From assembly GCF_000024205.1 (NCBI RefSeq), contig NC_013216.1, positions 1,116,001-1,180,000 on the forward strand: 64,000 nt of DNA. The letters are read 5' to 3'. The position numbers were made by a program, and so were the translations under genes. Source of the DNA: Desulfofarcimen acetoxidans DSM 771 (GTDB taxonomy: Bacteria; Bacillota; Desulfotomaculia; Desulfotomaculales; Desulfofarciminaceae). Under the pieces are notes generated by a model. The model saw nothing but the letters and a program-made list of their open reading frames with translations, ran no database searches and was not told the DNA's origin. Shown in pieces: positions 1-64,000 of the stretch (position 1 is the first letter of the stretch; each line of letters opens with the position of its first letter).

Positions 1-1
1 G

Positions 2-916
2 TACGGCAGCATTAAGACGGTTTGGAAGCTATATGATTCCAGTGGTTTATATTGTCTTAAGAGAATGAGATATGATATTGAAAAATGTCTTTTTTCTGTC
101 AACGCACAGAAATATATGCTGGAAAAAGGAGCTAATCTGCCTGATATTGTTGATAATATCCACGGGAGCAGTTGTACGAAATATAAAGGTCAGACCTTTG
201 TTTTATATAAGTGGTTGGCGGGCAGGCAGCTTAAGTTTGAAAAGAAAAGGGACTTGAAACTCCTGGTTAAAGGACTGGCCAGGTTTCACCTGGCTTCTGC
301 CGGTTATACTGCTGGCTCTGAAATATTAATCTCAAGTAAACTGGGCAGGTGGCCGCACCAATACAGTTCTATGCGTGATAGATTGATTAGGTGGAAAGAA
401 ACAGCGAGAGGTAAATCCCGGAATAAATTAGGGCGTATTTATTTGGAACAGGCCGACTTTTTTATCAGCTTGGCCGATAAGGCATTGGAGCTGCTTGAAA
501 AATCAGGTTACAGCCAATGGGTGAATGAACTTCAATTAAGAAAAACTCTATGTCATCAGGATTATGGTGAAAGCAATACCTTGTGGACCGGCAAGCAGTT
601 GGTGGTTTTAGATTTAGACGGTGTCGCTTATGACCTGCCGGTCCGCGATTTGAGAAAGCTGATATTCAAGGTTATGCTGCTGAGAAAAGGTTGGCACGAA
701 GATACCTGGCGAAAGATCTTGACCTGGTATGAAGCTGAAAATCCTTTTACAGAAGAGCAGCGAAGGATTTTATTAATCGATTTGCTTTTCCCGCATGAAT
801 TTCATAATACCGCTAAAAATCCTTTTCATAAGGGCAAAGAATCCAGTGCCAATAAATTGGCTTTAGTTTCCTCATGGGAGCAGCAAAAAGCGGCATTTTT
901 GAAAAAATTGCTCTAA
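2..916 (+). CDS. CotS-family spore coat kinase-like protein (5' end outside window)
   Basis: Member of the CotS/YsxE group of spore-coat proteins with an aminoglycoside-phosphotransferase (APH) kinase fold. The frame is open to the window edge, and the residues before the first in-window ATG (position 65) read as the N-lobe of the family (SIKTVWKLY...LYCLKRM), so that ATG is internal and the start lies upstream. The APH catalytic loop is visible as CHQDYGESN and the metal-binding segment as LDLDGVAYDLPVRDLRKL. A near-identical architecture follows 48 bp downstream (965-1960), and a CotSA-like glycosyltransferase comes after that, as in the Bacillus cotSA-cotS pair. A small hairpin (AAGCAGC/GCTGCTT, about 916-933) follows the stop. 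Substrate unknown; such proteins act in the mother cell on the forming coat. Confidence 0.85.
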   Translation, partial: YGSIKTVWKLYDSSGLYCLKRMRYDIEKCLFSVNAQKYMLEKGANLPDIVDNIHGSSCTKYKGQTFVLYKWLAGRQLKFEKKRDLKLLVKGLARFHLASAGYTAGSEILISSKLGRWPHQYSSMRDRLIRWKETARGKSRNKLGRIYLEQADFFISLADKALELLEKSGYSQWVNELQLRKTLCHQDYGESNTLWTGKQLVVLDLDGVAYDLPVRDLRKLIFKVMLLRKGWHEDTWRKILTWYEAENPFTEEQRRILLIDLLFPHEFHNTAKNPFHKGKESSANKLALVSSWEQQKAAFLKKLL

Positions 917-964
917 AAGCAGCTTTCGCTGCTTGTTGCGACAGCAAATTGCGGGGTGAAAATA

Positions 965-1960
965 ATGAGTGATGTCAAATCGTTAAGACAAGTGCTGGCC
1001 GAGTACGGTTTGGATAATGCGAAGTGCAGCCTTTTAAGTGATAAAGGTAAGAAATCAGTCTGGAAGATTGAGACTAGTAATGGTTATGCTGTCTTAAAAA
1101 AGATGCCCGGTTCACCTTCGAGAACGTCCTGGTTGGCCCGTGCAGTTGATCATTTGGGGCGCTCGGGTGTTAATCTTGCCCCGTTAATTCCATCCTTGAA
1201 GGGCAGTCTCTCTGTTACTGCAGATCAGTCCGGTTTTATTTTATACCGCTGGTTGAGCGGCAGGCAGCCTGAATTTAACCGTGATCTTGATGCTATACTG
1301 GAGTCTATGGCTTGCTTTCACCGGGGAGGGAAAGGTTTTCAATTAAGTCCTGAAGAGCATATGCGTTCGCATCTGGGCAAATGGCAGGATGACTACGCAA
1401 AGAAGAGGATAATCTTAACACAGATAAGGGATGAAAAATGCCATATAATGTTTGATAAATTTTCCCGACAGGTGTTTAAATACATTAATCACTTTATTGA
1501 CAAAATTGTCCGAATGGAAAAGCAGCTTAAAGCATCCTGTTACAAGGAATGGGTTAACCGACTGGGCGTGAATACATGTTTCTGCCACCAGGATTTTTCT
1601 CCGAAAAACCTGCGTTGGCATGAGGGTAAAGTTTATATATTCGATTATGATTCTCTTACTCTGGATATACCGGCCAGGGATATTCGTAAGTTAATTAATA
1701 AGCTGATGAAGAAAAAGTCTCTCGACAAGATACTGCTTAATAATATTTACCAACTCTACAACAAGTATAATCAAATAACTGAAAGTGAGTGGCGTGTTGT
1801 CTTAACTGATTTGCTGTTTCCACATCTGTTTTATGGTATTGTTACCAAGTATTATTTTAAACGTGCACAGGATTGGTCAAAAGAAAAATATATCAAAAAG
1901 TTAGAGAGTATGATCAATGTTGAGCTGGAAAAAGATATTGTTCTGTCCGGCCTAATTTGA
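965..1960 (+). CDS. CotS-family spore coat kinase-like protein
   Basis: Second CotS-type APH-fold protein, 331 aa from ATG 965. That ATG has GGGGTGA 6 bp upstream, whereas the in-frame GTG at 956 has no ribosome site, so 965 is preferred. The kinase-like landmarks are CHQDFSPKN (catalytic loop) and IFDYDSLTLDIPARDIRKL (metal-binding DFD/DYD motif). It lies 10 bp before the glycosyltransferase at 1971 and is clearly co-transcribed with it. By family knowledge it is a coat-associated protein needed for assembly or modification of the spore coat; the phosphate acceptor is unknown. Confidence 0.88.
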   Translation: MSDVKSLRQVLAEYGLDNAKCSLLSDKGKKSVWKIETSNGYAVLKKMPGSPSRTSWLARAVDHLGRSGVNLAPLIPSLKGSLSVTADQSGFILYRWLSGRQPEFNRDLDAILESMACFHRGGKGFQLSPEEHMRSHLGKWQDDYAKKRIILTQIRDEKCHIMFDKFSRQVFKYINHFIDKIVRMEKQLKASCYKEWVNRLGVNTCFCHQDFSPKNLRWHEGKVYIFDYDSLTLDIPARDIRKLINKLMKKKSLDKILLNNIYQLYNKYNQITESEWRVVLTDLLFPHLFYGIVTKYYFKRAQDWSKEKYIKKLESMINVELEKDIVLSGLI

Positions 1961-1970
1961 GAGACGGTGA

Positions 1971-3116
1971 TTGATTTTGCGCATTGCTTTAATATCAAGT
2001 GAGAAATTACCCGTGCCGCCTGTCCGGGGAGGGGCTATTCAACAGTACATTGAAGGTATATTACCTTATTTACGCGAAAAGCATGAGATTACTGTATATT
2101 GCATCAGTGACCTGTCCTTAAAAAACTATGAGATTGTTGATGGGGTTACCTATATTAGGTTGCCGGCCAGAAGTAAGGATGAGTATTTTAATTTGGTAAC
2201 TCGCTTGCTGGCAGAGTTTAATTACGATATTGTGCATGTATTTAACAGGCCAAGGCCAATAAAAAAGTACTGGCAGTCAGCACCTGACAGTAAATATATA
2301 ATCAGTGTGCATAATGAAATGTTTGCCAGTAAGAAGATTTCAAAGAACGATGCCAAAGAGTGTATTGAGCAGGTTAGTGCTATTGTTACAATAAGTGATT
2401 TTATACAAAGGGGTATTTTAAAAAAATATCCCCAGGCAGAAGGAAAAATCCGTACAATTTACTCAGGTGTTAACTTGCAGCAGTATCAGCCTGTTTGGTC
2501 ACCGGCGGCTCAAGAAATAAGAAAGCGGATTAAAAGTGAATATGGTATAAATAATGCCAGAATAATTCTATACGTAAGCCGTTTTTCACCCAAGAAAGGT
2601 TCACATCTGGTGCTGCAGGCTATGGAAGAAGTTATTAAAGAGAACAGACAGACTGTATTGCTGGTAGTTGGCAGCAAGTGGTATGGCACGGACCGGGTTG
2701 ATGATTATGTTTCCTACATTTACAGTTTGGCTAAGAAAATTCAGGGTCATATTGTTTTTACCGGCTTTGTTCCTCCGGCGGATATTCATAAGTACTATGC
2801 CTGCGGGGACATCTTTGTCTGTGCATCTCAATGGGAAGAACCCCTGGCCAGAGTTCATTATGAAGCAATGGCAGCCGGGTTGCCTGTTATTACCACCAAC
2901 CGGGGCGGCAATCCGGAAGTTGTCAAAGGTTACCGAAACGGTTTAGTGCTGTCGGATTATGATAGTCCCGAGCAATTTGCGGCAGCGATTAATTTTTTAT
3001 TGAAGAGGCCGGAGCTGGCCAGAGAGTTAGGACTAAACGGCAGGTGCCTGGCAGAAGCTCGCTTTGGTTATTCCCGGGTGGCTGAAGATGTTTTAAAACT
3101 GTACGAGGAGATGTAA
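1971..3116 (+). CDS. CotSA-like glycosyltransferase family 4
   Basis: Group 1 (GT4, GT-B fold) glycosyltransferase of 381 aa, probably the CotSA type found beside cotS in Bacillus. The N-terminal acceptor domain starts with LISSEKLPVPPVRGGAIQQY. The C-terminal donor-binding half shows LYVSRFSPKKGSHL and the nucleotide-sugar motif EEPLARVHYEAMAAGLPVI. The start is TTG 1971, with a second in-frame TTG at 1977 that fits the upstream GACGGTG equally well. The preceding stop is only 10 bp away. The gene ends head-to-head with the opposite-strand CapA-like gene, the two stop codons being directly adjacent (3116/3117). Likely glycosylates a spore-coat component; sugar and acceptor not known. Confidence 0.85.
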   Translation: MILRIALISSEKLPVPPVRGGAIQQYIEGILPYLREKHEITVYCISDLSLKNYEIVDGVTYIRLPARSKDEYFNLVTRLLAEFNYDIVHVFNRPRPIKKYWQSAPDSKYIISVHNEMFASKKISKNDAKECIEQVSAIVTISDFIQRGILKKYPQAEGKIRTIYSGVNLQQYQPVWSPAAQEIRKRIKSEYGINNARIILYVSRFSPKKGSHLVLQAMEEVIKENRQTVLLVVGSKWYGTDRVDDYVSYIYSLAKKIQGHIVFTGFVPPADIHKYYACGDIFVCASQWEEPLARVHYEAMAAGLPVITTNRGGNPEVVKGYRNGLVLSDYDSPEQFAAAINFLLKRPELARELGLNGRCLAEARFGYSRVAEDVLKLYEEM

Positions 3117-4310
3117 TTACGCCCGTTCAGGGTTTTTTAGCAGCATAACAGGCATAATATTTTGTTCTGGCCTGCTCATAAGTGTAGTTGTTTCTTCCCA
3201 GACTTCCTTCAATCTGGTATAATCTTCAGCTGTTAATAAAGGATCGTTGCCGTTTTGATAATCGGCTATAGCTTTTTCTACCGCAAGAACCCTGTAGCGC
3301 AGCATACCGGCGGCAGGATAAGTATCCACCCAAACAGGGATGTAATCTATATTTTTGAGATGGGTTTTATTTTGCTCAAGATTCTTTTCAAAGGTGAGGT
3401 TTAAAATTATACCCGAGTCAGAATACTGCCAGCGCTGGTTGGAAATGAAGTTGCCCAGCGAATATATAATGAACTTTTCTCCTTCCCTTTCCATCGGCTG
3501 CAGCACATGCACGTGATCTCCCAGGATGATGTCGGCTCCGGCATCAAAAACTTGCCGGGCCAATTTTTTTTGATTTTCTGTGGGGTAACGCTTGTATTCA
3601 GTTCCGAAGTGCAAGTATACGATAACTATGTCTGCTCGGTTGCTTATCAGACTGGCGATATCTTTTTTTATAATGTCCAAATTAATCAAGTTTACGCCAA
3701 AGTCCTTACCCTCCGGAACGGGCAAGCCGTTAGTTGTTTCGGTATAGTTCAGAAAACCTAGTTTTATGCCTTTGATGTCTTTAATTAATAAGTTATCTCT
3801 TTCCTCAGGGCTGCGCGCGTTGCCGATATATTGCATGCCAGCCTGTTCCAGGTTATTCATGGTGGTTATAAGACCATTCCAACCCATGTCCAGGCAATGG
3901 TTGTTGGCCAGAGTAATAATGTCTATACCGAGCTTCTTCAAATCTACAGCTAAATCCGCCGGGCAGTTGAAGAGAGGGTAGCCCGAATATCCTTTTTCCG
4001 GACCCGCCAGTCTAGTTTCTAAATTCCCAATGGTCAGGTCAGAGTCCTGCAAGTATTCTTCTACCGGTGCAAAAACAGGTTGAAAGTTATAAGCTTTTGT
4101 ATTGTTGTCATAGGCAGATTTAATAATAGGCAAATGCATTAAGAAATCGCCGATAGAAGTTAATTTAACCGTTACAGTATTATTTATAGCAGCGTTTTTT
4201 TGTTCAGTTAGTACTGAAATATTATCAGTGTTAAATATATGTAGTGAAATAGGAAAAAATATAATTGATGCAATTAATATAACAAAAAATACCAGCAGCT
4301 TTATTTTCAA
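3117..4310 (-). CDS. CapA-family (PGA_cap) metallophosphatase-like protein
   Basis: CapA/PgsA-type protein of 397 aa with an N-terminal membrane anchor (about residues 4-25) followed by a calcineurin-like CapA domain facing outside. Visible motifs are LTSIGDFLMHLP, GNLETRLAGP, ANNHCLDMGWNG, YLHFGTEY and LGDHVHVLQPME, the metal-site blocks of the family. Start TTG 4310 follows GAGGTGAAA. CapA proteins take part in poly-gamma-glutamate export or attachment. No capBC genes are nearby, so this is a stand-alone member whose exact substrate cannot be read from context. Spore formers often encode several such orphan copies. Confidence 0.85.
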   Translation of the reverse strand: MKIKLLVFFVILIASIIFFPISLHIFNTDNISVLTEQKNAAINNTVTVKLTSIGDFLMHLPIIKSAYDNNTKAYNFQPVFAPVEEYLQDSDLTIGNLETRLAGPEKGYSGYPLFNCPADLAVDLKKLGIDIITLANNHCLDMGWNGLITTMNNLEQAGMQYIGNARSPEERDNLLIKDIKGIKLGFLNYTETTNGLPVPEGKDFGVNLINLDIIKKDIASLISNRADIVIVYLHFGTEYKRYPTENQKKLARQVFDAGADIILGDHVHVLQPMEREGEKFIIYSLGNFISNQRWQYSDSGIILNLTFEKNLEQNKTHLKNIDYIPVWVDTYPAAGMLRYRVLAVEKAIADYQNGNDPLLTAEDYTRLKEVWEETTTLMSRPEQNIMPVMLLKNPERA

Positions 4311-4535
4311 TTATTTCACCTCACTATTAATCATTGATAAGTATAACATAGTAACCGTTATGCCAGTTAATAATATATTTCCACGTAATGCAGTCTGATT
4401 CCTTTATAAGTAAAAAATAAGTTAACTTAATCATAACATAAACTCTTGCATAGTTTAAAAATTATCTGGTAAAATTCATTTAACCTTAATATTGGGTTAA
4501 TTGAATTGTTTTATTAGTATAAAGTGGGGGGAAGA

Positions 4536-5390
4536 ATGAATCGACTGCATGAGAGATTAGTTCAAAAAATTTTTTTACTGAGTGCCGTTACCGGCATATT
4601 TATTATTTTTTTAATACTATTTTTCATTTTTGGAGAAGGTTTGCCTGTCTTACAAAAATACGGTTTGACTCATTTTATCTTCAACAATACCTGGCATCCC
4701 ACTAAAAATGAGTTTGGTTTATTGTCCATGATTCTTGGATCTTTTTACGTTACTCTGGGAGCCTTGCTGCTGGGTGTACCGATAAGTATAGGTTGTGCAA
4801 TTTACATGGCGGAAATTGCTCCTAATTGGTTTTCTAAAGCTGTTCGGCCTTTGATTGAATTGTTGGCCGGTATCCCATCGGTAGTCTATGGATTTTACGG
4901 TCTGGTTGTTATTGTGCCGCTGATTATGAATTATTTGGGAGGGCGCGGTTTGAGTATGCTGGCGGCTTCTTTTGTGCTGGGCATGATGATATTGCCGACA
5001 GTTATCAATGTTTCGGAGGATGCTATTCGTGCCGTTCCCAGAGAGTACCGCGAAGGCTCGTGTGCATTAGGGGCCGGTCTCTGGCAGACTATCTATAAAG
5101 TTGTACTGCCTACGGCTAGACCAGGAATAATTGCGGCTGTGGTGTTAGGTATGGGCAGAGCTGTCGGAGAGACTATGGCTGTTATACTGGTAGCCGGCAA
5201 TGCTACGGCTATACCGGGTTCGCCTTTGGGTATGGTGCGAACACTAACAGGCAATATAGCTATTGAAATGGGTTACGCTGCCGGGGATCATGCCAAGGCT
5301 TTATTTGCTACCGGCATTATACTTATAATTATAATTATGTTTTTGAACACTATGATTTCTTTAATTCCAGGTAAGGCAGGGGGCAAATAA
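4536..5390 (+). CDS. pstC: phosphate ABC transporter permease PstC
   Basis: Inner-membrane permease of the high-affinity phosphate importer, 284 aa with six predicted membrane segments. The family signature NTWHPTKNEFGLLSMILGS and the ABC-contact (EAA) loop REGSCALGAGLWQTIYKVV are present. The GTG at 4524 is in frame, but the run GGGGGGAAG (about 4526-4534) is a strong SD for ATG 4536, so that start is chosen. pstA follows after 3 bp. The usual substrate-binding protein gene pstS is absent upstream and no pstB or phoU follows. Confidence 0.93.
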   Translation: MNRLHERLVQKIFLLSAVTGIFIIFLILFFIFGEGLPVLQKYGLTHFIFNNTWHPTKNEFGLLSMILGSFYVTLGALLLGVPISIGCAIYMAEIAPNWFSKAVRPLIELLAGIPSVVYGFYGLVVIVPLIMNYLGGRGLSMLAASFVLGMMILPTVINVSEDAIRAVPREYREGSCALGAGLWQTIYKVVLPTARPGIIAAVVLGMGRAVGETMAVILVAGNATAIPGSPLGMVRTLTGNIAIEMGYAAGDHAKALFATGIILIIIIMFLNTMISLIPGKAGGK

Positions 5391-5393
5391 TAT

Positions 5394-6242
5394 ATGCGCA
5401 GGCCCGTATATATTCAGGAAAAAATAGCCAGGCTGTTATTGTTTATCTCAGTATTGTTAACACTGGGTGTTCTAAGCGCAATAATTTTTCATATTTTTTA
5501 TCATGGAGTGAGTGGTCTTAGCTGGGAGTTTTTAACCCAAACCCCTAGAAATATGGGAAGGGACGGAGGAGTTTTTCCAGCTATTGTGGGAACAGTCTAT
5601 GTTGTTCTTATTGCAGTGTTGGTTGCTGCACCGGTCGGAGTGTTTGCTGCTGTTCACCTGGCGGAATACTCAAGAATGGGAATTTGGGTAGGCGTAATCA
5701 GATATGCGGTTAATACTTTGGCAGCCATACCGTCAATTGTTTTTGGCTTATTTGGTTTTACCTTCCTTGTAATTTATTTAAAGCTTGGCTGGAGCGTGTT
5801 ATCCGGCGGCCTAACTTTAGCCATGATGATTTTACCCACTATTATGAGAACGACAGAGGAATCAATTAAAACAGTACCTGATGCTTATCGAGAAGGGAGT
5901 CTGGCGCTGGGTGCTACGAAGTGGCAAACTATTCGTTTGGTGGTATTGCCAAACGCGCTGCCGGGAATATTAACCGGTATAATACTTGGTATCGGAAGAT
6001 CTGTCGGGGAAACAGCGGCAGTTCTTATGACTGCCGGTAGTTCCCTGCAGGTACCTCAATCCGTTTTCGATCCGGTTAGAACGCTTTCTTTGCATTTGTA
6101 TTTGCTGGCCTTTGAGGGCATCTCTTTTGAAAAGGCTTATGCCACTGCTGCAGTATTAATGATTATTGTTTTTGTTACTAATTTCCTAATTAGTTTTGTT
6201 ATACAAAAAATGCTGATCAAAAATACAAGGGAATCTAATTAA
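5394..6242 (+). CDS. pstA: phosphate ABC transporter permease PstA
   Basis: Second permease of the Pst phosphate importer, 282 aa, six predicted membrane segments. Diagnostic stretches are FLTQTPRNMGRDGGVFPAI, typical of PstA, and the EAA loop YREGSLALGATKWQTIRLVV. ATG 5394 lies 3 bp after the pstC stop, so the two are translated from one transcript and should form a heterodimer. The next gene is a single STAS-domain protein instead of pstB, so the ATPase must come from elsewhere in the genome. Confidence 0.93.
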   Translation: MRRPVYIQEKIARLLLFISVLLTLGVLSAIIFHIFYHGVSGLSWEFLTQTPRNMGRDGGVFPAIVGTVYVVLIAVLVAAPVGVFAAVHLAEYSRMGIWVGVIRYAVNTLAAIPSIVFGLFGFTFLVIYLKLGWSVLSGGLTLAMMILPTIMRTTEESIKTVPDAYREGSLALGATKWQTIRLVVLPNALPGILTGIILGIGRSVGETAAVLMTAGSSLQVPQSVFDPVRTLSLHLYLLAFEGISFEKAYATAAVLMIIVFVTNFLISFVIQKMLIKNTRESN

Positions 6243-6365
6243 AATAATTCACACTACTGGTACATTTTTATACTTTACAGTTGTTTTAATTTTGGTTAAA
6301 ATAAATGCTAATTTAATTATTCGCTAATGATTGATACAATTATTATAAGAGAGGAAGGTGTTTAT

Positions 6366-6674
6366 ATGGTAAAAGTAACGGAAGAAAATGAGGAAGTTGT
6401 GGTTAAGGGTATTATTATTAATCACCACTTTCGAACATTGAGAGATTTTCTGGAGAATTATTCGATGACTCATAATCGGATTATCCTTAATCTAAAAGAT
6501 TTGGAATTGATAGATGATAATGGTGCCAAAGAGTTAATGGCTTTAGCCGGTAATTTAATAAAAAAAGGCAAGCACTTTGCTATTACCAAGATGTCGGATA
6601 AGGTAATGAGTAAATTTTACCAATTAGGTGCCAAGGTTTGGTTGAGTAAGAATCTTTTAAGTAAAGTTGGTTAA
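6366..6674 (+). CDS. STAS-domain protein (anti-sigma-factor-antagonist type)
   Basis: Small 102-aa protein made of one STAS domain. The core LNLKDLELIDDNGAKELMAL corresponds to the SpoIIAA/RsbV region around the phosphorylatable residue, but an Asp-Asp-Asn stands where SpoIIAA has a conserved Ser, so classical phosphorylation by an anti-sigma kinase is doubtful. ATG 6366 is chosen because GAGAGGAAGGTG sits just upstream; the ATG at 6327 has none. No anti-sigma kinase gene is adjacent. Role inferred only as protein-protein signalling. Confidence 0.75.
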   Translation: MVKVTEENEEVVVKGIIINHHFRTLRDFLENYSMTHNRIILNLKDLELIDDNGAKELMALAGNLIKKGKHFAITKMSDKVMSKFYQLGAKVWLSKNLLSKVG

Positions 6675-6691
6675 ACCTTAGGAGGGGTTTT

Positions 6692-6853
6692 ATGTATAAT
6701 TGCTTTCTGCCCGGATTAAGTAAACCTGAAATAAGAAATTTATCAACTAATATAGAATTATATACAGCAATGACTAAAACCCTATCCAGTTATAGGTTTT
6801 TTTTATTTTTACCTGTTCTTGTGTTCACAAGAACAAGCAATAAAGTTTTGTAA
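6692..6853 (+). CDS. possible small 53-aa ORF
   Basis: An ATG at 6692 is preceded by a near-perfect SD (TTAGGAGGGG, 6678-6687) and opens 53 codons, beginning MYNCFLPGLSKPEIRN. The C-terminal half is hydrophobic (YRFFLFLPVLVF). An apparent intrinsic terminator lies inside the frame (6776-6810), so full-length translation requires read-through. It could be a real small membrane peptide, a leader peptide, or a remnant. I recognise no family. Confidence 0.3.
   Translation: MYNCFLPGLSKPEIRNLSTNIELYTAMTKTLSSYRFFLFLPVLVFTRTSNKVL
6776..6810 (+). terminator. intrinsic terminator after the STAS gene
   Basis: AAAACC-CTAT pairs with ATAGGTTTT around loop CCAGTT, followed by a run of eight T. One base is bulged in the 5' arm. 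It would end the pst-STAS transcript. Confidence 0.6.
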
Positions 6854-7007
6854 TAATTATTTAAAGGTCGGTTAAAGTGGCTTTATTTTTTTTTCCTGAT
6901 AGGTTAAAATTAAAGCTACAATTTTAGACAGAGAGCATTTTTTTTAATTTCTAATGACAGAAAATTTAAGCAATTCAGAACAATCTATTGGAGAGGGGTA
7001 AATAAAT

Positions 7008-7640
7008 TTGTTAATTGAAAGAAAGGATGAAATTGTCAGATTGAATGGTCACGTCCTGACAGTCCGGGTGATTAAAGACATTGAAGCTATAATTACGGAC
7101 CCGGATGATGAGGATAAGGTCCCTCTTTGGGCTGATATATGGCCAGCAGCCAGAGGTATGGCCCAGTATATTTGGGAGTATATAAATTTTACTGATAAAC
7201 AGGTGTTAGAGTTAGGTGCCGGGGTGGGACTGAGCGGAGTTGTTGCAGCTTTAAAGGGTGCAAAACTTACGGTAACTGATTATAATGAACAAGCGCTTAA
7301 TTTGACTCAGGAAAATTTGATTTTAAACGGTATTAAGGATGCAGAAAGTTTTTTAGGCGATTGGAGAAGTTTTGCATTGGAAAAACAATTTGATTGGATT
7401 ATTGGTTCAGATGTTTTGTATGATCCCAAATTGAATAGTCATATTCTGGACATTATTAAGAAAAATTTGTTGCCGGAAGGAAAGTTGTTATTTTCCCATC
7501 CTGGTCGCCTGCCTACTTATGAATTTATAGACTATATAGTCAATGAAGATTTTCAGGAGAACAGAATGCAAATACCTGTGGAAATAGATGATCCGTTTTT
7601 TCCCTATTATAATATCTCGGTTCATTTATTGAGTCGATAA
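7008..7640 (+). CDS. class I SAM-dependent methyltransferase (METTL21/NNT1-like)
   Basis: 210-aa Rossmann methyltransferase. SAM-binding motif I is LELGAGVGLSGVVAALKG, with the acidic end of strand 2 as VTDYN and motif IV/post-II as IIGSDVLYD. The N-terminal PLWADIWPAARGMAQYI is typical of the lysine-methyltransferase-like family PF10294, so a protein lysine residue is the likeliest substrate, but this is inferred from the fold. Start TTG 7008 with GGAGAGGGG (6990-6998) 9 bp upstream. It stands alone between a 150-bp AT-rich spacer and the amidohydrolase gene. Confidence 0.8.
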   Translation: MLIERKDEIVRLNGHVLTVRVIKDIEAIITDPDDEDKVPLWADIWPAARGMAQYIWEYINFTDKQVLELGAGVGLSGVVAALKGAKLTVTDYNEQALNLTQENLILNGIKDAESFLGDWRSFALEKQFDWIIGSDVLYDPKLNSHILDIIKKNLLPEGKLLFSHPGRLPTYEFIDYIVNEDFQENRMQIPVEIDDPFFPYYNISVHLLSR

Positions 7641-7697
7641 AATTACGTTTTTTATAGCATAATATATTTATAGAAACTGCTTTAGGGGGTATAAGTT

Positions 7698-8390
7698 TTG
7701 GGTCTGGTGGAGGATTTGCTTGAACGGGATATACCTGATTATGCCAGTAAACTGGAATGTGCCGGTTTTTATGTTTTAGGTAATTTCCCGGCCCAAGTGG
7801 GGGAAGCCTTTCTGTATTTACCCGGTACACTGCCGATCCTATTATCTGCACCCCATGCAGTTAGACATGTGAGGCTTGGTAAGGCCAAACCATCCGATAC
7901 TTTTACCGGTACCATGGCTGTTTTGCTCAATTACCTGAGTGGCTGCGGAGTTTTGGTAAACAGAAGAAATTACGGTGGAGATCCCAATTATGATAGGGAA
8001 TGTAAATATAAAAACTTTTTACTGAATATTCTGAAGAAAAATAACGTGGAACTGGTTTTGGATTTGCACGGTGCCGCAGAGAAACATGCTTTTGCTGTAG
8101 ACAGCGGAACCCTACAAGGACGCTCTCTTAAGGATAAGCCTGAGCTTTTGCTGTATCTGGAGAATTGCTTGAACTTTTATGGTGTAAGTGATTTATCGAG
8201 AGATTATTTTCCTGCAGCCAAGCAGCATACGGTGACCAGATTTGTTTGTGAAAATACTGATATCCCGGCTATACAATTGGAGATAAATCGGAGGTATCGT
8301 CGCCCATATGAAAAACCGGCAGACTTCTGCCGGTTGCTTGCTGCATTGCTGGATTTTAGCAATTTATTTAAAAAAAATAATTGTTATTAA
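7698..8390 (+). CDS. N-formylglutamate amidohydrolase-like protein
   Basis: 230-aa protein of the FGase (zinc carboxypeptidase-like) superfamily. The N-terminal LLSAPHAVRHVR carries the expected metal-binding histidine, and LVLDLHGAAEKH the second metal-binding block. The C-terminus has AIQLEINRRYRRP, matching the substrate-binding Arg region. The family hydrolyses N-formylglutamate or related N-acyl amino acids; no histidine-degradation genes are near, so the substrate is uncertain. Start TTG 7698 with AGGGGGT 7 bp upstream. It converges with the repeat-protein gene after a 51-bp spacer. Confidence 0.7.
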   Translation: MGLVEDLLERDIPDYASKLECAGFYVLGNFPAQVGEAFLYLPGTLPILLSAPHAVRHVRLGKAKPSDTFTGTMAVLLNYLSGCGVLVNRRNYGGDPNYDRECKYKNFLLNILKKNNVELVLDLHGAAEKHAFAVDSGTLQGRSLKDKPELLLYLENCLNFYGVSDLSRDYFPAAKQHTVTRFVCENTDIPAIQLEINRRYRRPYEKPADFCRLLAALLDFSNLFKKNNCY

Positions 8391-8441
8391 ATATCAGTAT
8401 AGCGCTTGATAAACTTGCCTAAGCTTTGCAATAAATAATCT

Positions 8442-9575
8442 TTAACGTCTAAAGTAGCCTTTAACGCATTTTGAATACTTTTGCTTACAGGGGTCCTCAA
8501 AGCATATGGAGTTCTCATGTTTGTGGGAATGTTTATGAGTTCCTTGAGAGTAGCTAGAGTCCTTGTATTTGCAGGGATCTTGGAATTTTTTCTGATTTTT
8601 ATGATAACCGTGATCTACATAATACTTGCAGTCTGTATACTGGCAGTAATTCTTATAATATCTGCACTTGTTGTGTTTGCAGGAATCGCTATAATATATG
8701 CATTCCTTTCTGTAAGATTTTTTCTTTTTGTGGGAATCATTAGAGCACTTGGAATCCTTGTGCTTGTGGGAGTCATTAGAGCACTTTGACTCTTTATGCT
8801 TGTGGGAATCATTAGAGCACTTGGAATCCTTGTGCTTGTGGGAATCATTAGAGCACTTTGACTCTTTATGCTTGTGGGAATCATTAGAGCACTTGGAATC
8901 CTTGTGCTTGTGGGAATCATTAGAGCACTTGGAATCCTTGTGTTTGCCGGAGTCTTTAGAACACTTGGAATCCTTGTGTTTGCCGGAGTCTTTAGAGCAC
9001 TTGGAATCCTTGTGCTTGTGGGAATCATTAGAGCACTTGGAATCCTTGTGCTTGTGGGAATCATTAGAGCACTTGGAATCCTTGTGCTTGCCGGAGTCTT
9101 TAGAGCACTTGGAATCCTTGTGCTTGCCGGAGTCTTTAGAACACTTGGAATCCTTGTGCTTGCCGGAGTCTTTAGAACACTTGGAATCCTTGTGCTTGCC
9201 GGAGTCTTTAGAGCACTTGGAATCCTTGTGCTTGCCGGAGTCCTTAGAACACTTGGAATCCTTGTGTTTGCCGGAGTCTTTAGAACACTTGGAATCCTTG
9301 TGCTTGTGGGAATCTTTAGAACACTTGCAATCCTCGTGCTTGTGAGAATCCTCAGAGCACTTATCTTTCTTTTTGCAGGAATCCTTATGGCATTTTGATT
9401 CTTTATTTTTTCCAGAATCCTTGCAGCATTCGGATTTCTTATGTTTTTTGTTGTTCTTTGAGTTTTTATTCTTATCAATAGATGAAATTACAACCGGACC
9501 CTGCTCCATTAGCATTTCAGAGATTCCCACTTCCGAAACTAAGGTTGCGCTGGCGTCTTTGTGTTTTATTTGCAT
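8442..9575 (-). CDS. Lys/His/Cys/Ser-rich tandem-repeat protein, possible CotG-like spore coat protein
   Basis: 377-aa protein with no recognisable enzyme domain. Residues 1-35 are ordinary (ISEMLMEQGPVVIS). Residues 72-287 are 18 tandem 12-residue units of the form KCSxDSxKHKDS, in two interleaved subtypes (KDSGKHKD and NDSHKHKD/E), preceded by about two degenerate units. Every unit contributes one Cys and one or two His. The C-terminal 90 residues are Tyr/Cys/His/Lys-rich (CRYYKNYCQYTDCKYY). The start ATG has AGGAGAG upstream. Composition recalls Bacillus CotG, whose Lys/Ser repeats are phosphorylated by CotH, but the regular Cys/His is unusual and suggests cross-linking or metal binding. 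Function is inference only. Confidence 0.75.
   Translation of the reverse strand: MQIKHKDASATLVSEVGISEMLMEQGPVVISSIDKNKNSKNNKKHKKSECCKDSGKNKESKCHKDSCKKKDKCSEDSHKHEDCKCSKDSHKHKDSKCSKDSGKHKDSKCSKDSGKHKDSKCSKDSGKHKDSKCSKDSGKHKDSKCSKDSGKHKDSKCSKDSGKHKDSKCSNDSHKHKDSKCSNDSHKHKDSKCSKDSGKHKDSKCSKDSGKHKDSKCSNDSHKHKDSKCSNDSHKHKESKCSNDSHKHKDSKCSNDSHKHKESKCSNDSHKHKDSKCSNDSHKKKKSYRKECIYYSDSCKHNKCRYYKNYCQYTDCKYYVDHGYHKNQKKFQDPCKYKDSSYSQGTHKHSHKHENSICFEDPCKQKYSKCVKGYFRR
8715..9362. repeat. 36-bp tandem repeat array (18 units) within the Cys/His-rich gene
   Basis: Eighteen 36-bp units without spacers encode the 12-residue repeat on the minus strand. On the plus strand each unit reads CTTGGAATCCTTGTGCTTG followed by a subtype-specific CCGGAGTC or TGGGAATC block. 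Eight units are of the CCGG subtype (six contiguous at about 9080-9290, two near 8945-8990) and the rest of the TGGGAATC subtype, showing block duplication. Neighbouring units differ by only a few bases, consistent with recent expansion. Confidence 0.95.
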
Positions 9576-9740
9576 AAAATCTCTCCTATTAGGATAATTT
9601 GCCTACTTTGTAGGATAATATATAATATTGCATTAAAAAAATATTTGTGCATTATTATTGAAAATATTCTGTATTAATGAAATCTGAACTCCGGAAAATG
9701 AAGATCTTTTGTTTCAAGCAAAATACAATTATAATAAATT

Positions 9741-9777
9741 AAACCCGTTCCACCTTTAATAACAGTGGTACGGGTTT
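9741..9777. terminator. bidirectional terminator between ftsK and the repeat gene
   Basis: AAACCCGTTCCAC (9741-9753) pairs with GTGGTACGGGTTT (9765-9777) with a single mismatch and is flanked by A and T runs. It lies just beyond the end of the minus-strand DNA translocase gene. Confidence 0.7.
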
Positions 9778-9838
9778 TTAAGAATTTAACATTTTTAAAG
9801 GATTAAATATAACTTTGACCGGTTCCTTTGATTTTGCT

Positions 9839-12067
9839 TCAGTTGGCTTGAAAATGGCGGTAATACTGGTCCAGGGTCATTAAAATAGCTCTGGGCTTGC
9901 TTCCTTCATAGCCTCCGACAATGCCTCTTTGCTCCATAATATCTATTAAACGGGCAGCCCGGGCGTAACCTATATGTAATCGTCTTTGCAGCATGGAAAT
10001 AGAGGCGTTTCCATTTTCGATTAATATTTTAACAGCTTCCGCCAGTAATTCGTCATCTTCCTGCACCGTTGACTCTTCTGCAGCAGGCAGTTCTTCAACC
10101 ACTTTTTCGTTGTAAACAGGTTGAGCCTGCTTTTTAAGAAATTCTACGACTTTTTCCACTTCTATATCGGACAGGAAAGTTCCTTGTACTCGCTTGGGTT
10201 TGCTGGCTCCCACCGGGTAAAAAAGCATATCACCCTTACCCAGTAACTTTTCCGCACCTCCCATATCCAAGATGGTGCGTGAGTCGGTTTGGGAGGATAC
10301 AGCAAAAGATATTCTGGACGGGATATTAGCTTTAATTAAACCTGTAATAACATCCACGGAGGGCCGCTGCGTAGCTACAACCAGGTGCATGCCTGCGGCT
10401 CTGGCCATCTGGGCCAGGCGGCAGATGGCATCTTCTACATCATGGGGGGCTACCATCATTAAATCAGCTAACTCATCGATAATAATAACCACCAGAGGCA
10501 GAGGCTTTATATTCTCCGCCTCATCTTTAGATGCATGCTCGTTATAACGATAAATGTCTCTTACCCCTGCTTCGGCAAACATTTTATAGCGATTTTCCAT
10601 TTCCTTAACTGCCCAGCGCAGGGAGGTTGCTGATTTTTTAGCATCAGTAATAACCGGTGAAACGAGATGTGGGATGCCGTTGTAGTTATTTAGTTCTACC
10701 ATCTTGGGATCAATCATTAATAGTTTAACTTCATCGGGAGAAGCCTTAAATAAAGTGCTTAAAATTAAACTGTTTAAGCAGACGCTTTTTCCCGAGCCAG
10801 TAGATCCGGCAATCAGCAAGTGAGGCATTTTAGCCAGATCTGTATAAATTGTTGTGCCGGCTATGTCTTTGCCCAGCACAACTGTTAATTTTGATGCAGC
10901 CTGTTCAAACTCCGGTGTATCTATTAAATCGCTAAGCAGTACCGGGGTAATCTCTTTATTAGGCACTTCAATGCCTATAGCTGCTTTGCCTGGAATAGGG
11001 GCTTCGATTCGTACATCGGGCGCAGCCATTTTTAGTGCAATATCATCGGCCAAGCCTACGATGCGACTGACTTTAATGCCTGGTGGCGGCTGCAGCTCAT
11101 ATCGAGTGATAGCAGGTCCGCGCGCTACTTGAACGACTTTGGCCTTAATGCCAAAGCTCTCCAGCGTTTCTTCCAAAATCAGAATATTATCAGCTATTTC
11201 CTGGCTGCTGCGGGCGTTTTTAGCACGCAATGGTTTGTTCAAGAGTGAAACCGGGGGCAGCTGAAAATTATGGTTTTCAGCTGAATTTACGGAAAAGGCT
11301 TCAGCCTCTTCCATTTGTTTTTCGGCAGCAGCAGTTTTTGCCTGTGTTTCGCTTTTCTTTAGCTTAATAATTTCTTTCTTGTTGTTCGGGTCAATTAAAT
11401 CAGGTTCAATTCGCTCATCACAATCAAAAACTGGAATTAGTGGAGCCGGTGCTTCTTGAGATTTTTCTGTTTTGGACTCAGACCGGTTTTCTACCTCAGT
11501 AAATAAAAAGTTGAAAAGTAAACCTGCCAATGTTTTGTATGAATTAATACAGATATCTTTAATCGTGGTCAGCGCAGTTAAAAAAGATTTTCCGGTTAAT
11601 AACAAAAAGCCTATTAGCATGGCAGCAGTGAGGAAAATGCAACCACCTATTTTACCGAAACTTAACTTCATTAAATAGCTTAAAGCGGCACCCAGCAGAC
11701 CACCGCCGTTTCCTTGCAGTGCCTGTTCAAAACATGTGGCCAGTGGAACTTTCAGGTGTAAAAAACTCAAAATTGTCAATAATATAATGATAATACCGAC
11801 TGTGCGTAAATTGAGAAAAGAAGTTTCTCTGCCCTTAACCATTAAATTTATTCCTATGAATGCCAACACAGGTGGAATTAAATATTTACCGTCCCCTGCA
11901 ATCAGGGAAAGTGCTTGTTCGGTTAATTTACCCACAGCACCTACTTCTGTCCAATACAAACTGACCAGGCTAAAAATGGCCAGAGCAATTAAAAATATAC
12001 CCGATATTTCATAGAAGAGGCTGGCTTTTTGTGTATTTTCTTTGCGGCGAACCTTTCTTTTGGACAT
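9839..12067 (-). CDS. ftsK: FtsK/SpoIIIE DNA translocase
   Basis: 742-aa membrane-anchored DNA pump that moves chromosomes through the closing division or sporulation septum. Four predicted N-terminal membrane segments (about residues 15-170) are followed by an acidic/Lys linker. The RecA-like motor has Walker A AGSTGSGKSVCLNSL, Walker B VVIIIDELADLMM and the ATQRPSVDVITGLIKANIP block. The C-terminal winged-helix gamma domain ends with ISMLQRRLHIGYARAARLID. Length fits SpoIIIE/SftA-type Firmicute proteins. The short RHH-like gene lies upstream on the same strand. FtsK and SpoIIIE roles cannot be separated from sequence alone. Confidence 0.95.
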   Translation of the reverse strand: MSKRKVRRKENTQKASLFYEISGIFLIALAIFSLVSLYWTEVGAVGKLTEQALSLIAGDGKYLIPPVLAFIGINLMVKGRETSFLNLRTVGIIIILLTILSFLHLKVPLATCFEQALQGNGGGLLGAALSYLMKLSFGKIGGCIFLTAAMLIGFLLLTGKSFLTALTTIKDICINSYKTLAGLLFNFLFTEVENRSESKTEKSQEAPAPLIPVFDCDERIEPDLIDPNNKKEIIKLKKSETQAKTAAAEKQMEEAEAFSVNSAENHNFQLPPVSLLNKPLRAKNARSSQEIADNILILEETLESFGIKAKVVQVARGPAITRYELQPPPGIKVSRIVGLADDIALKMAAPDVRIEAPIPGKAAIGIEVPNKEITPVLLSDLIDTPEFEQAASKLTVVLGKDIAGTTIYTDLAKMPHLLIAGSTGSGKSVCLNSLILSTLFKASPDEVKLLMIDPKMVELNNYNGIPHLVSPVITDAKKSATSLRWAVKEMENRYKMFAEAGVRDIYRYNEHASKDEAENIKPLPLVVIIIDELADLMMVAPHDVEDAICRLAQMARAAGMHLVVATQRPSVDVITGLIKANIPSRISFAVSSQTDSRTILDMGGAEKLLGKGDMLFYPVGASKPKRVQGTFLSDIEVEKVVEFLKKQAQPVYNEKVVEELPAAEESTVQEDDELLAEAVKILIENGNASISMLQRRLHIGYARAARLIDIMEQRGIVGGYEGSKPRAILMTLDQYYRHFQAN

Positions 12068-12208
12068 ATGGTTTACCTCACTAAATAATAACTGATTAAT
12101 AGTATTAACTATGGCAAATTATACTATACTATTTGTTAAACGTATATATTTTGCAGTAAAAAATCGAATGCTTTTCTTATTTGTCTGTAAAAGCAAATTG
12201 CCCGCTAT

Positions 12209-12394
12209 TCAGCGGGCAATCCCAATATTATGGCAATTTTTTTTCTTATTAATATACTGAAGGAGCGCCTCAATTATAATGTCGTTAAATGTTTTGCCGG
12301 TTGCTATGGTTAAAGCAGTAACCTGCATAGTCACTCTGGGCGGCAGGTTGATTTCCAGTTTATCACGCACATCTATTTCACTCATAGGGATCAA
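12209..12394 (-). CDS. small ribbon-helix-helix-like protein
   Basis: 61-aa protein preceded by AGGAGGTG. TTG 12394 is 4 bp after this SD and ATG 12385 is 13 bp after it, so the TTG start is preferred. The pattern LEINLPPRVTMQVTALTIATGKTF... (a beta strand, then two helices ending in EALLQYINKKK) resembles an Arc/CopG ribbon-helix-helix DNA-binding fold. It is transcribed towards ftsK. No partner toxin is present. Its stop overlaps a hairpin (GCCCGC/GCGGGC, 12196-12219). Function unknown; identification rests on secondary-structure-like pattern only. Confidence 0.5.
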   Translation of the reverse strand: MIPMSEIDVRDKLEINLPPRVTMQVTALTIATGKTFNDIIIEALLQYINKKKNCHNIGIAR

Positions 12395-12581
12395 AACACC
12401 TCCTGTGCTTTTAGTATATGCAGTGATTTGGCATAACGATATTTGTATAAGGTATTATTCTGGGTTTTTTGTTTGCCGCTGTTGCAAAGTTATGCTAAAA
12501 TAGGCTGGTAAAATATCTTCTGGTAAAGTACAAGCAATAACTTGAGAAGCAATTTATATATAGAAAGGAGATTTGCATCAC

Positions 12582-13313
12582 ATGTCCGGACATTCTAAGT
12601 GGTCAACTATCAAGCGGAAAAAGGAAAAAATAGATTCCCAGCGCGGTAAGGTGTTTACTCGTCTGGCCAAAGAAATAATTATTGCGGCCAGACAGGGGGG
12701 AGCCGACCTGAATGCTAATATGCGTCTGAAAGCAGCTGTTCAAAGGGCTAAGGAAGCCAATATTCCCAATGAAAATATTAAGCGGGCCATTCAGAAGGGC
12801 TCAGGTGAACTGGCAGGAGTCAATTACGAGGAAATAACTTATGAAGGTTATGGCCCAGGGGGCGTAGCGGTAATGCTGGAAATAATGACCGATAATCGAA
12901 ACCGCACTGCCGGTGAGATCAGGCACTTGTTTTCTAAATACGGGGGCAACTTGGGCGAAACAGGCTGTGTATCCTGGATGTTTGATAAAAAAGGTTTGCT
13001 CGTGGTGGATAAAACAGAAACAGCTCTAAGTGAGGATGACTTGATGTTGACGGCGCTGGATGTGGGGGCCGAAGATGTCAAGGATGAAGAGGACAGTTAT
13101 GAGATTACAACTTCCCCCGATGACCTGGACAGTGTCAGAGAGGCCCTTAATGCTCAGGGAATTCCTACAGCTGTAGCGGAAGTATCTTTAATACCTCAGA
13201 ATACGGTTAAATTAACCGGTGATGATGCTGACAGGATGCTCACATTAATGGATTTGCTGGAAGAACATGATGACGTGCAGAATGCCTATGCTAACTTTGA
13301 TATAGAAGAATGA
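12582..13313 (+). CDS. yebC: YebC/PmpR-family protein (TACO1-like)
   Basis: 243-aa YebC-family protein beginning [16 protein letters not shown], the canonical N-terminus. ATG 12582 is chosen because AAAGGAG (12564-12570) sits 11 bp upstream; the TTG at 12573 would be too close. Other conserved blocks are [20 protein letters not shown] and [20 protein letters not shown]. The family was annotated as transcription regulators and has been linked to translation of proline-rich or difficult sequences. Its position near bofC and ruvCAB matches the Bacillus order yebC-bofC-ruvA-ruvB-queA-tgt. Confidence 0.95.
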
Positions 13314-13342
13314 AAATTTAAAAAAATAAGGTATTAATATAA

Positions 13343-13379
13343 AGAAAACCAGGCCGGTATTTAACAGACCTGGTTTTCT
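13343..13379. terminator. intrinsic terminator after yebC
   Basis: AGAAAACCAGG (13343-13353) pairs with CCTGGTTTTCT (13369-13379) around a 15-nt loop. It lies 30 bp after the yebC stop and could also serve the convergent Mn-catalase gene. Confidence 0.65.
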
Positions 13380-13475
13380 ATGTCTCTAGGAATTTTGGTT
13401 ATGATAGATCTGCGGGGTATCAGGATTAACTATAGCTGCTTGAAAGTCGCTTAAGAGATTTTCTTGTCCAGTGAT

Positions 13476-14171
13476 TCAATGATGTGCCGTGTTCATCTTC
13501 ATAGGATTATTGAAGGAGGGTGGCTGTGGATTATGTATCTGATTACCTACATAATTCCCGGGTGTTGATAGATTAAAATATAATCTGGCATCCCGGTCAA
13601 CTCCCCAATCCCTGTTTGAACCGCTATCCTGTATTTTTTGGAAGCACTGCCTGAATAAAGTATTATGTGCTTCTTCCCGGTTAAGCAGAAAATCTATCAT
13701 CATTCGGACGTGCCTGTCATTAATTTCCCGGTATAGATATTCATAGACAACCTTGGCTCTTTGTTCAGCAGCAATATTAGAGAGCAGATCGGCGGCTAAG
13801 TCACCGGTTACATTAACATATGCCGCCGTCCATAATTGGCCTGAAGCATTTGTCAGCATGGGACTTAAACCGCTCAGAACATGAGCTTCAACATTACCCA
13901 CATTTGCATTCATGGCTTGCGGATCATGACCGTTAAGCAGATTAATAGCGGTTGCCACCATTTCCATATGGCCTAGTTCTTCAGCGGCAATATCCAAAAA
14001 TATATCTTTTATTTGCTGATCCTTGATACGAAAGCTCTGGTTTATATACTGCAATGCAGCTTTTAACTCACCGTCTGGGCCTCCTAACTGTTCCTGAAGC
14101 ATAGCGGCATAGTTTGGATTTGGTCTTTCGACATTAACTGCTTCCAGCAGTCTTTTATCATGTTTAAATAT
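13476..14171 (-). CDS. manganese catalase, CotJC type, with apparent ATA start
   Basis: Di-manganese catalase of the spore-coat CotJC type, which degrades H2O2. Metal-ligand blocks are GGPDGELKAALQY, AAEELGHMEMV and NREEAHNTLF (Glu/Glu-x2-His and Glu/His pairs). The first standard start, ATG 14102, would remove 23 residues that belong to the family (FKHDKRLLEAVNVERPNPNY...) and has no ribosome site. Upstream the frame stays open to a TGA without any ATG, GTG or TTG. AAAGGAGG (14181-14188) lies 9 bp before an ATA (14171-14169), which is therefore the best start; GTC 14177 is 3 bp from the SD. Transcribed opposite to bofC. Confidence 0.85.
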   Translation of the reverse strand: MFKHDKRLLEAVNVERPNPNYAAMLQEQLGGPDGELKAALQYINQSFRIKDQQIKDIFLDIAAEELGHMEMVATAINLLNGHDPQAMNANVGNVEAHVLSGLSPMLTNASGQLWTAAYVNVTGDLAADLLSNIAAEQRAKVVYEYLYREINDRHVRMMIDFLLNREEAHNTLFRQCFQKIQDSGSNRDWGVDRDARLYFNLSTPGNYVGNQIHNPQPPSFNNPMKMNTAHH

Positions 14172-14314
14172 TTTGACCCGCCTCCTTTTATTATTTTTTC
14201 AAGTATATTATTTGTTGTTAATTTAAATTTTATTAGCCAAGCTTAGATAGATTTTTTCTCGTATAAACAGGTCTATATACGGTTAAACTATCTAAAAACA
14301 AAGGGGTAGGGATT

Positions 14315-14938
14315 GTGCTTAAAAAATTGATTAAACTGACAGGTGTCAGCCTGTTGCTTATTCTGATAGGTATCGGTGTTTACTTGGGACTAAGTGTGGT
14401 TTCCTCTCCACAGAGAGAAGGACTTAATTACCTTCTGCCGGTGGCGACAAAGGAGAAATCAGTGATTAATGCAGATAGTTTGCTGCGTAAAGAGACTATT
14501 TATTTATGTGGTGATATTGATATTACCTATCAGGGTATGGCTCCAGAAAGCATGTGGGGTAAAAGAATGAGTGATCTTATCAATGAATACCCGGCGGAAC
14601 AAGGTTGGATAATTGACAGTTCGACCAAACCTATAATAGTGTTGAGCAGGAGGGTAGAGGGGTTTTGTCCCGCTCACTCCGCTTTTCGTCATTTCGGGGT
14701 GGTTAATAATAAGCTGGCTGTTTATGCCGGGCCGCTTGGATATAACCAAAAGTATTTAAGAACAGAAGAAAGCCTGGACTTTGAAAAATTACCCATAGCT
14801 CTAAGAGAGGCTTTGCAGCAGGCCGCCGCTTTTAGAGAACAGACAAGGGAAGAGCAGGAGCAATTGTGCAAACAATTAGAGTTTAAGGATGAACAGGCTT
14901 TAAATGCGGCGCTGGAGAATATTGACGAAAATAGCTAA
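14315..14938 (+). CDS. bofC: BofC-like forespore regulator
   Basis: 207-aa secreted or anchored protein with a hydrophobic N-terminus (about 4-28) and a BofC C-terminal domain: VEGFCPAHSAFRHFGVVNNKLAVYAGP is the signature region (CP.H...FGV...LAVY.G). In Bacillus subtilis BofC is made in the forespore under sigma-G and restrains SpoIVB cleavage in the sigma-K checkpoint. The context (yebC, bofC, ruv genes, queA, tgt) matches the Bacillus locus. The likely start is TTG/GTG-type at 14315 behind AAAGGGGTAGGG. A charged, Gln/Glu-rich tail follows the domain. Confidence 0.8.
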   Translation: MLKKLIKLTGVSLLLILIGIGVYLGLSVVSSPQREGLNYLLPVATKEKSVINADSLLRKETIYLCGDIDITYQGMAPESMWGKRMSDLINEYPAEQGWIIDSSTKPIIVLSRRVEGFCPAHSAFRHFGVVNNKLAVYAGPLGYNQKYLRTEESLDFEKLPIALREALQQAAAFREQTREEQEQLCKQLEFKDEQALNAALENIDENS

Positions 14939-15142
14939 ACTACTTGAAATTCATCATTCATTAAAGCTGTACAAGTATAGTATAATATTAGAAAGGAGGA
15001 TATAACTGTTACTAGAAAACTAAATTAATATTAAAAAATCTGCTATAATATGATATAATTTTGGCAGGTGATTAGGATGGAAAACGTGGCGGCAGAATAG
15101 CAAAAAAGCTGTCAAAGGTCATTGAAAGCGAGGTGACTACCA

Positions 15143-16600
15143 GTGAAGACAACGGCGATGGGAATAATCCTGGAACTGACAGCTAAACAGAAAGAATACA
15201 TTGATAACCTCATGGATAATTACTGTGCCGCAGTTCGTTGGGCATTTAAAAGACTGCTGGACGGATGGAAAGTACAGGACATTCGTATAACTGTACAAGA
15301 AAAGTTCAGACTTAACTCCCGGCAGGCTAACGATGCAGTATATGATGCCCAGACCATAATCAAAAGCCAATATAAATTAGTGCAGATGCACTATGAAAAC
15401 GCCAAAGCAAAGGTTGAATTTACAGAAAAACGTATCGCCAAGGCTAAATCACCGGCTAAGATTGCCAAACTGCAAAAACGGTTAGAAAAGGAACAGCGTA
15501 AACTGGCCTTCTGGCAAAATCACCTGGATAACAATACTTTTCCGCCTGTTGTATTCGGAGGAAAGAAGCTCTTTCAAGAACGCTGCAAAGGTAATATTAC
15601 CAGAGAAGAGTGGCAGGAAGTCAGAAGTAACCGTTATCTGTCACGGGGAGATAAAACCAAAGGCGGCAACCTAAATACCCGCATATACGAAGACCAAGAC
15701 CAAATCCATCTTGATATAGCTGCCGACCCGGTACAGAAAGGGAAATCCGTTCGCTATAACCGCATAACGGTGCCGATTTATTTAGCTCAAAAGCCATCGA
15801 AAAAGACCGGCAAGATTAACGGTATCAACTACCGGCAAACGGTTTTGGATTATCTTAAAACAGGCAGTGCCTATCAGGTAGAAATCCTCCGCAGAGACGG
15901 GAAATATTACGTCCATGTGAGTATTGAAGAAGAAGTTCCGATGCCATATAATCATAAGGGTGCATTTGGCATAGACGCCAATCCGGACGGATTAGGCGTA
16001 ACCCAGGTAGACTGTCTGGGGCAATACCGGGGCAGTGAATGGCTTGGCCAAGGCGAATGGACTTATGCCAGAACAAACCGGAGAAATAACCAGACCTGCG
16101 AAATGGCTAAGAAAGTGATCCTCCGGGCTAAAGAAAAAGGTTACGCCCTGGCGGTAGAGGACTTGAAGTTTAAAAATGACAAGTCCGTAACGGCCAAGTT
16201 TAACCGAATGAGTCACAGTTTTGTCTGGTCGAAGTTTCTAAAAGCAGTTGACCGGTGTGCTGCCCGTGAGGGAGTGCCGATATTAAAGGTAAAACCGGCT
16301 TTTACTTCGGTCATAGGCATCCTAAAATACCAGCACATGTACGGCATAGCTGTTCACGAAGCGGCAGGCTATGTCATAGCCCGGCGTGGCTTGGGCTTTG
16401 ATCATGAGAAGATACCCAAGGTGTTGCTTGATAAACTGGTTAAAAAGAAACCTGAATTTAAACAAATGACAAATTGGAAACAATGGTCAGCAGTTAAAAA
16501 GTCTGTGCTGGCCAAGATTAAAAAAATCACGAAAAGGAAGAAGGTGAATAGCCTGGTTTCATGGCAGATTCACCGGAAAAATGTGTTAGGTATAGGTTAA
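15143..16600 (+). CDS. TnpB-related RNA-guided nuclease-like protein, zinc-finger-less type
   Basis: 485-aa IS200/IS605 OrfB (TnpB)-related protein. The RuvC-like fold shows the first acidic residue in GIDANPDGLGV (Asp278) and the second in LAVEDLKFKN (Glu339). The usual C-terminal CxxC...CxxC zinc finger and the Asp-x-Asn-Ala-Ala block are replaced by TSVIGILKYQHMYGIAVHEAAGYVIARRG, where only Glu406 could stand in for the third catalytic acid. A Lys-rich coiled segment lies at about residues 85-125. Start GTG 15143 with GAGGTGAC upstream. Family knowledge: TnpB proteins use an RNA from the element's right end to cut DNA; whether this branch still cuts is uncertain. Confidence 0.85.
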   Translation: MKTTAMGIILELTAKQKEYIDNLMDNYCAAVRWAFKRLLDGWKVQDIRITVQEKFRLNSRQANDAVYDAQTIIKSQYKLVQMHYENAKAKVEFTEKRIAKAKSPAKIAKLQKRLEKEQRKLAFWQNHLDNNTFPPVVFGGKKLFQERCKGNITREEWQEVRSNRYLSRGDKTKGGNLNTRIYEDQDQIHLDIAADPVQKGKSVRYNRITVPIYLAQKPSKKTGKINGINYRQTVLDYLKTGSAYQVEILRRDGKYYVHVSIEEEVPMPYNHKGAFGIDANPDGLGVTQVDCLGQYRGSEWLGQGEWTYARTNRRNNQTCEMAKKVILRAKEKGYALAVEDLKFKNDKSVTAKFNRMSHSFVWSKFLKAVDRCAAREGVPILKVKPAFTSVIGILKYQHMYGIAVHEAAGYVIARRGLGFDHEKIPKVLLDKLVKKKPEFKQMTNWKQWSAVKKSVLAKIKKITKRKKVNSLVSWQIHRKNVLGIG

Positions 16601-16604
16601 TCCC

Positions 16605-16822
16605 TTTGCTATAAATTTTGCGGGCGGCACAGTACACGCAGCGAAAGGCTGTTGCCGCAAGTCAGAACCCAGGCGGAGGTAACACCTTCTCCGGTTAGTA
16701 CGCTCGCTTTAAGCAGCGGCGGGGAAACTCTTTTAGAGGAGACCACCCGGAACATAGGCGAGAGCCTATGGCCTAGCAGTTGAATCCTGTGACACTGCCA
16801 CCCGTTTGTCGGACGGGTGAAA
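16605..16822 (+). ncRNA. candidate omega-like (reRNA) structured RNA of the TnpB element
   Basis: Directly downstream of the tnpB-like stop is a GC-richer, non-coding segment with several good hairpins: GCGGCACAG (16624-16632) with CTGTTGCCGC (16649-16658); CATAGGC-GAGA-GCCTATG (16753-16770), a perfect GNRA-type stem-loop; and CACCCGT/ACGGGTG (16799-16819), a perfect 7-bp stem near the 3' end. No ORF covers it. Position and structure fit the guide RNA of TnpB/IscB systems, where the scaffold ends at the element boundary and the flanking DNA supplies the guide. Inference from position; boundaries approximate. Confidence 0.6.
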
Positions 16823-16835
16823 AAACTACTTGTAG

Positions 16836-17174
16836 TTTTTAGTAGGTTTTAGAAACCAGGCTGTATGGGTATTTGCAATGGCTGCTGGTTCTGATGTTAT
16901 GGGTAGAAAATTGAGTAGAACGCTGGTTGCCCGTTTGTCAGGTGCACCTTATGCAAATTATTTGCGTAAGCTAATGTGGCTATTGGGAATCGGAATTGCC
17001 AGAAAATCAGTGTTTGTGAGAATTATTCCTCTTTTGGGAGCCTTGATTGCAGGTGTGGTTAATTATACCGGCTCAAATTTAATTGGCAAGCGAGCATTAA
17101 AGTATTATCAGAATAATTCCTTTGACTCATGGAACGTCACAACGATTGAAGCTGAATACAAGGTCGTTGATTAG
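16836..17174 (+). pseudogene. EcsC-family C-terminal fragment, truncated beside the TnpB element
   Basis: The frame is open from a TAG at 16833-16835, and the first ATG is 16878, with no ribosome site. The translated part (98 aa from ATG 16878) ends with IIPLLGALIAGVVNYTGSNL and IGKRALKYYQ, resembling the C-terminal half of EcsC-like proteins, which are normally over 200 aa. A good SD (GAAAGGAGG, about 14992-15000) without a start codon survives on the other side of the element, as if the element replaced the 5' half. Alternatively it is a short intact membrane protein. Weak-to-moderate family assignment. Confidence 0.5.
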
Positions 17175-17251
17175 TAAAGGTTTTTAAAAAATGCCTGGAC
17201 ATACGGCATAATCAATGATAAATTAATAGAAAAATATGGAGGTGTTTGCGG

Positions 17252-17644
17252 GTGAACAAAGACAGTAAAGAAATTTTGGTTGAAAATACTGGTAACGGCT
17301 TAGGTACAATTAGAATATCTGATGAGGTGGTTAAGATAATTGCCGGGCTGGCAGCTACAGAGGTTTCCGGTGTAGTTGGCATGAGCGGCGGTATTGTGGG
17401 TGGAATAGCTGAAAAGTTAGGCCGGAAAAACCTTTCTACAGGAGTAAAAGTTCAGGTAGGGGAGAAAGAAGCTGCTGTTGATCTCTCAGTTATTGTGGAA
17501 TATGGCATCCAGATTCATGATGTAGCGGTACAGATTCAAAATAACGTAAAAAATGCTATTGAAAGAATGACCGGACTTAAAGTGGTTGAAGTCAATATCG
17601 GTATTCAAGGCGTTTCCTTTAGTCATGCCGAGGAAAAAGAGTAA
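17252..17644 (+). CDS. Asp23/Gls24 family alkaline-shock-like protein
   Basis: 130-aa Asp23/Gls24 domain protein. Conserved blocks are IRISDEVVKIIAGLAATEVSG at the N-terminus, LSVIVEYGIQIHDVAVQIQ in the middle and TGLKVVEVNIGIQGV at the end. GTG 17252 is preferred over TTG 17246 because GGAGGTG sits 7 bp upstream. Family members are cytoplasmic envelope-stress or cell-wall-associated proteins. It lies alone between the truncated EcsC gene and ruvC and is followed by a terminator. Confidence 0.9.
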   Translation: MNKDSKEILVENTGNGLGTIRISDEVVKIIAGLAATEVSGVVGMSGGIVGGIAEKLGRKNLSTGVKVQVGEKEAAVDLSVIVEYGIQIHDVAVQIQNNVKNAIERMTGLKVVEVNIGIQGVSFSHAEEKE

Positions 17645-17695
17645 GTTTCTTCATTAGCAAATTAATCCTTCATCTGTCTTATAGTTCCTCAAGGC

Positions 17696-17727
17696 AACCC
17701 ATCTCTTGCGAGAGAAGGGTTTTTTTG
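17696..17727 (+). terminator. intrinsic terminator after the Gls24 gene
   Basis: AACCC-TCTCT pairs with AGAGA-GGGTT around TGCG, followed by seven T, ending the gls24 transcript 33 bp before ruvC. Confidence 0.8.
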
Positions 17728-17760
17728 TTGTTTGTCGAAGATAAGTCTGGGGTGATTTAG

Positions 17761-18240
17761 TTGATCATTTTGGGAGTTGATCCCGGTACGGCCATAACTG
17801 GCTATGGTCTGGTGTCTTTTCACGGCAACCGCTTTTCTACTGTAGAATATAACTGCATCAAAACACCGGCAAAAATGGAACCGGCAGATAGGTTATTAAT
17901 TTTGTATCGTGAGCTGGAAAAGATTTTACTAAAGTACAGGCCTGACAGAATGGCTGTAGAAAAACTTTTTTTTAATACCAATGCTCGCACCGCTCTTGCG
18001 GTAGGACAGGCACGGGGAGTAGTGTTATTGCTGGGAGCTATGGCCGGATTGCGGGTTTACGAATACACTCCCCTAGAGGTTAAACAAGCGGTAGTAGGCT
18101 ATGGCCGGGCTGAGAAGGAACAGGTGCAGTATATGGTAAAAGCAATTCTGTGTCTTCCTGAGATTCCCAGACCAGATGATGTAGCCGATGCTCTGGCAGT
18201 TGCAATTTGCCATGCTCATTATGGAAACGGGGTCGGGTGA
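17761..18240 (+). CDS. ruvC: Holliday junction resolvase RuvC
   Basis: 159-aa endonuclease that resolves Holliday junctions. Catalytic acids are visible in [13 protein letters not shown] (Asp7), [11 protein letters not shown] (Glu) and the C-terminal [15 protein letters not shown] (Asp pair). Start TTG 17761 with GGGGTGA upstream. It is followed by ruvA only 5 bp away and then ruvB, so all three parts of the branch-migration and resolution machine are in one operon. Confidence 0.96.
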
Positions 18241-18245
18241 TCATA

Positions 18246-18857
18246 ATGATAGCTTTTTTACGCGGGAAAATTGTCTTTATAGAGGCAAATTCGGTGGTAT
18301 TGGATGTGTCAGGAGTAGGTTATCGTATTTTTGTGCCCGCCTCATGTCAGAGCAAACTGCCGGCTGCGGGAGAGGAAATGTTGCTGTTAACTTACCTATC
18401 AGTCAAGGAGGACAGCCTGCAGTTATATGGTTTTATCGAGCAGCAGGAAAGGGAATTATTTGTTATGTTGCTGAATGTTGGTGGCATCGGACCGAAAGGT
18501 GCACTTTCAGTGCTATCCTGTTTATCTCCCGCGCAGCTTTATCTGGCTGTGGCCCGGGAGGATATTAAGGCGGTAATGAAGGTGCCGGGGATAGGTAAAA
18601 AAACTGCCCAGCGATTGATCCTGGAATTAAAAGATAAATTAAAAGGCAGGGTGCAGCCCGGAGAAGAGACCACTCCTGAAACTGTTTCAGGCAGCCAGAA
18701 TGAGGCGGAAGATGCTCTCTTTGCACTTGAGGCACTGGGTTACTCTGTTTCTGAGGCCATAGTTGTTGTACAGGAAGTGTTAAGAAGCTCTTCGAAGAAC
18801 ATTTCTGCTTCAGAGTTGTTGAAAAATGCTTTACAAAAACTTGATGCCAGGCGTTAA
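18246..18857 (+). CDS. ruvA: Holliday junction DNA helicase subunit RuvA
   Basis: 203-aa junction-recognition subunit that loads RuvB. The N-terminal OB fold begins MIAFLRGKIVFIEANSVVLD; the helix-hairpin-helix pair follows as LLNVGGIGPKGALSVLS and MKVPGIGKKTAQRLILELK; the C-terminal RuvB-contact domain is EDALFALEALGYSVSEA. ATG 18246 is chosen from GGGTGA (18235-18240) and family length; an upstream in-frame extension overlapping ruvC is not supported. Confidence 0.96.
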   Translation: MIAFLRGKIVFIEANSVVLDVSGVGYRIFVPASCQSKLPAAGEEMLLLTYLSVKEDSLQLYGFIEQQERELFVMLLNVGGIGPKGALSVLSCLSPAQLYLAVAREDIKAVMKVPGIGKKTAQRLILELKDKLKGRVQPGEETTPETVSGSQNEAEDALFALEALGYSVSEAIVVVQEVLRSSSKNISASELLKNALQKLDARR

Positions 18858-18911
18858 TCCGATAAGTAGGAAATAATTAGTTGAAGTTTATATATGGGGT
18901 GATATAGCTAT

Positions 18912-19922
18912 ATGGAAAACAGACTGGTAGCATCGGGGCTGCACGCTGAAGACAGTGATTTAGAAACTAGTTTAAGGCCAAGGCGTTTGGAGCAATATAT
19001 TGGTCAAGATAAGGTTAAGGAAACACTGGCTATCTTTATCCGTGCGGCACAGGCACGTGCAGAGTCGTTGGATCACGTGCTTTTATACGGTCCTCCCGGT
19101 TTGGGTAAAACTACTCTAGCCAATATTATAGCTCATGAAATGGGTGTTAATATCAGGGTTACCTCCGGTCCGGCTATTGAGCGACAGGGTGATCTGGCGG
19201 CTATTCTGACCAATCTGGGTCAGGGAGATGTTTTGTTCATTGATGAAATTCATCGCTTAAGCCGTCAGGTAGAGGAAGTGCTTTATCCGGCTATGGAGGA
19301 TTTTGCCCTGGATATTATGATCGGCAAAGGGCCTGGTGCCCGTTCGGTGCGCTTGAATTTGCCCAGTTTTACACTGGTTGGAGCTACTACCAGAGCAGGT
19401 CTCCTGACTTCTCCCTTAAGAGACCGCTTTGGTGTAATCAGCCGTCTGGATTTTTATACTACCGATGAACTAATGCAGATAATTTTACGGACAGCTCAAA
19501 TTTTGAGAGTTGCTGCTGATGAACAGGGCGCGTTGGCTATAGCCAGCAGGTCAAGAGGTACTCCGAGAGTGGCCAACAGGCTGCTAAAAAGAGTTCGTGA
19601 TTACTCACAGGTGAGATCGGATGGTATGATTAACGGGGTGCTGGCGGATGAGGCCTTGCAGTTTTTGGAAATTGATGATTTGGGCCTGGATGAAGTGGAT
19701 CGCAAGCTGTTAAAAGCAGTTATAGAGAAATTTGGGGGAGGCCCGGTTGGCCTGGATACACTGGCTGCTTCCACCGGTGAGGAAGCCGGCACTATTGAGG
19801 ATGTTCTGGAACCTTTTTTGCTGCAGTTGGGATTGCTGGCTCGTACACCCAGAGGCAGAGTGGTTACTCAAAGGGCGTATAGTCATCTGGGGATACAGCC
19901 GGTTTCCATGGAAGGAACTTAG
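18912..19922 (+). CDS. ruvB: Holliday junction DNA helicase RuvB
   Basis: 336-aa AAA+ motor that drives branch migration with RuvA. Walker A is [14 protein letters not shown], Walker B FIDEIHRL, sensor 1 [10 protein letters not shown], and the arginine-finger region LRDRFGVI. The C-terminal winged helix ends [21 protein letters not shown] 18912. A 418-bp AT-rich gap follows before the riboswitch. Confidence 0.97.
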
Positions 19923-20340
19923 CCGGACACATCCCCCAATATATTAAAATAATGGTAAAAGGCATGAAGATACTAAAAAAAATTTTATTTGGTATATAAA
20001 TTTTATTAATCTTTGTGTTTAGGCATTGGTTATAAGCAATTAATACCTGTTCTTATTGCTATATGTGGTATTTAAAAATACCTAGTATACAATATATTGT
20101 GGGTATTAGATCTTCCTTATATATAAATATTATTAGTGAGGTTGTTTAAATATAATTTTGCAATTATTTCATTAATATATTTTATGTTGTTTGAAGAAAT
20201 ACGTATAATTCATCCTACGATAAGATAGATTGAGATATTATATAATAATTTAAAGATATGACTAATTATCGTGTATTTTTGTCTTAAACAACAATATCTT
20301 TGTTAAAGTATTAAGAGTATCATCTAGTTTAGTATTGATT
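19923..20340. other. AT-rich gap between ruvB and the ydaO riboswitch
   Basis: No ORF with a ribosome site, tRNA or clear terminator was found in this very AT-rich stretch. It must contain the promoter for the riboswitch-controlled transporter, but no single -35/-10 pair stands out. Confidence 0.5.
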
Positions 20341-20449
20341 AACGCTTAATCTGAATAGAGCGGGGGAACCAATATATGGGGTGAATCCCACAATGCGTGG
20401 GTAGGGTTACTCTTTCAATCCGAATCCGTCAGCTAACCTCGTAAGCGTT
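20341..20449 (+). promoter_or_regulatory. cyclic di-AMP riboswitch (ydaO/yuaA leader)
   Basis: Closing stem P1 is AACGCTT (20341-20347) with AAGCGTT (20443-20449). The hallmark ydaO sequences are all present in order: GAGCGGGGGAACCA, GGGGTGAATCCCAC, GGGTAGGG, CTCTTTCAATCCGAATCCG and GTCAGCTAACCTCGTAAGCG. Known biology: c-di-AMP binding turns off downstream K+ uptake genes. The expression platform lies between 20450 and 20600; GGGGAT after the aptamer can pair with ATCCC at 20518-20523 just before a T-rich tract. The regulated gene is a KimA-type transporter, the classical ydaO partner. Confidence 0.95.
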
Positions 20450-20610
20450 GAAAGGGGATGAAATACTGATAATACTAGACTATGTATAACACATTTGATC
20501 TCGCTAACGAAAAAAAGAATCCCTGTAATAATTTTATTTTATTTTTATTTGTTGATGTACATTGGGAAACTATAATATCATAAAGGTTTCCTGTTGGCGA
20601 GGTGTCGGAT

Positions 20611-22449
20611 GTGTTAAAAGAATTGAGAAGGGCAATTATTGGCCAACCTTTAGAATCTGCTAAAATTGCACATGAGCGATTTTCTGTCCCCAAGGGTTTA
20701 GCGATTCTGTCATCGGATGCTTTATCATCTGTTGCTTATGCCGGGGAAGAAATATTACATGTTCTGGTGCCGGTTATAGGTTTATTATCCTTTAATTTCT
20801 TAACCCCTATTTCTATAGCTATTATTTTTTTGTTATTTATAGTTAGTTTTAGTTTTAGACAAATTATAACAGCTTATCCCAGAACCAGTGGTGGTGCATA
20901 TATCGTAGCTAAAGAAAATCTCGGTACTTTAGCTGGTTTAATAGCTGGGGCAGCTCTGCTTTTTGATTATTTACTTACAGTAGCGGTTTCAATTTCAGCC
21001 GGTGTTGCCGCTCTAACTTCTGCTTATCATGCGGCTATTCCTCATAGGGTTTCAATTGCCCTGATTGTTATAACTTTTTTAATATTAATGAACCTCAGAG
21101 GAATAAGAGAATCAGCCACATTTTTTAGTTACCCGACTTATGGATTTATCTTAGGTATGTTTATATTAATTACTTGGGGTTCATTAAAACTTTTTATAAA
21201 CGGTACTATTTTTTCTCCTGTTCCTGTACAAACCGGTAATAACATTAATTTAAGCAATATAGCACTTGTATGGATTATATTAAGGGCTTTTTCTTCCGGA
21301 TGTACTGCTTTAACCGGTATTGAAGCAGTAAGCGACGCGGTACCTAACTTTAAAGAACCTGAGGGGCGGAATGCCAAGAGGGTATTGGCTCTGCTTGCAT
21401 TATTGCTGTTTATCTTGTTTGGTGGATTAACACTATTAACCAGAGCTTTACATGTAGTACCCACTGAAAATATGACGGTCATTTCTCAAGTAGCCTTGAA
21501 AATATTTGGCCCGGGATTTTTCTTCTATCTTTTTCAGGCAAGTACAGGGTTAATATTATTATTAGCAGCAAACACAGCTTTTGCGGGTTTCCCATTACTG
21601 GCATCATTGATGGCGAGAGATAAATATTTGCCTCGTTACTTGGGACTTAGAGGTGACAAGCTGGTTTTTAGTAATGGAGTTATACTGCTAGGTTTACTGG
21701 CAGCTTTATTAATTGTTATTTTTGATGGGATAACAACTCGCTTAATACCTTTATATGCGGTAGGAGTATTTACAGCTTTTACAGTTGCACAAAGTGGCAT
21801 GGTTAAAAGGTGGTATAGTCTGAAAGAGACCGGTTGGAGACGGAAGATGTTCATTAATGGTATTGGTGCTGTGGTTACCGGTATTGTTACTATTGTTGTC
21901 GCGATTACAAAGTTTGAACACGGTGCATGGATTGTTATGATTATAATTCCGACAATGGTATCTATCTTTCTCACCATTCATAAACATTATCAGGATATAC
22001 GGGTTGAATTGGATTTTGATAATTACCTAAACAGAGAACTTGTACGACATAAAATTATTGTTCCAATTGCGAGTTTAACTAATGTGGTTGCAAATACTGT
22101 AGATTATGGCAAAACATTATCCGATGATATTAAGGCAGTACATGTCTCAACTGATTCTGCAATAACTGAAAAATTGCAAATAAAATGGGCAATTTGGAAC
22201 CCAGGAGTTGAACTTCTGGTTCTTAATTCACCTTTTCGTTCAGTTTTTGAACCGTTAATTGAATATATTCTTAAGGTAGAAGATTCTAAAAGTGACGATG
22301 AAGTTATAACGGTATTGATACCGGAATTTGTAACAACAAAATGGTGGCACCGTTTTCTTCACAATCAAACAGGATTAATATTGCAGAATGCACTGGTAAT
22401 AAGAAGCAATGTTATTGTTACTACAGTTCCTTACCACTTAAAAAAGTAA
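20611..22449 (+). CDS. KimA-type potassium/amino-acid permease (APC superfamily)
   Basis: 612-aa transporter with about 12 membrane segments and a cytoplasmic C-terminal domain (from about residue 465). KimA hallmark LAILSSDALSSVAYAGEEIL is near the N-terminus, and the protein ends NQTGLILQNALVIRSN...VPYHLKK, as in Bacillus KimA. KimA is a high-affinity H+/K+ symporter repressed by c-di-AMP at both riboswitch and protein level; the riboswitch at 20341 fits. GTG 20611 is preferred (GGCGAGGTG 6-8 bp upstream); GTG 20602 is the alternative. It is the more divergent of two paralogues in the window. Confidence 0.88.
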   Translation: MLKELRRAIIGQPLESAKIAHERFSVPKGLAILSSDALSSVAYAGEEILHVLVPVIGLLSFNFLTPISIAIIFLLFIVSFSFRQIITAYPRTSGGAYIVAKENLGTLAGLIAGAALLFDYLLTVAVSISAGVAALTSAYHAAIPHRVSIALIVITFLILMNLRGIRESATFFSYPTYGFILGMFILITWGSLKLFINGTIFSPVPVQTGNNINLSNIALVWIILRAFSSGCTALTGIEAVSDAVPNFKEPEGRNAKRVLALLALLLFILFGGLTLLTRALHVVPTENMTVISQVALKIFGPGFFFYLFQASTGLILLLAANTAFAGFPLLASLMARDKYLPRYLGLRGDKLVFSNGVILLGLLAALLIVIFDGITTRLIPLYAVGVFTAFTVAQSGMVKRWYSLKETGWRRKMFINGIGAVVTGIVTIVVAITKFEHGAWIVMIIIPTMVSIFLTIHKHYQDIRVELDFDNYLNRELVRHKIIVPIASLTNVVANTVDYGKTLSDDIKAVHVSTDSAITEKLQIKWAIWNPGVELLVLNSPFRSVFEPLIEYILKVEDSKSDDEVITVLIPEFVTTKWWHRFLHNQTGLILQNALVIRSNVIVTTVPYHLKK

Positions 22450-22501
22450 GAAATTTTACGTTGTTTAAGGTAAACAGGATAAATGTTAAGCCTTAATTAT
22501 A

Positions 22502-22532
22502 AAAGGGTCACCACTTAGCGTGGTGACCCTTT
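22502..22532. terminator. bidirectional terminator between the two KimA paralogues
   Basis: AAAGGGTCACCAC (22502-22514) pairs perfectly with GTGGTGACCCTTT (22520-22532) around TTAGC, serving both convergent genes. Confidence 0.9.
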
Positions 22533-22550
22533 AAACGCCGGTTCCATTAA

Positions 22551-24377
22551 TTATTTTTTTAAATGATAAGGTACAGTTGCAACTACCACATTTTTACGAA
22601 ACAGCAAGAAAGAACGAATCATTATGCCTGATTGGTTATGAAGAATATTGTGCCAGCCTCTTTTAGGAATAAATTGTGGTATTACTACTGTAACTTGGTA
22701 GTTCGACTCACTGGCTTTATGTTGAATAGTATCAATAAATTTTGTTAGAGGATTAATGATACTTCTATAATAAGAATACAGTGTAACCAGTCTTACATCA
22801 GGCTGCCATTTTTCCCATTTTTCTTCAAACTCCTTTTCATTTTCTTTGTCAAACGCAATGTAAACAGCAATAATTCTATTTGGAGAAAGAGATTTAGCAT
22901 AATTTAAGGAACTTTCTACTACACGGGTCATACCGGCAACAGGAACGATAATAATGTTGCCTTCAATAGGTATAACTGTTTTAGAAGCTGTTAGCCTTAG
23001 CTCATCACCAACATCTTCATAATGTTTTCTAATTCGGTGGAATACAAAGATAATAATGGGCAGGAAAACAAATACTGACCATACCCGGGTGAATTTTGTT
23101 AAAAAGAATATCATTGTGACGATGAAACTAATAAAAGCACCTATTGCATTAACGGTTAGTTTTGGAATCCACCCTTGGGGCTTCTCGCGTATCCATTTAA
23201 CTATCATACCTGATTGGGACAAGGTAAATGGAATAAACACTCCAATTGCGTAAAGAGGGATTAAATGCTCAGTTTTTGCGTGAAAAATAACAATTAAAAT
23301 AATCGAAGCTATTCCAAGTATGATAATGCCATTTGAGTATCCTAATCGGTCACCTCTAACAAGAAATATCCTTGAAATAAACTTATCTTTTGCAAGATTA
23401 ACCGCCAGTAATGGGAAGGCGGAATAACCTGTGTTTGCGGCAAGGATTAATATTAATGCCGTAGTTCCTTGAATAAAAAAGTACATGAAATTATGTCCGA
23501 AGGTTTCTTTGGCTATTTGTGATACGACAGTTTCTTTTACATTAGGAGATATCCCATAATAATAGGCTAAATAAACAATTCCTGAAAACAATAAGGCGAG
23601 TAAGAAACCCATCATGATTAATGTTTTGGCAGCGTTGTTAGGTGCCGGATCCTTGAAATTAGGAATAGCGTTGGATATGGCTTCAACCCCTGTTAAAGCA
23701 GAACTTCCTGAGGCAAAGGTTCTCAAAAGTATAAACAAACTAATTCCAGCCACATCTGCACCAATAGGAGGGTGTAGGTCAGGGGGAACTACTCCTGTAA
23801 GAATGTTATAAATTGCCGCCCCGATTAATATTAACAATGCTAAAACGAATAAATAAACTGGATAAGCTAATATTGAAGCAGACTCCGTTATTCCTCTTAA
23901 ATTTAAAATTGTAATAAAGAGCACAAATGTAATGGCAATTTCTACATTATAGTTATGTAGGAGAGGAAAGGCAGATGTTATAGCATCAGTACCTGCGGAC
24001 ACACTTACAGCAACAGTCAGTATGTAGTCTACCAACAGAGAGCCTCCGGCTATTAAGCCGGCATTAACACCCAGATTGTTTTTGGAAACAACATATGCTC
24101 CTCCACCATTAGGATAAGCAAAGATAATTTGCCTATAAGACAATATAAGAGCTGTTAGGAGGACTAATACACCGGCTGCGATCGGAATTGAATACCAAAA
24201 TGCTGCTGTGCCTACGGTAGCCAGTACTATTAGCATTTGTTCAGGGCCATATGCCACTGATGACAGAGCATCAGAAGAAAGGATAGCTAATGCTTTTCTC
24301 TTGATAAGCTTATGTTCTCCTAGCTCGTGGGATTTCAATGGTCGTCCAAGTAAAAATCTTTTTATGGATGAAATCAT
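22551..24377 (-). CDS. kimA: KimA-like potassium importer
   Basis: 608-aa APC-superfamily transporter very like Bacillus KimA: N-terminus SIKRFLLGRPLKSHELGEHK, then KALAILSSDALSSVAYGPEQ, FAYPNGGGAYVVSKNNLG, GSSALTGVEAISNAIPNFKD, and the C-terminal HNQSGIMIRSFLLFRK...VPYHLKK. About 12 membrane segments plus a cytoplasmic C-terminal domain that in KimA binds c-di-AMP. It is the closer KimA relative of the two paralogues, yet its own upstream region (24378-24850) lacks ydaO motifs. Expected role is K+ uptake. Confidence 0.88.
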   Translation of the reverse strand: MISSIKRFLLGRPLKSHELGEHKLIKRKALAILSSDALSSVAYGPEQMLIVLATVGTAAFWYSIPIAAGVLVLLTALILSYRQIIFAYPNGGGAYVVSKNNLGVNAGLIAGGSLLVDYILTVAVSVSAGTDAITSAFPLLHNYNVEIAITFVLFITILNLRGITESASILAYPVYLFVLALLILIGAAIYNILTGVVPPDLHPPIGADVAGISLFILLRTFASGSSALTGVEAISNAIPNFKDPAPNNAAKTLIMMGFLLALLFSGIVYLAYYYGISPNVKETVVSQIAKETFGHNFMYFFIQGTTALILILAANTGYSAFPLLAVNLAKDKFISRIFLVRGDRLGYSNGIIILGIASIILIVIFHAKTEHLIPLYAIGVFIPFTLSQSGMIVKWIREKPQGWIPKLTVNAIGAFISFIVTMIFFLTKFTRVWSVFVFLPIIIFVFHRIRKHYEDVGDELRLTASKTVIPIEGNIIIVPVAGMTRVVESSLNYAKSLSPNRIIAVYIAFDKENEKEFEEKWEKWQPDVRLVTLYSYYRSIINPLTKFIDTIQHKASESNYQVTVVIPQFIPKRGWHNILHNQSGIMIRSFLLFRKNVVVATVPYHLKK

Positions 24378-25194
24378 TAATTACTCACCGCCGATAGTGT
24401 TAATACATTATATATTGCCCCATAAAACAATAATTTTGCAGATAAATAGTAACTATTCAGCCTTCCCGTTTTTTAACTAAAACAGGGGGTGCTGATGTAT
24501 AAAAATGCTACTGTTTGGGTTTAATAATAATTTGGGCAAGACAAATAGGAGTATTTTAGGTTAAACCCCTCCCGTTAGAATAATCCTGGCTTGGCTTTCT
24601 TACTTTTTAAGAAAAAAATTGACCTCATCCAAGTAGCCCTAGTTCAGGGGGAATATCCCAACAATGTAGTAACACCGACGCAGGTATCACATATATATTG
24701 GGATTTGGCAAAGATACTCAAGCTTCCTCAGATAAAGACAAACATGACATTGACTAAGTTCCGTTCATGCACGAAACTGGATTTGACAATAAATCTGAAA
24801 TAATAGGACATTTTTAAAACCGCCGAATTGCTTGTATTTCAAGCGATTCGGCGGTTTATTAACCATCAATCTTCTAAAGTCAGGATCCTCTTGCAAGATG
24901 TAATAAATAATGATATATTTTTATTTGGGCGCACATCCAAATATTTCTTATGCGGTTAAAAAATAAGAGGAAATTAATTTAATGCTTAATTTGAGTTCCG
25001 TTACCCAAAATCACAAGTGAAAATTTAATATCGGCATTAAATGGTGCGTTTACAAACAATGATATTAAAAAGACTGCAGCTAAAAAAAGCATACATTGGC
25101 AAACGGGATTGGCTAAGTGACGCACTTAAACATTTTATTAGTGGCTTAAGGAAAATATGGTTTTTTCAACAAATTCTCAAGTGGAGGAAATTTC
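24378..25194. other. intergenic region upstream of kimA and of the MutS-like gene
   Basis: 817 bp without a convincing gene. A 70-codon frame (24591-24803, TTG start, no ribosome site) ends just before a strong hairpin terminator at 24818-24857 (AAACCGCCGAAT...ATTCGGCGGTTT, 18 pairs), so a short transcript may exist here. The rest is AT-rich. The promoter of kimA must lie at about 24378-24600 on the minus strand. Confidence 0.4.
24818..24857. terminator. strong hairpin terminator without an obvious gene
   Basis: AAACCGCCGAATTGCTTG pairs with CAAGCGATTCGGCGGTTT around TATTT, with A and T runs on each side. No assigned gene ends here, which suggests an unannotated short transcript upstream. 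Confidence 0.75.
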
Positions 25195-27012
25195 TTGTTG
25201 AATATATTTAATGCGGAACATGAATATCAAATACGTGAAAAGAGATATTCCGAGCAATTTAACAAAGAAAGTCGGCAGTACAACATCTTAAGCAATTTAC
25301 GGGTAGTTGCATTCTTGGGAATTATTTTTGGTGCGATACTTTTTTACTATGAATATCGTATTTCCGGAAGTTTGTTTTCAATATGCGCATTAGTTACATT
25401 TGTCATTTTTATTGTTCAACATGAAAAAGTGAAAAACAGAAAAGAATTGGCTTTTTCCCTTGCAAGAATCAACCGGCAAGCGATTGACAGAATTAATGGA
25501 AAATGGGTTGAGTTCACTGATAATGGAGAGGAATTTTTTGATCAAAAGCATCAGTATAGTGTTGATTTAGATATTTTTGGACAGGCTTCGTTATTTCAGT
25601 GGATTAATAATACCGTTACTTTTCTGGGAAAAAAGTTCTTAAAAAATGCTTTGACAGAGCCAGAGACGGACATTTTAAAAATTAAGGAAAGACAGGCTGC
25701 AATTAATGAACTTGCAGGTAAGCTTGATTGGAGACAACATTTTTGGGTAGAAGGTGGTTCCATTAAAAACGGAACAAACAATCCTGAGGCGTTATTTGAA
25801 TGGGCAGAAAATGAAAACCATATATTTAGACTTCCGTGGTTGATATGGGTTATACGATTAATTTCGTTAGCTACGGTGGTTTCTCTCTTATTACCATTTT
25901 TAAAAGACATCAGTTTTCTCTATATAACAGCGATATTGTTACTTACTCAGTTAATTCTATTTATTATTGGACTAAGATTCTATTTGAATTCTTACGAGGT
26001 TATAGACCGGCATAAAGATGCAATTCTTGCTTTTCAGAAATTATTGACTAGGATTGAAAGGGAGAATTTCGAATCAAAGTATCTATCTGAGCTCAAATCA
26101 AGCCTAATTGACTCAAGTGGTAATTATGCTTCAAAGCAAATTAATGAATTATCCCTCATTGTTGATATGATGAGTTTCAAACATAGTCCATTGATTTATT
26201 TTATACTCAATGTGATTTTCTTATTCGATTACAACTGTATGATTGAACTGGAAAGATGGAAGAAGAAATCAGGTTGCAGTTTACGAACTTGGCTTACTGT
26301 AATAGGCAAGTTTGACGAAATATCTAGTTTAACGACAATACGGTACGATAATCCTAATTGGTGTATCCCAGGGTTGACAAATTCAAAAAATAATCTTTAT
26401 GCAAAAAATATGGGACATCCACTTTTGTTTTCAAATGCCCGTGTCTGTAATGATCTAAACATAAAAGGCAGTGGTAATGTTTTGTTGATTACAGGGTCTA
26501 ATATGTCTGGAAAAAGTACTTTGTTAAGGACTGTTGGCTTGAATTTGGTTTTGGCATATACAGGGGCTCCTGTTTGTGCAAGCGACTTTAAGTGTTCAAT
26601 TATGGACATTTATACATCTATGAGGGTAAATGATAATTTAGAAAAAAAGATTTCTTCCTTTTATGCTGAACTATTAAGAATAAGAACCATTATTCAAGCA
26701 GCAAGTAGGAACAACTCCATATTGTTCTTATTAGATGAAATTTTTAAAGGAACAAATTCTAAAGATCGTCATATTGGGGCGGCCGCGGTGATAAGAAAAC
26801 TTAGTAAAATGAAAACTGTGGGACTTGTCTCGACACATGACCTTGAATTGGGTGAGTTAGAGATTGATAAAGATATAGATGTAGAGAATTACCATTTTTC
26901 AGAAAATTATTTAAATAACCAGATAGTATTTGATTATAAGTTATACTCTGGAGTATCTAAAACCACTAATGCTATTTACTTGATGAAGATGGTTGGTATT
27001 GATGAATTATAG
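25195..27012 (+). CDS. membrane-associated MutS-family ATPase
   Basis: 605-aa protein with a MutS C-terminal ATPase domain (Walker A ITGSNMSGKSTLLRT, Walker B SILFLLDEIFKGTNSKDR, then STHDLELGEL). The N-terminal half has two pairs of hydrophobic segments (about residues 35-80 and 215-265), instead of MutS mismatch-recognition domains. Such membrane-anchored MutS homologues are common in Firmicutes and Bacteroidetes but have no established repair role. Tandem TTG codons at 25195 and 25198 follow GTGGAGGAA; the first is used. Flanked by gene-poor sequence on both sides. Confidence 0.85.
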   Translation: MLNIFNAEHEYQIREKRYSEQFNKESRQYNILSNLRVVAFLGIIFGAILFYYEYRISGSLFSICALVTFVIFIVQHEKVKNRKELAFSLARINRQAIDRINGKWVEFTDNGEEFFDQKHQYSVDLDIFGQASLFQWINNTVTFLGKKFLKNALTEPETDILKIKERQAAINELAGKLDWRQHFWVEGGSIKNGTNNPEALFEWAENENHIFRLPWLIWVIRLISLATVVSLLLPFLKDISFLYITAILLLTQLILFIIGLRFYLNSYEVIDRHKDAILAFQKLLTRIERENFESKYLSELKSSLIDSSGNYASKQINELSLIVDMMSFKHSPLIYFILNVIFLFDYNCMIELERWKKKSGCSLRTWLTVIGKFDEISSLTTIRYDNPNWCIPGLTNSKNNLYAKNMGHPLLFSNARVCNDLNIKGSGNVLLITGSNMSGKSTLLRTVGLNLVLAYTGAPVCASDFKCSIMDIYTSMRVNDNLEKKISSFYAELLRIRTIIQAASRNNSILFLLDEIFKGTNSKDRHIGAAAVIRKLSKMKTVGLVSTHDLELGELEIDKDIDVENYHFSENYLNNQIVFDYKLYSGVSKTTNAIYLMKMVGIDEL

Positions 27013-27634
27013 TAGCAGGAACCAATACACGATGATATAGAGGTAACTTTTTTGTCCAAAAGAAAAACTATTTTACGTAGTAATCTATAAATCCTAAAAT
27101 CCCGCCCAAATTATACCTACAAGGGTTCCTTAACGGCAAAAGCTTTTCTTGGCTTCTTCTTTTATGTCTGTGTCCTCGATAAAAGTAACCTCCATGATTA
27201 ATTGTCTTAAACCTATCTTGATAAAAGTCAAATTATGTTTAAATCTGCGTCGATAGAACTGTAGGTGTTGCCTTTGCCAGCCTACACTTTCCATAGCATC
27301 AATGTGTTGGATGTTTTGTATTCCGCCGAAGATATTGACTCCGCTATTCAATGAGACAGGGACACCGGGCTGGATTATCTATGATGTATACAAAGACGGA
27401 GTGATAGATAGCCTGGATACCGATGTTGTGATGTTGTACATGTAAACTAAGGAACCGCCGTGTATCGAATGGCACACACGATGGTGTGGAAGGTCGGCTA
27501 CTCAAATAATGGGTAGCCTCCTATCCGATTATATATGGAAAATCCCCCCATTAATATTCTGAGGGGATTTTATCATAATGAACAGGATATAGATGACTAA
27601 ATTCCGGGGATTAGATGCCACTCCTTTGGACTAT
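27013..27634. other. decayed region with dockerin-like and transposase-like remnants
   Basis: No intact gene. On the plus strand about 27358-27446 reads WIIYDVYKDGVIDSLDTDVV, which has the calcium-loop pattern of a dockerin/EF-hand repeat, then stops. On the minus strand 27130-27351 encodes 73 residues rich in Gln/Arg (GWQRQHLQFYRRRFKHNLTF), which may be the tail of a transposase-like protein, without a usable start. Two hairpins follow: GGCTAC/GTAGCC near 27495-27517 and the terminator at 27539-27571. The area looks like the residue of lost genes. Confidence 0.4.
27539..27571. terminator. terminator after the phosphatase-like membrane gene
   Basis: AAAATCCCC (27539-27547) pairs with GGGGATTTT (27563-27571). 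It lies 60 bp beyond the minus-strand gene ending at 27635. Confidence 0.65.
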
Positions 27635-29848
27635 TTACCAGGGTCTATTCAGCTTATCCTGCAAGCTTAAATACAATAAGGGAAAGATGAGATAAATGAA
27701 GGTAGTGGCTGCCTGCACTATTCCCGAGTCGTTTACTAAAAAACCGACCAGGCTTGCTACAAATATTGCCTCAAACCCCTTTTTCATATTAGGAACAGAA
27801 TCTGTTAGCTGCTTGAAAAACCCCACCGGTTTGTAGAGCAATACTCCTAAGGCAGCCAGAGAGGCCAGCAGTACTTTGGTCCAGATGGAATAATTCATTA
27901 ACTTGATATTCATGGCTATTTTTCGGTAAATTATATTGCCGATTTCTGCGTAGTTGCCCTGCACCAGCAGGCTGAAAGCCTGCCCGATATGTGAACCATG
28001 GAGTGAATTGAAAGTCATATCTATAAAGGCGCCCAGGCCCAGCAGTAAAAGAGTAAGCAGCAGCAAATATAGCAGCTCCCTTCTGCTGACTCGTTTGTCC
28101 ATCAATCTGAGGCTGAAAAAGCCCAGAGCTATAACTGCAGTAATTAGACCGCCGGCATCGGCTCCAAAACCAGGGGCATAGGATACATAAGTCATAAATG
28201 CAAAATAGGCTAAAAAGACCGGTAAGAGTATTCTTCGGTGCTTACTCAATTCCTGATACAGAGCGGCCGTACCTATTATGGTTGAGCCCTCCAGTATACC
28301 GGCAAATTCATTGCCTATACCGTAATACCTGGCCCCGTTCATAGCATCATAGCCCAGGGGTGAATTAATCGTCAAAGGAGAGCCCAGTACTGTGTCGATT
28401 AAAATAGCGGCAGAGGTAGAGAGAGATAAAAAAGCTACCTTATAGTAAAAAGAAATATTTGCTTTACTGATGACCAGATAAATTAAAGCAACAATAAGCG
28501 CAAAATAAATCAGCGTCAGTGCCAGGGATTCCACCCGAAAAATACTGTAGGCTAGAATTACCGGCGGCATAATCAAAAATAAAACAATTAATTTTTGCAA
28601 TGGTTGCAGAACCCTGTGGGATTTTAAAAAGTAAACAGAAAAAGCCGTGAGCAGAATATAAATAATCTGCAGTATAACAAAGGTTTTTAAAACAGGTGGC
28701 CTGTGCGTATAATTTATAATCAAGTTCTGGTTAAGTTGCTTGACTTGCTGAAATACATTATGAGCGGTTTGACTGAATACAGGTCGCCCGACTATTTCAG
28801 GATCTTGTTTTATACCCCAGAAGCTGAGAACTGTTGGGGTAATATCAGTAATAGCTACAATTCCCTGTCTCCTGGTGCTGCTGGAAGTTAAAACACCCGG
28901 ATGAATAGAGTTTCCGGCGTAAATAAGCGGTGTAACCAGATTATTAAAAGTAGAAGCTTTTGACGAGGGAGTTGGGCTGACCAGCATTACCCTGTCCTTC
29001 TGCCAATCTATATTATTGCTCAAAGCACCCAGAAAACCGTCAATACGATTTAAGGTTAGCTCCTTTAATTGATTGTAGCGCTCAGAAGTGAGAAATGTTT
29101 TATAATCTTCCAGACGTGAGTTATCGCCTGTCTCAATGACAAAAAAATCCACTTTGTCGTGATTTTTTACTACTTCATTTTTTAATTTATCATAATCCGT
29201 GTGAAAGCCGAAAGGAAAAGCTTTATCCTTCATATTAATGGAACTGTCCACTACGCCTTTAGCAACTTGTCCTTGTTCATCTATAGCCAGCAGTGAGGCC
29301 GGCCTGGACCTGGCAAAGCTGTCTGAATTACCGAAAACGCCCACTCTTATACCGGCGTTTTTGAGGGAGGTTCCTAAAGCAGCTGTTTTCACTTTGTTGG
29401 TTAGCTGCTGGTTGGCCAACACTATTTTGGGTAGAGCTAAATGAATAACTTCTCCCTTTTTGTCCTGGTTGGAGATAACGTTATAAATATCGCCTGCCGG
29501 TAAGGGAGACAGATTTGAACTCAGGCTGACGGTCTCCTCACGGTTATAAGCGAAACCACCGTAGTCAGTACCCAGAGCCCTTGTCCCGCTGCCGAGTGTG
29601 CTGTAGGTATTTTCGGCGGATCTGGAACCGGCTGTGTTGGTATTCATTAAGCCCAGTCCCCCGTTTTCAATCATTTTATTGATGTTGGTCAGTTTAGAAT
29701 TCTGTAAATCCTCCAGTGATAAGTAATTGATCAGGATAAGATAAAACTTTCCTTCCCTTTCCGCGGCCAGACTTATCCCCGGTGTTACCATAAATAAAAA
29801 TATAACCGTTAACAGTAGAGCAAAAATTATTCTTCTCAATTTTTTCAA
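27635..29848 (-). CDS. alkaline-phosphatase-fold membrane protein of unknown substrate
   Basis: 737-aa protein with a cleavable-looking signal (residues 1-28), an extracytoplasmic domain (about 30-370) and eight to nine C-terminal membrane segments (about 385-725). The soluble part resembles the alkaline phosphatase/phosphopentomutase superfamily: TAGSRSAENTYSTLGSGTRA, VFGNSD, VDFFVIETGDNSRLEDY, VMLVSPTPS and GIVAITDITPTVLSFWGI, the last a typical metal-site block. Start TTG 29848. The gene stands alone. It may act on a lipid-linked or cell-wall phosphate compound, but this is inferred from the fold only. Confidence 0.7.
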   Translation of the reverse strand: MKKLRRIIFALLLTVIFLFMVTPGISLAAEREGKFYLILINYLSLEDLQNSKLTNINKMIENGGLGLMNTNTAGSRSAENTYSTLGSGTRALGTDYGGFAYNREETVSLSSNLSPLPAGDIYNVISNQDKKGEVIHLALPKIVLANQQLTNKVKTAALGTSLKNAGIRVGVFGNSDSFARSRPASLLAIDEQGQVAKGVVDSSINMKDKAFPFGFHTDYDKLKNEVVKNHDKVDFFVIETGDNSRLEDYKTFLTSERYNQLKELTLNRIDGFLGALSNNIDWQKDRVMLVSPTPSSKASTFNNLVTPLIYAGNSIHPGVLTSSSTRRQGIVAITDITPTVLSFWGIKQDPEIVGRPVFSQTAHNVFQQVKQLNQNLIINYTHRPPVLKTFVILQIIYILLTAFSVYFLKSHRVLQPLQKLIVLFLIMPPVILAYSIFRVESLALTLIYFALIVALIYLVISKANISFYYKVAFLSLSTSAAILIDTVLGSPLTINSPLGYDAMNGARYYGIGNEFAGILEGSTIIGTAALYQELSKHRRILLPVFLAYFAFMTYVSYAPGFGADAGGLITAVIALGFFSLRLMDKRVSRRELLYLLLLTLLLLGLGAFIDMTFNSLHGSHIGQAFSLLVQGNYAEIGNIIYRKIAMNIKLMNYSIWTKVLLASLAALGVLLYKPVGFFKQLTDSVPNMKKGFEAIFVASLVGFLVNDSGIVQAATTFIYLIFPLLYLSLQDKLNRPW

Positions 29849-30056
29849 TTATGCCACCATCACTCTATTAAATTAATAATAATGAGTATAGCATAACCAT
29901 TTTATATTTTCTATCAAAAAGAAGGAAAATGTTTAAGCTAATAACAACCGGAGATATTTATTATAATATGTGCATTATTCTGCTATAATTATAAAAGAAA
30001 GCACTTATTACAAAATGAGTTTGCTGTTTAAGTTGCTGAAAGGTGCAGTGATAGCT

Positions 30057-30614
30057 ATGAATAAAGTATTGCTTCATACCTGCTGCGGGCCCTGTTCGAT
30101 ATACCCGCTGGATTACCTGCGGGCCGAGGGTTGTGAAGTAATTGGTTATTATTATAATCCTAATATTCATCCCTACACAGAATATTTAAAACGCAAAGAG
30201 ACCCTGTCCGCTTATGCGCTTAAAACAGAATGGCAGGTAATTTTTGATGAGGATTACCGGTTGGAGGAATTCTTGCGAGAGGTTGTACACAGGGAAGCTC
30301 TGCGGTGTCGCTATTGTTATCTCATGCGATTGCGCCAGGCAGCCAGAGTAGCCCGTAAAGGGAATTTTGACGCTTTTACTTCAACATTACTGGTCAGTCC
30401 TTTTCAGAAACATGAACTAATTAAAGAAACCGGTCAGGCAGTGTCTGAGGAATATGGTATACCTTTTTATTATGTTGATTTTCGACAGGGTTATAAAGAT
30501 GCTACCATTCGCTCCAGGGAATTGGAGATGTACCGCCAGCAGTACTGCGGTTGTATCTACAGCGAAAAGGATCGCTATTACCATAGGAAAAAAAGTGCCA
30601 AACAGGAGGAATAA
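30057..30614 (+). CDS. queH: epoxyqueuosine reductase QueH
   Basis: 185-aa QueH (DUF208) enzyme that reduces epoxyqueuosine to queuosine in tRNA, replacing QueG. Cys pairs LHTCCGPCSIYP and CRYCYLMRL, plus the C-terminal QYCGCIYSE, match the Fe-S/metal cysteines of the family. ATG 30057 is chosen over the upstream in-frame ATG at 29970 from the start of homology (MNKVLLHTCCGPC) and AAAGGTG upstream. queA and tgt lie 2-4 kb downstream, so three queuosine steps cluster here. Confidence 0.92.
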   Translation: MNKVLLHTCCGPCSIYPLDYLRAEGCEVIGYYYNPNIHPYTEYLKRKETLSAYALKTEWQVIFDEDYRLEEFLREVVHREALRCRYCYLMRLRQAARVARKGNFDAFTSTLLVSPFQKHELIKETGQAVSEEYGIPFYYVDFRQGYKDATIRSRELEMYRQQYCGCIYSEKDRYYHRKKSAKQEE

Positions 30615-30619
30615 CTCTT

Positions 30620-30841
30620 ATGCCGCCTTTTTTCGGTATGGGTAAAATGCTTTTGTACCTGGGGATTGCTATATCAGTGTTTGGCGGATTGCTGATGCTG
30701 CTCGGAAAAGCCCCGGGTTTTAGGTTGCCGGGAGATATATTTGTACAGAAGGGAAATTTCAGTTTTTATTTTCCGCTGGCTTCTTCCATACTTCTCAGTA
30801 TTCTCTTAACAATTATATTGAATTTGATATCCAGGCGTTAA
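30620..30841 (+). CDS. DUF2905 small membrane protein
   Basis: 73-aa protein with two membrane segments (about residues 9-27 and 48-69) separated by the family block GKAPGFRLPGDIFVQKGNFSFYFP (conserved LPGDI). ATG 30620 follows ACAGGAGGA, 5 bp after the queH stop, so it is translated from the same transcript. DUF2905 genes are often found beside ruvB/queA in Firmicutes; no function is established. Confidence 0.9.
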   Translation: MPPFFGMGKMLLYLGIAISVFGGLLMLLGKAPGFRLPGDIFVQKGNFSFYFPLASSILLSILLTIILNLISRR

Positions 30842-30898
30842 GTTAAGTAAATAATCCGAAGCTTATGAAATTTTTATTTCCGGAAATGAATTTTATCT

Positions 30899-30927
30899 AA
30901 TCCCGTAATAACGGGATATTTTTTTTT
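30899..30927 (+). terminator. intrinsic terminator after DUF2905
   Basis: ATCCCGT-AATA-ACGGGAT followed by a run of nine T, ending the queH-DUF2905 transcript about 100 bp before the SpoIID-like gene. Confidence 0.85.
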
Positions 30928-31025
30928 GCCGGCAGGAAACCTGACCAAAAGTGTGGAACTTTTCTATTTGTTGTGTTTTTAGATTTTTTTCCAGGTTGCA
31001 AAAACAGTGAAAGAGGGGAACGTGA

Positions 31026-32417
31026 TTGTTTAGTCAGGGCAAGAAACACAGGGCTTTAATGCTAACGGTTTTAATTTTAGCAGGATTGCTGCTCTTATTG
31101 CCGATTTGCCAGGCAGCAGGGGAATCTAAGCTTCCATCTAACATTAGAGTGGCTATGCTTCAGCATATTCAGGAAGTTGCCTTTTCTACGGAAGGCAAAT
31201 ATCAACTGGTTAACTTATCAACAGGAAATGTTATAGATGAGTTAACACCGCAGGAGAAATGGACGGCCACTGCGGCAAATAATTTGATTAAACTTACCAA
31301 AAACGGTGAACAAATAGGATCTTTTAGTGGCCCGATTGCGGCCAGGCAGGCAAACTACAGCATAAATATTATCTCCGGCAGCGGAGCAGCGGAGAACAAA
31401 TCAGTAATTGACGGTCTGGTAATACAAGGGGCTGAGCTTAAGAATAAGCTAACTGATCTTTCCCAGTATCAGGTGCAAACAGCTAGCGGTTCACAAGTAA
31501 TTAAATCTTCGGGCAGCTTAAACCTGGTCACTCTTATAAATGGGACGAGCAAACAGAAACTGCGCGGCAATTTAGAACTGGGATTGGCAAGTGATGGTCT
31601 TACAATAATCAATGAATTGCCGCTGGAAAGTTATCTTTGTGGTGTGGTACCCAGTGAAATGCCGGCCGGCTGGCCCACTGAAGCACTGAAAGCCCAGGCC
31701 GTAGCGGCCCGCTGTTATGTTTTAGGGCGTCTGGGCAGTAACGCGGAGCAGGATTTTGATGTAACTAATGATCAATACAGCCAGGCTTACTGCGGCTATG
31801 AAGCTGAAAATGAGGCTACCAATAAGGCCGTTGAGGAAACAGCCGGGATTATAGTTGCTTATAAAAATAAGCCTATTGACGCATTTTACCATTCCAGCAG
31901 CGGTGGTTTTACGGAAAACTGCGAGGATGTTTGGACCTATCAGGTTCCGTATATTAAAGGCAAGCCCGATCCCTATGACAAGAATACCAGCCATTATGAC
32001 TGGCAGGTTAAATTCACACAAAATGAACTCTTACAACTGCTGGATAAACAGTGCATTAAAGACTGGAGAGAAATATCTGACTTAGAGATTGTTTGCTCGA
32101 CCTCTTCGGGTAAAAGAGCGCAGAAGATAAGACTTACCGGCCTGGATTTAAATGATCAACCAGTTGTTAAGGAGATTAGTAATGCGGATAATGTAAGGAT
32201 GATTTTTGGCTTAAAAAGCGCCTTTTTTGAGATGACCAAGGAATTTGATACAGAGAAAAAATTGTGTCAGGTAAGCTTTGCAGGCAATGGCTGGGGGCAT
32301 GGTCTGGGCATGTCTCAGAACGGTGCGGCTGAAATGGCCAGGCAGGGTTATACATTTAAAGATATTTTGCAATACTATTATACTGGCATTGAGATTAAGA
32401 CTAATTACGGGCGGTAA
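31026..32417 (+). CDS. SpoIID/LytB-domain protein
   Basis: 463-aa exported protein with a signal peptide (about 1-32), an N-terminal SPOR-like or linker region and a SpoIID domain. Conserved blocks are [50 protein letters not shown] and [19 protein letters not shown]. SpoIID is a lytic transglycosylase that strips peptidoglycan during engulfment; this locus-specific paralogue next to queA is more likely the SpoIID-like (amidase-enhancer, LytB) kind. Start TTG 31026 with GAGGGGAA upstream. queA begins 14 bp after the stop. Confidence 0.9.
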
Positions 32418-32431
32418 CCGGGGGTATGATT

Positions 32432-33427
32432 TTGAAACTGGAGGACTTTAATTATAATTTGCCGGAGGAACTTATTGCTCAGGAACCTTCCGCCAACCGG
32501 GATGAGTCAAGACTGATGGTGCTGTTCCGGGATAACCCGCAGATCGAGCATAGAAGGTTTAATAACCTTGTTGAATACCTGAAACCGGGCGATGTGCTGG
32601 TTATTAACGACACTAAGGTTATGCCGGCTCGTCTTTACGGGCTGAAAGATACAGGAGCAACAGTGGAAGTCTTGCTTTTAAAACAACTCGACGGTAACCG
32701 CTGGGAAACACTGGTTAAACCGGGACGCAAAGCACGTATCGGGACCACACTGACTTTTGCCGGAGGAAAACTTACCGGTTTGGTTGCAGGTGATACTGAA
32801 GCAGGCGGGCGGGTAATAGATTTTTTATATCAGGGCAGTTTTGTTGAAATTTTAGAACAAATCGGTATAATGCCACTGCCTCCTTATATTAAAAAAATAC
32901 CAGCCGATCCCGGCCGCTACCAGACTGTTTATGCCAACCGTTTTGGTTCGGCAGCTGCTCCAACAGCAGGGCTTCATTTTACCGACCAATTGCTGGATAA
33001 AATTAAAGATCTGGGTGTAGAAATTGTGCCTGTGTTGCTGCATGTAGGTCTGGATACTTTTCGCCCGGTTAAAGTTGAGAATATTCGTGAACACCGGATG
33101 CATTCAGAGTATTATGAAATAAGTGCCGGTGTCGCGGATAAAATTAATGCAGCCAAAGCCAGAGGCGGCAGAATAATTGCCGTGGGTACTACTACTACCC
33201 GTTGTTTGGAAAGTTCTGCGGGGGATGATGGCCGGTTGAAGACCGGTTCGGGTTGGACAAAAATATTTATCTATCCCGGCTATAGGTTTAAAATTATCGA
33301 CGGGCTAATAACAAATTTTCACCTGCCTTGTTCAACTTTGATTATGCTGGTCAGTGCTCTGAGCGGGCGGGATAAGATACTGGAAGCATATAATACCGCC
33401 GTTAAAAAAAAGGTACAGATTTTTTAG
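32432..33427 (+). CDS. queA: S-adenosylmethionine:tRNA ribosyltransferase-isomerase QueA
   Basis: About 331 aa. QueA transfers and isomerises the ribosyl part of SAM onto preQ1 in tRNA, giving epoxyqueuosine. Conserved [19 protein letters not shown] at the N-terminus, [23 protein letters not shown], and [20 protein letters not shown] at the C-terminus. ATG 32426 lies only 1 bp after GGGGG, whereas TTG 32432 is 7 bp after it and gives the usual N-terminus, so 32432 is preferred. tgt follows. Confidence 0.95.
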
Positions 33428-33479
33428 CTTCGGTGATGCTATGTTGATTATTTAAAAAAAGTCACCGTTTAAGAGATAA

Positions 33480-34619
<1,140 letters not shown>

Positions 34620-34735
34620 ATATAAAAATAAAAAAGGAATCCACAGTCCGATAAAGAATAGTTATTAACGATCCTCTTTTAATTTTTGAGATAATTGTTG
34701 CTTTGGTTAAATTTAGAAGAAGGGAGGTTTGAAAC

Positions 34736-35044
34736 ATGAAATTGAATTCACAAACAATGTCGTTAGTTTATATGCTGGCCATATTTGCTTTAATGTATTT
34801 TTTACTTATACGCCCCCAACAAAGAAGGCAAAAGCAGCACCAGCAGTTAATTAACAACCTTGCAGTTAATGATACTATTGTTACTGCGGGTGGTATATAC
34901 GGTAAGATTGTTAAAATTAAAGAAAGTACTTTGATTGTCAAAATAGCTGATAATGTCAGAATCGAGATATTAAAAAATGCTGTCAGCCAGGTGCTCAGTC
35001 ATAGTGAGATTGAGCAGAAAGAAAAAGAAGAGAAAAAAGAGTAG
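34736..35044 (+). CDS. yajC: preprotein translocase subunit YajC
   Basis: 102-aa single-span membrane protein: helix LVYMLAIFALMYFLLIRPQQ then RRQKQHQQLINNLAVNDTIVTAGGIYGKI, the YajC core. The tail is charged (EQKEKEEKKE). ATG 34736 follows AGGGAGG. It accompanies SecDF, whose genes are 0.8 kb downstream, as in many bacteria. Confidence 0.95.
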   Translation: MKLNSQTMSLVYMLAIFALMYFLLIRPQQRRQKQHQQLINNLAVNDTIVTAGGIYGKIVKIKESTLIVKIADNVRIEILKNAVSQVLSHSEIEQKEKEEKKE

Positions 35045-35146
35045 ATGTAAGTCTGCTCTTTTCACTCTTTTCTATCAAATAATGTTTAAACAGTAAAATA
35101 CATCGGTATATAGTATTACTTTATCTGTTGACGGGGGGGTTATATT

Positions 35147-35806
35147 TTGGTAACCTTAGAAGATGTGAAGAGACATACGGTTGTGGACAGCTTTATTCGC
35201 AAAGGTAACGAGTTTTTAGGTGTTATGGGTTACACAGAGCATAGTTACCGGCATATCAACTTGGTTTCTAACATCGCCAAAGATATTTTAGAGAAGCTTA
35301 ATTATCCTAAACGGGAAGCTGAGTTAGCTGCTATTGCAGGTTATATGCATGATATGGGCAATGTGGTCAGCCGCAATGATCACGGCATTTCCGGAGCTCA
35401 GATTGGTTACCCTATTTTGTTGGAATTGGGTATGCCCCCTGACGAGATTGCAATTGTTATCTCCGCTATTGCTAACCATGAGGAACAATACGGGCAACCG
35501 GTAAATAGTGTGGCAGCCGCACTGATAATCGCCGATAAGTCCGATGTTCACCGGGCCAGAGTTCGCAACACCGATTTTGCTACCTTTGACATACATGACC
35601 GTGTAAATTACGCTGTTGAGCGTGCTTTTGTGGCAGTGGATGAAGAAAGACGCACGGTAACTATGGATTTATCAATTGATATTAATATTTGTCCGGTGAT
35701 GGAGTATTTCGAAATATTTATGACACGCATGATGCTCTGCAGGCGTGCCGCAAATTTTTTGAAATGCAACTTCGAGCTGATTGTAAACGAGTCACGGTTA
35801 TTGTGA
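35147..35806 (+). CDS. HD-domain phosphohydrolase-like protein
   Basis: 219-aa metal-dependent HD protein. Motifs are H...HINLVSNIA near the N-terminus, IAGYMHDMGNVVSRNDHG (the HD pair) and AIANHEEQ, followed by AALIIADKSDVHRARV, the closing Asp block. It lies between yajC and secD, an arrangement seen in clostridial relatives. Start TTG 35147 behind a run of seven G. Likely hydrolyses a nucleotide or phosphoester; the substrate is unknown. Confidence 0.85.
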   Translation: MVTLEDVKRHTVVDSFIRKGNEFLGVMGYTEHSYRHINLVSNIAKDILEKLNYPKREAELAAIAGYMHDMGNVVSRNDHGISGAQIGYPILLELGMPPDEIAIVISAIANHEEQYGQPVNSVAAALIIADKSDVHRARVRNTDFATFDIHDRVNYAVERAFVAVDEERRTVTMDLSIDINICPVMEYFEIFMTRMMLCRRAANFLKCNFELIVNESRLL

Positions 35807-35831
35807 CCACCGGGACAAGGAGGAAAAGCAA

Positions 35832-37082
35832 ATGAACTGGAAAAGTATATCTAAACTGGCAGTTATAGTTTTGCTGGTTGCTGCCGTGTCGGTAGTTTTT
35901 TTTAAGCCTAATCTTAAGCCTGTTTACAATAAGGAAATCTCCTGGATGCCGCTGGTCAAGATAATTAATTTGGGTCTTGATCTAAGAGGTGGTGTGCATG
36001 TTGTTTTACAAGCCGAGGAGACTCCTGGTGTATCGTTGACGGATGACGAAATCAAGAAGGCTATGGCTGTTATTAGCAACCGGGTAAACCAGTATGGTGT
36101 GGCGGAGCCGATTATTCAGCAGCAGGGCAAAGACCGAGTCATTGTCGAGTTAGCCGGGATAAAGGATCCCGATGAAGCAGTCAACAATATGGTAAAGACT
36201 GCCTACCTGGAATTTAAAGCTGAAAACGGTCAAACCGTACTTACTGGGCGTGATTTAAAAGACGCTGAAGAATCAAAGGCTCCTGACTCCTCAGCGGCGC
36301 AAGTAAACCTGACTTTTACTCCCGCCGGGGCAAAAACTTTTGGAGATTTTACAGCTAGGAATGTCGGTAGAAATTTGGGTATATACTTGGACGGCAAGCT
36401 GATTCAAAATCCTTCCATTGAAACACCGATTCAAAATGGACAGGCCCGTATTACCGGTTATGCTACTCTGCAAGATGCTCATAATATAGCAATTTTGCTT
36501 CGTTCCGGTGCTTTGCCGGTAAAAATGGATGTTATTGAAAAACGTGCGGTAGGCCCGATGCTGGGCGCTGACTCTCTGGCCAAGTCTAAAATGGCCGGAA
36601 TAGTAGGTTTTGCTGCTATTTTAATTTTTATGATTGGGTATTACCGTTTGCCGGGTTTGATTGCCGATATTGCTCTGGTTATTTACTCACTGATTGTATT
36701 GGCGGTTTTCGCCGGATTGCATGTTACCATGACGCTTCCCGGTATAGCCGGTTTTCTGCTATCGCTGGGTATAGCGGTAGATGCCAATGTTATTATCTTT
36801 GAGAGAATTAAAGAAGAACTGCGAAATGGCAAGACACTGCGCACAGCTATTGATGCTGGATTTAAAAGGGCTGTTGTCACTGTTGTGGATGCTAACGTAA
36901 CAACCCTGATTGCCGCCGCCGTGTTGTATTATTTTGGTACCGGCCCTATTAAGGGTTTTGCTGTGACCTTGAGTGTCGGTATCCTGGCCAGTATGTTTAC
37001 CGCTATCAGTTTGACCAGGTATATGCTGCAGCTAACCGCAAGCAGTAATTTGGTAAAGAATACTAAAATGTACGGGGCGTAA
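35832..37082 (+). CDS. secD: protein translocase subunit SecD
   Basis: 416-aa RND-type membrane protein that with SecF uses the proton gradient to aid protein export. One N-terminal span, a periplasmic P1 region shortened as usual in Gram-positives (GLDLRGGVHVVLQAE, NRVNQYGVAEPIIQQQG), then five spans with LLSLGIAVDANVIIFERIKEE carrying the conserved Asp. ATG 35832 follows AAGGAGG. secF follows after 13 bp. Confidence 0.96.
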   Translation: MNWKSISKLAVIVLLVAAVSVVFFKPNLKPVYNKEISWMPLVKIINLGLDLRGGVHVVLQAEETPGVSLTDDEIKKAMAVISNRVNQYGVAEPIIQQQGKDRVIVELAGIKDPDEAVNNMVKTAYLEFKAENGQTVLTGRDLKDAEESKAPDSSAAQVNLTFTPAGAKTFGDFTARNVGRNLGIYLDGKLIQNPSIETPIQNGQARITGYATLQDAHNIAILLRSGALPVKMDVIEKRAVGPMLGADSLAKSKMAGIVGFAAILIFMIGYYRLPGLIADIALVIYSLIVLAVFAGLHVTMTLPGIAGFLLSLGIAVDANVIIFERIKEELRNGKTLRTAIDAGFKRAVVTVVDANVTTLIAAAVLYYFGTGPIKGFAVTLSVGILASMFTAISLTRYMLQLTASSNLVKNTKMYGA

Positions 37083-37095
37083 GGGGTGAGAGTTC

Positions 37096-37971
37096 ATGTT
37101 GTTTGAAATTGTCAGAAGACGCAAAATTTGGTATGTAATTTCTCTGCTGGTGCTTATTCCGGGCCTTATTTCTCTTTTTGTGCAGGGGTTGAATCTGGGG
37201 ATAGATTTTACCGGAGGAAACATATTTGAGGTTCGTTTTAATAAGCAGGTCACTGTAAATGAACTTCGCAATGCTTTGAGCGAGTATGAGCTGCAGGACA
37301 GCGTGATACAACAGAGCGGCGGCAATGATTACATCATTCGAACCAAGGAATTGTCCTTAGCTGAGTCAGGCAAGGTTGTAAGCGGTTTGAAATCTAAACT
37401 GGGCGAACTGACTGTTATGAAAAATGATCAGGTGGGGCCGACCATCGGCAAGGAATTAACCCGCAATGCTTTGCTGGCTTTGCTGGTAGCCTTTATGTTG
37501 ATGTTGGGCTATATAAGCTGGCGGTTTGAGTTTAAACAGGGAGTTGCGGCACTGCTGGCACTGATACACGATGTATTTGTAGTGACAGGTATCTTTTCTC
37601 TGTTCCAATTAGAAGTAGACAGTTACTTTGTGGCTGCCATTCTGACAATTATAGGTTATTCAATTAATGATACCATCGTTATTTTTGACCGTATCAGAGA
37701 AAACATGTTGAGCCGTAAGAAAGGCCAATCCCTGGAGGAATTGGTGAACAGCAGTCTTTGGCAGACCATGGCTCGTTCCATTAATACAGTAATGACAGTT
37801 ATATTTGTATTGCTGGCGCTTTTTTTCCTGGGTGGCAGTACGATAAAGATTTTTGTATTGGCACTTTTAATAGGTGTTTTCAGCGGTTGTTATTCTTCAA
37901 TATTTAACGCCAGCCAGATTTGGGTCGATCTGAAATTAATGGAGGGCAATAAGAAAAAAGCCGCGGCATAG
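37096..37971 (+). CDS. secF: protein translocase subunit SecF
   Basis: 291-aa partner of SecD with six membrane spans. Signature blocks are GLNLGIDFTGGNIFEVRF after the first span and TIIGYSINDTIVIFDRIREN with the conserved Asp. ATG 37096 follows AAGGGGTGA. The gene is followed by an exceptionally long hairpin. Confidence 0.96.
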   Translation: MLFEIVRRRKIWYVISLLVLIPGLISLFVQGLNLGIDFTGGNIFEVRFNKQVTVNELRNALSEYELQDSVIQQSGGNDYIIRTKELSLAESGKVVSGLKSKLGELTVMKNDQVGPTIGKELTRNALLALLVAFMLMLGYISWRFEFKQGVAALLALIHDVFVVTGIFSLFQLEVDSYFVAAILTIIGYSINDTIVIFDRIRENMLSRKKGQSLEELVNSSLWQTMARSINTVMTVIFVLLALFFLGGSTIKIFVLALLIGVFSGCYSSIFNASQIWVDLKLMEGNKKKAAA

Positions 37972-37974
37972 AGA

Positions 37975-38034
37975 TACCAAGACAAAATGAGAAGCGTGCA
38001 GCAAAGCCTGCACGCTTCTCATTTTGTCTTGGTA
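37975..38034 (+). terminator. 27-bp perfect hairpin after secF
   Basis: Arms 37975-38001 and 38008-38034 are perfectly complementary over 27 bp around loop CAAAGC (start TACCAAGAC..., end ...GTCTTGGTA). There is no clear T run after it. It most likely ends the secDF transcript or protects its 3' end; the length is well beyond usual terminators. Confidence 0.75.
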
Positions 38035-38168
38035 CGGTTAAGCGATATGGGATGATTTTTTTATCAGGTAATTATTGGGGATGGATAGTTGATTTGGTAA
38101 ATCCTAATTACGTTATAAAATATTTAAAATGCCAAATAATAATATCAAAGCAATACGGAGTTGAGAGA

Positions 38169-38465
38169 ATGCACATAGAAAATACCTTAATTAAATCCCT
38201 GGAAAAAAAGTTGGATAAATTATCACTTGATATGGAGAAAATGAAACTGGCCGAGTACGTGGATTTGCTCGAACATACCAAAAAACTGTTATATATAAAT
38301 TTTATTTCCGGGGTGGCCAGAGGCCTGGGCATAGCAGTAGGTTTTACCGTTTTGGGTGCACTTTTGATTTATCTGCTGCGTTGGCTCTTAGTGCTCAATA
38401 TTCCTGTAATAGGAGGCTTTATCGCTGAAATCATAAAAATAGTGCAGCTTCGTTTAGGCAGCTAA
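38169..38465 (+). CDS. DUF5665 membrane protein
   Basis: 98-aa protein: helical N-terminal half (LIKSLEKKLDKLSLDMEKMKLAEYVDLL) followed by two hydrophobic spans (FISGVARGLGIAVGFTVLGALLIYLL and a shorter one). This matches the DUF5665 pattern seen in spore-forming Firmicutes. ATG 38169 has GGAG 7 bp upstream; the longer frame from 38052 has no ribosome site. It ends 15 bp before the YteA-like gene. Function unknown. Confidence 0.8.
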   Translation: MHIENTLIKSLEKKLDKLSLDMEKMKLAEYVDLLEHTKKLLYINFISGVARGLGIAVGFTVLGALLIYLLRWLLVLNIPVIGGFIAEIIKIVQLRLGS

Positions 38466-38479
38466 AGATGGAGGTAATC

Positions 38480-39175
38480 ATGGACAGACAGAAAATGCAG
38501 GCATTCAAAGAAACACTGTTGAAAGAAAAAAAAGAACTGGAGGATTCTGTTCATTCTTTTGACGAGCGTGGTCTAGGCATATCTCTGTCACAAGCGACCA
38601 GTGAATTGTCAACTTACGACAATCACCCGGCGGATGTCGGCAGCGAGGTATTTGAAAGGAGTAAAGACTTTGCGTTAAGAGATGATGCCATGTTAAAAAT
38701 CAGAGCTGTAGAGGATGCTCTGAAAAATATTGAGATGGGTAAATACGGGATTTGCGACATTTGCGGTAAAGAAATAGGTTACGCTCGTCTGACTGCTTTG
38801 CCCCGCACCACACTGTGCAAGGAATGCAAAGAAGCGCAGGAAAGAATCCCTTCCCGAAACATACGGCCGGCGGAGGAAGACATTCTGCAGCCTCCTTTTG
38901 AAAGAAGTTTCAATGACCGTGTCAGTGATGACGCGGGTATAGGCTATGATGGTGAAGACGCCTGGCAGGATGTTGCCCGGGCCTCTGACCATGCTCCTAA
39001 CGCGCAAAGCGGTTCCTATTATGGCGGCGATCAATTGCTGGACGAGGATCGGGGCTATGTGCAGTCAGTAGAGGACATACCCTGCGTAAAAGGTACAGAC
39101 GGTGTGATTTACCAGGACTTTGTAGGTACAGATGACGAGGACTCGCCTGTTGCATTAAGAACAAAGGATATCTAA
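38480..39175 (+). CDS. YteA-like DksA/TraR zinc-finger protein
   Basis: 231-aa protein of the YteA sporulation family. The N-terminal helix is followed by DNHPADVGSEVFERSKDFALR and a four-Cys zinc finger CDICGKEIGYARL...CKECKEA (CxxC-x17-CxxC). The acidic C-terminal tail has the YteA repeat SVEDIPCVKGTDGVIYQDF. ATG 38480 is selected because GGAGGT lies at 38470-38475. DksA-like proteins contact RNA polymerase, but YteA proteins lack a known target. A terminator follows (39186-39227). Confidence 0.88.
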   Translation: MDRQKMQAFKETLLKEKKELEDSVHSFDERGLGISLSQATSELSTYDNHPADVGSEVFERSKDFALRDDAMLKIRAVEDALKNIEMGKYGICDICGKEIGYARLTALPRTTLCKECKEAQERIPSRNIRPAEEDILQPPFERSFNDRVSDDAGIGYDGEDAWQDVARASDHAPNAQSGSYYGGDQLLDEDRGYVQSVEDIPCVKGTDGVIYQDFVGTDDEDSPVALRTKDI

Positions 39176-39185
39176 GATAATTGGC

Positions 39186-39227
39186 AAGCCGCACTGTTTT
39201 ATGAATTCCTCAGACAATGCGGCTTTT
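39186..39227 (+). terminator. intrinsic terminator after the YteA-like gene
   Basis: AAGCCGCA (39186-39193) pairs with TGCGGCTTTT (39218-39227) across a 24-nt loop. Confidence 0.6.
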
Positions 39228-39339
39228 ATTCATAGCAGTATAATCCTTCTCATATTAATAGCTAATTAACAAGCACACTATATAATAAATATAACCGTTT
39301 TTCCTCAGTATGCTATAATATATGCGGGGAGTGATAAAG

Positions 39340-40311
39340 ATGGATGAAAAAGTGAAAGTAGCCCGGTTATCGATAATTTCTAATCTCTTTTTGACATTAG
39401 GTAAACTGGCAGTTGGTTTTTCCATGCATTCAGTCAGTGTAATCTCCGAGGCAATACATTCAGGATTGGATTTGGTGGCTGCTCTGGTTACTTTTTATTC
39501 TGTGAGGAAATCAAGCCAACCTGCAGACGAATCACATCCTTACGGTCACGGTAAATATGAAAACCTGGCTTCTATAGTCGAGGCCTTGCTGATTATTGCA
39601 GCCGCAGTTATGATTATTAAGCAGGCTTTGCCCAGATTATCCGGTCAGGGAGAAATATATTCACTGGATTTAGGTTTAATGGTCATGGCTGTTTCCTCTC
39701 TGGTAAATTATTTTATATCCTCCAAACTGATGTCAGTAGCCAGGGCAGCCGACTCCCCGGCTTTATTTGCAGATGCCTGGCATCTGAGAACCGATGTATA
39801 TACTTCATTAGGGGTGTTTGCCGGAATTCTGTCAATAAAATTAACCGGTATAAAAATCATTGATCCCCTGGTAGCCATAGCTGTTGCCGGTTTGATACTC
39901 AAAGCAGCCTGGGATTTAATCAAGGAATCTATGGCCAGTATGCTGGACGCCAGTCTACCTGAGGAAGAAGAGAAAGCTATTCAACTGGTATTGGGGCAAT
40001 ATTCAAATAAATACCTGGAATATCACCACCTGCGTACTCGTAAGTCTGGTGCTCAGCGGTACATTGACTTGCATCTGGTTGTTCCCAAATGCAGTGTAAT
40101 TATAAAATCCCATGAATTGTGTGACCAAATAGAAAAAGAACTTAAATCAAAGTTGCCTCATATAGAAGAAGTATTGATTCATATTGAACCCTGTGAGGAA
40201 AAGTGTGAAGATTGCCGGATTGATCCGGGTAAGTCTATAATTATCAACAGAAGTTTAAGTGAAACGGGGCAATGTGCTAATTGTTGGGCTCAAAAACAAG
40301 AAGACGCTTAG
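39340..40311 (+). CDS. cation diffusion facilitator family transporter
   Basis: 323-aa CDF-type efflux protein (Zn/Fe/Co/Mn). Six membrane spans; metal-site residues are visible as HSGLDLVAAL, the cytoplasmic-loop block DESHPYGHGKYENLASI, and LFADAWHLRTDVYTSLG. The C-terminal domain has HHLRTRKSGAQRYIDLHL and an unusual Cys-rich tail ECEEKCEDC-type segment plus CANCW, which may sense metal. ATG 39340 with GGGGAGTGA upstream is preferred over ATG 39322. Confidence 0.9.
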   Translation: MDEKVKVARLSIISNLFLTLGKLAVGFSMHSVSVISEAIHSGLDLVAALVTFYSVRKSSQPADESHPYGHGKYENLASIVEALLIIAAAVMIIKQALPRLSGQGEIYSLDLGLMVMAVSSLVNYFISSKLMSVARAADSPALFADAWHLRTDVYTSLGVFAGILSIKLTGIKIIDPLVAIAVAGLILKAAWDLIKESMASMLDASLPEEEEKAIQLVLGQYSNKYLEYHHLRTRKSGAQRYIDLHLVVPKCSVIIKSHELCDQIEKELKSKLPHIEEVLIHIEPCEEKCEDCRIDPGKSIIINRSLSETGQCANCWAQKQEDA

Positions 40312-40316
40312 AATAC

Positions 40317-40343
40317 AAAAAAACCGGGCTAACCGGTTTTTTT
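40317..40343 (+). terminator. intrinsic terminator after the CDF gene
   Basis: AAAAAACCGG and CCGGTTTTTTT around loop GCTAA. Confidence 0.85.
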
Positions 40344-40492
40344 ATTCCGGGAACAAAAATATGAAGCAGAGATAATCTGTTTTGCGGCAGGATAAAAGAA
40401 AAAAATGTCGAAAATTAATAATAGAGAAAAATTGTAATAGAAGTTTAATATACGTATAAAAAACTAAGTTATGTATGAATGAGGTGGAAATA

Positions 40493-41260
40493 TTGCTGCT
40501 GTATATAGAGGATGCGGAAGTATTGAAACATAAACTATATAGAGCCAAGGCAGGAGATAATGAAGTAAGAGAAGATTTTTTAAGCAGCTGCAAACCTTTT
40601 ATCGGTAAAGTTGTGAGTAAAATATGCCGCCGGGTTTTATCATGGGGACAGGATGATGAACTAAGTATAGGTTTGATTGCTATGAATGAAGCTATTGACA
40701 AGTATAAGGAAAACTACCGGGTGCCATTTTTTGCTTTTGCCAGGATGGTTATTAAGGGAAGATTGATTGACTATTTTAGGCTGGAAAATAGGTATGCCAT
40801 GTCTAATCTGCTTCATTCCTTCGGAGAAACCGGTGAGCAATGTTGTTTTGAGATTATAAGGTCCTGGGAACAATATCTAATAACGGAAACAACAAGCGAG
40901 CGGAGAGGTGAATTGGAACAATATGAAAAAAAACTCGAGCAGTATAAAATATCTCTGGATAATTTAATCAAATCTTCTCCCAAGCACTTTGACAGCAGGG
41001 CGTTATTGCTGAAAACAGCTAATACCCTGGCCTCGAATAACGAATTAATGCATTATTTGCAAAAAAATAAGAGACTGCCTCTGATGCAATTAATCAGTCT
41101 AACCGGAATCAGCCGCAAAACCTTAGAAAGAGGGAGAAAATACATTATAGCTGCGGCCATCATATTATACCACAGGAGTGAGTTTGTTTGTCTTAATTGG
41201 TATTTAAGGAGAATATCCCGTATAGGCATGAATCTGAAAAAGCAGGATACAGTTTGTTAG
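40493..41260 (+). CDS. sigI: RNA polymerase sigma factor SigI-like
   Basis: About 255-aa sigma-I factor. The sigma-2 region is FIGKVVSKICRRVLSWGQDDELSIGLIAMNEAIDKY with FARMVIKGRLIDYFR, and the C-terminal SigI domain has LIKSSPKHFDSRALLLKTAN and GISRKTLERGRKYIIAAAI. TTG 40493 has GAGGTGG 5 bp upstream; ATG 40475 is the alternative. In Bacillus and Clostridium thermocellum sigI is followed by its anti-sigma gene rsgI; here an unrelated opposite-strand cotE follows, so the gene is orphaned. Confidence 0.88.
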   Translation: MLLYIEDAEVLKHKLYRAKAGDNEVREDFLSSCKPFIGKVVSKICRRVLSWGQDDELSIGLIAMNEAIDKYKENYRVPFFAFARMVIKGRLIDYFRLENRYAMSNLLHSFGETGEQCCFEIIRSWEQYLITETTSERRGELEQYEKKLEQYKISLDNLIKSSPKHFDSRALLLKTANTLASNNELMHYLQKNKRLPLMQLISLTGISRKTLERGRKYIIAAAIILYHRSEFVCLNWYLRRISRIGMNLKKQDTVC

Positions 41261-41261
41261 T

Positions 41262-41360
41262 GCTGTAATAAGAAAATCGCTCTGAGCGACTTTCGAGCAG
41301 CCACAGGTACTTGTCCCTGTTGGAAATTATGCGGTACTAACCTTAACTTATCCACAGATC
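41262..41360 (+). repeat. dispersed repeat, copy A
   Basis: About 100 bp that reappears inverted at 43268-43402. Shared blocks in order are a TCGCT...AGCGACTTTCGAGCA hairpin, a diverged CCACA...TG stretch, GGAAATTATGC, ACTAACCTT, and ACTTATCCACA. Lies between sigI and cotE. Confidence 0.7.
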
Positions 41361-41393
41361 TATCATAACCATGATTTCCCGAAGTATAAAAAG

Positions 41394-41425
41394 AAAACCA
41401 GGCGCATTAAAGAGCGCCTGGTTTT
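41394..41425. terminator. bidirectional terminator after cotE
   Basis: AAAACCAGGCGC (41394-41405) pairs with GCGCCTGGTTTT (41414-41425) around ATTAAAGA, flanked by A and T runs; it ends the minus-strand cotE gene 2 bp before its stop codon. Confidence 0.85.
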
Positions 41426-41426
41426 T

Positions 41427-41990
41427 TTAGCTGTCCTCTTCATATTCTGATTTATAACATTGAACCCTGATTTTTGTCTCACTAATAACTTCTGCATAGA
41501 TGCCAATCTCGATATCAACTTTAATAGTATTGTTGTTTTGAATGATTGCACCCTTGTATTGAGGTGTTTTGGTTAGCACAGCTCGGCCTTCCATATCATT
41601 TATAGCTGCCGGATCAAAGTCATCAATTTCCAAAGTTTCCGAAAATTCTACCACCTCGCGGGCTACTTCGGTATCTTTTCCGTTGTTAAAAGAAAACCAC
41701 ACATTTACATCAAAAGAACCGGAAACAATCACGATTGGCCTTTGGTGCTCAAATTTAACTGACACTGGATGAATAGTGAAAGCGGTAATTGAGGTACCTA
41801 AAATCTGGTTTGGTATAAATTCTTGATCGAATTCAATTTCACAACAATATAAGAAATTTTTTTGGGCCGAACCGCAAATTGCTTTGGTTATTATCTCACG
41901 CACGGATGATTTTTTGGTGCTGGTTATCTTTTTTCTCTCCGACCTGTTATCAGGTAGGGCAAAAGAATCTTCCATGGAAGTTCCTACCAC
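41427..41990 (-). CDS. outer spore coat protein CotE-like (paralogue 1)
   Basis: 187-aa CotE-family morphogenetic coat protein. The core is REIITKAICGSAQKNFLYCC..., ILGTSITAF, VSGSFDVNVWFSF...TEVAREVVEFSE, and IEIGIYAEVISETKIRV, ending in the acidic tail usual for CotE (SEYEEDS). GTG 41990 has AAAGGAGGG 6 bp upstream; the longer frame to 42032 runs through the SD and is rejected. CotE organises the outer coat under sigma-E control. A second CotE is at 43566. Confidence 0.88.
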   Translation of the reverse strand: MVGTSMEDSFALPDNRSERKKITSTKKSSVREIITKAICGSAQKNFLYCCEIEFDQEFIPNQILGTSITAFTIHPVSVKFEHQRPIVIVSGSFDVNVWFSFNNGKDTEVAREVVEFSETLEIDDFDPAAINDMEGRAVLTKTPQYKGAIIQNNNTIKVDIEIGIYAEVISETKIRVQCYKSEYEEDS

Positions 41991-42207
41991 ATTATTCCCT
42001 CCTTTCTGAAATTGTTTTGAATCCAGCAACAAGTCCTCCAGATAATCTTTATTAATGACAGGTCACCTCACATTTAATTTTATTCGTCGTTAAATTATTA
42101 TATGAATCGACTTAAATAAGTGTGAAAAGTTTTAGTAATAATCACACTCTTTAAATCTTGCAGCATATTATATTTTAGAGGAAGAGCGCGGAGGTGTGTG
42201 CCATAAT

Positions 42208-43224
42208 ATGGAGAAAGATAATATGAAATTAGTATTCAAGGATGTCTATGGCCTAGATATATATGAAGTTAATGTGCTTGCAGAACAAGGTAGAAAAAAA
42301 GTATGGGGATTGCAGACTTCGAAGGGGAAAAAGGTGTGGAAGAGAATCCCTTCTTCAAATGATAGAGCCGGCTTTATGATCAGAGTGATGGAGTATCTAA
42401 TTAGTAAAGGTATAAAAGTTCCCAGAGTAATAAAAACCCGTTTCAATAAAAATTATTATTTATCCTCTCAAGGGGAAATATATTTATTAACTGATTGGGT
42501 TGACGGTATAAAGCCAAATTTTAATGATCACCTGAAAGAAATTGTGATAACTCTGGCTAAATTTCATAAATATACTGCTAAAATAGAGGCTAACCCGTCC
42601 AGTGTTTTTGATTGGAGAGGTATTTGGCCTGCTACCTATGAAAAGAGACAAAAGAGGTTGTCTGAGATAAAACAAGCCCTGAGGGGAAACAATGAGGTAT
42701 CCGGAGGTTTATTAAAGAGCATCGATTATTTCCTAAAGAAATCTAAATCAGCAGCAAATTCACTGGAAAATTCTTATTACCATGTCTGGCTGCGAAGAAA
42801 GGGTGCAAAAACAGGGCTTTGTCACAGGGATTTTATTCCTCAGAATTTGAGTTTGACCGGTGCCGGTGAGCTCTGTATTTTTGATTTCGATACCTTGACT
42901 ATGGATATTCCCGCCATGGATTTGCGCAAATTAATTAATACCTGCTGCAAAGAGAAAGGCAAATGGGATGTGGAAATTGTTAAAAGTGTGGTCAACTTTT
43001 ATAATTCTGTTAACCCGTTGTTGGACAGGGAATGGGAGGTTGTTTTTATTGATTTAATGTTTCCTCATTTTTTTTACAGTCTTTTAAATAAATATTATAC
43101 AGAATCTGTGCAGGTTGCCAACTACAACATTGAGCGAATACATGAGACTATCTTATTTGAGAAATCTAAAAAAGATATGTGGAAAGATTTTCAGGATATA
43201 ATGGGAGAACGGGGGGAGTATTAA
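42208..43224 (+). CDS. CotS-family spore coat kinase-like protein
   Basis: 338-aa APH-fold CotS relative, third in the window. Landmarks are LCHRDFIPQNLSL (catalytic loop) and IFDFDTLTMDIPAMDLRKLIN (metal site), with the family N-lobe KKVWGLQTSKGKKVWKRI. ATG 42208 is used (GGAGGTG upstream at 42190-42196); GTG 42196 overlaps the SD. It is flanked by two cotE genes and the whole block is enclosed by inverted copies of a dispersed repeat. Confidence 0.88.
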   Translation: MEKDNMKLVFKDVYGLDIYEVNVLAEQGRKKVWGLQTSKGKKVWKRIPSSNDRAGFMIRVMEYLISKGIKVPRVIKTRFNKNYYLSSQGEIYLLTDWVDGIKPNFNDHLKEIVITLAKFHKYTAKIEANPSSVFDWRGIWPATYEKRQKRLSEIKQALRGNNEVSGGLLKSIDYFLKKSKSAANSLENSYYHVWLRRKGAKTGLCHRDFIPQNLSLTGAGELCIFDFDTLTMDIPAMDLRKLINTCCKEKGKWDVEIVKSVVNFYNSVNPLLDREWEVVFIDLMFPHFFYSLLNKYYTESVQVANYNIERIHETILFEKSKKDMWKDFQDIMGERGEY

Positions 43225-43267
43225 ATAAAAATCCCCCTTTTTATACTCCGGAAAATTATGCTTATAA

Positions 43268-43402
43268 TGGATTTGTGGATAAGTTACTGTACAATGAAGT
43301 ACAAATTTTTGTAGCATAAGCAAGGTTAGTATTGCATAATTTCCGGTGAGCGCAGGTGCTTGTGGTTGCTCGAAAGTCGCTTTAAGCGACTTTCTTGCTG
43401 TT
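43268..43402 (-). repeat. dispersed repeat, copy B (inverted)
   Basis: Reverse-complement relative of copy A with an extra segment of about 30 bp (43285-43318). Contains a perfect 23-bp palindrome at 43373-43395 (GAAAGTCGCTT/AAGCGACTTTC). A related hairpin fragment occurs at 13428-13468. Confidence 0.7.
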
Positions 43403-43565
43403 AGAATATCTTAAGGTTTATTTTACAAGTTAAGAATTGTACTAGATAGTAATTAACTCTCATATAATATGGCAATGGGATTATTATGTCTTGCAGGTGT
43501 ACAAAACCGCTAATGCTATTTTATTGAAAATGAATAATAAATACTTTTGCTTGGGAGGAATGGTA

Positions 43566-44099
43566 ATGGGTGACATGGTGCAAAACCAGAATAGAGATAT
43601 GTGGGGTTCTAAAGGCCCTTACCGGGAAATTATTACTAAAGCTGTTTGCGGTTCGGTGAGCAAAAATTTTGTTTATACCAAGTTTATAAAAATACAAGAA
43701 AAACGTATCCCAACCAAGGTTCTCGGTACCTCTATTCATAAATTTGAGCTCCAACCGGCAGTAATGGAAACAATTGATCATAATCAGACCGGTGTACTGA
43801 TCAGAGGTTCCTTTGAAGTAAATATCTGGTATTCCTTCGATCAAGGCAATTTCACAGATGTTATCAGAGAACCCGTTAAGCTGGCGGAAGTAATTCCACA
43901 AGATGATTTTGAGGGTCATGTCTCGAAAGAATTTTCTGTTCAGGTGATGTTAATTAAAAGTCCCCAGTGTAAATCTGCAGCTTTGCAAAGTGGTAATACT
44001 GTCCGGATAGAAATTGAATTGGGAGTATACGTAGAGGTGCTCGGTGAAACAAAGCTAAGAGTATTTGTTTATCAGGACAGTGATGAGGATGAGTCCTAG
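43566..44099 (+). CDS. outer spore coat protein CotE-like (paralogue 2)
   Basis: 177-aa CotE-family protein: YREIITKAVCGSVSKNFVY, VLGTSIHKFEL, IRGSFEVNIWYSF...TDVIREPVKLAE, VEIELGVYVEVLGETKLRVF and an acidic tail (DSDEDES). ATG 43566 lies 7 bp after GGGAGGA. Clearly a duplicate of the 41427 gene, but diverged; the duplicated residues support one ancestral coat organiser. Its stop is 6 bp from the convergent metallophosphoesterase. Confidence 0.88.
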   Translation: MGDMVQNQNRDMWGSKGPYREIITKAVCGSVSKNFVYTKFIKIQEKRIPTKVLGTSIHKFELQPAVMETIDHNQTGVLIRGSFEVNIWYSFDQGNFTDVIREPVKLAEVIPQDDFEGHVSKEFSVQVMLIKSPQCKSAALQSGNTVRIEIELGVYVEVLGETKLRVFVYQDSDEDES

Positions 44100-44105
44100 T
44101 GCAGG

Positions 44106-45023
44106 TCAATACCTCAATAAGTATCTGCGCACAAAACGTTGTTTAGTTGATAGATCAATTTTCCGTGATTTGCTGACCGAAAAAGAATCCAGCACATCAC
44201 CGTCTGGATCATAGACATGAATCTTAACAGTGTGACTTTCGATATCGACAACTACAAAATGATACGATTTAACCGGTCCAACTTTAACATTTTTAGTAGA
44301 GTAAGCTTCATCGTTGAGTTTTGCTCCACCACCACCGCAGATTATTTGGTAAATACTATTTTTAAATACAAATTCTTTACCGTCCATTTCTGTATTCATG
44401 GCTGAGTTAATATAACGACGACTGTAGTTGTGTTCATGTCCGTTAAAGACCAGATCAACATTATATTTATCAATAATTTTCCAAAATGTATTTCTATAGT
44501 AGGGATGATAGTCAAGGGAACTGCCCAGGTGTCGTCCTACCGGGTAAGATGGGTGATGGAAATATACAAAGAAGTGTTCTTTTCCTTCCCGCAGTGCATA
44601 TTGCAAATGTTTAATTAACCAATCACTTTGATTTCCGCTAATCTTGTGGCTGCGGTTTGAGTTGAGACAAAAAAAGCGGGAATTCCCATAGTCAAACATA
44701 TATGCTGTACGGTTAAAGCCGGAGGGCCCGTTATCAGGCAAGTGACTGAAAACCTCAGCAAAAGTTTCTTCATCCGGTTCATGATTGCCCATAGCCGGAA
44801 AAATCATAGATATTGGATAGAAATTTGTAACATTGTCACGCCAGTAATGCAAGTCATCATAACCGTCCCCATCTCCTTCTGTTAAGTCACCGGTAAACAA
44901 AAGGAATTCAGGTTGGGGATCTAAAGAAGTAACCCTATAGAGTATCTTTTCCAATATTTTTTTGTCGATTCCGTGGTGACTGCCCTGACTGTCACCAATA
45001 ACTACAAAACGAAAGTTTGACAT
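44106..45023 (-). CDS. calcineurin-like metallophosphoesterase
   Basis: 305-aa purple-acid-phosphatase-like enzyme without signal peptide. The metal-ligand motifs are complete: VVIGDSQGSHHG, LFTGDLTEGDGD, MGNHEPDEE, YFHHPSYPVGRH and FNGHEHNYSRR. It is the last gene of the minus-strand spore-glycan operon, 62 bp after the ATP-grasp stop, and may hydrolyse a phosphoester in that pathway. Substrate unknown. Confidence 0.88.
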   Translation of the reverse strand: MSNFRFVVIGDSQGSHHGIDKKILEKILYRVTSLDPQPEFLLFTGDLTEGDGDGYDDLHYWRDNVTNFYPISMIFPAMGNHEPDEETFAEVFSHLPDNGPSGFNRTAYMFDYGNSRFFCLNSNRSHKISGNQSDWLIKHLQYALREGKEHFFVYFHHPSYPVGRHLGSSLDYHPYYRNTFWKIIDKYNVDLVFNGHEHNYSRRYINSAMNTEMDGKEFVFKNSIYQIICGGGGAKLNDEAYSTKNVKVGPVKSYHFVVVDIESHTVKIHVYDPDGDVLDSFSVSKSRKIDLSTKQRFVRRYLLRY

Positions 45024-45085
45024 TGGTCAACTCTCCTTTAGCAAAGTAATAAATTAACTCATATCAAAAACCAGGCCATAAATAA

Positions 45086-46114
45086 TTAGCCCGGTTGAAA
45101 TATGCAGCAGCTTTTATTTTCCAATTGCTCAAGCTGTTCTGTAGGGACCAGGTAGTCTGCGTATTGCCTGATTACACTGCATTTTTTTATTTTAAACTCC
45201 GGAATTGCTTGATTCAGCAGTTCGGCTTTGAGCATAATTTCAGCCTCATTAACACCCAGTAGAAAGCGCATGCCGGTCGTGCTGCTGAAACGCGGGTTAA
45301 TCTCAAAGATGAATGGTTTGCCTTCTCGCAGTCTTAGTTGAAAATTACAGGGACCGTAGGGCTTCAAAACCGCTGCAACTTTTTGGCAGTAAGCAGTTAT
45401 CTCAGTATAACCAGTTGAGTCAGCAGAAACAGTCATGCCGTCATGTAAATATCTCTTTAAGGTAATACCGGAAAGAATTTTTCCGTTTTTACCCGCACAG
45501 ATGCCGGTGGTGTACTCGCCTTGATGATCAGGGAGGTATTGCTGGATAATCATATCCTTTTGTCCTTTGAGCAGTGTGCGCAGCCCGGTAAAATTCTCAA
45601 TTTTGCATAAACCTTTGGAGCCGGTTCCCCGCCGTGGCTTTATAATGACGGGAAAGTTTACTTTTTTTATAAAGGAGCAGAGTTGTTCAGCGTCCTCTGG
45701 AAAGCGTATGGTCAGAGGAAAATAAAAATTGTTTTCTTGTAAAAAACGAATGGTATACCATTTGTCGTCACAGGTATTCAATACTTCAGGAGAATTAGTA
45801 AAAATTTTTGCTTTGGTTTTAGCTTCAATTTCAGCTTTGTACTTACTGAAAAAATGCAATTCCTTAGAGGAGGCAATAAAAACTGCCTGAATATCCTCTT
45901 TGATTAAAATATCCAGTAATCGCTCCAGGTAAGCTGTTTCATATTGGGCTGCCGGGACTAAATAAGCACTGTGGGCCAGGTGTAAGCCCAGTGCTCTTGC
46001 TTCCATGTCACAAGCTACCAGTTTTAAATTCAGTTGAGAGGCTAACAGTGCTCGAATTACTGCGACTCCGTATAGAGAACCGGATCCAGTAATTAATACC
46101 TTAATTTTATCCAC
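45086..46114 (-). CDS. ATP-grasp carboxylate-amine ligase
   Basis: 342-aa ATP-grasp ligase (carbamoyl-phosphate-synthase-like). N-terminal nucleotide-fold segment KVLITGSGSLYGVAVIRALL; ATP-binding strand FPVIIKPRRGTGSKGLCKI; metal-binding EINPRFSSTTGMRFLLG. Members join an amino group to a carboxylate (amino acids to sugars or peptides). The start GTG overlaps the WbqC stop by one base (TAGTG), so translation is coupled. A Cys-containing tail (CCIFQPG) follows. Likely attaches an amino acid to an amino-sugar made by the operon (inference). Confidence 0.85.
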   Translation of the reverse strand: MDKIKVLITGSGSLYGVAVIRALLASQLNLKLVACDMEARALGLHLAHSAYLVPAAQYETAYLERLLDILIKEDIQAVFIASSKELHFFSKYKAEIEAKTKAKIFTNSPEVLNTCDDKWYTIRFLQENNFYFPLTIRFPEDAEQLCSFIKKVNFPVIIKPRRGTGSKGLCKIENFTGLRTLLKGQKDMIIQQYLPDHQGEYTTGICAGKNGKILSGITLKRYLHDGMTVSADSTGYTEITAYCQKVAAVLKPYGPCNFQLRLREGKPFIFEINPRFSSTTGMRFLLGVNEAEIMLKAELLNQAIPEFKIKKCSVIRQYADYLVPTEQLEQLENKSCCIFQPG

Positions 46115-46797
46115 TAAATCACCTGTTTGACTAAATATTTTTTACTTTCCGGTCCGCAGTTAAAAAGCAGGTCAACTACGGACAGGTTGGGTATGAAATT
46201 ATTCCATAACTGGGGGTACTCAGAGATTTTATAGGACTGGTATACCAGTCTTATATTATTTTCGGTAAATTCAAGTTCATCATTGTAAGCACGGGCTCCT
46301 GTTCCCGACAAGTATGTGCTGGCTCCAAAGTGACGGCATATATTAATAATCCTGGTGCCTTTTTTTCCGTCAAGCGCAGGTATTTGAGAAGATCGCACTA
46401 CAGGCGTGGCAATTTCCAAAATATCTTTAATAACCGAAAGCAAGCTTAAATTTAATTCGACCAGATTTGTCCCGGGATGGGCAAATACCGGTGCAAATTT
46501 ATCCCTGTATTCTTTCCAGAAGGGACTGCGGGAGTAGCAGGATGTTAGGGAATTCCAGTGTTTTTGATGCCAATTTTGGCCATTATGAATGATTAGATCC
46601 TTAATTAGGACCTCTTTGTTAGCCAATGGCACACTAAGCAATCGTACACCTTCCGGAGCCTTGATTTTATTTTTGCTGGTTATGGCCCTTTTGGAATGAA
46701 GCACATCGTCAAGAAAAACAAAAAGATCGCAGGAAAGCATTTTATGAAAATATCCTGGCCAGGGCAGATAATTCGGCTGATGGATAGCTATAATCAA
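46114..46797 (-). CDS. WbqC family protein
   Basis: 227-aa WbqC-like protein: MIIAIHQPNYLPWPGYFHKM is the family signature, followed by FLDDVLHSKRAITSKNKIK. WbqC proteins occur in O-antigen and glycan clusters, often next to aminotransferases and acyltransferases, and are thought to act on amino-sugars, but the reaction is not settled. TTG 46797 has AAAGGGGGT 9 bp upstream, 16 bp after the DegT stop; operon member. Confidence 0.88.
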   Translation of the reverse strand: MIIAIHQPNYLPWPGYFHKMLSCDLFVFLDDVLHSKRAITSKNKIKAPEGVRLLSVPLANKEVLIKDLIIHNGQNWHQKHWNSLTSCYSRSPFWKEYRDKFAPVFAHPGTNLVELNLSLLSVIKDILEIATPVVRSSQIPALDGKKGTRIINICRHFGASTYLSGTGARAYNDELEFTENNIRLVYQSYKISEYPQLWNNFIPNLSVVDLLFNCGPESKKYLVKQVI

Positions 46798-46813
46798 CCG
46801 TTTGCGACCCCCT

Positions 46814-47899
46814 TTAATCGGTGAAACTGTTAATTGTATCAGCCACTGTTTTAAGATCAGCTATATTAAGACCTGGATGCACTGGTATAGAAATACAGGA
46901 TGCAGCCAGCTTTTCTGCTACCGGCCAGGTTCCTTTACTGCAGTCCAGGTTCCGGTAACAGGGTTGAGACGGTATAGTCATGGGATAATGTATACCATAG
47001 CCGATTTGATTATCTGTCAGCCAGGCAGCCAGAGCGTCCCGGCAGTCCGTGGTAAGCGTATACTGGTGATAAGCATGGCTTCTGTCCGGTGGTGCCTGTG
47101 GTTTTTTCACCAAAGGGTTATTTATATGGGTATTGTAGAATTGAGCGTTTTGGTTTCTTTTTTGATTAAATGATGTTAATTTTTTTAATTGAGCCAGGCC
47201 TATGGCGGCATGAATATCGGTCATGCGGTAGTTGTAGCCAACTACTTCATGGTAATAACGTCGCTGTTGCCCCTGATTGACCAGCAGGCGTACCTTCTCT
47301 GCCAGAGCACTATCTCCGGTAACAACCATACCGCCTTCCCCGGAAGTTATGTTTTTGGTAGGATAAAAACTAAAAGCCGCCGCATGGCCGAAAGTACCGG
47401 CATAGCGTTCTTTATAGAGAGCACCGTGTGCTTGCGCACAGTCTTCAATAAGGAGCAGATTGTTCTTTTGAGCTAGTTGGCAAATTTCTTCCATATCAGC
47501 CGGCAGTCCGAAGAGATGTACTACCAGCACTGCTTTAGCTTCCGGGTGATTTTTTATGGCTTTTTCCAAGCCGGTAGGTGAGAGATTAAATGTTATTGGA
47601 TCAATATCAACAAAAATGGGAACCGCACCTGTAAATAAAAGAGCATTTGAAGATGCTATAAATGAAAAAGGAGTGGTAAGGACCTTATCTCCCGGGCCTA
47701 TTTCCAATGCGGACATAATCACCTGCAGGGCTGTTGTGCCGGAAGATGTAGCCAATGCATAAGGCGTATTGATATAAGCTTGGAATGATTTTTCAAATTC
47801 CAGTACATATTTACCGGCCGCCAGCATACCGCTGGCCATTACTTCTTTTACTCCATCAAACTCTTCTTGACCCAAAAGCGGTTTAGCGTGTGGAATCAA
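46814..47899 (-). CDS. DegT/DnrJ/EryC1 sugar aminotransferase
   Basis: 361-aa PLP-dependent aminotransferase of the DegT family. The internal-aldimine Lys is in FSFYPTKNITSGEGGMVV, and the PLP-binding block is IEDCAQAHGALYK. It transfers an amino group to a keto-sugar nucleotide. TTG 47899 follows GGAGGAG. The Gfo/Idh dehydrogenase at the operon front could supply the keto-sugar, a pairing known from bacterial amino-sugar pathways. Confidence 0.93.
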   Translation of the reverse strand: MIPHAKPLLGQEEFDGVKEVMASGMLAAGKYVLEFEKSFQAYINTPYALATSSGTTALQVIMSALEIGPGDKVLTTPFSFIASSNALLFTGAVPIFVDIDPITFNLSPTGLEKAIKNHPEAKAVLVVHLFGLPADMEEICQLAQKNNLLLIEDCAQAHGALYKERYAGTFGHAAAFSFYPTKNITSGEGGMVVTGDSALAEKVRLLVNQGQQRRYYHEVVGYNYRMTDIHAAIGLAQLKKLTSFNQKRNQNAQFYNTHINNPLVKKPQAPPDRSHAYHQYTLTTDCRDALAAWLTDNQIGYGIHYPMTIPSQPCYRNLDCSKGTWPVAEKLAASCISIPVHPGLNIADLKTVADTINSFTD

Positions 47900-47914
47900 T
47901 TAAAATGCTCCTCC

Positions 47915-48742
47915 TTAAAAACCCTGTAATTTTTGAGACATTTTTATATTAACTTTGTGTCCTGTCCTGATGCCGATAAAATGACCTTTTATAGGACTGC
48001 CCAGGGTTGCCAGATCACCCATTAAATCTAATAGCTTATGCCTGGCCGGTTCATTTCCCCATTTGAGGTTTATTTCTGACTGACCGATAACCAGGCAGTC
48101 TTTAATACTTTGACCGATTAGAGCGGCCACCAGGTCATATTCAAAATCCATTATATATGACCTAGCCGGTGCCAGTTGTTCGGCAAATTGCCGGTTATTC
48201 AGGCGAAAATGTGCTGCTTGTGTGGGGACCTGGCGTCCTGGATAGTCGAGCAGGTAAGTTACCTTTAATTCAGTGGAAGGCAGTGCCAGTAAGATAGATT
48301 CATACTCCCTTCCGTTATATCTAAAGGAGTCAAAAACCCACTGCGGTTGATTAACAACAAAATGTTTTTTGGGTTTGTCTTGCTCAATAATTTTAGCCTG
48401 CTGCAGGGCTTCAACAAAGTTAAGGCTGCTGAAATTGCTTACAACCGGGATATGAGGTCCGTCCAGACAAACCTTGATATTGTCAATACCCAGGCCAATT
48501 ACCGCAGCTAGGAGATGTTCGGTATGTTCAATGCGCAGTTCATTTTTGACCAGAGAAGTCCAACGCGAATCAGTCCGGGCATATTGAGTACAGCACTCAA
48601 TTCTTGGGCTGCCGGGCAAATCCTGCCTGATAAAAACTATGCCTGTGCCGGGTAGTGCCGGCATAAAGGTTACGGTACTGGGTACTCTGCCGTCAATGCT
48701 TATTCCTGTACACCTGGCTGAGCAGCTAATGGTTTTTTGCAT
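47915..48742 (-). CDS. LpxC-type UDP-3-O-acyl-GlcNAc deacetylase homologue
   Basis: 275-aa protein of the LpxC family, normally the committed step of lipid A synthesis in Gram-negatives. All catalytic features are kept: RIEHTEHLLAAVIGLGIDN with the general-base Glu and zinc His (about 75/76), ARHKLLDLMGDLATLG with the second zinc His (about 235) and Asp (about 239), and IRTGHKVN with the base His (about 262). ATG 48742 overlaps the cgeB stop as TGATG. No other lipid A genes are present. In this context it probably deacetylates an N-acylated sugar of a spore-surface glycan. Confidence 0.92.
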   Translation of the reverse strand: MQKTISCSARCTGISIDGRVPSTVTFMPALPGTGIVFIRQDLPGSPRIECCTQYARTDSRWTSLVKNELRIEHTEHLLAAVIGLGIDNIKVCLDGPHIPVVSNFSSLNFVEALQQAKIIEQDKPKKHFVVNQPQWVFDSFRYNGREYESILLALPSTELKVTYLLDYPGRQVPTQAAHFRLNNRQFAEQLAPARSYIMDFEYDLVAALIGQSIKDCLVIGQSEINLKWGNEPARHKLLDLMGDLATLGSPIKGHFIGIRTGHKVNIKMSQKLQGF

Positions 48743-49695
48743 CAACCTATTACTCTGAGTATATCTGCAGCCCGGTGTTCATAAGTGTGTTTGGCGTAAA
48801 CCTCAGCCTGACCGGTTGTTGCAATTTTTATTCTCTCAGCCTCATGTGCCAGATAATAGTTCACCTTTTCCAGGGTTTCACCGGCAGACCTGGTGACTTC
48901 CAGGTGTTTACCTGGCGTAAATGTCTCCAGGACAGCGGGTGTTGTCGGGCTGAGAAGAAAACCTCTGGCACCTAAAACTTCAAAGGTCCGGGCAGTCAAT
49001 TCCCTGTTAGTATTTTGTAAGCCCAGTATAATCTTGGCGCTGCTGTAGACATAGTTAGTCTCCTCGTAAGGCAATTTCCCCATTAGAGGGCCCGTGTCAA
49101 CCTTGAAGCCGACTATACTCGGGTCTACTTTATCCCACCTGCTGCCCCAAATCTTTATGTTATAACCTTTTTCTAACAGTGGTTGCAAGAGAATTTGCAC
49201 ACTATTTTTACGGTAAGAATTCCAGGTTACACCGGCTGTAGCTACTATTGCTATGTCACAATGGTAAGCTTCTTGCCGCATGTGCGGTCTGTGAAACTCC
49301 GGGTTGCAGGCCCAAGGCAAATAGTGAGCCGTATACCCTCTTTTGCGATAGAAGGGGAGGGAACCCCTGTTTATGGTAAAAATATAGTTCTGTCCGGTAG
49401 CCTCAATATAAGGCAATGACCACTCATTGGTCCAACGAGGATCCTCGGTAGCCCAGTAAGCCTGCTTGACTTTGTGTTTCTCAGCCAGATTTTTTAATAT
49501 AGCCAGCTTGGCTTTTGTGTGAATCTTTGTCCAGCCGGTGGTAAATATTAAATCCGGGCGGTATTCATCAATCAATTGATCCAGTTCTTCTTCGATAATA
49601 TCCCGGAGGATTTTTACCTGGCAGCCTTGTTTTTGCAGGCCAAACGGCAATCCCAGCAAATACTGGCAATCTGATTCAATAAACAGGATTTTCAT
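48742..49695 (-). CDS. CgeB-like spore maturation glycosyltransferase
   Basis: 317-aa GT-B glycosyltransferase of the CgeB family. The N-terminal half carries IFTTGWTKIHTKAKL and AYWATEDPRWTNEWSLPYIE; the C-terminal half has LGLQNTNRELTARTFEVLGARGF, the donor-site and CgeB signature. In Bacillus subtilis CgeB is made under sigma-K/GerE and shapes the outermost spore surface. ATG 49695 after AGGGTGA. Placement inside the amino-sugar operon marks the product as a spore-surface glycan. Confidence 0.9.
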   Translation of the reverse strand: MKILFIESDCQYLLGLPFGLQKQGCQVKILRDIIEEELDQLIDEYRPDLIFTTGWTKIHTKAKLAILKNLAEKHKVKQAYWATEDPRWTNEWSLPYIEATGQNYIFTINRGSLPFYRKRGYTAHYLPWACNPEFHRPHMRQEAYHCDIAIVATAGVTWNSYRKNSVQILLQPLLEKGYNIKIWGSRWDKVDPSIVGFKVDTGPLMGKLPYEETNYVYSSAKIILGLQNTNRELTARTFEVLGARGFLLSPTTPAVLETFTPGKHLEVTRSAGETLEKVNYYLAHEAERIKIATTGQAEVYAKHTYEHRAADILRVIG

Positions 49696-49719
49696 AAATT
49701 CACCCTGACCATGATTATT

Positions 49720-50694
49720 TTAGTTAAGATCATAGCGGTAGGTTTCCCGCAGAACACCACGTCCGCCAAAACCTTCTTTAAAGCGAAACAGACCTTTATT
49801 GACGTATTTACCTTTATTTTCGGTAGAAATGCCCCAGTCCAGATAGTGATAGCCTTTTTTTCTCCCCCAATTGATCAATTCGTAAAAAAGCAAATTTAAC
49901 GGCCGCAATTGCTGGTATTTTTCATCATGTGCTATATAAAAGCAATTGATTACACGGTTGTTGAGTAAAAAAATCAATACGCCGCCGATTATTTTTTCTT
50001 CATAATATGCAGCAAAAAGTTTAATGCCCTGAGGGTACCTGTCTTTTAAAACATAAATTTCTTCTAACGTATGAGTTGGATGAGCTTGATGTCGTGCTTG
50101 CAGGTTATTGGAGAGGATATCCCAGTACTCCTTAAACTCCTGGCTTTCTTTTATATATACGCCTAGTTTGGCAGCTTTGCGTATATTTCTTTGCGCATTT
50201 TCTCCTGCGGCAGACCTGGTATCATCCAACAGGTGTAGGGCAGTAGCCAGCTCCGTGCTGCTGGCATAAAAACCGTAGTAACGTAAAGCGAAATCCAACT
50301 CATCACAGTTTCTACAGTGATAAATACGGGGAACAAGCTTAATTTCAATTTGTTTAAAACCGTTATCCTGACAGTGTTTAATCAGCAGAGGGATAAGAGT
50401 CATTGCATTATTTGTCTTAAACTTTCGATGGATTACTATTCCCCCGTGCGAGGCCCCGGGGTAAGAGGAAAAAACAGTCTTTTCACCTGCCCTTTGCTGT
50501 GCGGCGGGTATAACCGCCAAGAGTTTATCATGGGAATCATAAACTAATAAGGAGCAATCATTAAATCTTCCCGCTGGGTGATAGTTTAAAAAGTTGCGTT
50601 CTTGCATAAAAGTACCGTTAGCGGAATTGCGCACGAAAGCATCCCACTGTGAGTATTCTTCTTCGGTATAATTCTTTAGTTTCACTGTTATCAC
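49720..50694 (-). CDS. GNAT/FemAB-type acyltransferase
   Basis: 324-aa GNAT-fold protein of the FemAB-like (Acetyltransf_6) group: FMQERNFLNYHPAGRFND near the N-terminus, RNIRKAAKLGVYIKES in the middle, and LFYELINWGRKKGYHYLDWG with NKGLFRFKEGFGG at the C-terminus, as in lipid II-alanine or exopolysaccharide-linked transferases. In this operon it may acylate the amino-sugar or add an amino acid. GTG 50694 is 6 bp after the oxidoreductase stop. Confidence 0.85.
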   Translation of the reverse strand: MITVKLKNYTEEEYSQWDAFVRNSANGTFMQERNFLNYHPAGRFNDCSLLVYDSHDKLLAVIPAAQQRAGEKTVFSSYPGASHGGIVIHRKFKTNNAMTLIPLLIKHCQDNGFKQIEIKLVPRIYHCRNCDELDFALRYYGFYASSTELATALHLLDDTRSAAGENAQRNIRKAAKLGVYIKESQEFKEYWDILSNNLQARHQAHPTHTLEEIYVLKDRYPQGIKLFAAYYEEKIIGGVLIFLLNNRVINCFYIAHDEKYQQLRPLNLLFYELINWGRKKGYHYLDWGISTENKGKYVNKGLFRFKEGFGGRGVLRETYRYDLN

Positions 50695-50700
50695 CGGTCT

Positions 50701-51654
50701 TTACCTGAAATGTAGTCTTGCACTATTGCTAAATAAGGATTGTTCAATCAAATCCATTACTTTCATAACCCAGGCCATATCACGCACACCAGTTTTGGGT
50801 TCATCGCCTGTTTGTAAACAGTCAACAAAATGCTTGCACTGACTGGTTAAGGGTGGAGTTCGTTCCAGTTTTGGCATAGTTATATCGCCGTTATAAGGAA
50901 TGATCTGCAGTTTAAAATCATCTCTTGTATCATCGAGTGCTGCCATTGTCCTGCCTCCGGCAACAATAATTTGTCTTCTTTTTAAGGGATACATCCAATT
51001 GCAGTGTAATTTTACAAATAAATTATTGGCAAAACCCATATTAATGGCAACTATATCATGAATACCGTCTTGCAGATAACTCTCCCCGTGAGCTGATACC
51101 CAGCGAGGTTCTTGATTGACTAAATACCTGACAATGGAGAGATCGTGTACCGCTAAATCCCAGAGAACGCTGACATCACTTCGAATCTTTCCCAGATTTG
51201 CCCGTTCCAATAAAATATATCTCAGTTCACCCAGTATGCCTTGGTTGATATAGTCCTGTAGTTTTACAACAGCAGGGTGATATTCCATAATGTGGCCAGC
51301 CATTAACAGGGTATTGTTTTTTTGTGACAGTTTTATTAACCTGTCCGTGTCGATATAGGAGAGAGTTATTGGTTTTTCCACCAGAACTGCTTTATTACGC
51401 ATTAAAAAGTTGGCGGCAATAGCAAAATGTGATTGAGGAGGGGTAGCAATCACCGCGCCTGATACTTGTTCATCATCCAGTAAATCCTGGTAATTAGTGG
51501 TTGTTCTGATTTGGGGATAATTTGAGCTCAATTCTTCCAAGATATTTTCATTTTGATCGCAAACATGAAGTATATTTGCTTCCGGGATTTCTGCAAAAGT
51601 CTTTAAATAGTTTAATCCCCAGGCACCACAGCCGATTAAGCCAATTCCTATCAT
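50701..51654 (-). CDS. Gfo/Idh/MocA family oxidoreductase
   Basis: 317-aa NAD(P)-dependent sugar dehydrogenase. Rossmann motif GIGLIGCGAWGLNYLKTF; catalytic EKPITLSYID; C-terminal substrate domain with DLAVHDLSIVRYL. ATG 51654 follows GAGGGGATAAGTGA and is the first gene of an eight-gene minus-strand operon. Likely oxidises a UDP-sugar at C3, giving the keto-group for the DegT aminotransferase, as in UDP-2,3-diamino-sugar pathways. Exact sugar unknown. Confidence 0.9.
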   Translation of the reverse strand: MIGIGLIGCGAWGLNYLKTFAEIPEANILHVCDQNENILEELSSNYPQIRTTTNYQDLLDDEQVSGAVIATPPQSHFAIAANFLMRNKAVLVEKPITLSYIDTDRLIKLSQKNNTLLMAGHIMEYHPAVVKLQDYINQGILGELRYILLERANLGKIRSDVSVLWDLAVHDLSIVRYLVNQEPRWVSAHGESYLQDGIHDIVAINMGFANNLFVKLHCNWMYPLKRRQIIVAGGRTMAALDDTRDDFKLQIIPYNGDITMPKLERTPPLTSQCKHFVDCLQTGDEPKTGVRDMAWVMKVMDLIEQSLFSNSARLHFR

Positions 51655-51771
51655 TTCACTTATCCCCTCTGAAACAAAAAATGGTAGACCTTGCTAGAGC
51701 AGGTTTTAGACTTAAACTAATGTATGCAAAAGATTCCTTAACTGTGCATGGGGTGCAAAGGAAATTGCATA

Positions 51772-52647
51772 CTAGTCTGGAGTTATTATAGAAAAACTAG
51801 TAATGGATGAAAATGGAATAGAGATTATGTTTAACTGATCTGTAATTAAAACGATGAAATCTTCGTTGACTCCGGTCATGATTCCGTCAAAAAATACTGA
51901 GAAGGGTGTGTTTACTATCATCCTTTTATAATAGGACTTTCTTAGTTGATATAGGAGGCTGGCTGTTGCTTCATTATTATTGGTATTTGTCTGGGAAGAA
52001 TTTGTTTGCTGTGGTTGCTCCTGTGCATTTGAGACTTGCTCCGGGTTGTTATCAATATTTATAACCGGACAAGGTAAAGTTTTGACTATTTCTCTGTGTC
52101 CTCTTGTTTTTGCGTCATTAGGTGTTCTTTCAGTTAGGGGGTTGGGATTTGACGCTGGCAAAGTTGATTTGTTTATAACTGTTCCGGATAGAGAAGTTTT
52201 ATTTGTATGATTATTATTTTTATCGGCAGCAATTTTTTTTAAGTGGCTTGGATTAGTGTTATTGCCGGTATTTTTAATAGTTACGGGCAATACTTGGTTC
52301 TCCTTGACTGCCTGGCTGCCGGTATTAGCATATTGGCTCAGTAAAGTTAAAGGCTCTGTTTGTCTCGTACCGGTATTAACAGTTTCGGTCGGTTTCTTTT
52401 TAATATCCGCTGGCTCATTGCCGTTGGCATCAGGTTGTTCTGTTAAGGCTTTATCTGCCTCATTTTGTTCTGTTACAGTTGGTATTTTACTGTAAGACAG
52501 GTTGTTGTCCAATTCCAGCCATAGATGATCTTCTTTTTCCGTCATAACAGGTCCACAGGCTGAACTGCGGGTAGCTTTAACAAGTTGACTGATGGAACCT
52601 TTTGCCAGCAAACTCACCGGCAAGCCGGATTTTCTTTTTTCAGGCAA
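51772..52647 (-). CDS. low-complexity protein with C-terminal Sm-like (DUF2642-like) domain
   Basis: 291-aa protein. The N-terminal 60 residues have AKGSISQLVKATRSSACGPV; a disordered Thr/Asn/Gln/Pro-rich region follows (about 65-230); the final 55 residues (LLYQLRKSYYKRMIVNTPF...GVNEDFIVLITDQLNIISIPFSSI) form a small beta-barrel pattern like DUF2642/YrfX-type spore proteins. TTG 52647 is preceded by a strong AAAGGAGGTGA. It leads a run of four further small Sm-like genes. Probably a spore-surface structural protein; inferred from context and pattern. Confidence 0.65.
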   Translation of the reverse strand: MPEKRKSGLPVSLLAKGSISQLVKATRSSACGPVMTEKEDHLWLELDNNLSYSKIPTVTEQNEADKALTEQPDANGNEPADIKKKPTETVNTGTRQTEPLTLLSQYANTGSQAVKENQVLPVTIKNTGNNTNPSHLKKIAADKNNNHTNKTSLSGTVINKSTLPASNPNPLTERTPNDAKTRGHREIVKTLPCPVINIDNNPEQVSNAQEQPQQTNSSQTNTNNNEATASLLYQLRKSYYKRMIVNTPFSVFFDGIMTGVNEDFIVLITDQLNIISIPFSSITSFSIITPD

Positions 52648-52691
52648 AGTCTGTCACCTCCTTTAAGCATAGAATGTGTTGATTTAAAAAA

Positions 52692-52895
52692 TTAACTGGT
52701 TATTTCTTTTATAATAATTGAGTTTTTGTTGTCTAACTGAAAAGTTTTAACGACTAGATTGTTGTTAACATCTAAGCCGACAGCTCTTATCCAGTCAGCA
52801 TTTACTGAGGTTATGACTACCTCCTGCGAATTTCCGTTTACAATCAGGGTTACAACTTTGTAGAGATATTTTCTAAACTGGTTAATATATGTCAC
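52692..52895 (-). CDS. small Sm-like protein
   Basis: 67-aa beta-rich protein: VTLIVNGNSQEVVITSVNADWIRAVG then VKTFQLDNKNSIIIKEI, an LSM/SH3-type beta-barrel pattern ending in an I-x-I-E strand. GTG 52895 is 8 bp after AGGAGG. Same strand and SD style as its neighbours. No known function; the cluster context suggests a spore coat component. Confidence 0.6.
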   Translation of the reverse strand: MTYINQFRKYLYKVVTLIVNGNSQEVVITSVNADWIRAVGLDVNNNLVVKTFQLDNKNSIIIKEITS

Positions 52896-52906
52896 TGTTT
52901 TGCCTC

Positions 52907-53119
52907 CTATACATCTTCAATGGCTACAATGTGATCCAGACGTATAAATATTGATCTTCCACCTGAGGAGAAATGAACTCTAACTAGTTCGTCACTGACG
53001 CTATCGATGACCATGTCTTCGTAGCGAACATCCTCCTGAATAAACAGCGTTCTTATATTAACCGTGGTACCGCTGTTTTTTCGCTTTCTCAAAATTTGTT
53101 TGAGGTCGTTTGTATTCAA
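52907..53119 (-). CDS. small Sm-like protein
   Basis: 70-aa protein with the same beta-barrel pattern: TTVNIRTLFIQEDVRYEDMVIDSVSDELVRVHFSSGGRSIFIRLDHIVAIEDV. TTG 53119 follows TTAGGAGG by 7 bp. Its end is 11 bp before the next minus-strand gene, so the two are one unit. Confidence 0.6.
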   Translation of the reverse strand: MNTNDLKQILRKRKNSGTTVNIRTLFIQEDVRYEDMVIDSVSDELVRVHFSSGGRSIFIRLDHIVAIEDV

Positions 53120-53303
53120 GGCAATGCCTCCTAAGATCAGTCTTTCATTATTGATTTAGATATATATTATTGAGATGTTAAAATCAGTGTTACATATTAG
53201 AATAAAAAATTTGTATGGACATTGAAAAAGGAAACACCCTATTAAGTAACAAAATTGTAGCAAAGGTAATAATATGTAGTAAAAATGTCAGGAGGTAAGT
53301 TGT

Positions 53304-53621
53304 ATGTCTAACATATGTGATAGGCTGCTCAGGTATAGCGTTGGTCAAAGAGCATTCTTGAGTTTGAGAAACGGCAGCGTGATTACAGGGACTATTATCG
53401 GTAATTTCCAGAATAAGGTGCAAATCGGATTCCCTCTGGTTGTATATAACAGCTCAGGCACCAATGTTCTTACTACAAATACTATTGCCAACACTACTAA
53501 TGCTGTCATCGGTACACCGATTCCTTGGCTGGAGGTCTTTTGTGGAGAGATAATTGCCGCTTCAACCGGAAATATTGCTGTCACGGCATCGACGAGTACA
53601 ACAGTTACTGCCGTTTTATAG
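53304..53621 (+). CDS. Sm-like protein, longer form
   Basis: 105-aa protein with VGQRAFLSLRNGSVITGTIIGNFQNKVQIGFP at the start and WLEVFCGEIIAAS near the end, typical small-barrel strands, with a Thr/Asn-rich insert (NTIANTTNAVIG). ATG 53304 follows AGGAGGTAAG. Divergent from the minus-strand pair and probably co-expressed from the shared 180-bp region. Confidence 0.6.
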   Translation: MSNICDRLLRYSVGQRAFLSLRNGSVITGTIIGNFQNKVQIGFPLVVYNSSGTNVLTTNTIANTTNAVIGTPIPWLEVFCGEIIAASTGNIAVTASTSTTVTAVL

Positions 53622-53696
53622 TAGGTGGGAGATAGTTGCCGCTTCTTGTAGAAATACTGCTCATATGTAAAAGTTGAAAATAAAGGGGGAATATTC

Positions 53697-53909
53697 ATGT
53701 CCTGTTCAAATCCTTGTCAAGCGTTGTTTAATAAAACAGGTGACCTGATTAGAATAGGTTTGAGAAACGATCAAACGGTAACCGGCACTCTGGTCGGTAT
53801 ATTTAACAGAATAATTGTTTTTAACGCCGCAACCATCAGGGTAGGAACTTTGATATTTACCGCAGAATTTTTATGGGTTAATTGTAACGAAATTGAATGG
53901 TTTAACTAA
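53697..53909 (+). CDS. small Sm-like protein
   Basis: 70-aa protein: ALFNKTGDLIRIGLRNDQTVTGTLVGIFNRIIVFNAATIRVGTLIFTAEFLWVNCNEIEWF, the clearest small-barrel member of this cluster (strand-loop-strand with a G-x-L turn). ATG 53697 is preceded by AAAGGGGGA. A terminator follows (53927-53960). Confidence 0.6.
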   Translation: MSCSNPCQALFNKTGDLIRIGLRNDQTVTGTLVGIFNRIIVFNAATIRVGTLIFTAEFLWVNCNEIEWFN

Positions 53910-53926
53910 TTAAATATATAGTAAAT

Positions 53927-53960
53927 AAACCGGAAACTTCTGATATTCCGGTTTTCTTTT
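53927..53960 (+). terminator. intrinsic terminator after the small Sm-like gene
   Basis: AAACCGGAA (53927-53935) pairs with TTCCGGTTTT (53946-53955) followed by T-rich sequence. Confidence 0.75.
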
Positions 53961-54019
53961 TTCCCTATTTCTTGTATTATTAGAGCATGGTTTGATCGAA
54001 TAATTTATAAGGAGAGATC

Positions 54020-54721
54020 ATGAGCAGGCTTAAAGTCAAAATATTACCGGAGAATATTAACGGCAAAAAAGGCTATGACATAAGAATATTATCAAATACG
54101 GCTACCGTTCAGGATTATTTGGATGCTGTTAATAAAGCTATTGAAAACAATTGCTTTTACCGGAGCAGGGCGGTATCTATAACTGATTGTGCCGGTTGTG
54201 ATTTGTGTTGTGCTGAGAGAGCTCCTTTGACCTGGGTGGATTTATGCCGGCTGCGGGAATATTCGGGAGACAGTTCTGCCACAGTGCAGGCCTTATTGGA
54301 TAGATTTGGTTATGTGGTAGTAGATGGCCCGGTAGTTGATATTATGCTGAAAAGAGGACAGGATAATCGCTGTATTTTATTGGATCGAAAAACCAAGCTC
54401 TGTGCCGCTTATATGTTTCGCCCACTGGTCTGCCAAACATTTATTTGCTGTGCTCTTTCCCGGCGGGCCGAGCTATTGCGGGAGGCTGTTGTGAATAAGG
54501 GTGAAGATGAGTTGGTCAGGCAGTGGTTATGGGAAGCTAGAGCCAGTAAAAGAAACCCTCTTATTCATGAGGGATATCGTGCTAAACCGGATCTTCGGGA
54601 CTGGCCTTCCACTCCTTTTGCCGGGAGAGTTGGCTACCAGGAGGTGTTTTTGAAGGACATTTGTCCGGAAAAATTATGGCGGGAGCTAATTAAAAATGAG
54701 GAGAGGGATAGGAATGCTTGA
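54020..54721 (+). CDS. YkgJ-type cysteine-cluster protein
   Basis: 233-aa protein of the YkgJ (CxxCxxCC, putative zinc- or iron-chelating) family: CAGCDLCCAERAPLTW, CILLDRKTKLCAAYMFRPLVCQTFICC. The Cys pattern and RPLxC block match the family, sometimes linked to Fe-S or flagellar/methyltransferase modification, but the role is unsettled. ATG 54020 follows AAGGAGAGA. The stop overlaps the start of the next gene (ATG 54714). Confidence 0.85.
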   Translation: MSRLKVKILPENINGKKGYDIRILSNTATVQDYLDAVNKAIENNCFYRSRAVSITDCAGCDLCCAERAPLTWVDLCRLREYSGDSSATVQALLDRFGYVVVDGPVVDIMLKRGQDNRCILLDRKTKLCAAYMFRPLVCQTFICCALSRRAELLREAVVNKGEDELVRQWLWEARASKRNPLIHEGYRAKPDLRDWPSTPFAGRVGYQEVFLKDICPEKLWRELIKNEERDRNA

Positions 54722-54944
54722 TCTGAATATAGGAATAAAAGGTGAAGCCTCTATAACAGTTAGTGAGGACAATACTGCAGAGGCTTACGGCAGCGGCAGC
54801 ATACAGGTTTTTGCTACTCCGGCTATGATAGCTTTAATGGAGAACGCTGCCATGAACTCAGTTGAGACTTATCTATACCCTGAGCGGACAACGGTGGGAA
54901 CCAGGGTTGAAACCACGCATATTGCCGCAACACCTTTGGAATGA
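54714..54944 (+). CDS. thioesterase-like protein, N-terminal fragment
   Basis: 76 aa. LNIGIKGEASITVSEDNTAEAYGSGSIQVFATPAMIALMENAAMNSV is the N-terminal half of a hotdog-fold thioesterase of the FlK-like family. It stops with TGA at 54942-54944 just after VETTHIAATPLE, where family members continue with GMKVTAKAE... The missing piece is present in the next frame from ATG 54941. ATG 54714 has GGAGAGG just upstream and overlaps the end of the YkgJ gene. Confidence 0.65.
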   Translation: MLDLNIGIKGEASITVSEDNTAEAYGSGSIQVFATPAMIALMENAAMNSVETYLYPERTTVGTRVETTHIAATPLE

Positions 54945-55108
54945 AGGTAACAGCCAAGGCGGAATTGACTGCGGTGGAAGGGAAAAGGCTCCTTTTTAAA
55001 ATAGAGGCTTTTGATCAAAAAGAGCTTATTGGAGAAGGTACTCATGAGAGATTTATTGTGGAAAAAGAAAAATTTTTACATAGGGTTGCTGCCAAGAAAA
55101 ACGACTAG
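54941..55108 (+). CDS. thioesterase-like protein, C-terminal fragment
   Basis: 55 aa from ATG 54941: MKVTAKAELTAVEGKRLLFK and FDQKELIGEGTHERFIV complete the hotdog thioesterase started at 54714. The start and the previous stop overlap as ATGA (54941-54944). The two halves could be joined by a one-base change, so this is either a broken gene, a sequencing error or a genuinely split two-chain protein. Confidence 0.55.
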   Translation: MKVTAKAELTAVEGKRLLFKIEAFDQKELIGEGTHERFIVEKEKFLHRVAAKKND

Positions 55109-55210
55109 GAATCCAGTAAGAGTTGTCAGGGCTATTTACCTGATAATTCTGATATGATATAATCATTTTACTGCAGGTGTTTAATGATGCGAAGTATGGG
55201 GGTTGCTGTT

Positions 55211-55624
55211 TTGCGGATTACGGTTATCGACGGACAGGGAGGCGGCATAGGGAAAGCAATTACAGAAAAGTTGAGAAAAAACCTGCCCAAGGAAACGGAA
55301 ATTATTGCTTTAGGTACTAATGCTCTGGCTACTGCTTTGATGTTGAAAGCCGGTGCAAATGACGGGGCCAGTGGTGAAAATGCTGTGGTTCGAAGTGTTG
55401 CTGAGACAGATGTTATAATTGGGTCTTTGGCTATAATCGTACCTCATGCTATGATGGGGGAATTGACTCCGGCGATGGCCGAAGCCATTGCAATGAGCAA
55501 GGCGCCTAAAATACTCTTGCCCCTTAATCGTTGTGGTATTGATGTGGTAGGTGTATATGCAGAGCCTTTGCCTCATCTGATTGATCATATCTTAAAAAAA
55601 GTTAAGGATTTAATGGAAAAATAA
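55211..55624 (+). CDS. DUF3842 family protein
   Basis: About 137 aa. ITVIDGQGGGIGKAITEKLRK is a nucleotide-binding-like start, then LGTNALATALMLKAGANDGASGENA, IIGSLAIIVPHAMMGELTPAMAEAI and SKAPKILLPLNRCGIDVVGV, the DUF3842 pattern. TTG 55211 has GGGGG 8 bp upstream and gives the usual MRITVIDG start; ATG 55184 is an alternative behind GCAGGTG. Function unknown; adjacent to the cobalt/nickel transporter operon. Confidence 0.82.
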   Translation: MRITVIDGQGGGIGKAITEKLRKNLPKETEIIALGTNALATALMLKAGANDGASGENAVVRSVAETDVIIGSLAIIVPHAMMGELTPAMAEAIAMSKAPKILLPLNRCGIDVVGVYAEPLPHLIDHILKKVKDLMEK

Positions 55625-55909
55625 TTTTGTGCAGCAGGAATAAGCAAACTAGTGTCGAATAATTTTAGTAAATAGCTTTTAATTGTATCATGAAGGTACT
55701 AAGCTAAGTTATTTACAGTTCTGATTATTTCAATTTTTTAATTTAAATATGGATAAACAGGCCATGAAGGTCAAGCTTAAATATTAAGCTTCTTCGTGGC
55801 TTTTTATATTCATTAATGGTATTTTGCAGCTAGTTAGCTTAAAGGCATCATGTATTTATTTGATTAGGGTTTAAAAAGAGTCTTAAAAAATATATTAAGG
55901 GGGATGAAA
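55625..55909 (+). promoter_or_regulatory. cbiM leader with paired ATGAA-loop hairpins and attenuator
   Basis: Holds two copies of the same small hairpin: GTATC-ATGAA-GGTAC (55685-55699) and GGCC-ATGAA-GGTC (55760-55772, preceded by AAACAG). The second overlaps a terminator-like stem: GCCATGAAG (55761-55769) with CTTCGTGGC (55792-55800), and an inner AAGCTTAA/TTAAGCTT, followed by five T. The same arrangement precedes cbiQ. Covarying stems with invariant ATGAA loop suggest a metal-responsive RNA or protein-binding leader. No cobalamin or known NiCo riboswitch motif was found. Confidence 0.5.
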
Positions 55910-56566
55910 ATGCATATACCGGACGGGTTTTTAGATGTGAAGACATGGGTAAGCACCGGAGTGATAAGTGCCGGGGCTTTAGGTTACAGCATTAAGAAAA
56001 GCAAAGAATCCTTAAACGATCGTCAGGTGCCTTTATTAGGAGTTATGGCTGCTTTTATTTTTGCCGCACAGATGATCAATTTTCCGGTAGCCGGAGGTAC
56101 TTCCGGTCACTTGCTGGGGGCCGCATTGGCTGCAATTTTACTCGGTCCCTGGAACGCCTCAATTATACTATCCTCTGTTTTAATAATCCAGTGCCTTTTT
56201 TTCCAGGATGGCGGTCTGACAGCCTTGGGAGGCAATATTTTTAATATGGCCGTGGTAGGAGTGTTGACTTCATATCTGGTTTACCGGGGTATAACTTTGC
56301 TTAATTCTTCTAAAGCAACTAAAATAATAGCTTCTTTTGCCGCTGCCTGGATTTCTGTGGTAGTTGCTTGCCTGGCTGCAAGTTTGGAATTAGCTGTATC
56401 AGGCACAGCCCCTCTGAATATCGTGATCCCAGCTATGCTTAGCTGGCACGTGCTTATAGGTATCGGTGAGGGCATGATTACCGCAGTTGTAGTTTCAGTT
56501 GTCTCAGCTTATGGTTTTAGCCTGGAAGGGGGGAATAATTCTTATGAAAAAACTTCTGTTGGCTAG
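55910..56566 (+). CDS. cbiM: cobalt/nickel ECF transporter S component CbiM
   Basis: 218-aa membrane protein beginning MHIPDGFLDVKTW. The exact N-terminus matters, since the free Met-1 and His-2 bind the metal; ATG 55910 (SD AAGGGGG 6 bp upstream) gives this, not ATG 55904. Other blocks are GVMAAFIFAAQMINFPVAGGTSGHLLG and QCLFFQDGGLTALGGNIFNMAVVG. Takes up Co2+ or Ni2+ with CbiNQO. The next gene overlaps its end by 23 bp. Confidence 0.95.
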   Translation: MHIPDGFLDVKTWVSTGVISAGALGYSIKKSKESLNDRQVPLLGVMAAFIFAAQMINFPVAGGTSGHLLGAALAAILLGPWNASIILSSVLIIQCLFFQDGGLTALGGNIFNMAVVGVLTSYLVYRGITLLNSSKATKIIASFAAAWISVVVACLAASLELAVSGTAPLNIVIPAMLSWHVLIGIGEGMITAVVVSVVSAYGFSLEGGNNSYEKTSVG

Positions 56567-56849
56567 TTTTATTGTAGCCCTCTTAGTGGCTGCCCTTTTA
56601 TCGCCCTTTGCTTCGTCAAGTCCGGACGGCCTGGAGAGAGTAGCTGAGGATAAAGGGTTTCTGGAAAAAGGGGAAGGGCATAACCTTATCTCTTCTCCTC
56701 TACCTGACTACTTGATTCCCGGCATCAGTGACGAGAGGCTTTCTACCTCTGCTGCAGGTATTGCGGGAACCCTGATAACATTTGGCTTTTTGTATGGTTT
56801 TGGAAGAATGATAGCAAAAAAAGATAACCAGGGTAAAATGAGTGGTTGA
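56544..56849 (+). CDS. PDGLE/CbiN-like component of the cobalt/nickel transporter
   Basis: 101-aa protein with an N-terminal span (about 4-22), the family motif SSSPDGLERVAEDKGFL, and a second span (about 74-92). PDGLE proteins replace or are fused to CbiN/NikN and assist metal loading. ATG 56544 follows GGAAGGGGGG and overlaps the end of cbiM; translation is probably coupled. Followed by a terminator at 56869-56900. Confidence 0.9.
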   Translation: MKKLLLASFIVALLVAALLSPFASSSPDGLERVAEDKGFLEKGEGHNLISSPLPDYLIPGISDERLSTSAAGIAGTLITFGFLYGFGRMIAKKDNQGKMSG

Positions 56850-56868
56850 AAAATAAATAAAATAATAA

Positions 56869-56900
56869 AAATAAGCCGTGAAATATTTCACGGCTTATTT
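56869..56900. terminator. terminator after the PDGLE gene
   Basis: Perfect 32-bp palindrome AAATAAGCCGTGAAAT/ATTTCACGGCTTATTT with a T-rich flank. Confidence 0.85.
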
Positions 56901-57141
56901 TTATTATTTGAGAAGTGCTAAAATCTATATCTGAATAATTACAAAAAACAATTGTAATATTGCCACAATTGCCTTATAATAAGGTTAACTAAAGGTCATG
57001 AAGGCCTTTGCACGATGAAATAAAAAGATTTTAGTACAATTGCATATTTTAAAACAGGACCATGAAGGTTATTTAGGCGGCAGGAGCCCCTTTTGTTAAC
57101 TATGGTCTTTTTTGTTGTTATGCTATAAAGGAGTGGTAGTT
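56901..57141 (+). promoter_or_regulatory. cbiQ leader with paired ATGAA-loop hairpins and attenuator
   Basis: Contains AAAGGTC-ATGAA-GGCCTTT (56991-57009) and, after AAAACAG, GACC-ATGAA-GGTT (57058-57070). The second hairpin shares its 5' arm with a terminator, GACCAT (57058-57063) pairing with ATGGTC (57102-57107) followed by six T. So the same ATGAA hairpin pair and the same terminator logic seen before cbiM control cbiQO. This is not a known riboswitch class as far as I can tell. Confidence 0.5.
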
Positions 57142-57942
57142 TTGGATATACTGTTGGGAAAAGTAAAAGAAAATTCCCCTCTTTATAAAGTTGATGCTAG
57201 GGCAAAGGTTGTAGCTATTCTGATATTTATTGCTTTTACCTCTACTCTTCGGGCCTTACCCGTTTTGGGTGCCGCTGCTGTATTTATGCTGAGTCTGGCT
57301 GCAGCGGCTAAAATTACTCCTGGGATAATTTTAAAAAGATTGTTCTGGGTTATACCCTTTGCCGGTGGTATGATTGTATTTTTCCCTTTTATCATTCCCG
57401 GAGATGCTGTCTTTCAACTGAACTTTGGACTTTTTATTCTGACTGCCACTGACCAGGGAATATCTCATGCGGTTATGTTGTCTTTGAGGGTTTTTGTGGC
57501 TGTTATGGCTGTTACTTTGCTCGTGAGTACCACCAAATTTAATGAAATAACCCGTGCTCTGATTAGTTTAAAAGTACCGACAATTTTTGTCGAACTTATT
57601 GAGTTTACCATAAGATATATTTTTGTTTTGACAGATGAAGTTGCCCGCATGAAAACTGCCAGGCGGGCAAGGAACTTTCAAAATGGCGGATCACTTTTTT
57701 GCAGGCACACTTTCAAGACTTTAGGCAATTCTGTTGCTGTACTTTTTATCAGATCCTACGAGCGTGGCGAGCGCATATACAATGCAATGCTGGCCAGGTG
57801 TTATGCAGGTCATGTTAGGACGAATGAACAGTTATCAATGAGAACTGCTGACTGGTGCTGGAGTTTGAGTATTGCAGCAGCCGGTTTATGCTTAAGGCTG
57901 GTGGAGTTTGGAGGAGTTGTATGGCCAACATTATTGAAGTAG
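57142..57942 (+). CDS. cbiQ: cobalt/nickel ECF transporter T component CbiQ
   Basis: 266-aa transmembrane coupling protein: five to six spans and the two conserved cytoplasmic-helix motifs of EcfT/CbiQ (ARRARNFQNGG and RSYERGERIYNAMLARCY). TTG 57142 has AAAGGAG 8 bp upstream; earlier frames lack a ribosome site. The gene overlaps cbiO by 22 bp. Works with CbiM and the ATPase. Confidence 0.92.
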   Translation: MDILLGKVKENSPLYKVDARAKVVAILIFIAFTSTLRALPVLGAAAVFMLSLAAAAKITPGIILKRLFWVIPFAGGMIVFFPFIIPGDAVFQLNFGLFILTATDQGISHAVMLSLRVFVAVMAVTLLVSTTKFNEITRALISLKVPTIFVELIEFTIRYIFVLTDEVARMKTARRARNFQNGGSLFCRHTFKTLGNSVAVLFIRSYERGERIYNAMLARCYAGHVRTNEQLSMRTADWCWSLSIAAAGLCLRLVEFGGVVWPTLLK

Positions 57943-58751
57943 AGAATTTGTTTTACTGCTACAGGGATGGTACTAAGGCCTTAAAGGGTTTGTCGTTAAA
58001 TATTGAAGAAAACTCCAAAGTTGCCCTGCTGGGGCCTAACGGAGCGGGTAAGTCAACTTTTTTGCTGCATTTAAACGGTATCCATTTACCTCAAAAGGGT
58101 GCAATCAGAGTGCTGGGAAGTGAGATTAATAAAAAAACTGAGAAGTGGGTGCGCAGTCAGGTAGGTCTGGTTTTTCAGGATCCGGATGATCAGGTGTTTT
58201 CAGCTTCTGTTTGGGAGGATGTAGCTTTTGGTCCCGTGAACATGGGGCTCAGTCAGTCGGAAGTAGATGAAAGAACGGAAACGGCTTTACGTGCTGTGCG
58301 TATGTATGATTTCCGGGACAAGCCTCCTTATCACTTGAGTTACGGGCAGAAAAAGAGAGTTGCTATAGCCGGGGTGCTGGCCATGCGACCTCAGGTGATA
58401 GTTCTGGATGAACCAGTAGCCTATCTTGACCCAAAAGGTAAGGAAACTTTAATGGAAATACTGGATGGCCTGCATGCTGCGGGAACTACCGTAATGATAG
58501 CTACGCATGATGTGGATTTGGCGGCGGAATGGGCTAGTCAGGTAATTATAATTAAAAATGGTGTTACTCTAGCTGCAGGTGATAATTCGCTCTTAAACAG
58601 AGACGATATAGTTCAGGCAGCTGAGCTTAGATACCCTGTTGTTGCACAGATATTCAGGCAGCTGCCTGAACTGGGTTTAAGTAAATTGCCGCTGACAATT
58701 AAGGAAGCGGTCGAAACAATCAAAGAAATTTATTGTAAACAGGAGAGGTAA
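57921..58751 (+). CDS. cbiO: cobalt/nickel ECF transporter ATPase CbiO
   Basis: 276-aa ABC ATPase: Walker A LLGPNGAGKSTFLLHLNG, Q-loop VFQDPDDQVFS, signature LSYGQKKRVAIAG, Walker B VIVLDEPVAYLDP, switch His ATHDVDLA. ATG 57921 with GGAGGAG upstream. The DUF4198 gene follows after 2 bp. Confidence 0.96.
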   Translation: MANIIEVENLFYCYRDGTKALKGLSLNIEENSKVALLGPNGAGKSTFLLHLNGIHLPQKGAIRVLGSEINKKTEKWVRSQVGLVFQDPDDQVFSASVWEDVAFGPVNMGLSQSEVDERTETALRAVRMYDFRDKPPYHLSYGQKKRVAIAGVLAMRPQVIVLDEPVAYLDPKGKETLMEILDGLHAAGTTVMIATHDVDLAAEWASQVIIIKNGVTLAAGDNSLLNRDDIVQAAELRYPVVAQIFRQLPELGLSKLPLTIKEAVETIKEIYCKQER

Positions 58752-58753
58752 TC

Positions 58754-59338
58754 ATGAGCAGTCATATTTGGATGGAGCCTACCCATATGCACTTCCACAC
58801 CGGGCATGTGGCTCAAATTAAGCTGTACCGGGGAGAAATGATGCAGCCTCAGCCACTGGCAGACGTGGAAGCAGAATTGAAGCTGTACAAACCTGACGGT
58901 ACAGAAGAAAGACTTATTTCAGGAGAAATTAAGGATGACTACTATTTAATTAATTTTGAACCTGAAACGGAGGGTTTTTATACTCTTACTGCCAGGGACG
59001 TAAATGGTTGCTATGCTAAAATAATTGTTCCGGTAGGTCATCACCTTCAGGGTCCAGTTAATCCGGTTGGAGAAGATCTGGAAGTAACTCCTGATTTTGT
59101 GCAGGAATATCATTTAAAGGACATGATCAAGATTAGCGTGTCGGCTGCCGGAAATCCTCTGGCAGATGCGTCTATTAAGGCAACTTATCATTTTTATGAC
59201 GGTAATGATTATCCTTATACTTTTTTTGCTGACGCTAGCGGGCGGGCACAATTTATTTTTCCGGAAAAAGGCCACTGGATGTTTGCAGTGACCAGTGAGG
59301 GTCGTAGGGCTACTTATGTTGTTATGGGAGTAAGGTAG
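58754..59338 (+). CDS. DUF4198-like beta-sandwich protein of the cobalt/nickel operon
   Basis: 194-aa protein with two beta-sandwich repeats. The first 30 residues are His/Met rich (HIWMEPTHMHFHTGH), a plausible metal site, and the C-terminal part has GRAQFIFPEKGHWMFAV. It resembles DUF4198/NikM-type domains of metal transport, but there is no signal peptide or membrane anchor, so its location is unclear. ATG 58754 is 2 bp after the cbiO stop, in the same operon. Confidence 0.75.
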   Translation: MSSHIWMEPTHMHFHTGHVAQIKLYRGEMMQPQPLADVEAELKLYKPDGTEERLISGEIKDDYYLINFEPETEGFYTLTARDVNGCYAKIIVPVGHHLQGPVNPVGEDLEVTPDFVQEYHLKDMIKISVSAAGNPLADASIKATYHFYDGNDYPYTFFADASGRAQFIFPEKGHWMFAVTSEGRRATYVVMGVR

Positions 59339-59716
59339 ATAACTGAGAATGTTGTTGTGCAGGTATCTTTAAATAGTTTTATTTTCTTTTCTAAACTTCA
59401 GATGTTCTAAGGACTATATTTTAGAAACTGAAATAAGAGTCTCTTGATGTATGGCTTAGATTGCTTTCTTTGTGTGCAATCAGTCTGGTATTTGAATTGC
59501 GTTAGGTCGGCACTCCAAAGTGTTTTGAGATATTTTTTAAAAGGATGAACAGTATGTTTTCATACTGTTCGTCCTTTTAATGTTTTTTCACAGGTTTAAT
59601 TGTTTTGCAAGAGTAAAAAGTGGTATACTCTGTATGCAGCATAATATAACAGATATTCTCTTTGTGATTAATATTTTAACTGCAATTATCTGTCGCATTT
59701 TAGGGGGAAGTTTGTT
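59339..59716. other. gap between the Co/Ni operon and murT
   Basis: 378 bp without a gene. It holds a strong hairpin AAAAGGATGAACAGTATG/CATACTGTTCGTCCTTTT (59539-59578) that should end the Co/Ni operon, and a smaller one near 59459-59483. A plausible murT promoter lies around 59615-59650 (TATACT, TATAAC), not otherwise supported. Confidence 0.5.
59539..59578 (+). terminator. intrinsic terminator
   Basis: 18-bp stem with one mismatch (59539-59556 with 59561-59578) around TTTT. Confidence 0.85.
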
Positions 59717-61141
59717 TTGGGTTTAAGGCTAAGTATTGCTATAATGGCCGGTAAAGTTACTGCAATTGTCAGCCGGATTATGGGGTGGAAGGGTTCTTCT
59801 TTGCCCGGATTGGTGGCTAGGAAAATCTACCCTCGGGTTCTGGAGGAACTGGGTAAACAACCAAGGCTGGGTGTGGTGATTGTTACCGGTACAAACGGTA
59901 AAACAACTACTAATAATATGCTGGCCTGCATGGTTTCCGGCAGCGGTTATAAGATATTGCTTAACAGTGAGGGAGCTAATTTGATTACCGGGGTGACAGC
60001 TGGTTTTATCAAGGCAGCCAGTATCAAAGGAAAAACTAACTGTGATTATGCACTTTTGGAAGTAGATGAGGCTTCTTTTCCCAGGGTGGTTAATGAAGTG
60101 ATGCCAAAGGTTGTTATTGTGACAAATTTTTTTAGGGATCAACTGGATCGTTACGGGGAACTGGACACGACTATTTCTTTTGTGCAAAAAAGCCTGAACG
60201 GGCTTATGGGCAATAAAAAGGTAACTGACCAGGGGGTGCAACTGGTATTAAATGCTGATGATCCGCTGGTTGCTCAGTTTCAGAGAAAAACAGGCTGGCC
60301 TGCTGTTTATTACGGTTTATCCGGCAGTGGGCGAGTGTTTTCTGCCGGTTCCTATAGCCGTGAAGCCAAATTTTGTCCTTTTTGCGGTGAGGCTCTCATT
60401 TACGCATATTATCACTATAGCCAATTAGGGCTTTATAATTGTCCCGGTTGCAGCTACAGAAGGCCTGACCCTGATGTAGAGGTGAGCCATCTGCAATCAT
60501 TGCCGGATGGAACCGACTGCTTGGTCAGGTATAGCGGGGGCAGTACCATGCTTCATATCCCCACAGGCGGTTTTTATAATGTTTACAATGCACTGGCAGC
60601 TTTTACAGCCGGTCAGCTATTAAAATTGGATCCGGCTCAGGCGGCTGCCGCTTTGCGCCAATTTTCCCCTGCCATTGGCAGGATGGAGAGATTTTCTTAC
60701 AGGGGAAAACCGGTTATGCTTAACCTGGTCAAAAACCCGACCGGTTTCAATGAAAGTCTTTCTGCTGTACTGTCAGTGCCGGGACAAAAGGATCTTTTTA
60801 TAGCTATTAATGATAATGATGCTGACGGGAGAGACATCTCCTGGCTTTGGGATGTTGATTTTGAAATTCTTGAAGACAATCACCAGTCCTTCGGCAGTTT
60901 TATATGTTCCGGTCAGCGGGCTGAGGAGATGGCAGTTCGCTTAAAATATGCAGGTGTGCCGGGGGAGAAGATTTTTGTGGCCGGAGATCTGGGACAGGCA
61001 ATTAGCAGAGTACTGGAGGGGCAGGGTAGTTTTGTTTATCTCTTGTCTACCTATACAGCCCTTTGGCCAGTGCAAAAAATATTGCTGAATCAGGCTGAAA
61101 AGGGGGAATTGGATGCTCACCGTATGTCATCTGTATCCTGA
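59717..61141 (+). CDS. murT: lipid II isoglutaminyl synthase, Mur-ligase subunit MurT
   Basis: 474-aa Mur-ligase-like protein: VVIVTGTNGKTTTNNMLAC (ATP), LLEVDEASFPRVVNEVMPK, TNFFRDQLDRYGELDTT, a four-Cys zinc ribbon CPFCGEAL...CPGCSY (about residues 217-248), and the C-terminal NKNPTGFNES-type DUF1727 block. With GatD it amidates D-Glu of lipid II. TTG 59717 follows TAGGGGGAAG. gatD overlaps its end by 29 bp. Confidence 0.94.
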   Translation: MGLRLSIAIMAGKVTAIVSRIMGWKGSSLPGLVARKIYPRVLEELGKQPRLGVVIVTGTNGKTTTNNMLACMVSGSGYKILLNSEGANLITGVTAGFIKAASIKGKTNCDYALLEVDEASFPRVVNEVMPKVVIVTNFFRDQLDRYGELDTTISFVQKSLNGLMGNKKVTDQGVQLVLNADDPLVAQFQRKTGWPAVYYGLSGSGRVFSAGSYSREAKFCPFCGEALIYAYYHYSQLGLYNCPGCSYRRPDPDVEVSHLQSLPDGTDCLVRYSGGSTMLHIPTGGFYNVYNALAAFTAGQLLKLDPAQAAAALRQFSPAIGRMERFSYRGKPVMLNLVKNPTGFNESLSAVLSVPGQKDLFIAINDNDADGRDISWLWDVDFEILEDNHQSFGSFICSGQRAEEMAVRLKYAGVPGEKIFVAGDLGQAISRVLEGQGSFVYLLSTYTALWPVQKILLNQAEKGELDAHRMSSVS

Positions 61142-61844
61142 TTTGCTTAATTTGTATGGAGATCGCGGTAATGTTATGGCCTTTGTGCGACGTTGCCGTT
61201 GGCGCAATATTCCCGTGCAGGTGAAGGAAGTGAATATTGGTGAGACCCTGGATTTTGCAGAAGTTGATTTTTTGTTTTTGGGTGGTGGTTCAGACAGAGA
61301 ACAAACTCTATTGAACAAAGATTTGACAAGCCGAACAGCCGGATTGAGGGAGGCTATTGAAGATGGACTGGTGCTGCTGGCTATTTGTGGCGGTTACCAA
61401 ATGCTTGGTCGCTACTACCGAACCCATGAGGGAGAGGAAATACCCGGCTTAGGCATATTGGATTTATACACAGAAGCAGGTGCCAGGCGGTTAATTGGTA
61501 ATGTAGCTGTGGAAATGTTGTTGGATAACATAACAGTTAAAGTCACAGGTTTTGAGAACCACTCCGGCCAGACCTTTTTAGGAGATGTTTCCCCCTTAGG
61601 AAAGGTGCTAGCCGGTTTTGGCAATAATGGTAGAGATAAACAGGAGGGAGCAAGGTATAAAAATGTGTTTTGTTCGTACCTGCACGGTCCTTTGCTTCCC
61701 AAAAACACTGTTTTAGCGGATTACCTTATTACCCTGGCTATGAGAAGAAGAGGTATATCGGGAGATCTGCAGCCTTTGGAGGATGCCTTGGAGGAACGGG
61801 CCAATGCTGTTATGTTGGAAAGATTGCTTAAGAATACTGGTTAA
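61113..61844 (+). CDS. gatD: lipid II isoglutaminyl synthase, glutamine amidotransferase subunit GatD
   Basis: 243-aa class I glutamine amidotransferase (CobQ-like): MLTVCHLYPDLLNLYGDRGN, LGGGSDREQ, nucleophile Cys in LLAICGGYQMLGRYY, catalytic His in FCSYLHGPLLPKN. ATG 61113 follows AAAGGGGGA and overlaps the murT 3' end, which ensures coupled synthesis of the two-subunit enzyme. Terminator at 61863-61900. Confidence 0.94.
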   Translation: MLTVCHLYPDLLNLYGDRGNVMAFVRRCRWRNIPVQVKEVNIGETLDFAEVDFLFLGGGSDREQTLLNKDLTSRTAGLREAIEDGLVLLAICGGYQMLGRYYRTHEGEEIPGLGILDLYTEAGARRLIGNVAVEMLLDNITVKVTGFENHSGQTFLGDVSPLGKVLAGFGNNGRDKQEGARYKNVFCSYLHGPLLPKNTVLADYLITLAMRRRGISGDLQPLEDALEERANAVMLERLLKNTG

Positions 61845-61862
61845 TGATAGGTGAAAAAAGCT

Positions 61863-61900
61863 AAAGGGGCTAAGAGAATTTTCTCTTAGCCCCTTTTTTT
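61863..61900 (+). terminator. intrinsic terminator after gatD
   Basis: AAAGGGGCTAAGAGAA/TTCTCTTAGCCCCTTT, 16 perfect pairs around TT, then a T run. Confidence 0.9.
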
Positions 61901-62000
61901 AATAACCCCTAAACAGAGTTTTACGCTCATATAAAATGACTATCTTGCAATGATTTATTAATAAAATTAATTAAAGCCACCGGCTTTAATGCCTGGGGCC

Positions 62001-62873
62001 TCAGCCACTGCTGCCGCCAGAAATGGAACATGAAGTTTTCTCTTCAGTTGGTCGGAGCATTCTCATCATGTCAATATTTTTAATTTGCTCAAGCATATTA
62101 TTGGCAATTGTTTTGTAATCTTCTGCGATCTCTTCATTCTCCAAAACTACCGGGGTACCTGAGTCGCTCAAGCTGCGTATTTCAGTTCTCAAGGGTATAC
62201 TGCCCAATACCGGGATGCCCAGCTTATCAGCCATATTCTTAACTGCGTCCTTGGTGTCACCGAAGATATAGTGTTTTTCACTGCATTTGTCGCAGATAAA
62301 ATAAGCCATATTTTCAATAACTCCAATATTGTCCTTTTTAGTTTGAGCAGCCAGTAAGCCCAGGCGAATAGATACATTATATGCAGTAGCCTGTGGTGTG
62401 GTAACCAGCACAAAATATGCTTTGGGGAGTTGCTGAAAAACAGTCAGGGCTACATCACCGGTACCGGGAGGCATGTCAAGTAACAAGTAATCCAGTTCAC
62501 CCCAGTTGACGTCACGGAAAAATTGTTCGAGAATGCCGTGTAGTACTGGTCCACGCCAGGCTAGGGGCTGTTCCTCGTTGACGAAGCTGCCCATTGAGAC
62601 CATTTTAACCCCATTTTTTTCTGGAGGATTAATAGATTTTCCATCAATTAGTTCCGGTTGTTCGGTCATACCCATGATTCTGGGAAGGCTAAAACCGTAA
62701 ATATCAGCATCTATTACACCCACTTTATAACCCATATTAGCCAGGGTAAAAGCCAGGTTGGCAGTTACGGTGGATTTGCCTACACCACCCTTGCCGCTGC
62801 CGATAGCAATTACTTTAGTATTGGGAAAGAAACCCTCCCAACGTTGTTCTGTATTGCTTTCATTTGCAGTCAC
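62001..62873 (-). CDS. Mrp/NBP35-family ATP-binding Fe-S carrier (ApbC-like)
   Basis: 290-aa P-loop protein with deviant Walker A AIGSGKGGVGKSTVTANL, AWRGPVLHGILEQFFRDV, LLLDMPPGTGDVALT, and the CxxC pair CDKCSEK that holds a bridging Fe-S cluster. Start GTG 62873 after AAAGGAGATGA. The C-terminal tail (CSISGGSSG) is short and Cys/Ser-rich. Distributes Fe-S clusters. Divergent from prkA with a 366-bp spacer. Confidence 0.92.
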   Translation of the reverse strand: MTANESNTEQRWEGFFPNTKVIAIGSGKGGVGKSTVTANLAFTLANMGYKVGVIDADIYGFSLPRIMGMTEQPELIDGKSINPPEKNGVKMVSMGSFVNEEQPLAWRGPVLHGILEQFFRDVNWGELDYLLLDMPPGTGDVALTVFQQLPKAYFVLVTTPQATAYNVSIRLGLLAAQTKKDNIGVIENMAYFICDKCSEKHYIFGDTKDAVKNMADKLGIPVLGSIPLRTEIRSLSDSGTPVVLENEEIAEDYKTIANNMLEQIKNIDMMRMLRPTEEKTSCSISGGSSG

Positions 62874-63239
62874 GATTTAAAGCTCATCTCCTTTTTGAGT
62901 GGTATATAGTGTTACAACTATAGTATTTCTGGATTATGTACTTATTTTCCTTTAAACAATAAAAAAAACAGATAAAAAAGCCGATATTTTTTTAAGTCAT
63001 AAATACAGTATATTTTCCGTGTTTTTGTGTAAGTTTAGTAACCTTTTGTGGTTTTGAAAATAGAATAGTCTTTAGATGTAGGAAATATTTGCTGTCGATA
63101 TCTTAAATACGGCAGTATTTTTAGTAAAAGTATACTAATTCTTATTCACAGTTTTGCATATAATGTAATACTACGTAGCTACTCAGTCACTAACGGCAAC
63201 TCGCCTTTATTGTTTTATCATGTGAAAGGAGTGAAGTAA
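62874..63239. other. divergent promoter region between mrp and prkA
   Basis: 366 bp AT-rich spacer without an ORF. It must carry promoters for both genes. A possible prkA -10 is CATATAAT (63157-63164), but no sigma-E-type -35 at correct spacing was convincing. No riboswitch or hairpin stands out. Confidence 0.4.
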
Positions 63240-64000
63240 GTGAGTTTTTTAGAACGATTGGAGGAATTCCGGGCTACTGAAAAGAGATTAACCTGGCAAG
63301 GTACTTTTCAAGATTATCTGGAATTGCTTAAGAAACAGCCTACGGCTGCACAACTGTCCCATGCACGGATTTATGAGATGATTATGTCGGAAGGTGTGGA
63401 AGAGGTTAACGGTACCAAGAAGTTTAAATTTTTCAGTAAGGAAATATTTGGTCTGGACAAAACCTTGGAAAACCTGGTTGAGGAATATTTTCATCCAGCT
63501 GCACGCCGCATGGATGTGCGAAAAAGAATTCTCCTTTTAATGGGTCCGGTCAGCGGCGGCAAATCAACACTGGTTGCCATGTTAAAGCATGGACTTGAGC
63601 GATTCAGCCGGACGGAAGCAGGAGCGGTATACGGAATTAAAGGCTGCCCAATGCATGAAGAACCACTGCATCTAATTCCCAGGGAACTAAGAGAAGAATT
63701 TCAGAACGAGTACAAGGTTCATATTGAAGGGGAATTATGCCCTTCCTGCCGGATGAGGCTGGAAACTGAGTTTGATGGCAAGATAGAAAATTTTCCAGTG
63801 GAAAGAGTTATTTTATCAGAGGATGACCGGGTAGGTATTGGTACCTTCACTCCTTCCGATCCTAAATCACAGGATATTGCTGATTTAACAGGCAGTGTTG
63901 ATTTTTCAACCATTGCTGATTACGGTTCAGAATCAGACCCAAGAGCCTACCGCTTTGACGGAGAGTTGAATATTGCCAACAGGGGTATTATGGAATTTCA
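63240..64000 (+). CDS. prkA: serine protein kinase PrkA, 5' part (runs off window)
   Basis: Incomplete at the 3' end; 253 codons visible. GTG 63240 has GAAAGGAGTGAAGTAA upstream. The AAA domain has ILLLMGPVSGGKSTLVAMLK (Walker A), YGIKGCPMHEEPLHLIP and SEDDRVGIGTFTPSDPKSQD, all typical of PrkA. PrkA is a sporulation-associated protein kinase/AAA-type ATPase in Bacillus, expressed under sigma-E and linked with YhbH and SpoVR; those genes are probably just outside the window. Confidence 0.92.
   Translation, partial: MSFLERLEEFRATEKRLTWQGTFQDYLELLKKQPTAAQLSHARIYEMIMSEGVEEVNGTKKFKFFSKEIFGLDKTLENLVEEYFHPAARRMDVRKRILLLMGPVSGGKSTLVAMLKHGLERFSRTEAGAVYGIKGCPMHEEPLHLIPRELREEFQNEYKVHIEGELCPSCRMRLETEFDGKIENFPVERVILSEDDRVGIGTFTPSDPKSQDIADLTGSVDFSTIADYGSESDPRAYRFDGELNIANRGIMEF

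Follow-up and report, generated by a model that had tools for sequence, protein, structure and literature searches.

A putative spore-surface sugar module with an LpxC-family deacetylase in Desulfofarcimen acetoxidans and other spore-formers

In bacillithiol and mycothiol synthesis (BshB–BshC and MshB–MshC), an amino sugar is deacetylated and an amino acid is then ligated to the freed amine. The sps and cge genes of Bacillus subtilis are mother-cell spore-surface glycan genes that include DegT and CgeB-type families; we know of no LpxC, WbqC or FemX-like member among them. The early GnnA/GnnB branch of lipid A synthesis, which forms UDP-GlcNAc3N, uses a Gfo/Idh-type dehydrogenase, an aminotransferase and LpxC in sequence (PMC5644692). 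Orf11 provides a precedent for the aminoacylation of amino sugars, which is aminoacyl-tRNA-dependent (PMC12945691). The main text of a 2024 study interprets the lone lpxC of D. acetoxidans as perhaps left over from an 'lpxC2' region and gives it no function (PMC11448272). The same text reports Gram-negative staining for this member of a monoderm class; the initial annotation had described the host as Gram-positive.

Here, we analyze this lpxC in its gene context. Our main reading, to which we give a probability of about 0.6, is that seven genes, shared by spore-formers as a horizontally mobile module and expressed in the mother cell late in sporulation, direct the synthesis of a diamino sugar that is decorated and destined for the spore surface. 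The gene set, its co-occurrence, the intact LpxC active site, the clade and the promoter motif are computed, and from there we infer reactions, substrates, acceptor and expression. The window is a 64,000-nucleotide stretch of D. acetoxidans DSM 771 (NC_013216.1, positions 1,116,001 to 1,180,000), a sulfate reducer that forms spores. Eight ORFs at 44106-51654, all on the minus strand and all matching named families, follow each other with gaps or overlaps of 6, 24, -4, 15, 16, -1 and 62 bp, as the initial annotation had described. These and the adjacent features are:

51772..52647, minus strand: Thr/Asn/Ser-rich protein (11% T, 11% N, 9% S), directly upstream of the module and outside its conserved part
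51718..51746, minus strand: putative promoter of sigma-K type, CACA-N16-CATACATTA (motif search), 64 bp upstream of the Gfo/Idh start
50701..51654, minus strand: Gfo/Idh dehydrogenase (Gfo/Idh 1e-21), first module gene; putative UDP-GlcNAc C3 oxidation, GnnA-like
49720..50694, minus strand: FemX-like double-GNAT transferase (Acetyltransf_6/FemAB 2e-11); predicted FemX fold
48742..49695, minus strand: CgeB-type glycosyltransferase (Glyco_trans_1_2/DUF3880; PF13524 1.9e-29, PF12996 5.5e-14)
47915..48745, minus strand: LpxC-family Zn deacetylase of the module clade (PF03331 1.4e-63)
46814..47899, minus strand: DegT/DnrJ PLP aminotransferase (PF01041 1e-115); putative UDP-GlcNAc3N formation, GnnB-like
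46114..46797, minus strand: WbqC-family protein (PF08889 7e-76); predicted BshC-like fold
45086..46114, minus strand: ATP-grasp carboxylate-amine ligase, PRK12767 type (NF009402 2.3e-92, above cut-off), last conserved module gene
44106..45023, minus strand: metallophosphoesterase (Metallophos 1e-15), co-directional, outside the conserved module
42096..42124, minus strand: this promoter motif again (motif search, internal control), 64 bp upstream of the CotE homologue (41427-42032)

The module consists of the Gfo/Idh, FemX-like, CgeB-like, LpxC, DegT, WbqC and ATP-grasp genes, and all seven families occur together in 17 of the 19 compared loci, counting the window. In locus L048, five module genes are accompanied by a Gfo/Idh and a DegT that replace the usual pair, and in L205 LpxC and WbqC stand amid other aminosugar genes. 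The loci of the relatives lack any homologue of the metallophosphoesterase; the protein weakly matches a plant diphosphonucleotide phosphatase (4e-8). We therefore rejected an eight-gene unit: all eight genes of the proposed operon are present here, and the comparison with related loci recovered seven. Ten more Desulfotomaculia genomes, relatives of Sporomusa and one MAG of the Clostridiales also have the module, and two Bacillales have it in partial form; the module is horizontally mobile and extends to Negativicutes and Bacillales. Of 113 Desulfotomaculia genomes, 11 have a module-type LpxC and the same 11 have the FemX-like gene, the scores showing a wide gap. LpxC scores are bimodal (326-478 bits for the module type versus <=208 bits for the rest), and counts from the three phylum samplings for LpxC, which drew mostly the same genomes, are not independent. 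A FemX-like relative in genome G048 lies beside the 3-amino-sugar genes FdtA and DegT, in keeping with the main reading; it was rejected as a module member because this cluster has no LpxC. The Thr/Asn/Ser-rich protein, for which a Pfam search gave no match, has a short homologue in the equivalent position in L024 only, and is a possible local acceptor.

The relatives favor an LpxC start at the ATG at 48742, one codon after the TTG start of the ORF. Numbered from the TTG, E76, H77, H236, K237, D240, D244 and H263 are intact; numbered from the ATG, the residues listed in the initial annotation (E75/H76, H235, D239 and H262) are exact. These Zn/catalytic residues and the PF03331 match identify the window protein as an LpxC family member. 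All seven (E. coli E78, H79, H238, K239, D242, D246 and H265) are kept in 19/19 loci. An apparent break in the G255 copy was dismissed, as the stop precedes the start codon and the ORF is open. The LpxC copy of G056 looks like a remnant. In the acyl-passage region, T191S and the loss of G205-L206 mark 19/19 module LpxC proteins, which have further specific changes (A52C and T76H). This altered passage suggests a substrate other than that of lipid A LpxC. In the tree proposed at the outset, module LpxC forms one separate clade (SH-aLRT 100) apart from lipid A LpxC, and Sporomusa acidovorans retains a lipid A LpxC besides the module LpxC. The window LpxC falls under the TIGR00325 cut-off (156.6 versus 187.25 bits). 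Searches of the host genome did not find LpxB and gave only generic hexapeptide matches for LpxD, and lpxC is listed as the sole lpx gene of D. acetoxidans in the main text of PMC11448272. A lipid A role of this LpxC was rejected on the LpxB and LpxD results and the separate clade; these results support a function outside lipid A synthesis, as first supposed. The module LpxC likely removes a 2-N-acetyl group.

The best NCBIfam model for the Gfo/Idh protein is the UDP-GlcNAc 3-dehydrogenase NF040723 (7.6e-50, under the model cut-off), and the protein carries an EKP motif at 93. An orthologue is present in 17/19 loci, and Neobacillus has a different Gfo/Idh in its place with the same best model. 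DegT has the PLP lysine motif FSFYPTK, and its best solved relative is the 3-aminotransferase QdtB (1.6e-79); its best NCBIfam model is the C4 aminotransferase PseC, under the cut-off. The best matches point to C3, with model scores below curated cut-offs; a GnnA/GnnB-type route to UDP-GlcNAc3N is the candidate pathway. The Gfo/Idh protein likely oxidizes C3 of UDP-GlcNAc (GnnA-like), and DegT likely makes UDP-GlcNAc3N (GnnB-like).

An AlphaFold model of the FemX-like protein (pLDDT 84) was compared by Foldseek. The list is headed by FemX (2.2e-16, TM 0.73) and Sba18/Sbb17 (about 1e-15), and acyl-CoA-dependent double GNATs are also among the matches. The sequence matches Sbb17 at 8e-6, including the motif GLFRFKEGFGG, so that the protein combines a double GNAT fold with a C-terminal lysine motif aligned to Sbb17, the features of the FemX type. 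For this protein, originally labelled 'GNAT/FemAB', the predicted structure is a FemX-type double GNAT. The enzyme is probably aminoacyl-tRNA-dependent and likely moves an amino acid from aminoacyl-tRNA onto a sugar amine. The WbqC model (pLDDT 80) aligns in VIA-align with BshC (Z 13.2, 218 residues, 3.4 A) and class I LysRS (Z 12.3), ahead of a third row at 8.2. The likeness to BshC is that of one predicted model and has no sequence support: WbqC does not match the BshC profile, a sequence search among solved structures gave no relative, and Foldseek alone returned nothing below E 0.001. Little literature was found on WbqC or on LpxC in spore-formers. The predicted fold makes WbqC a likely amide-forming ligase. 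The ATP-grasp gene, with the solved relative 2pn1, and the CgeB-type gene are each present in 18/19 loci. A sequence search for a solved CgeB relative gave none; CgeB likely hands over the completed sugar to an acceptor at the spore surface.

The putative window promoter, GCACA-N15-GCATACATTA, fits sigma-K promoters in its elements and spacing. Sigma-K promoters have 5-nt and 10-nt elements with a gap of 14-16 (PMC517825). The pattern CAC-N17-NATANNNTA precedes 15/18 modules and 0/188 of the remaining genes in these loci, and shuffles give an expectation of 0.12; this relaxed form was refined after viewing the sequences, a stricter form gives 9/18 versus 0/188, and the loci do not count as independent. 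The nearest relative, L024, has only three motif sites, located before CotE, CotS and the module. No consistent sigma-E site was found before the modules. SpoIVA is present in 17/19 host genomes, with no match in the MAGs G029 (84% complete) and G115; its link to the module within Negativicutes is weak (5/5 versus 26/57, p 0.05). SpoVAD, CotZ, CotO and a collagen-like gene adjoin the G255 Bacillales copy. In the window, CotE homologues at 41427-42032 (7.9e-24) and 43491-44099 (1.6e-26) and a CotS homologue at 42196-43224 (6e-69) bear out the nearby CotE/CotS of the initial annotation; we dropped this linkage as a main argument because the neighbors are conserved only in L024. Because the motif precedes both modules and coat genes, spore-surface use is well supported computationally, and coat-gene neighbors and spore-forming hosts agree with this early proposal. 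The module is apparently switched on late in sporulation.

Under the proposed pathway, Gfo/Idh would oxidize UDP-GlcNAc at C3, and DegT would transaminate the product to UDP-GlcNAc3N. The FemX-like enzyme would then transfer an aminoacyl group from aminoacyl-tRNA onto an amine, probably N3. LpxC would next strip the 2-N-acetyl group, much as lipid A LpxC acts on 3-acylated UDP-GlcNAc. WbqC and ATP-grasp may construct the acyl group or add more amide linkages where LpxC has freed N2, and CgeB would pass the sugar to a surface acceptor. The general order first put forward (oxidation, transamination, deacetylation and amide formation) is supported, each reaction being read from family and fold. 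We give somewhat less than even odds to the fuller version: an undescribed spore-surface pathway in which LpxC is recruited to deacetylate a 3-amino UDP-sugar, the tRNA-dependent FemX-like enzyme, BshC-like WbqC and ATP-grasp add amino acids, and WbqC proteins in general ligate amino acids or acyl groups to surface sugars.

The lone LpxC may instead survive from a former outer membrane of its ancestors, as what is left of the 'lpxC2' region, and belong to no pathway. The main text of PMC11448272 raises this for D. acetoxidans while allowing novel roles, and the diderm Negativicutes are relatives of the host class. Evidence against a remnant comes from the active site, intact in 19/19, the strict co-occurrence of LpxC with the rest of the module, its separate clade, its occurrence in Bacillales and the common promoter motif; we regard a remnant as most improbable. 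The product could also be a soluble small molecule of sporulation, such as a bacillithiol-like or streptothricin-like aminoacylated amino sugar, rather than a surface glycan. FemX-like relatives work in streptothricin-type pathways (PMC12945691), and the WbqC fold recalls BshC, for which a host-genome search gave no match; yet the module includes a CgeB glycosyltransferase, has no exporter, and carries coat-gene neighbors and a coat-type promoter motif, making a soluble product very unlikely.

A spore-surface sugar built by other chemistry is a less distant alternative that we still consider doubtful. DegT could act at C4, LpxC could deacetylate the glycan after its transfer, or acyl-CoA could be the donor for the GNAT. 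PseC as best DegT model, the acyl-CoA-dependent double GNATs in the fold search and the room left by CgeB specificity are consistent with such variants, whereas QdtB as closest solved DegT relative, a C3 dehydrogenase as best model for both Gfo/Idh types and a fold search headed by FemX and Sba18/Sbb17 argue for the C3, tRNA-dependent route.

If a spore-surface sugar module is the correct reading, the orphan LpxC of monoderm spore-formers, once read as a possible outer-membrane relic, gains a testable function, and an lpxC gene alone is no marker of an outer membrane. The uncharacterized WbqC family gains a concrete hypothesis, and spores possibly bearing aminoacylated diamino sugars become a target for direct chemical analysis. 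The sps and cge genes have DegT and CgeB-type families in common with the module. The lpxC2 region of Bacillota contains the same lone lpxC and is paralogous, standing apart from the main cluster of LPS genes; unlike the present module, it has no gene set, promoter or function in the main text of PMC11448272. The pathway initially seemed undescribed as a unit; the lone LpxC itself has been known since 2024. The GnnA/GnnB lipid A branch has the same logical order of Gfo/Idh-type dehydrogenase, aminotransferase and LpxC, whereas the module has no LpxB, no convincing LpxD and a FemX-like protein in the place of LpxA, and adds WbqC, ATP-grasp, CgeB and a sporulation-type promoter motif. Bacillithiol and mycothiol synthesis resembles the module in the proposed deacetylation followed by ligation and in the BshC-like predicted fold of WbqC; the module differs in its LpxC-family deacetylase, its nucleotide-sugar context and the lack of WbqC–BshC sequence similarity. 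The module protein resembles FemX, Sba18, Sbb17 and Orf11 in its double GNAT fold and in the C-terminal motif FK-GFGG, the FemX precedent being a UDP-sugar peptide; it is distant from them (about 15% identity) and sits in a proposed spore-surface sugar module.

Eight ORFs lie on the minus strand at positions 44106-51654 of the window, with the coordinates and family matches that the initial annotation had given them. Seven of these genes, encoding the Gfo/Idh, FemX-like, CgeB, LpxC, DegT, WbqC, and ATP-grasp proteins, form a tight module whose intergenic distances measure 6, 24, -4, 15, 16, and -1 bp (negative values being overlaps). A looser 62-bp gap separates the metallophosphoesterase gene from this module. 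The eight-gene unit originally proposed shrinks to seven when other genomes are compared: the metallophosphoesterase is missing from all other loci, while the seven genes recur. At positions 41427-44099 of the window, a CotS-family gene sits between two CotE homologues, and the same trio is found beside the module in L024, the window's nearest relative.

Using the window proteins as queries across genomes, we found the seven-gene module in ten further Desulfotomaculia loci, two of which (L027 and L028) have a rearranged gene order and one (L027) a second WbqC. The module is also present in Sporomusa acidovorans, four related Negativicutes genomes, and one Clostridiales MAG. Neobacillus cucumis carries five module genes adjoined by an unlike Gfo/Idh and DegT pair, and a second Bacillales genome, G255, has LpxC and WbqC amid other aminosugar genes. 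These loci are phylogenetically related, and the counts overstate their independence. The module-type LpxC and the FemX-like protein occur in identical sets of genomes (11 of 113), a coincidence with a chance of ~2e-15 under independence of the genomes, an assumption that does not hold here. A twelfth genome, the Desulfotomaculia genome G056, holds module fragments only, namely pieces of LpxC and ATP-grasp (L029:10018-10416 and L012), apparently a decayed copy.

The LpxC encoded in the module is distinct from its lipid A counterparts. A module-LpxC profile scores 326-478 bits on module copies versus at most 208 bits on every other Bacillota LpxC seen, and both kinds are found together in five Negativicutes genomes. 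In a tree of 87 LpxC sequences, built by a quick method and rooted at the midpoint, the 19 module proteins occupy one side of a branch with an SH-aLRT of 100, apart from the lipid A LpxC of Negativicutes, other Bacillota, Bacteroidota, cyanobacteria, and E. coli. Within the module side, Neobacillus lies next to the window and Sporomusa next to another Desulfotomaculia family, a placement that suggests horizontal transfer of the module. The catalytic residues, which the initial annotation had described as intact, are conserved in the alignment without exception. All module LpxC proteins replace Thr191 (E. coli numbering) with Ser and lack Gly205-Leu206 of the acyl-passage region.

LpxB was not found in the window's host genome, LpxD gave generic matches only, and lpxC is the sole lpx gene of D. 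acetoxidans according to a 2024 paper that reported it (PMC11448272). For this lone lpxC and an LpxC homologue of Peptococcaceae bacterium DCMF, the authors suggest that they may be left over from a paralogous lpxC2 region and could have taken on novel roles. Part of the lpxC neighborhood may already be shown in the supplement of the same paper. A literature search that covered few subscription journals found no description of the module, its promoter, or its function.

A recurrent promoter-like motif connects the module with sporulation genes. We scanned 200 bp 5' of the first module gene in 18 loci with a pattern based on the sigma-K consensus. The element sizes and spacing are from PMC517825. 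The form MACM-N16-NATANNNTA precedes 9 of 18 modules versus 0 of 188 upstream regions of other genes in the same loci, with 0.2 expected from shuffles. Refinement of the pattern after inspection of the sequences gave CAC-N17-NATANNNTA, a form that precedes 15 of 18 modules versus 0 of the 188 regions. In the window, this second form is also located 64 bp 5' of a CotE homologue and upstream of a Cys/Lys-rich repeat protein gene:

8442-9575, minus strand: long Cys/His/Lys/Ser tandem-repeat protein made of KHKDSKCSKDSG units, matching no Pfam family; preceded at 46 bp by the sigma-K type motif

This repeat protein is probably an unrecognised spore coat protein. In L024, the motif has just three sites, which precede CotE, CotS, and the module, respectively. 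SpoIVA was matched in 17 of the 19 host genomes. A short ORF in Neobacillus is collagen-like, and the same genome has an ATP-grasp gene of the YheC/D type. The G255 locus contains SpoVAD, and its stretch L205:3314-17247 encodes LpxC, WbqC, a methyltransferase, DegT, Gfo/Idh, a long collagen-like GPV-repeat protein, CotZ, and CotO, which together look like a separate spore-surface glycan locus.

For the structural comparisons, models were made from five sequences. The predicted WbqC model aligns with BshC over 218 residues (Z 13.2) and with class I LysRS over 171 residues (Z 12.3), both standing well above all other entries of the structural alignment; Foldseek ranking and sequence profiles, taken alone, give no support to these likenesses. 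Bacillithiol synthesis includes a step in which BshC attaches cysteine to an amino sugar. The protein initially annotated as GNAT/FemAB (49720-50694, minus strand) is predicted to adopt a FemX-type double GNAT structure and has sequence similarity to Sbb17. Orf11, a related enzyme, uses Gly-tRNA to convert streptothrisamine (PMC12945691). In genome G048 (L220:4637-9620), a FemX-like relative is clustered with a flippase and with FdtA and DegT, both genes of 3-amino sugars, so other polysaccharides may likewise have 3-amino sugars decorated by transferases of this type.

The best model for both unlike types of Gfo/Idh is UDP-GlcNAc 3-dehydrogenase, with scores below the cut-off, and the nearest solved structure to DegT is QdtB. 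Where Gram-negative bacteria have GlcN3N in their lipid A, the UDP-GlcNAc3N that enters their LpxC-containing lipid A pathway is produced by GnnA and GnnB (PMC5644692). Because of this precedent, the Gfo/Idh and DegT matches, the FemX-type model, the G048 cluster, and the WbqC-BshC alignment, we infer that the module would encode a diamino-sugar pathway, each reaction of which is predicted from sequence, models, and analogy with these known enzymes.
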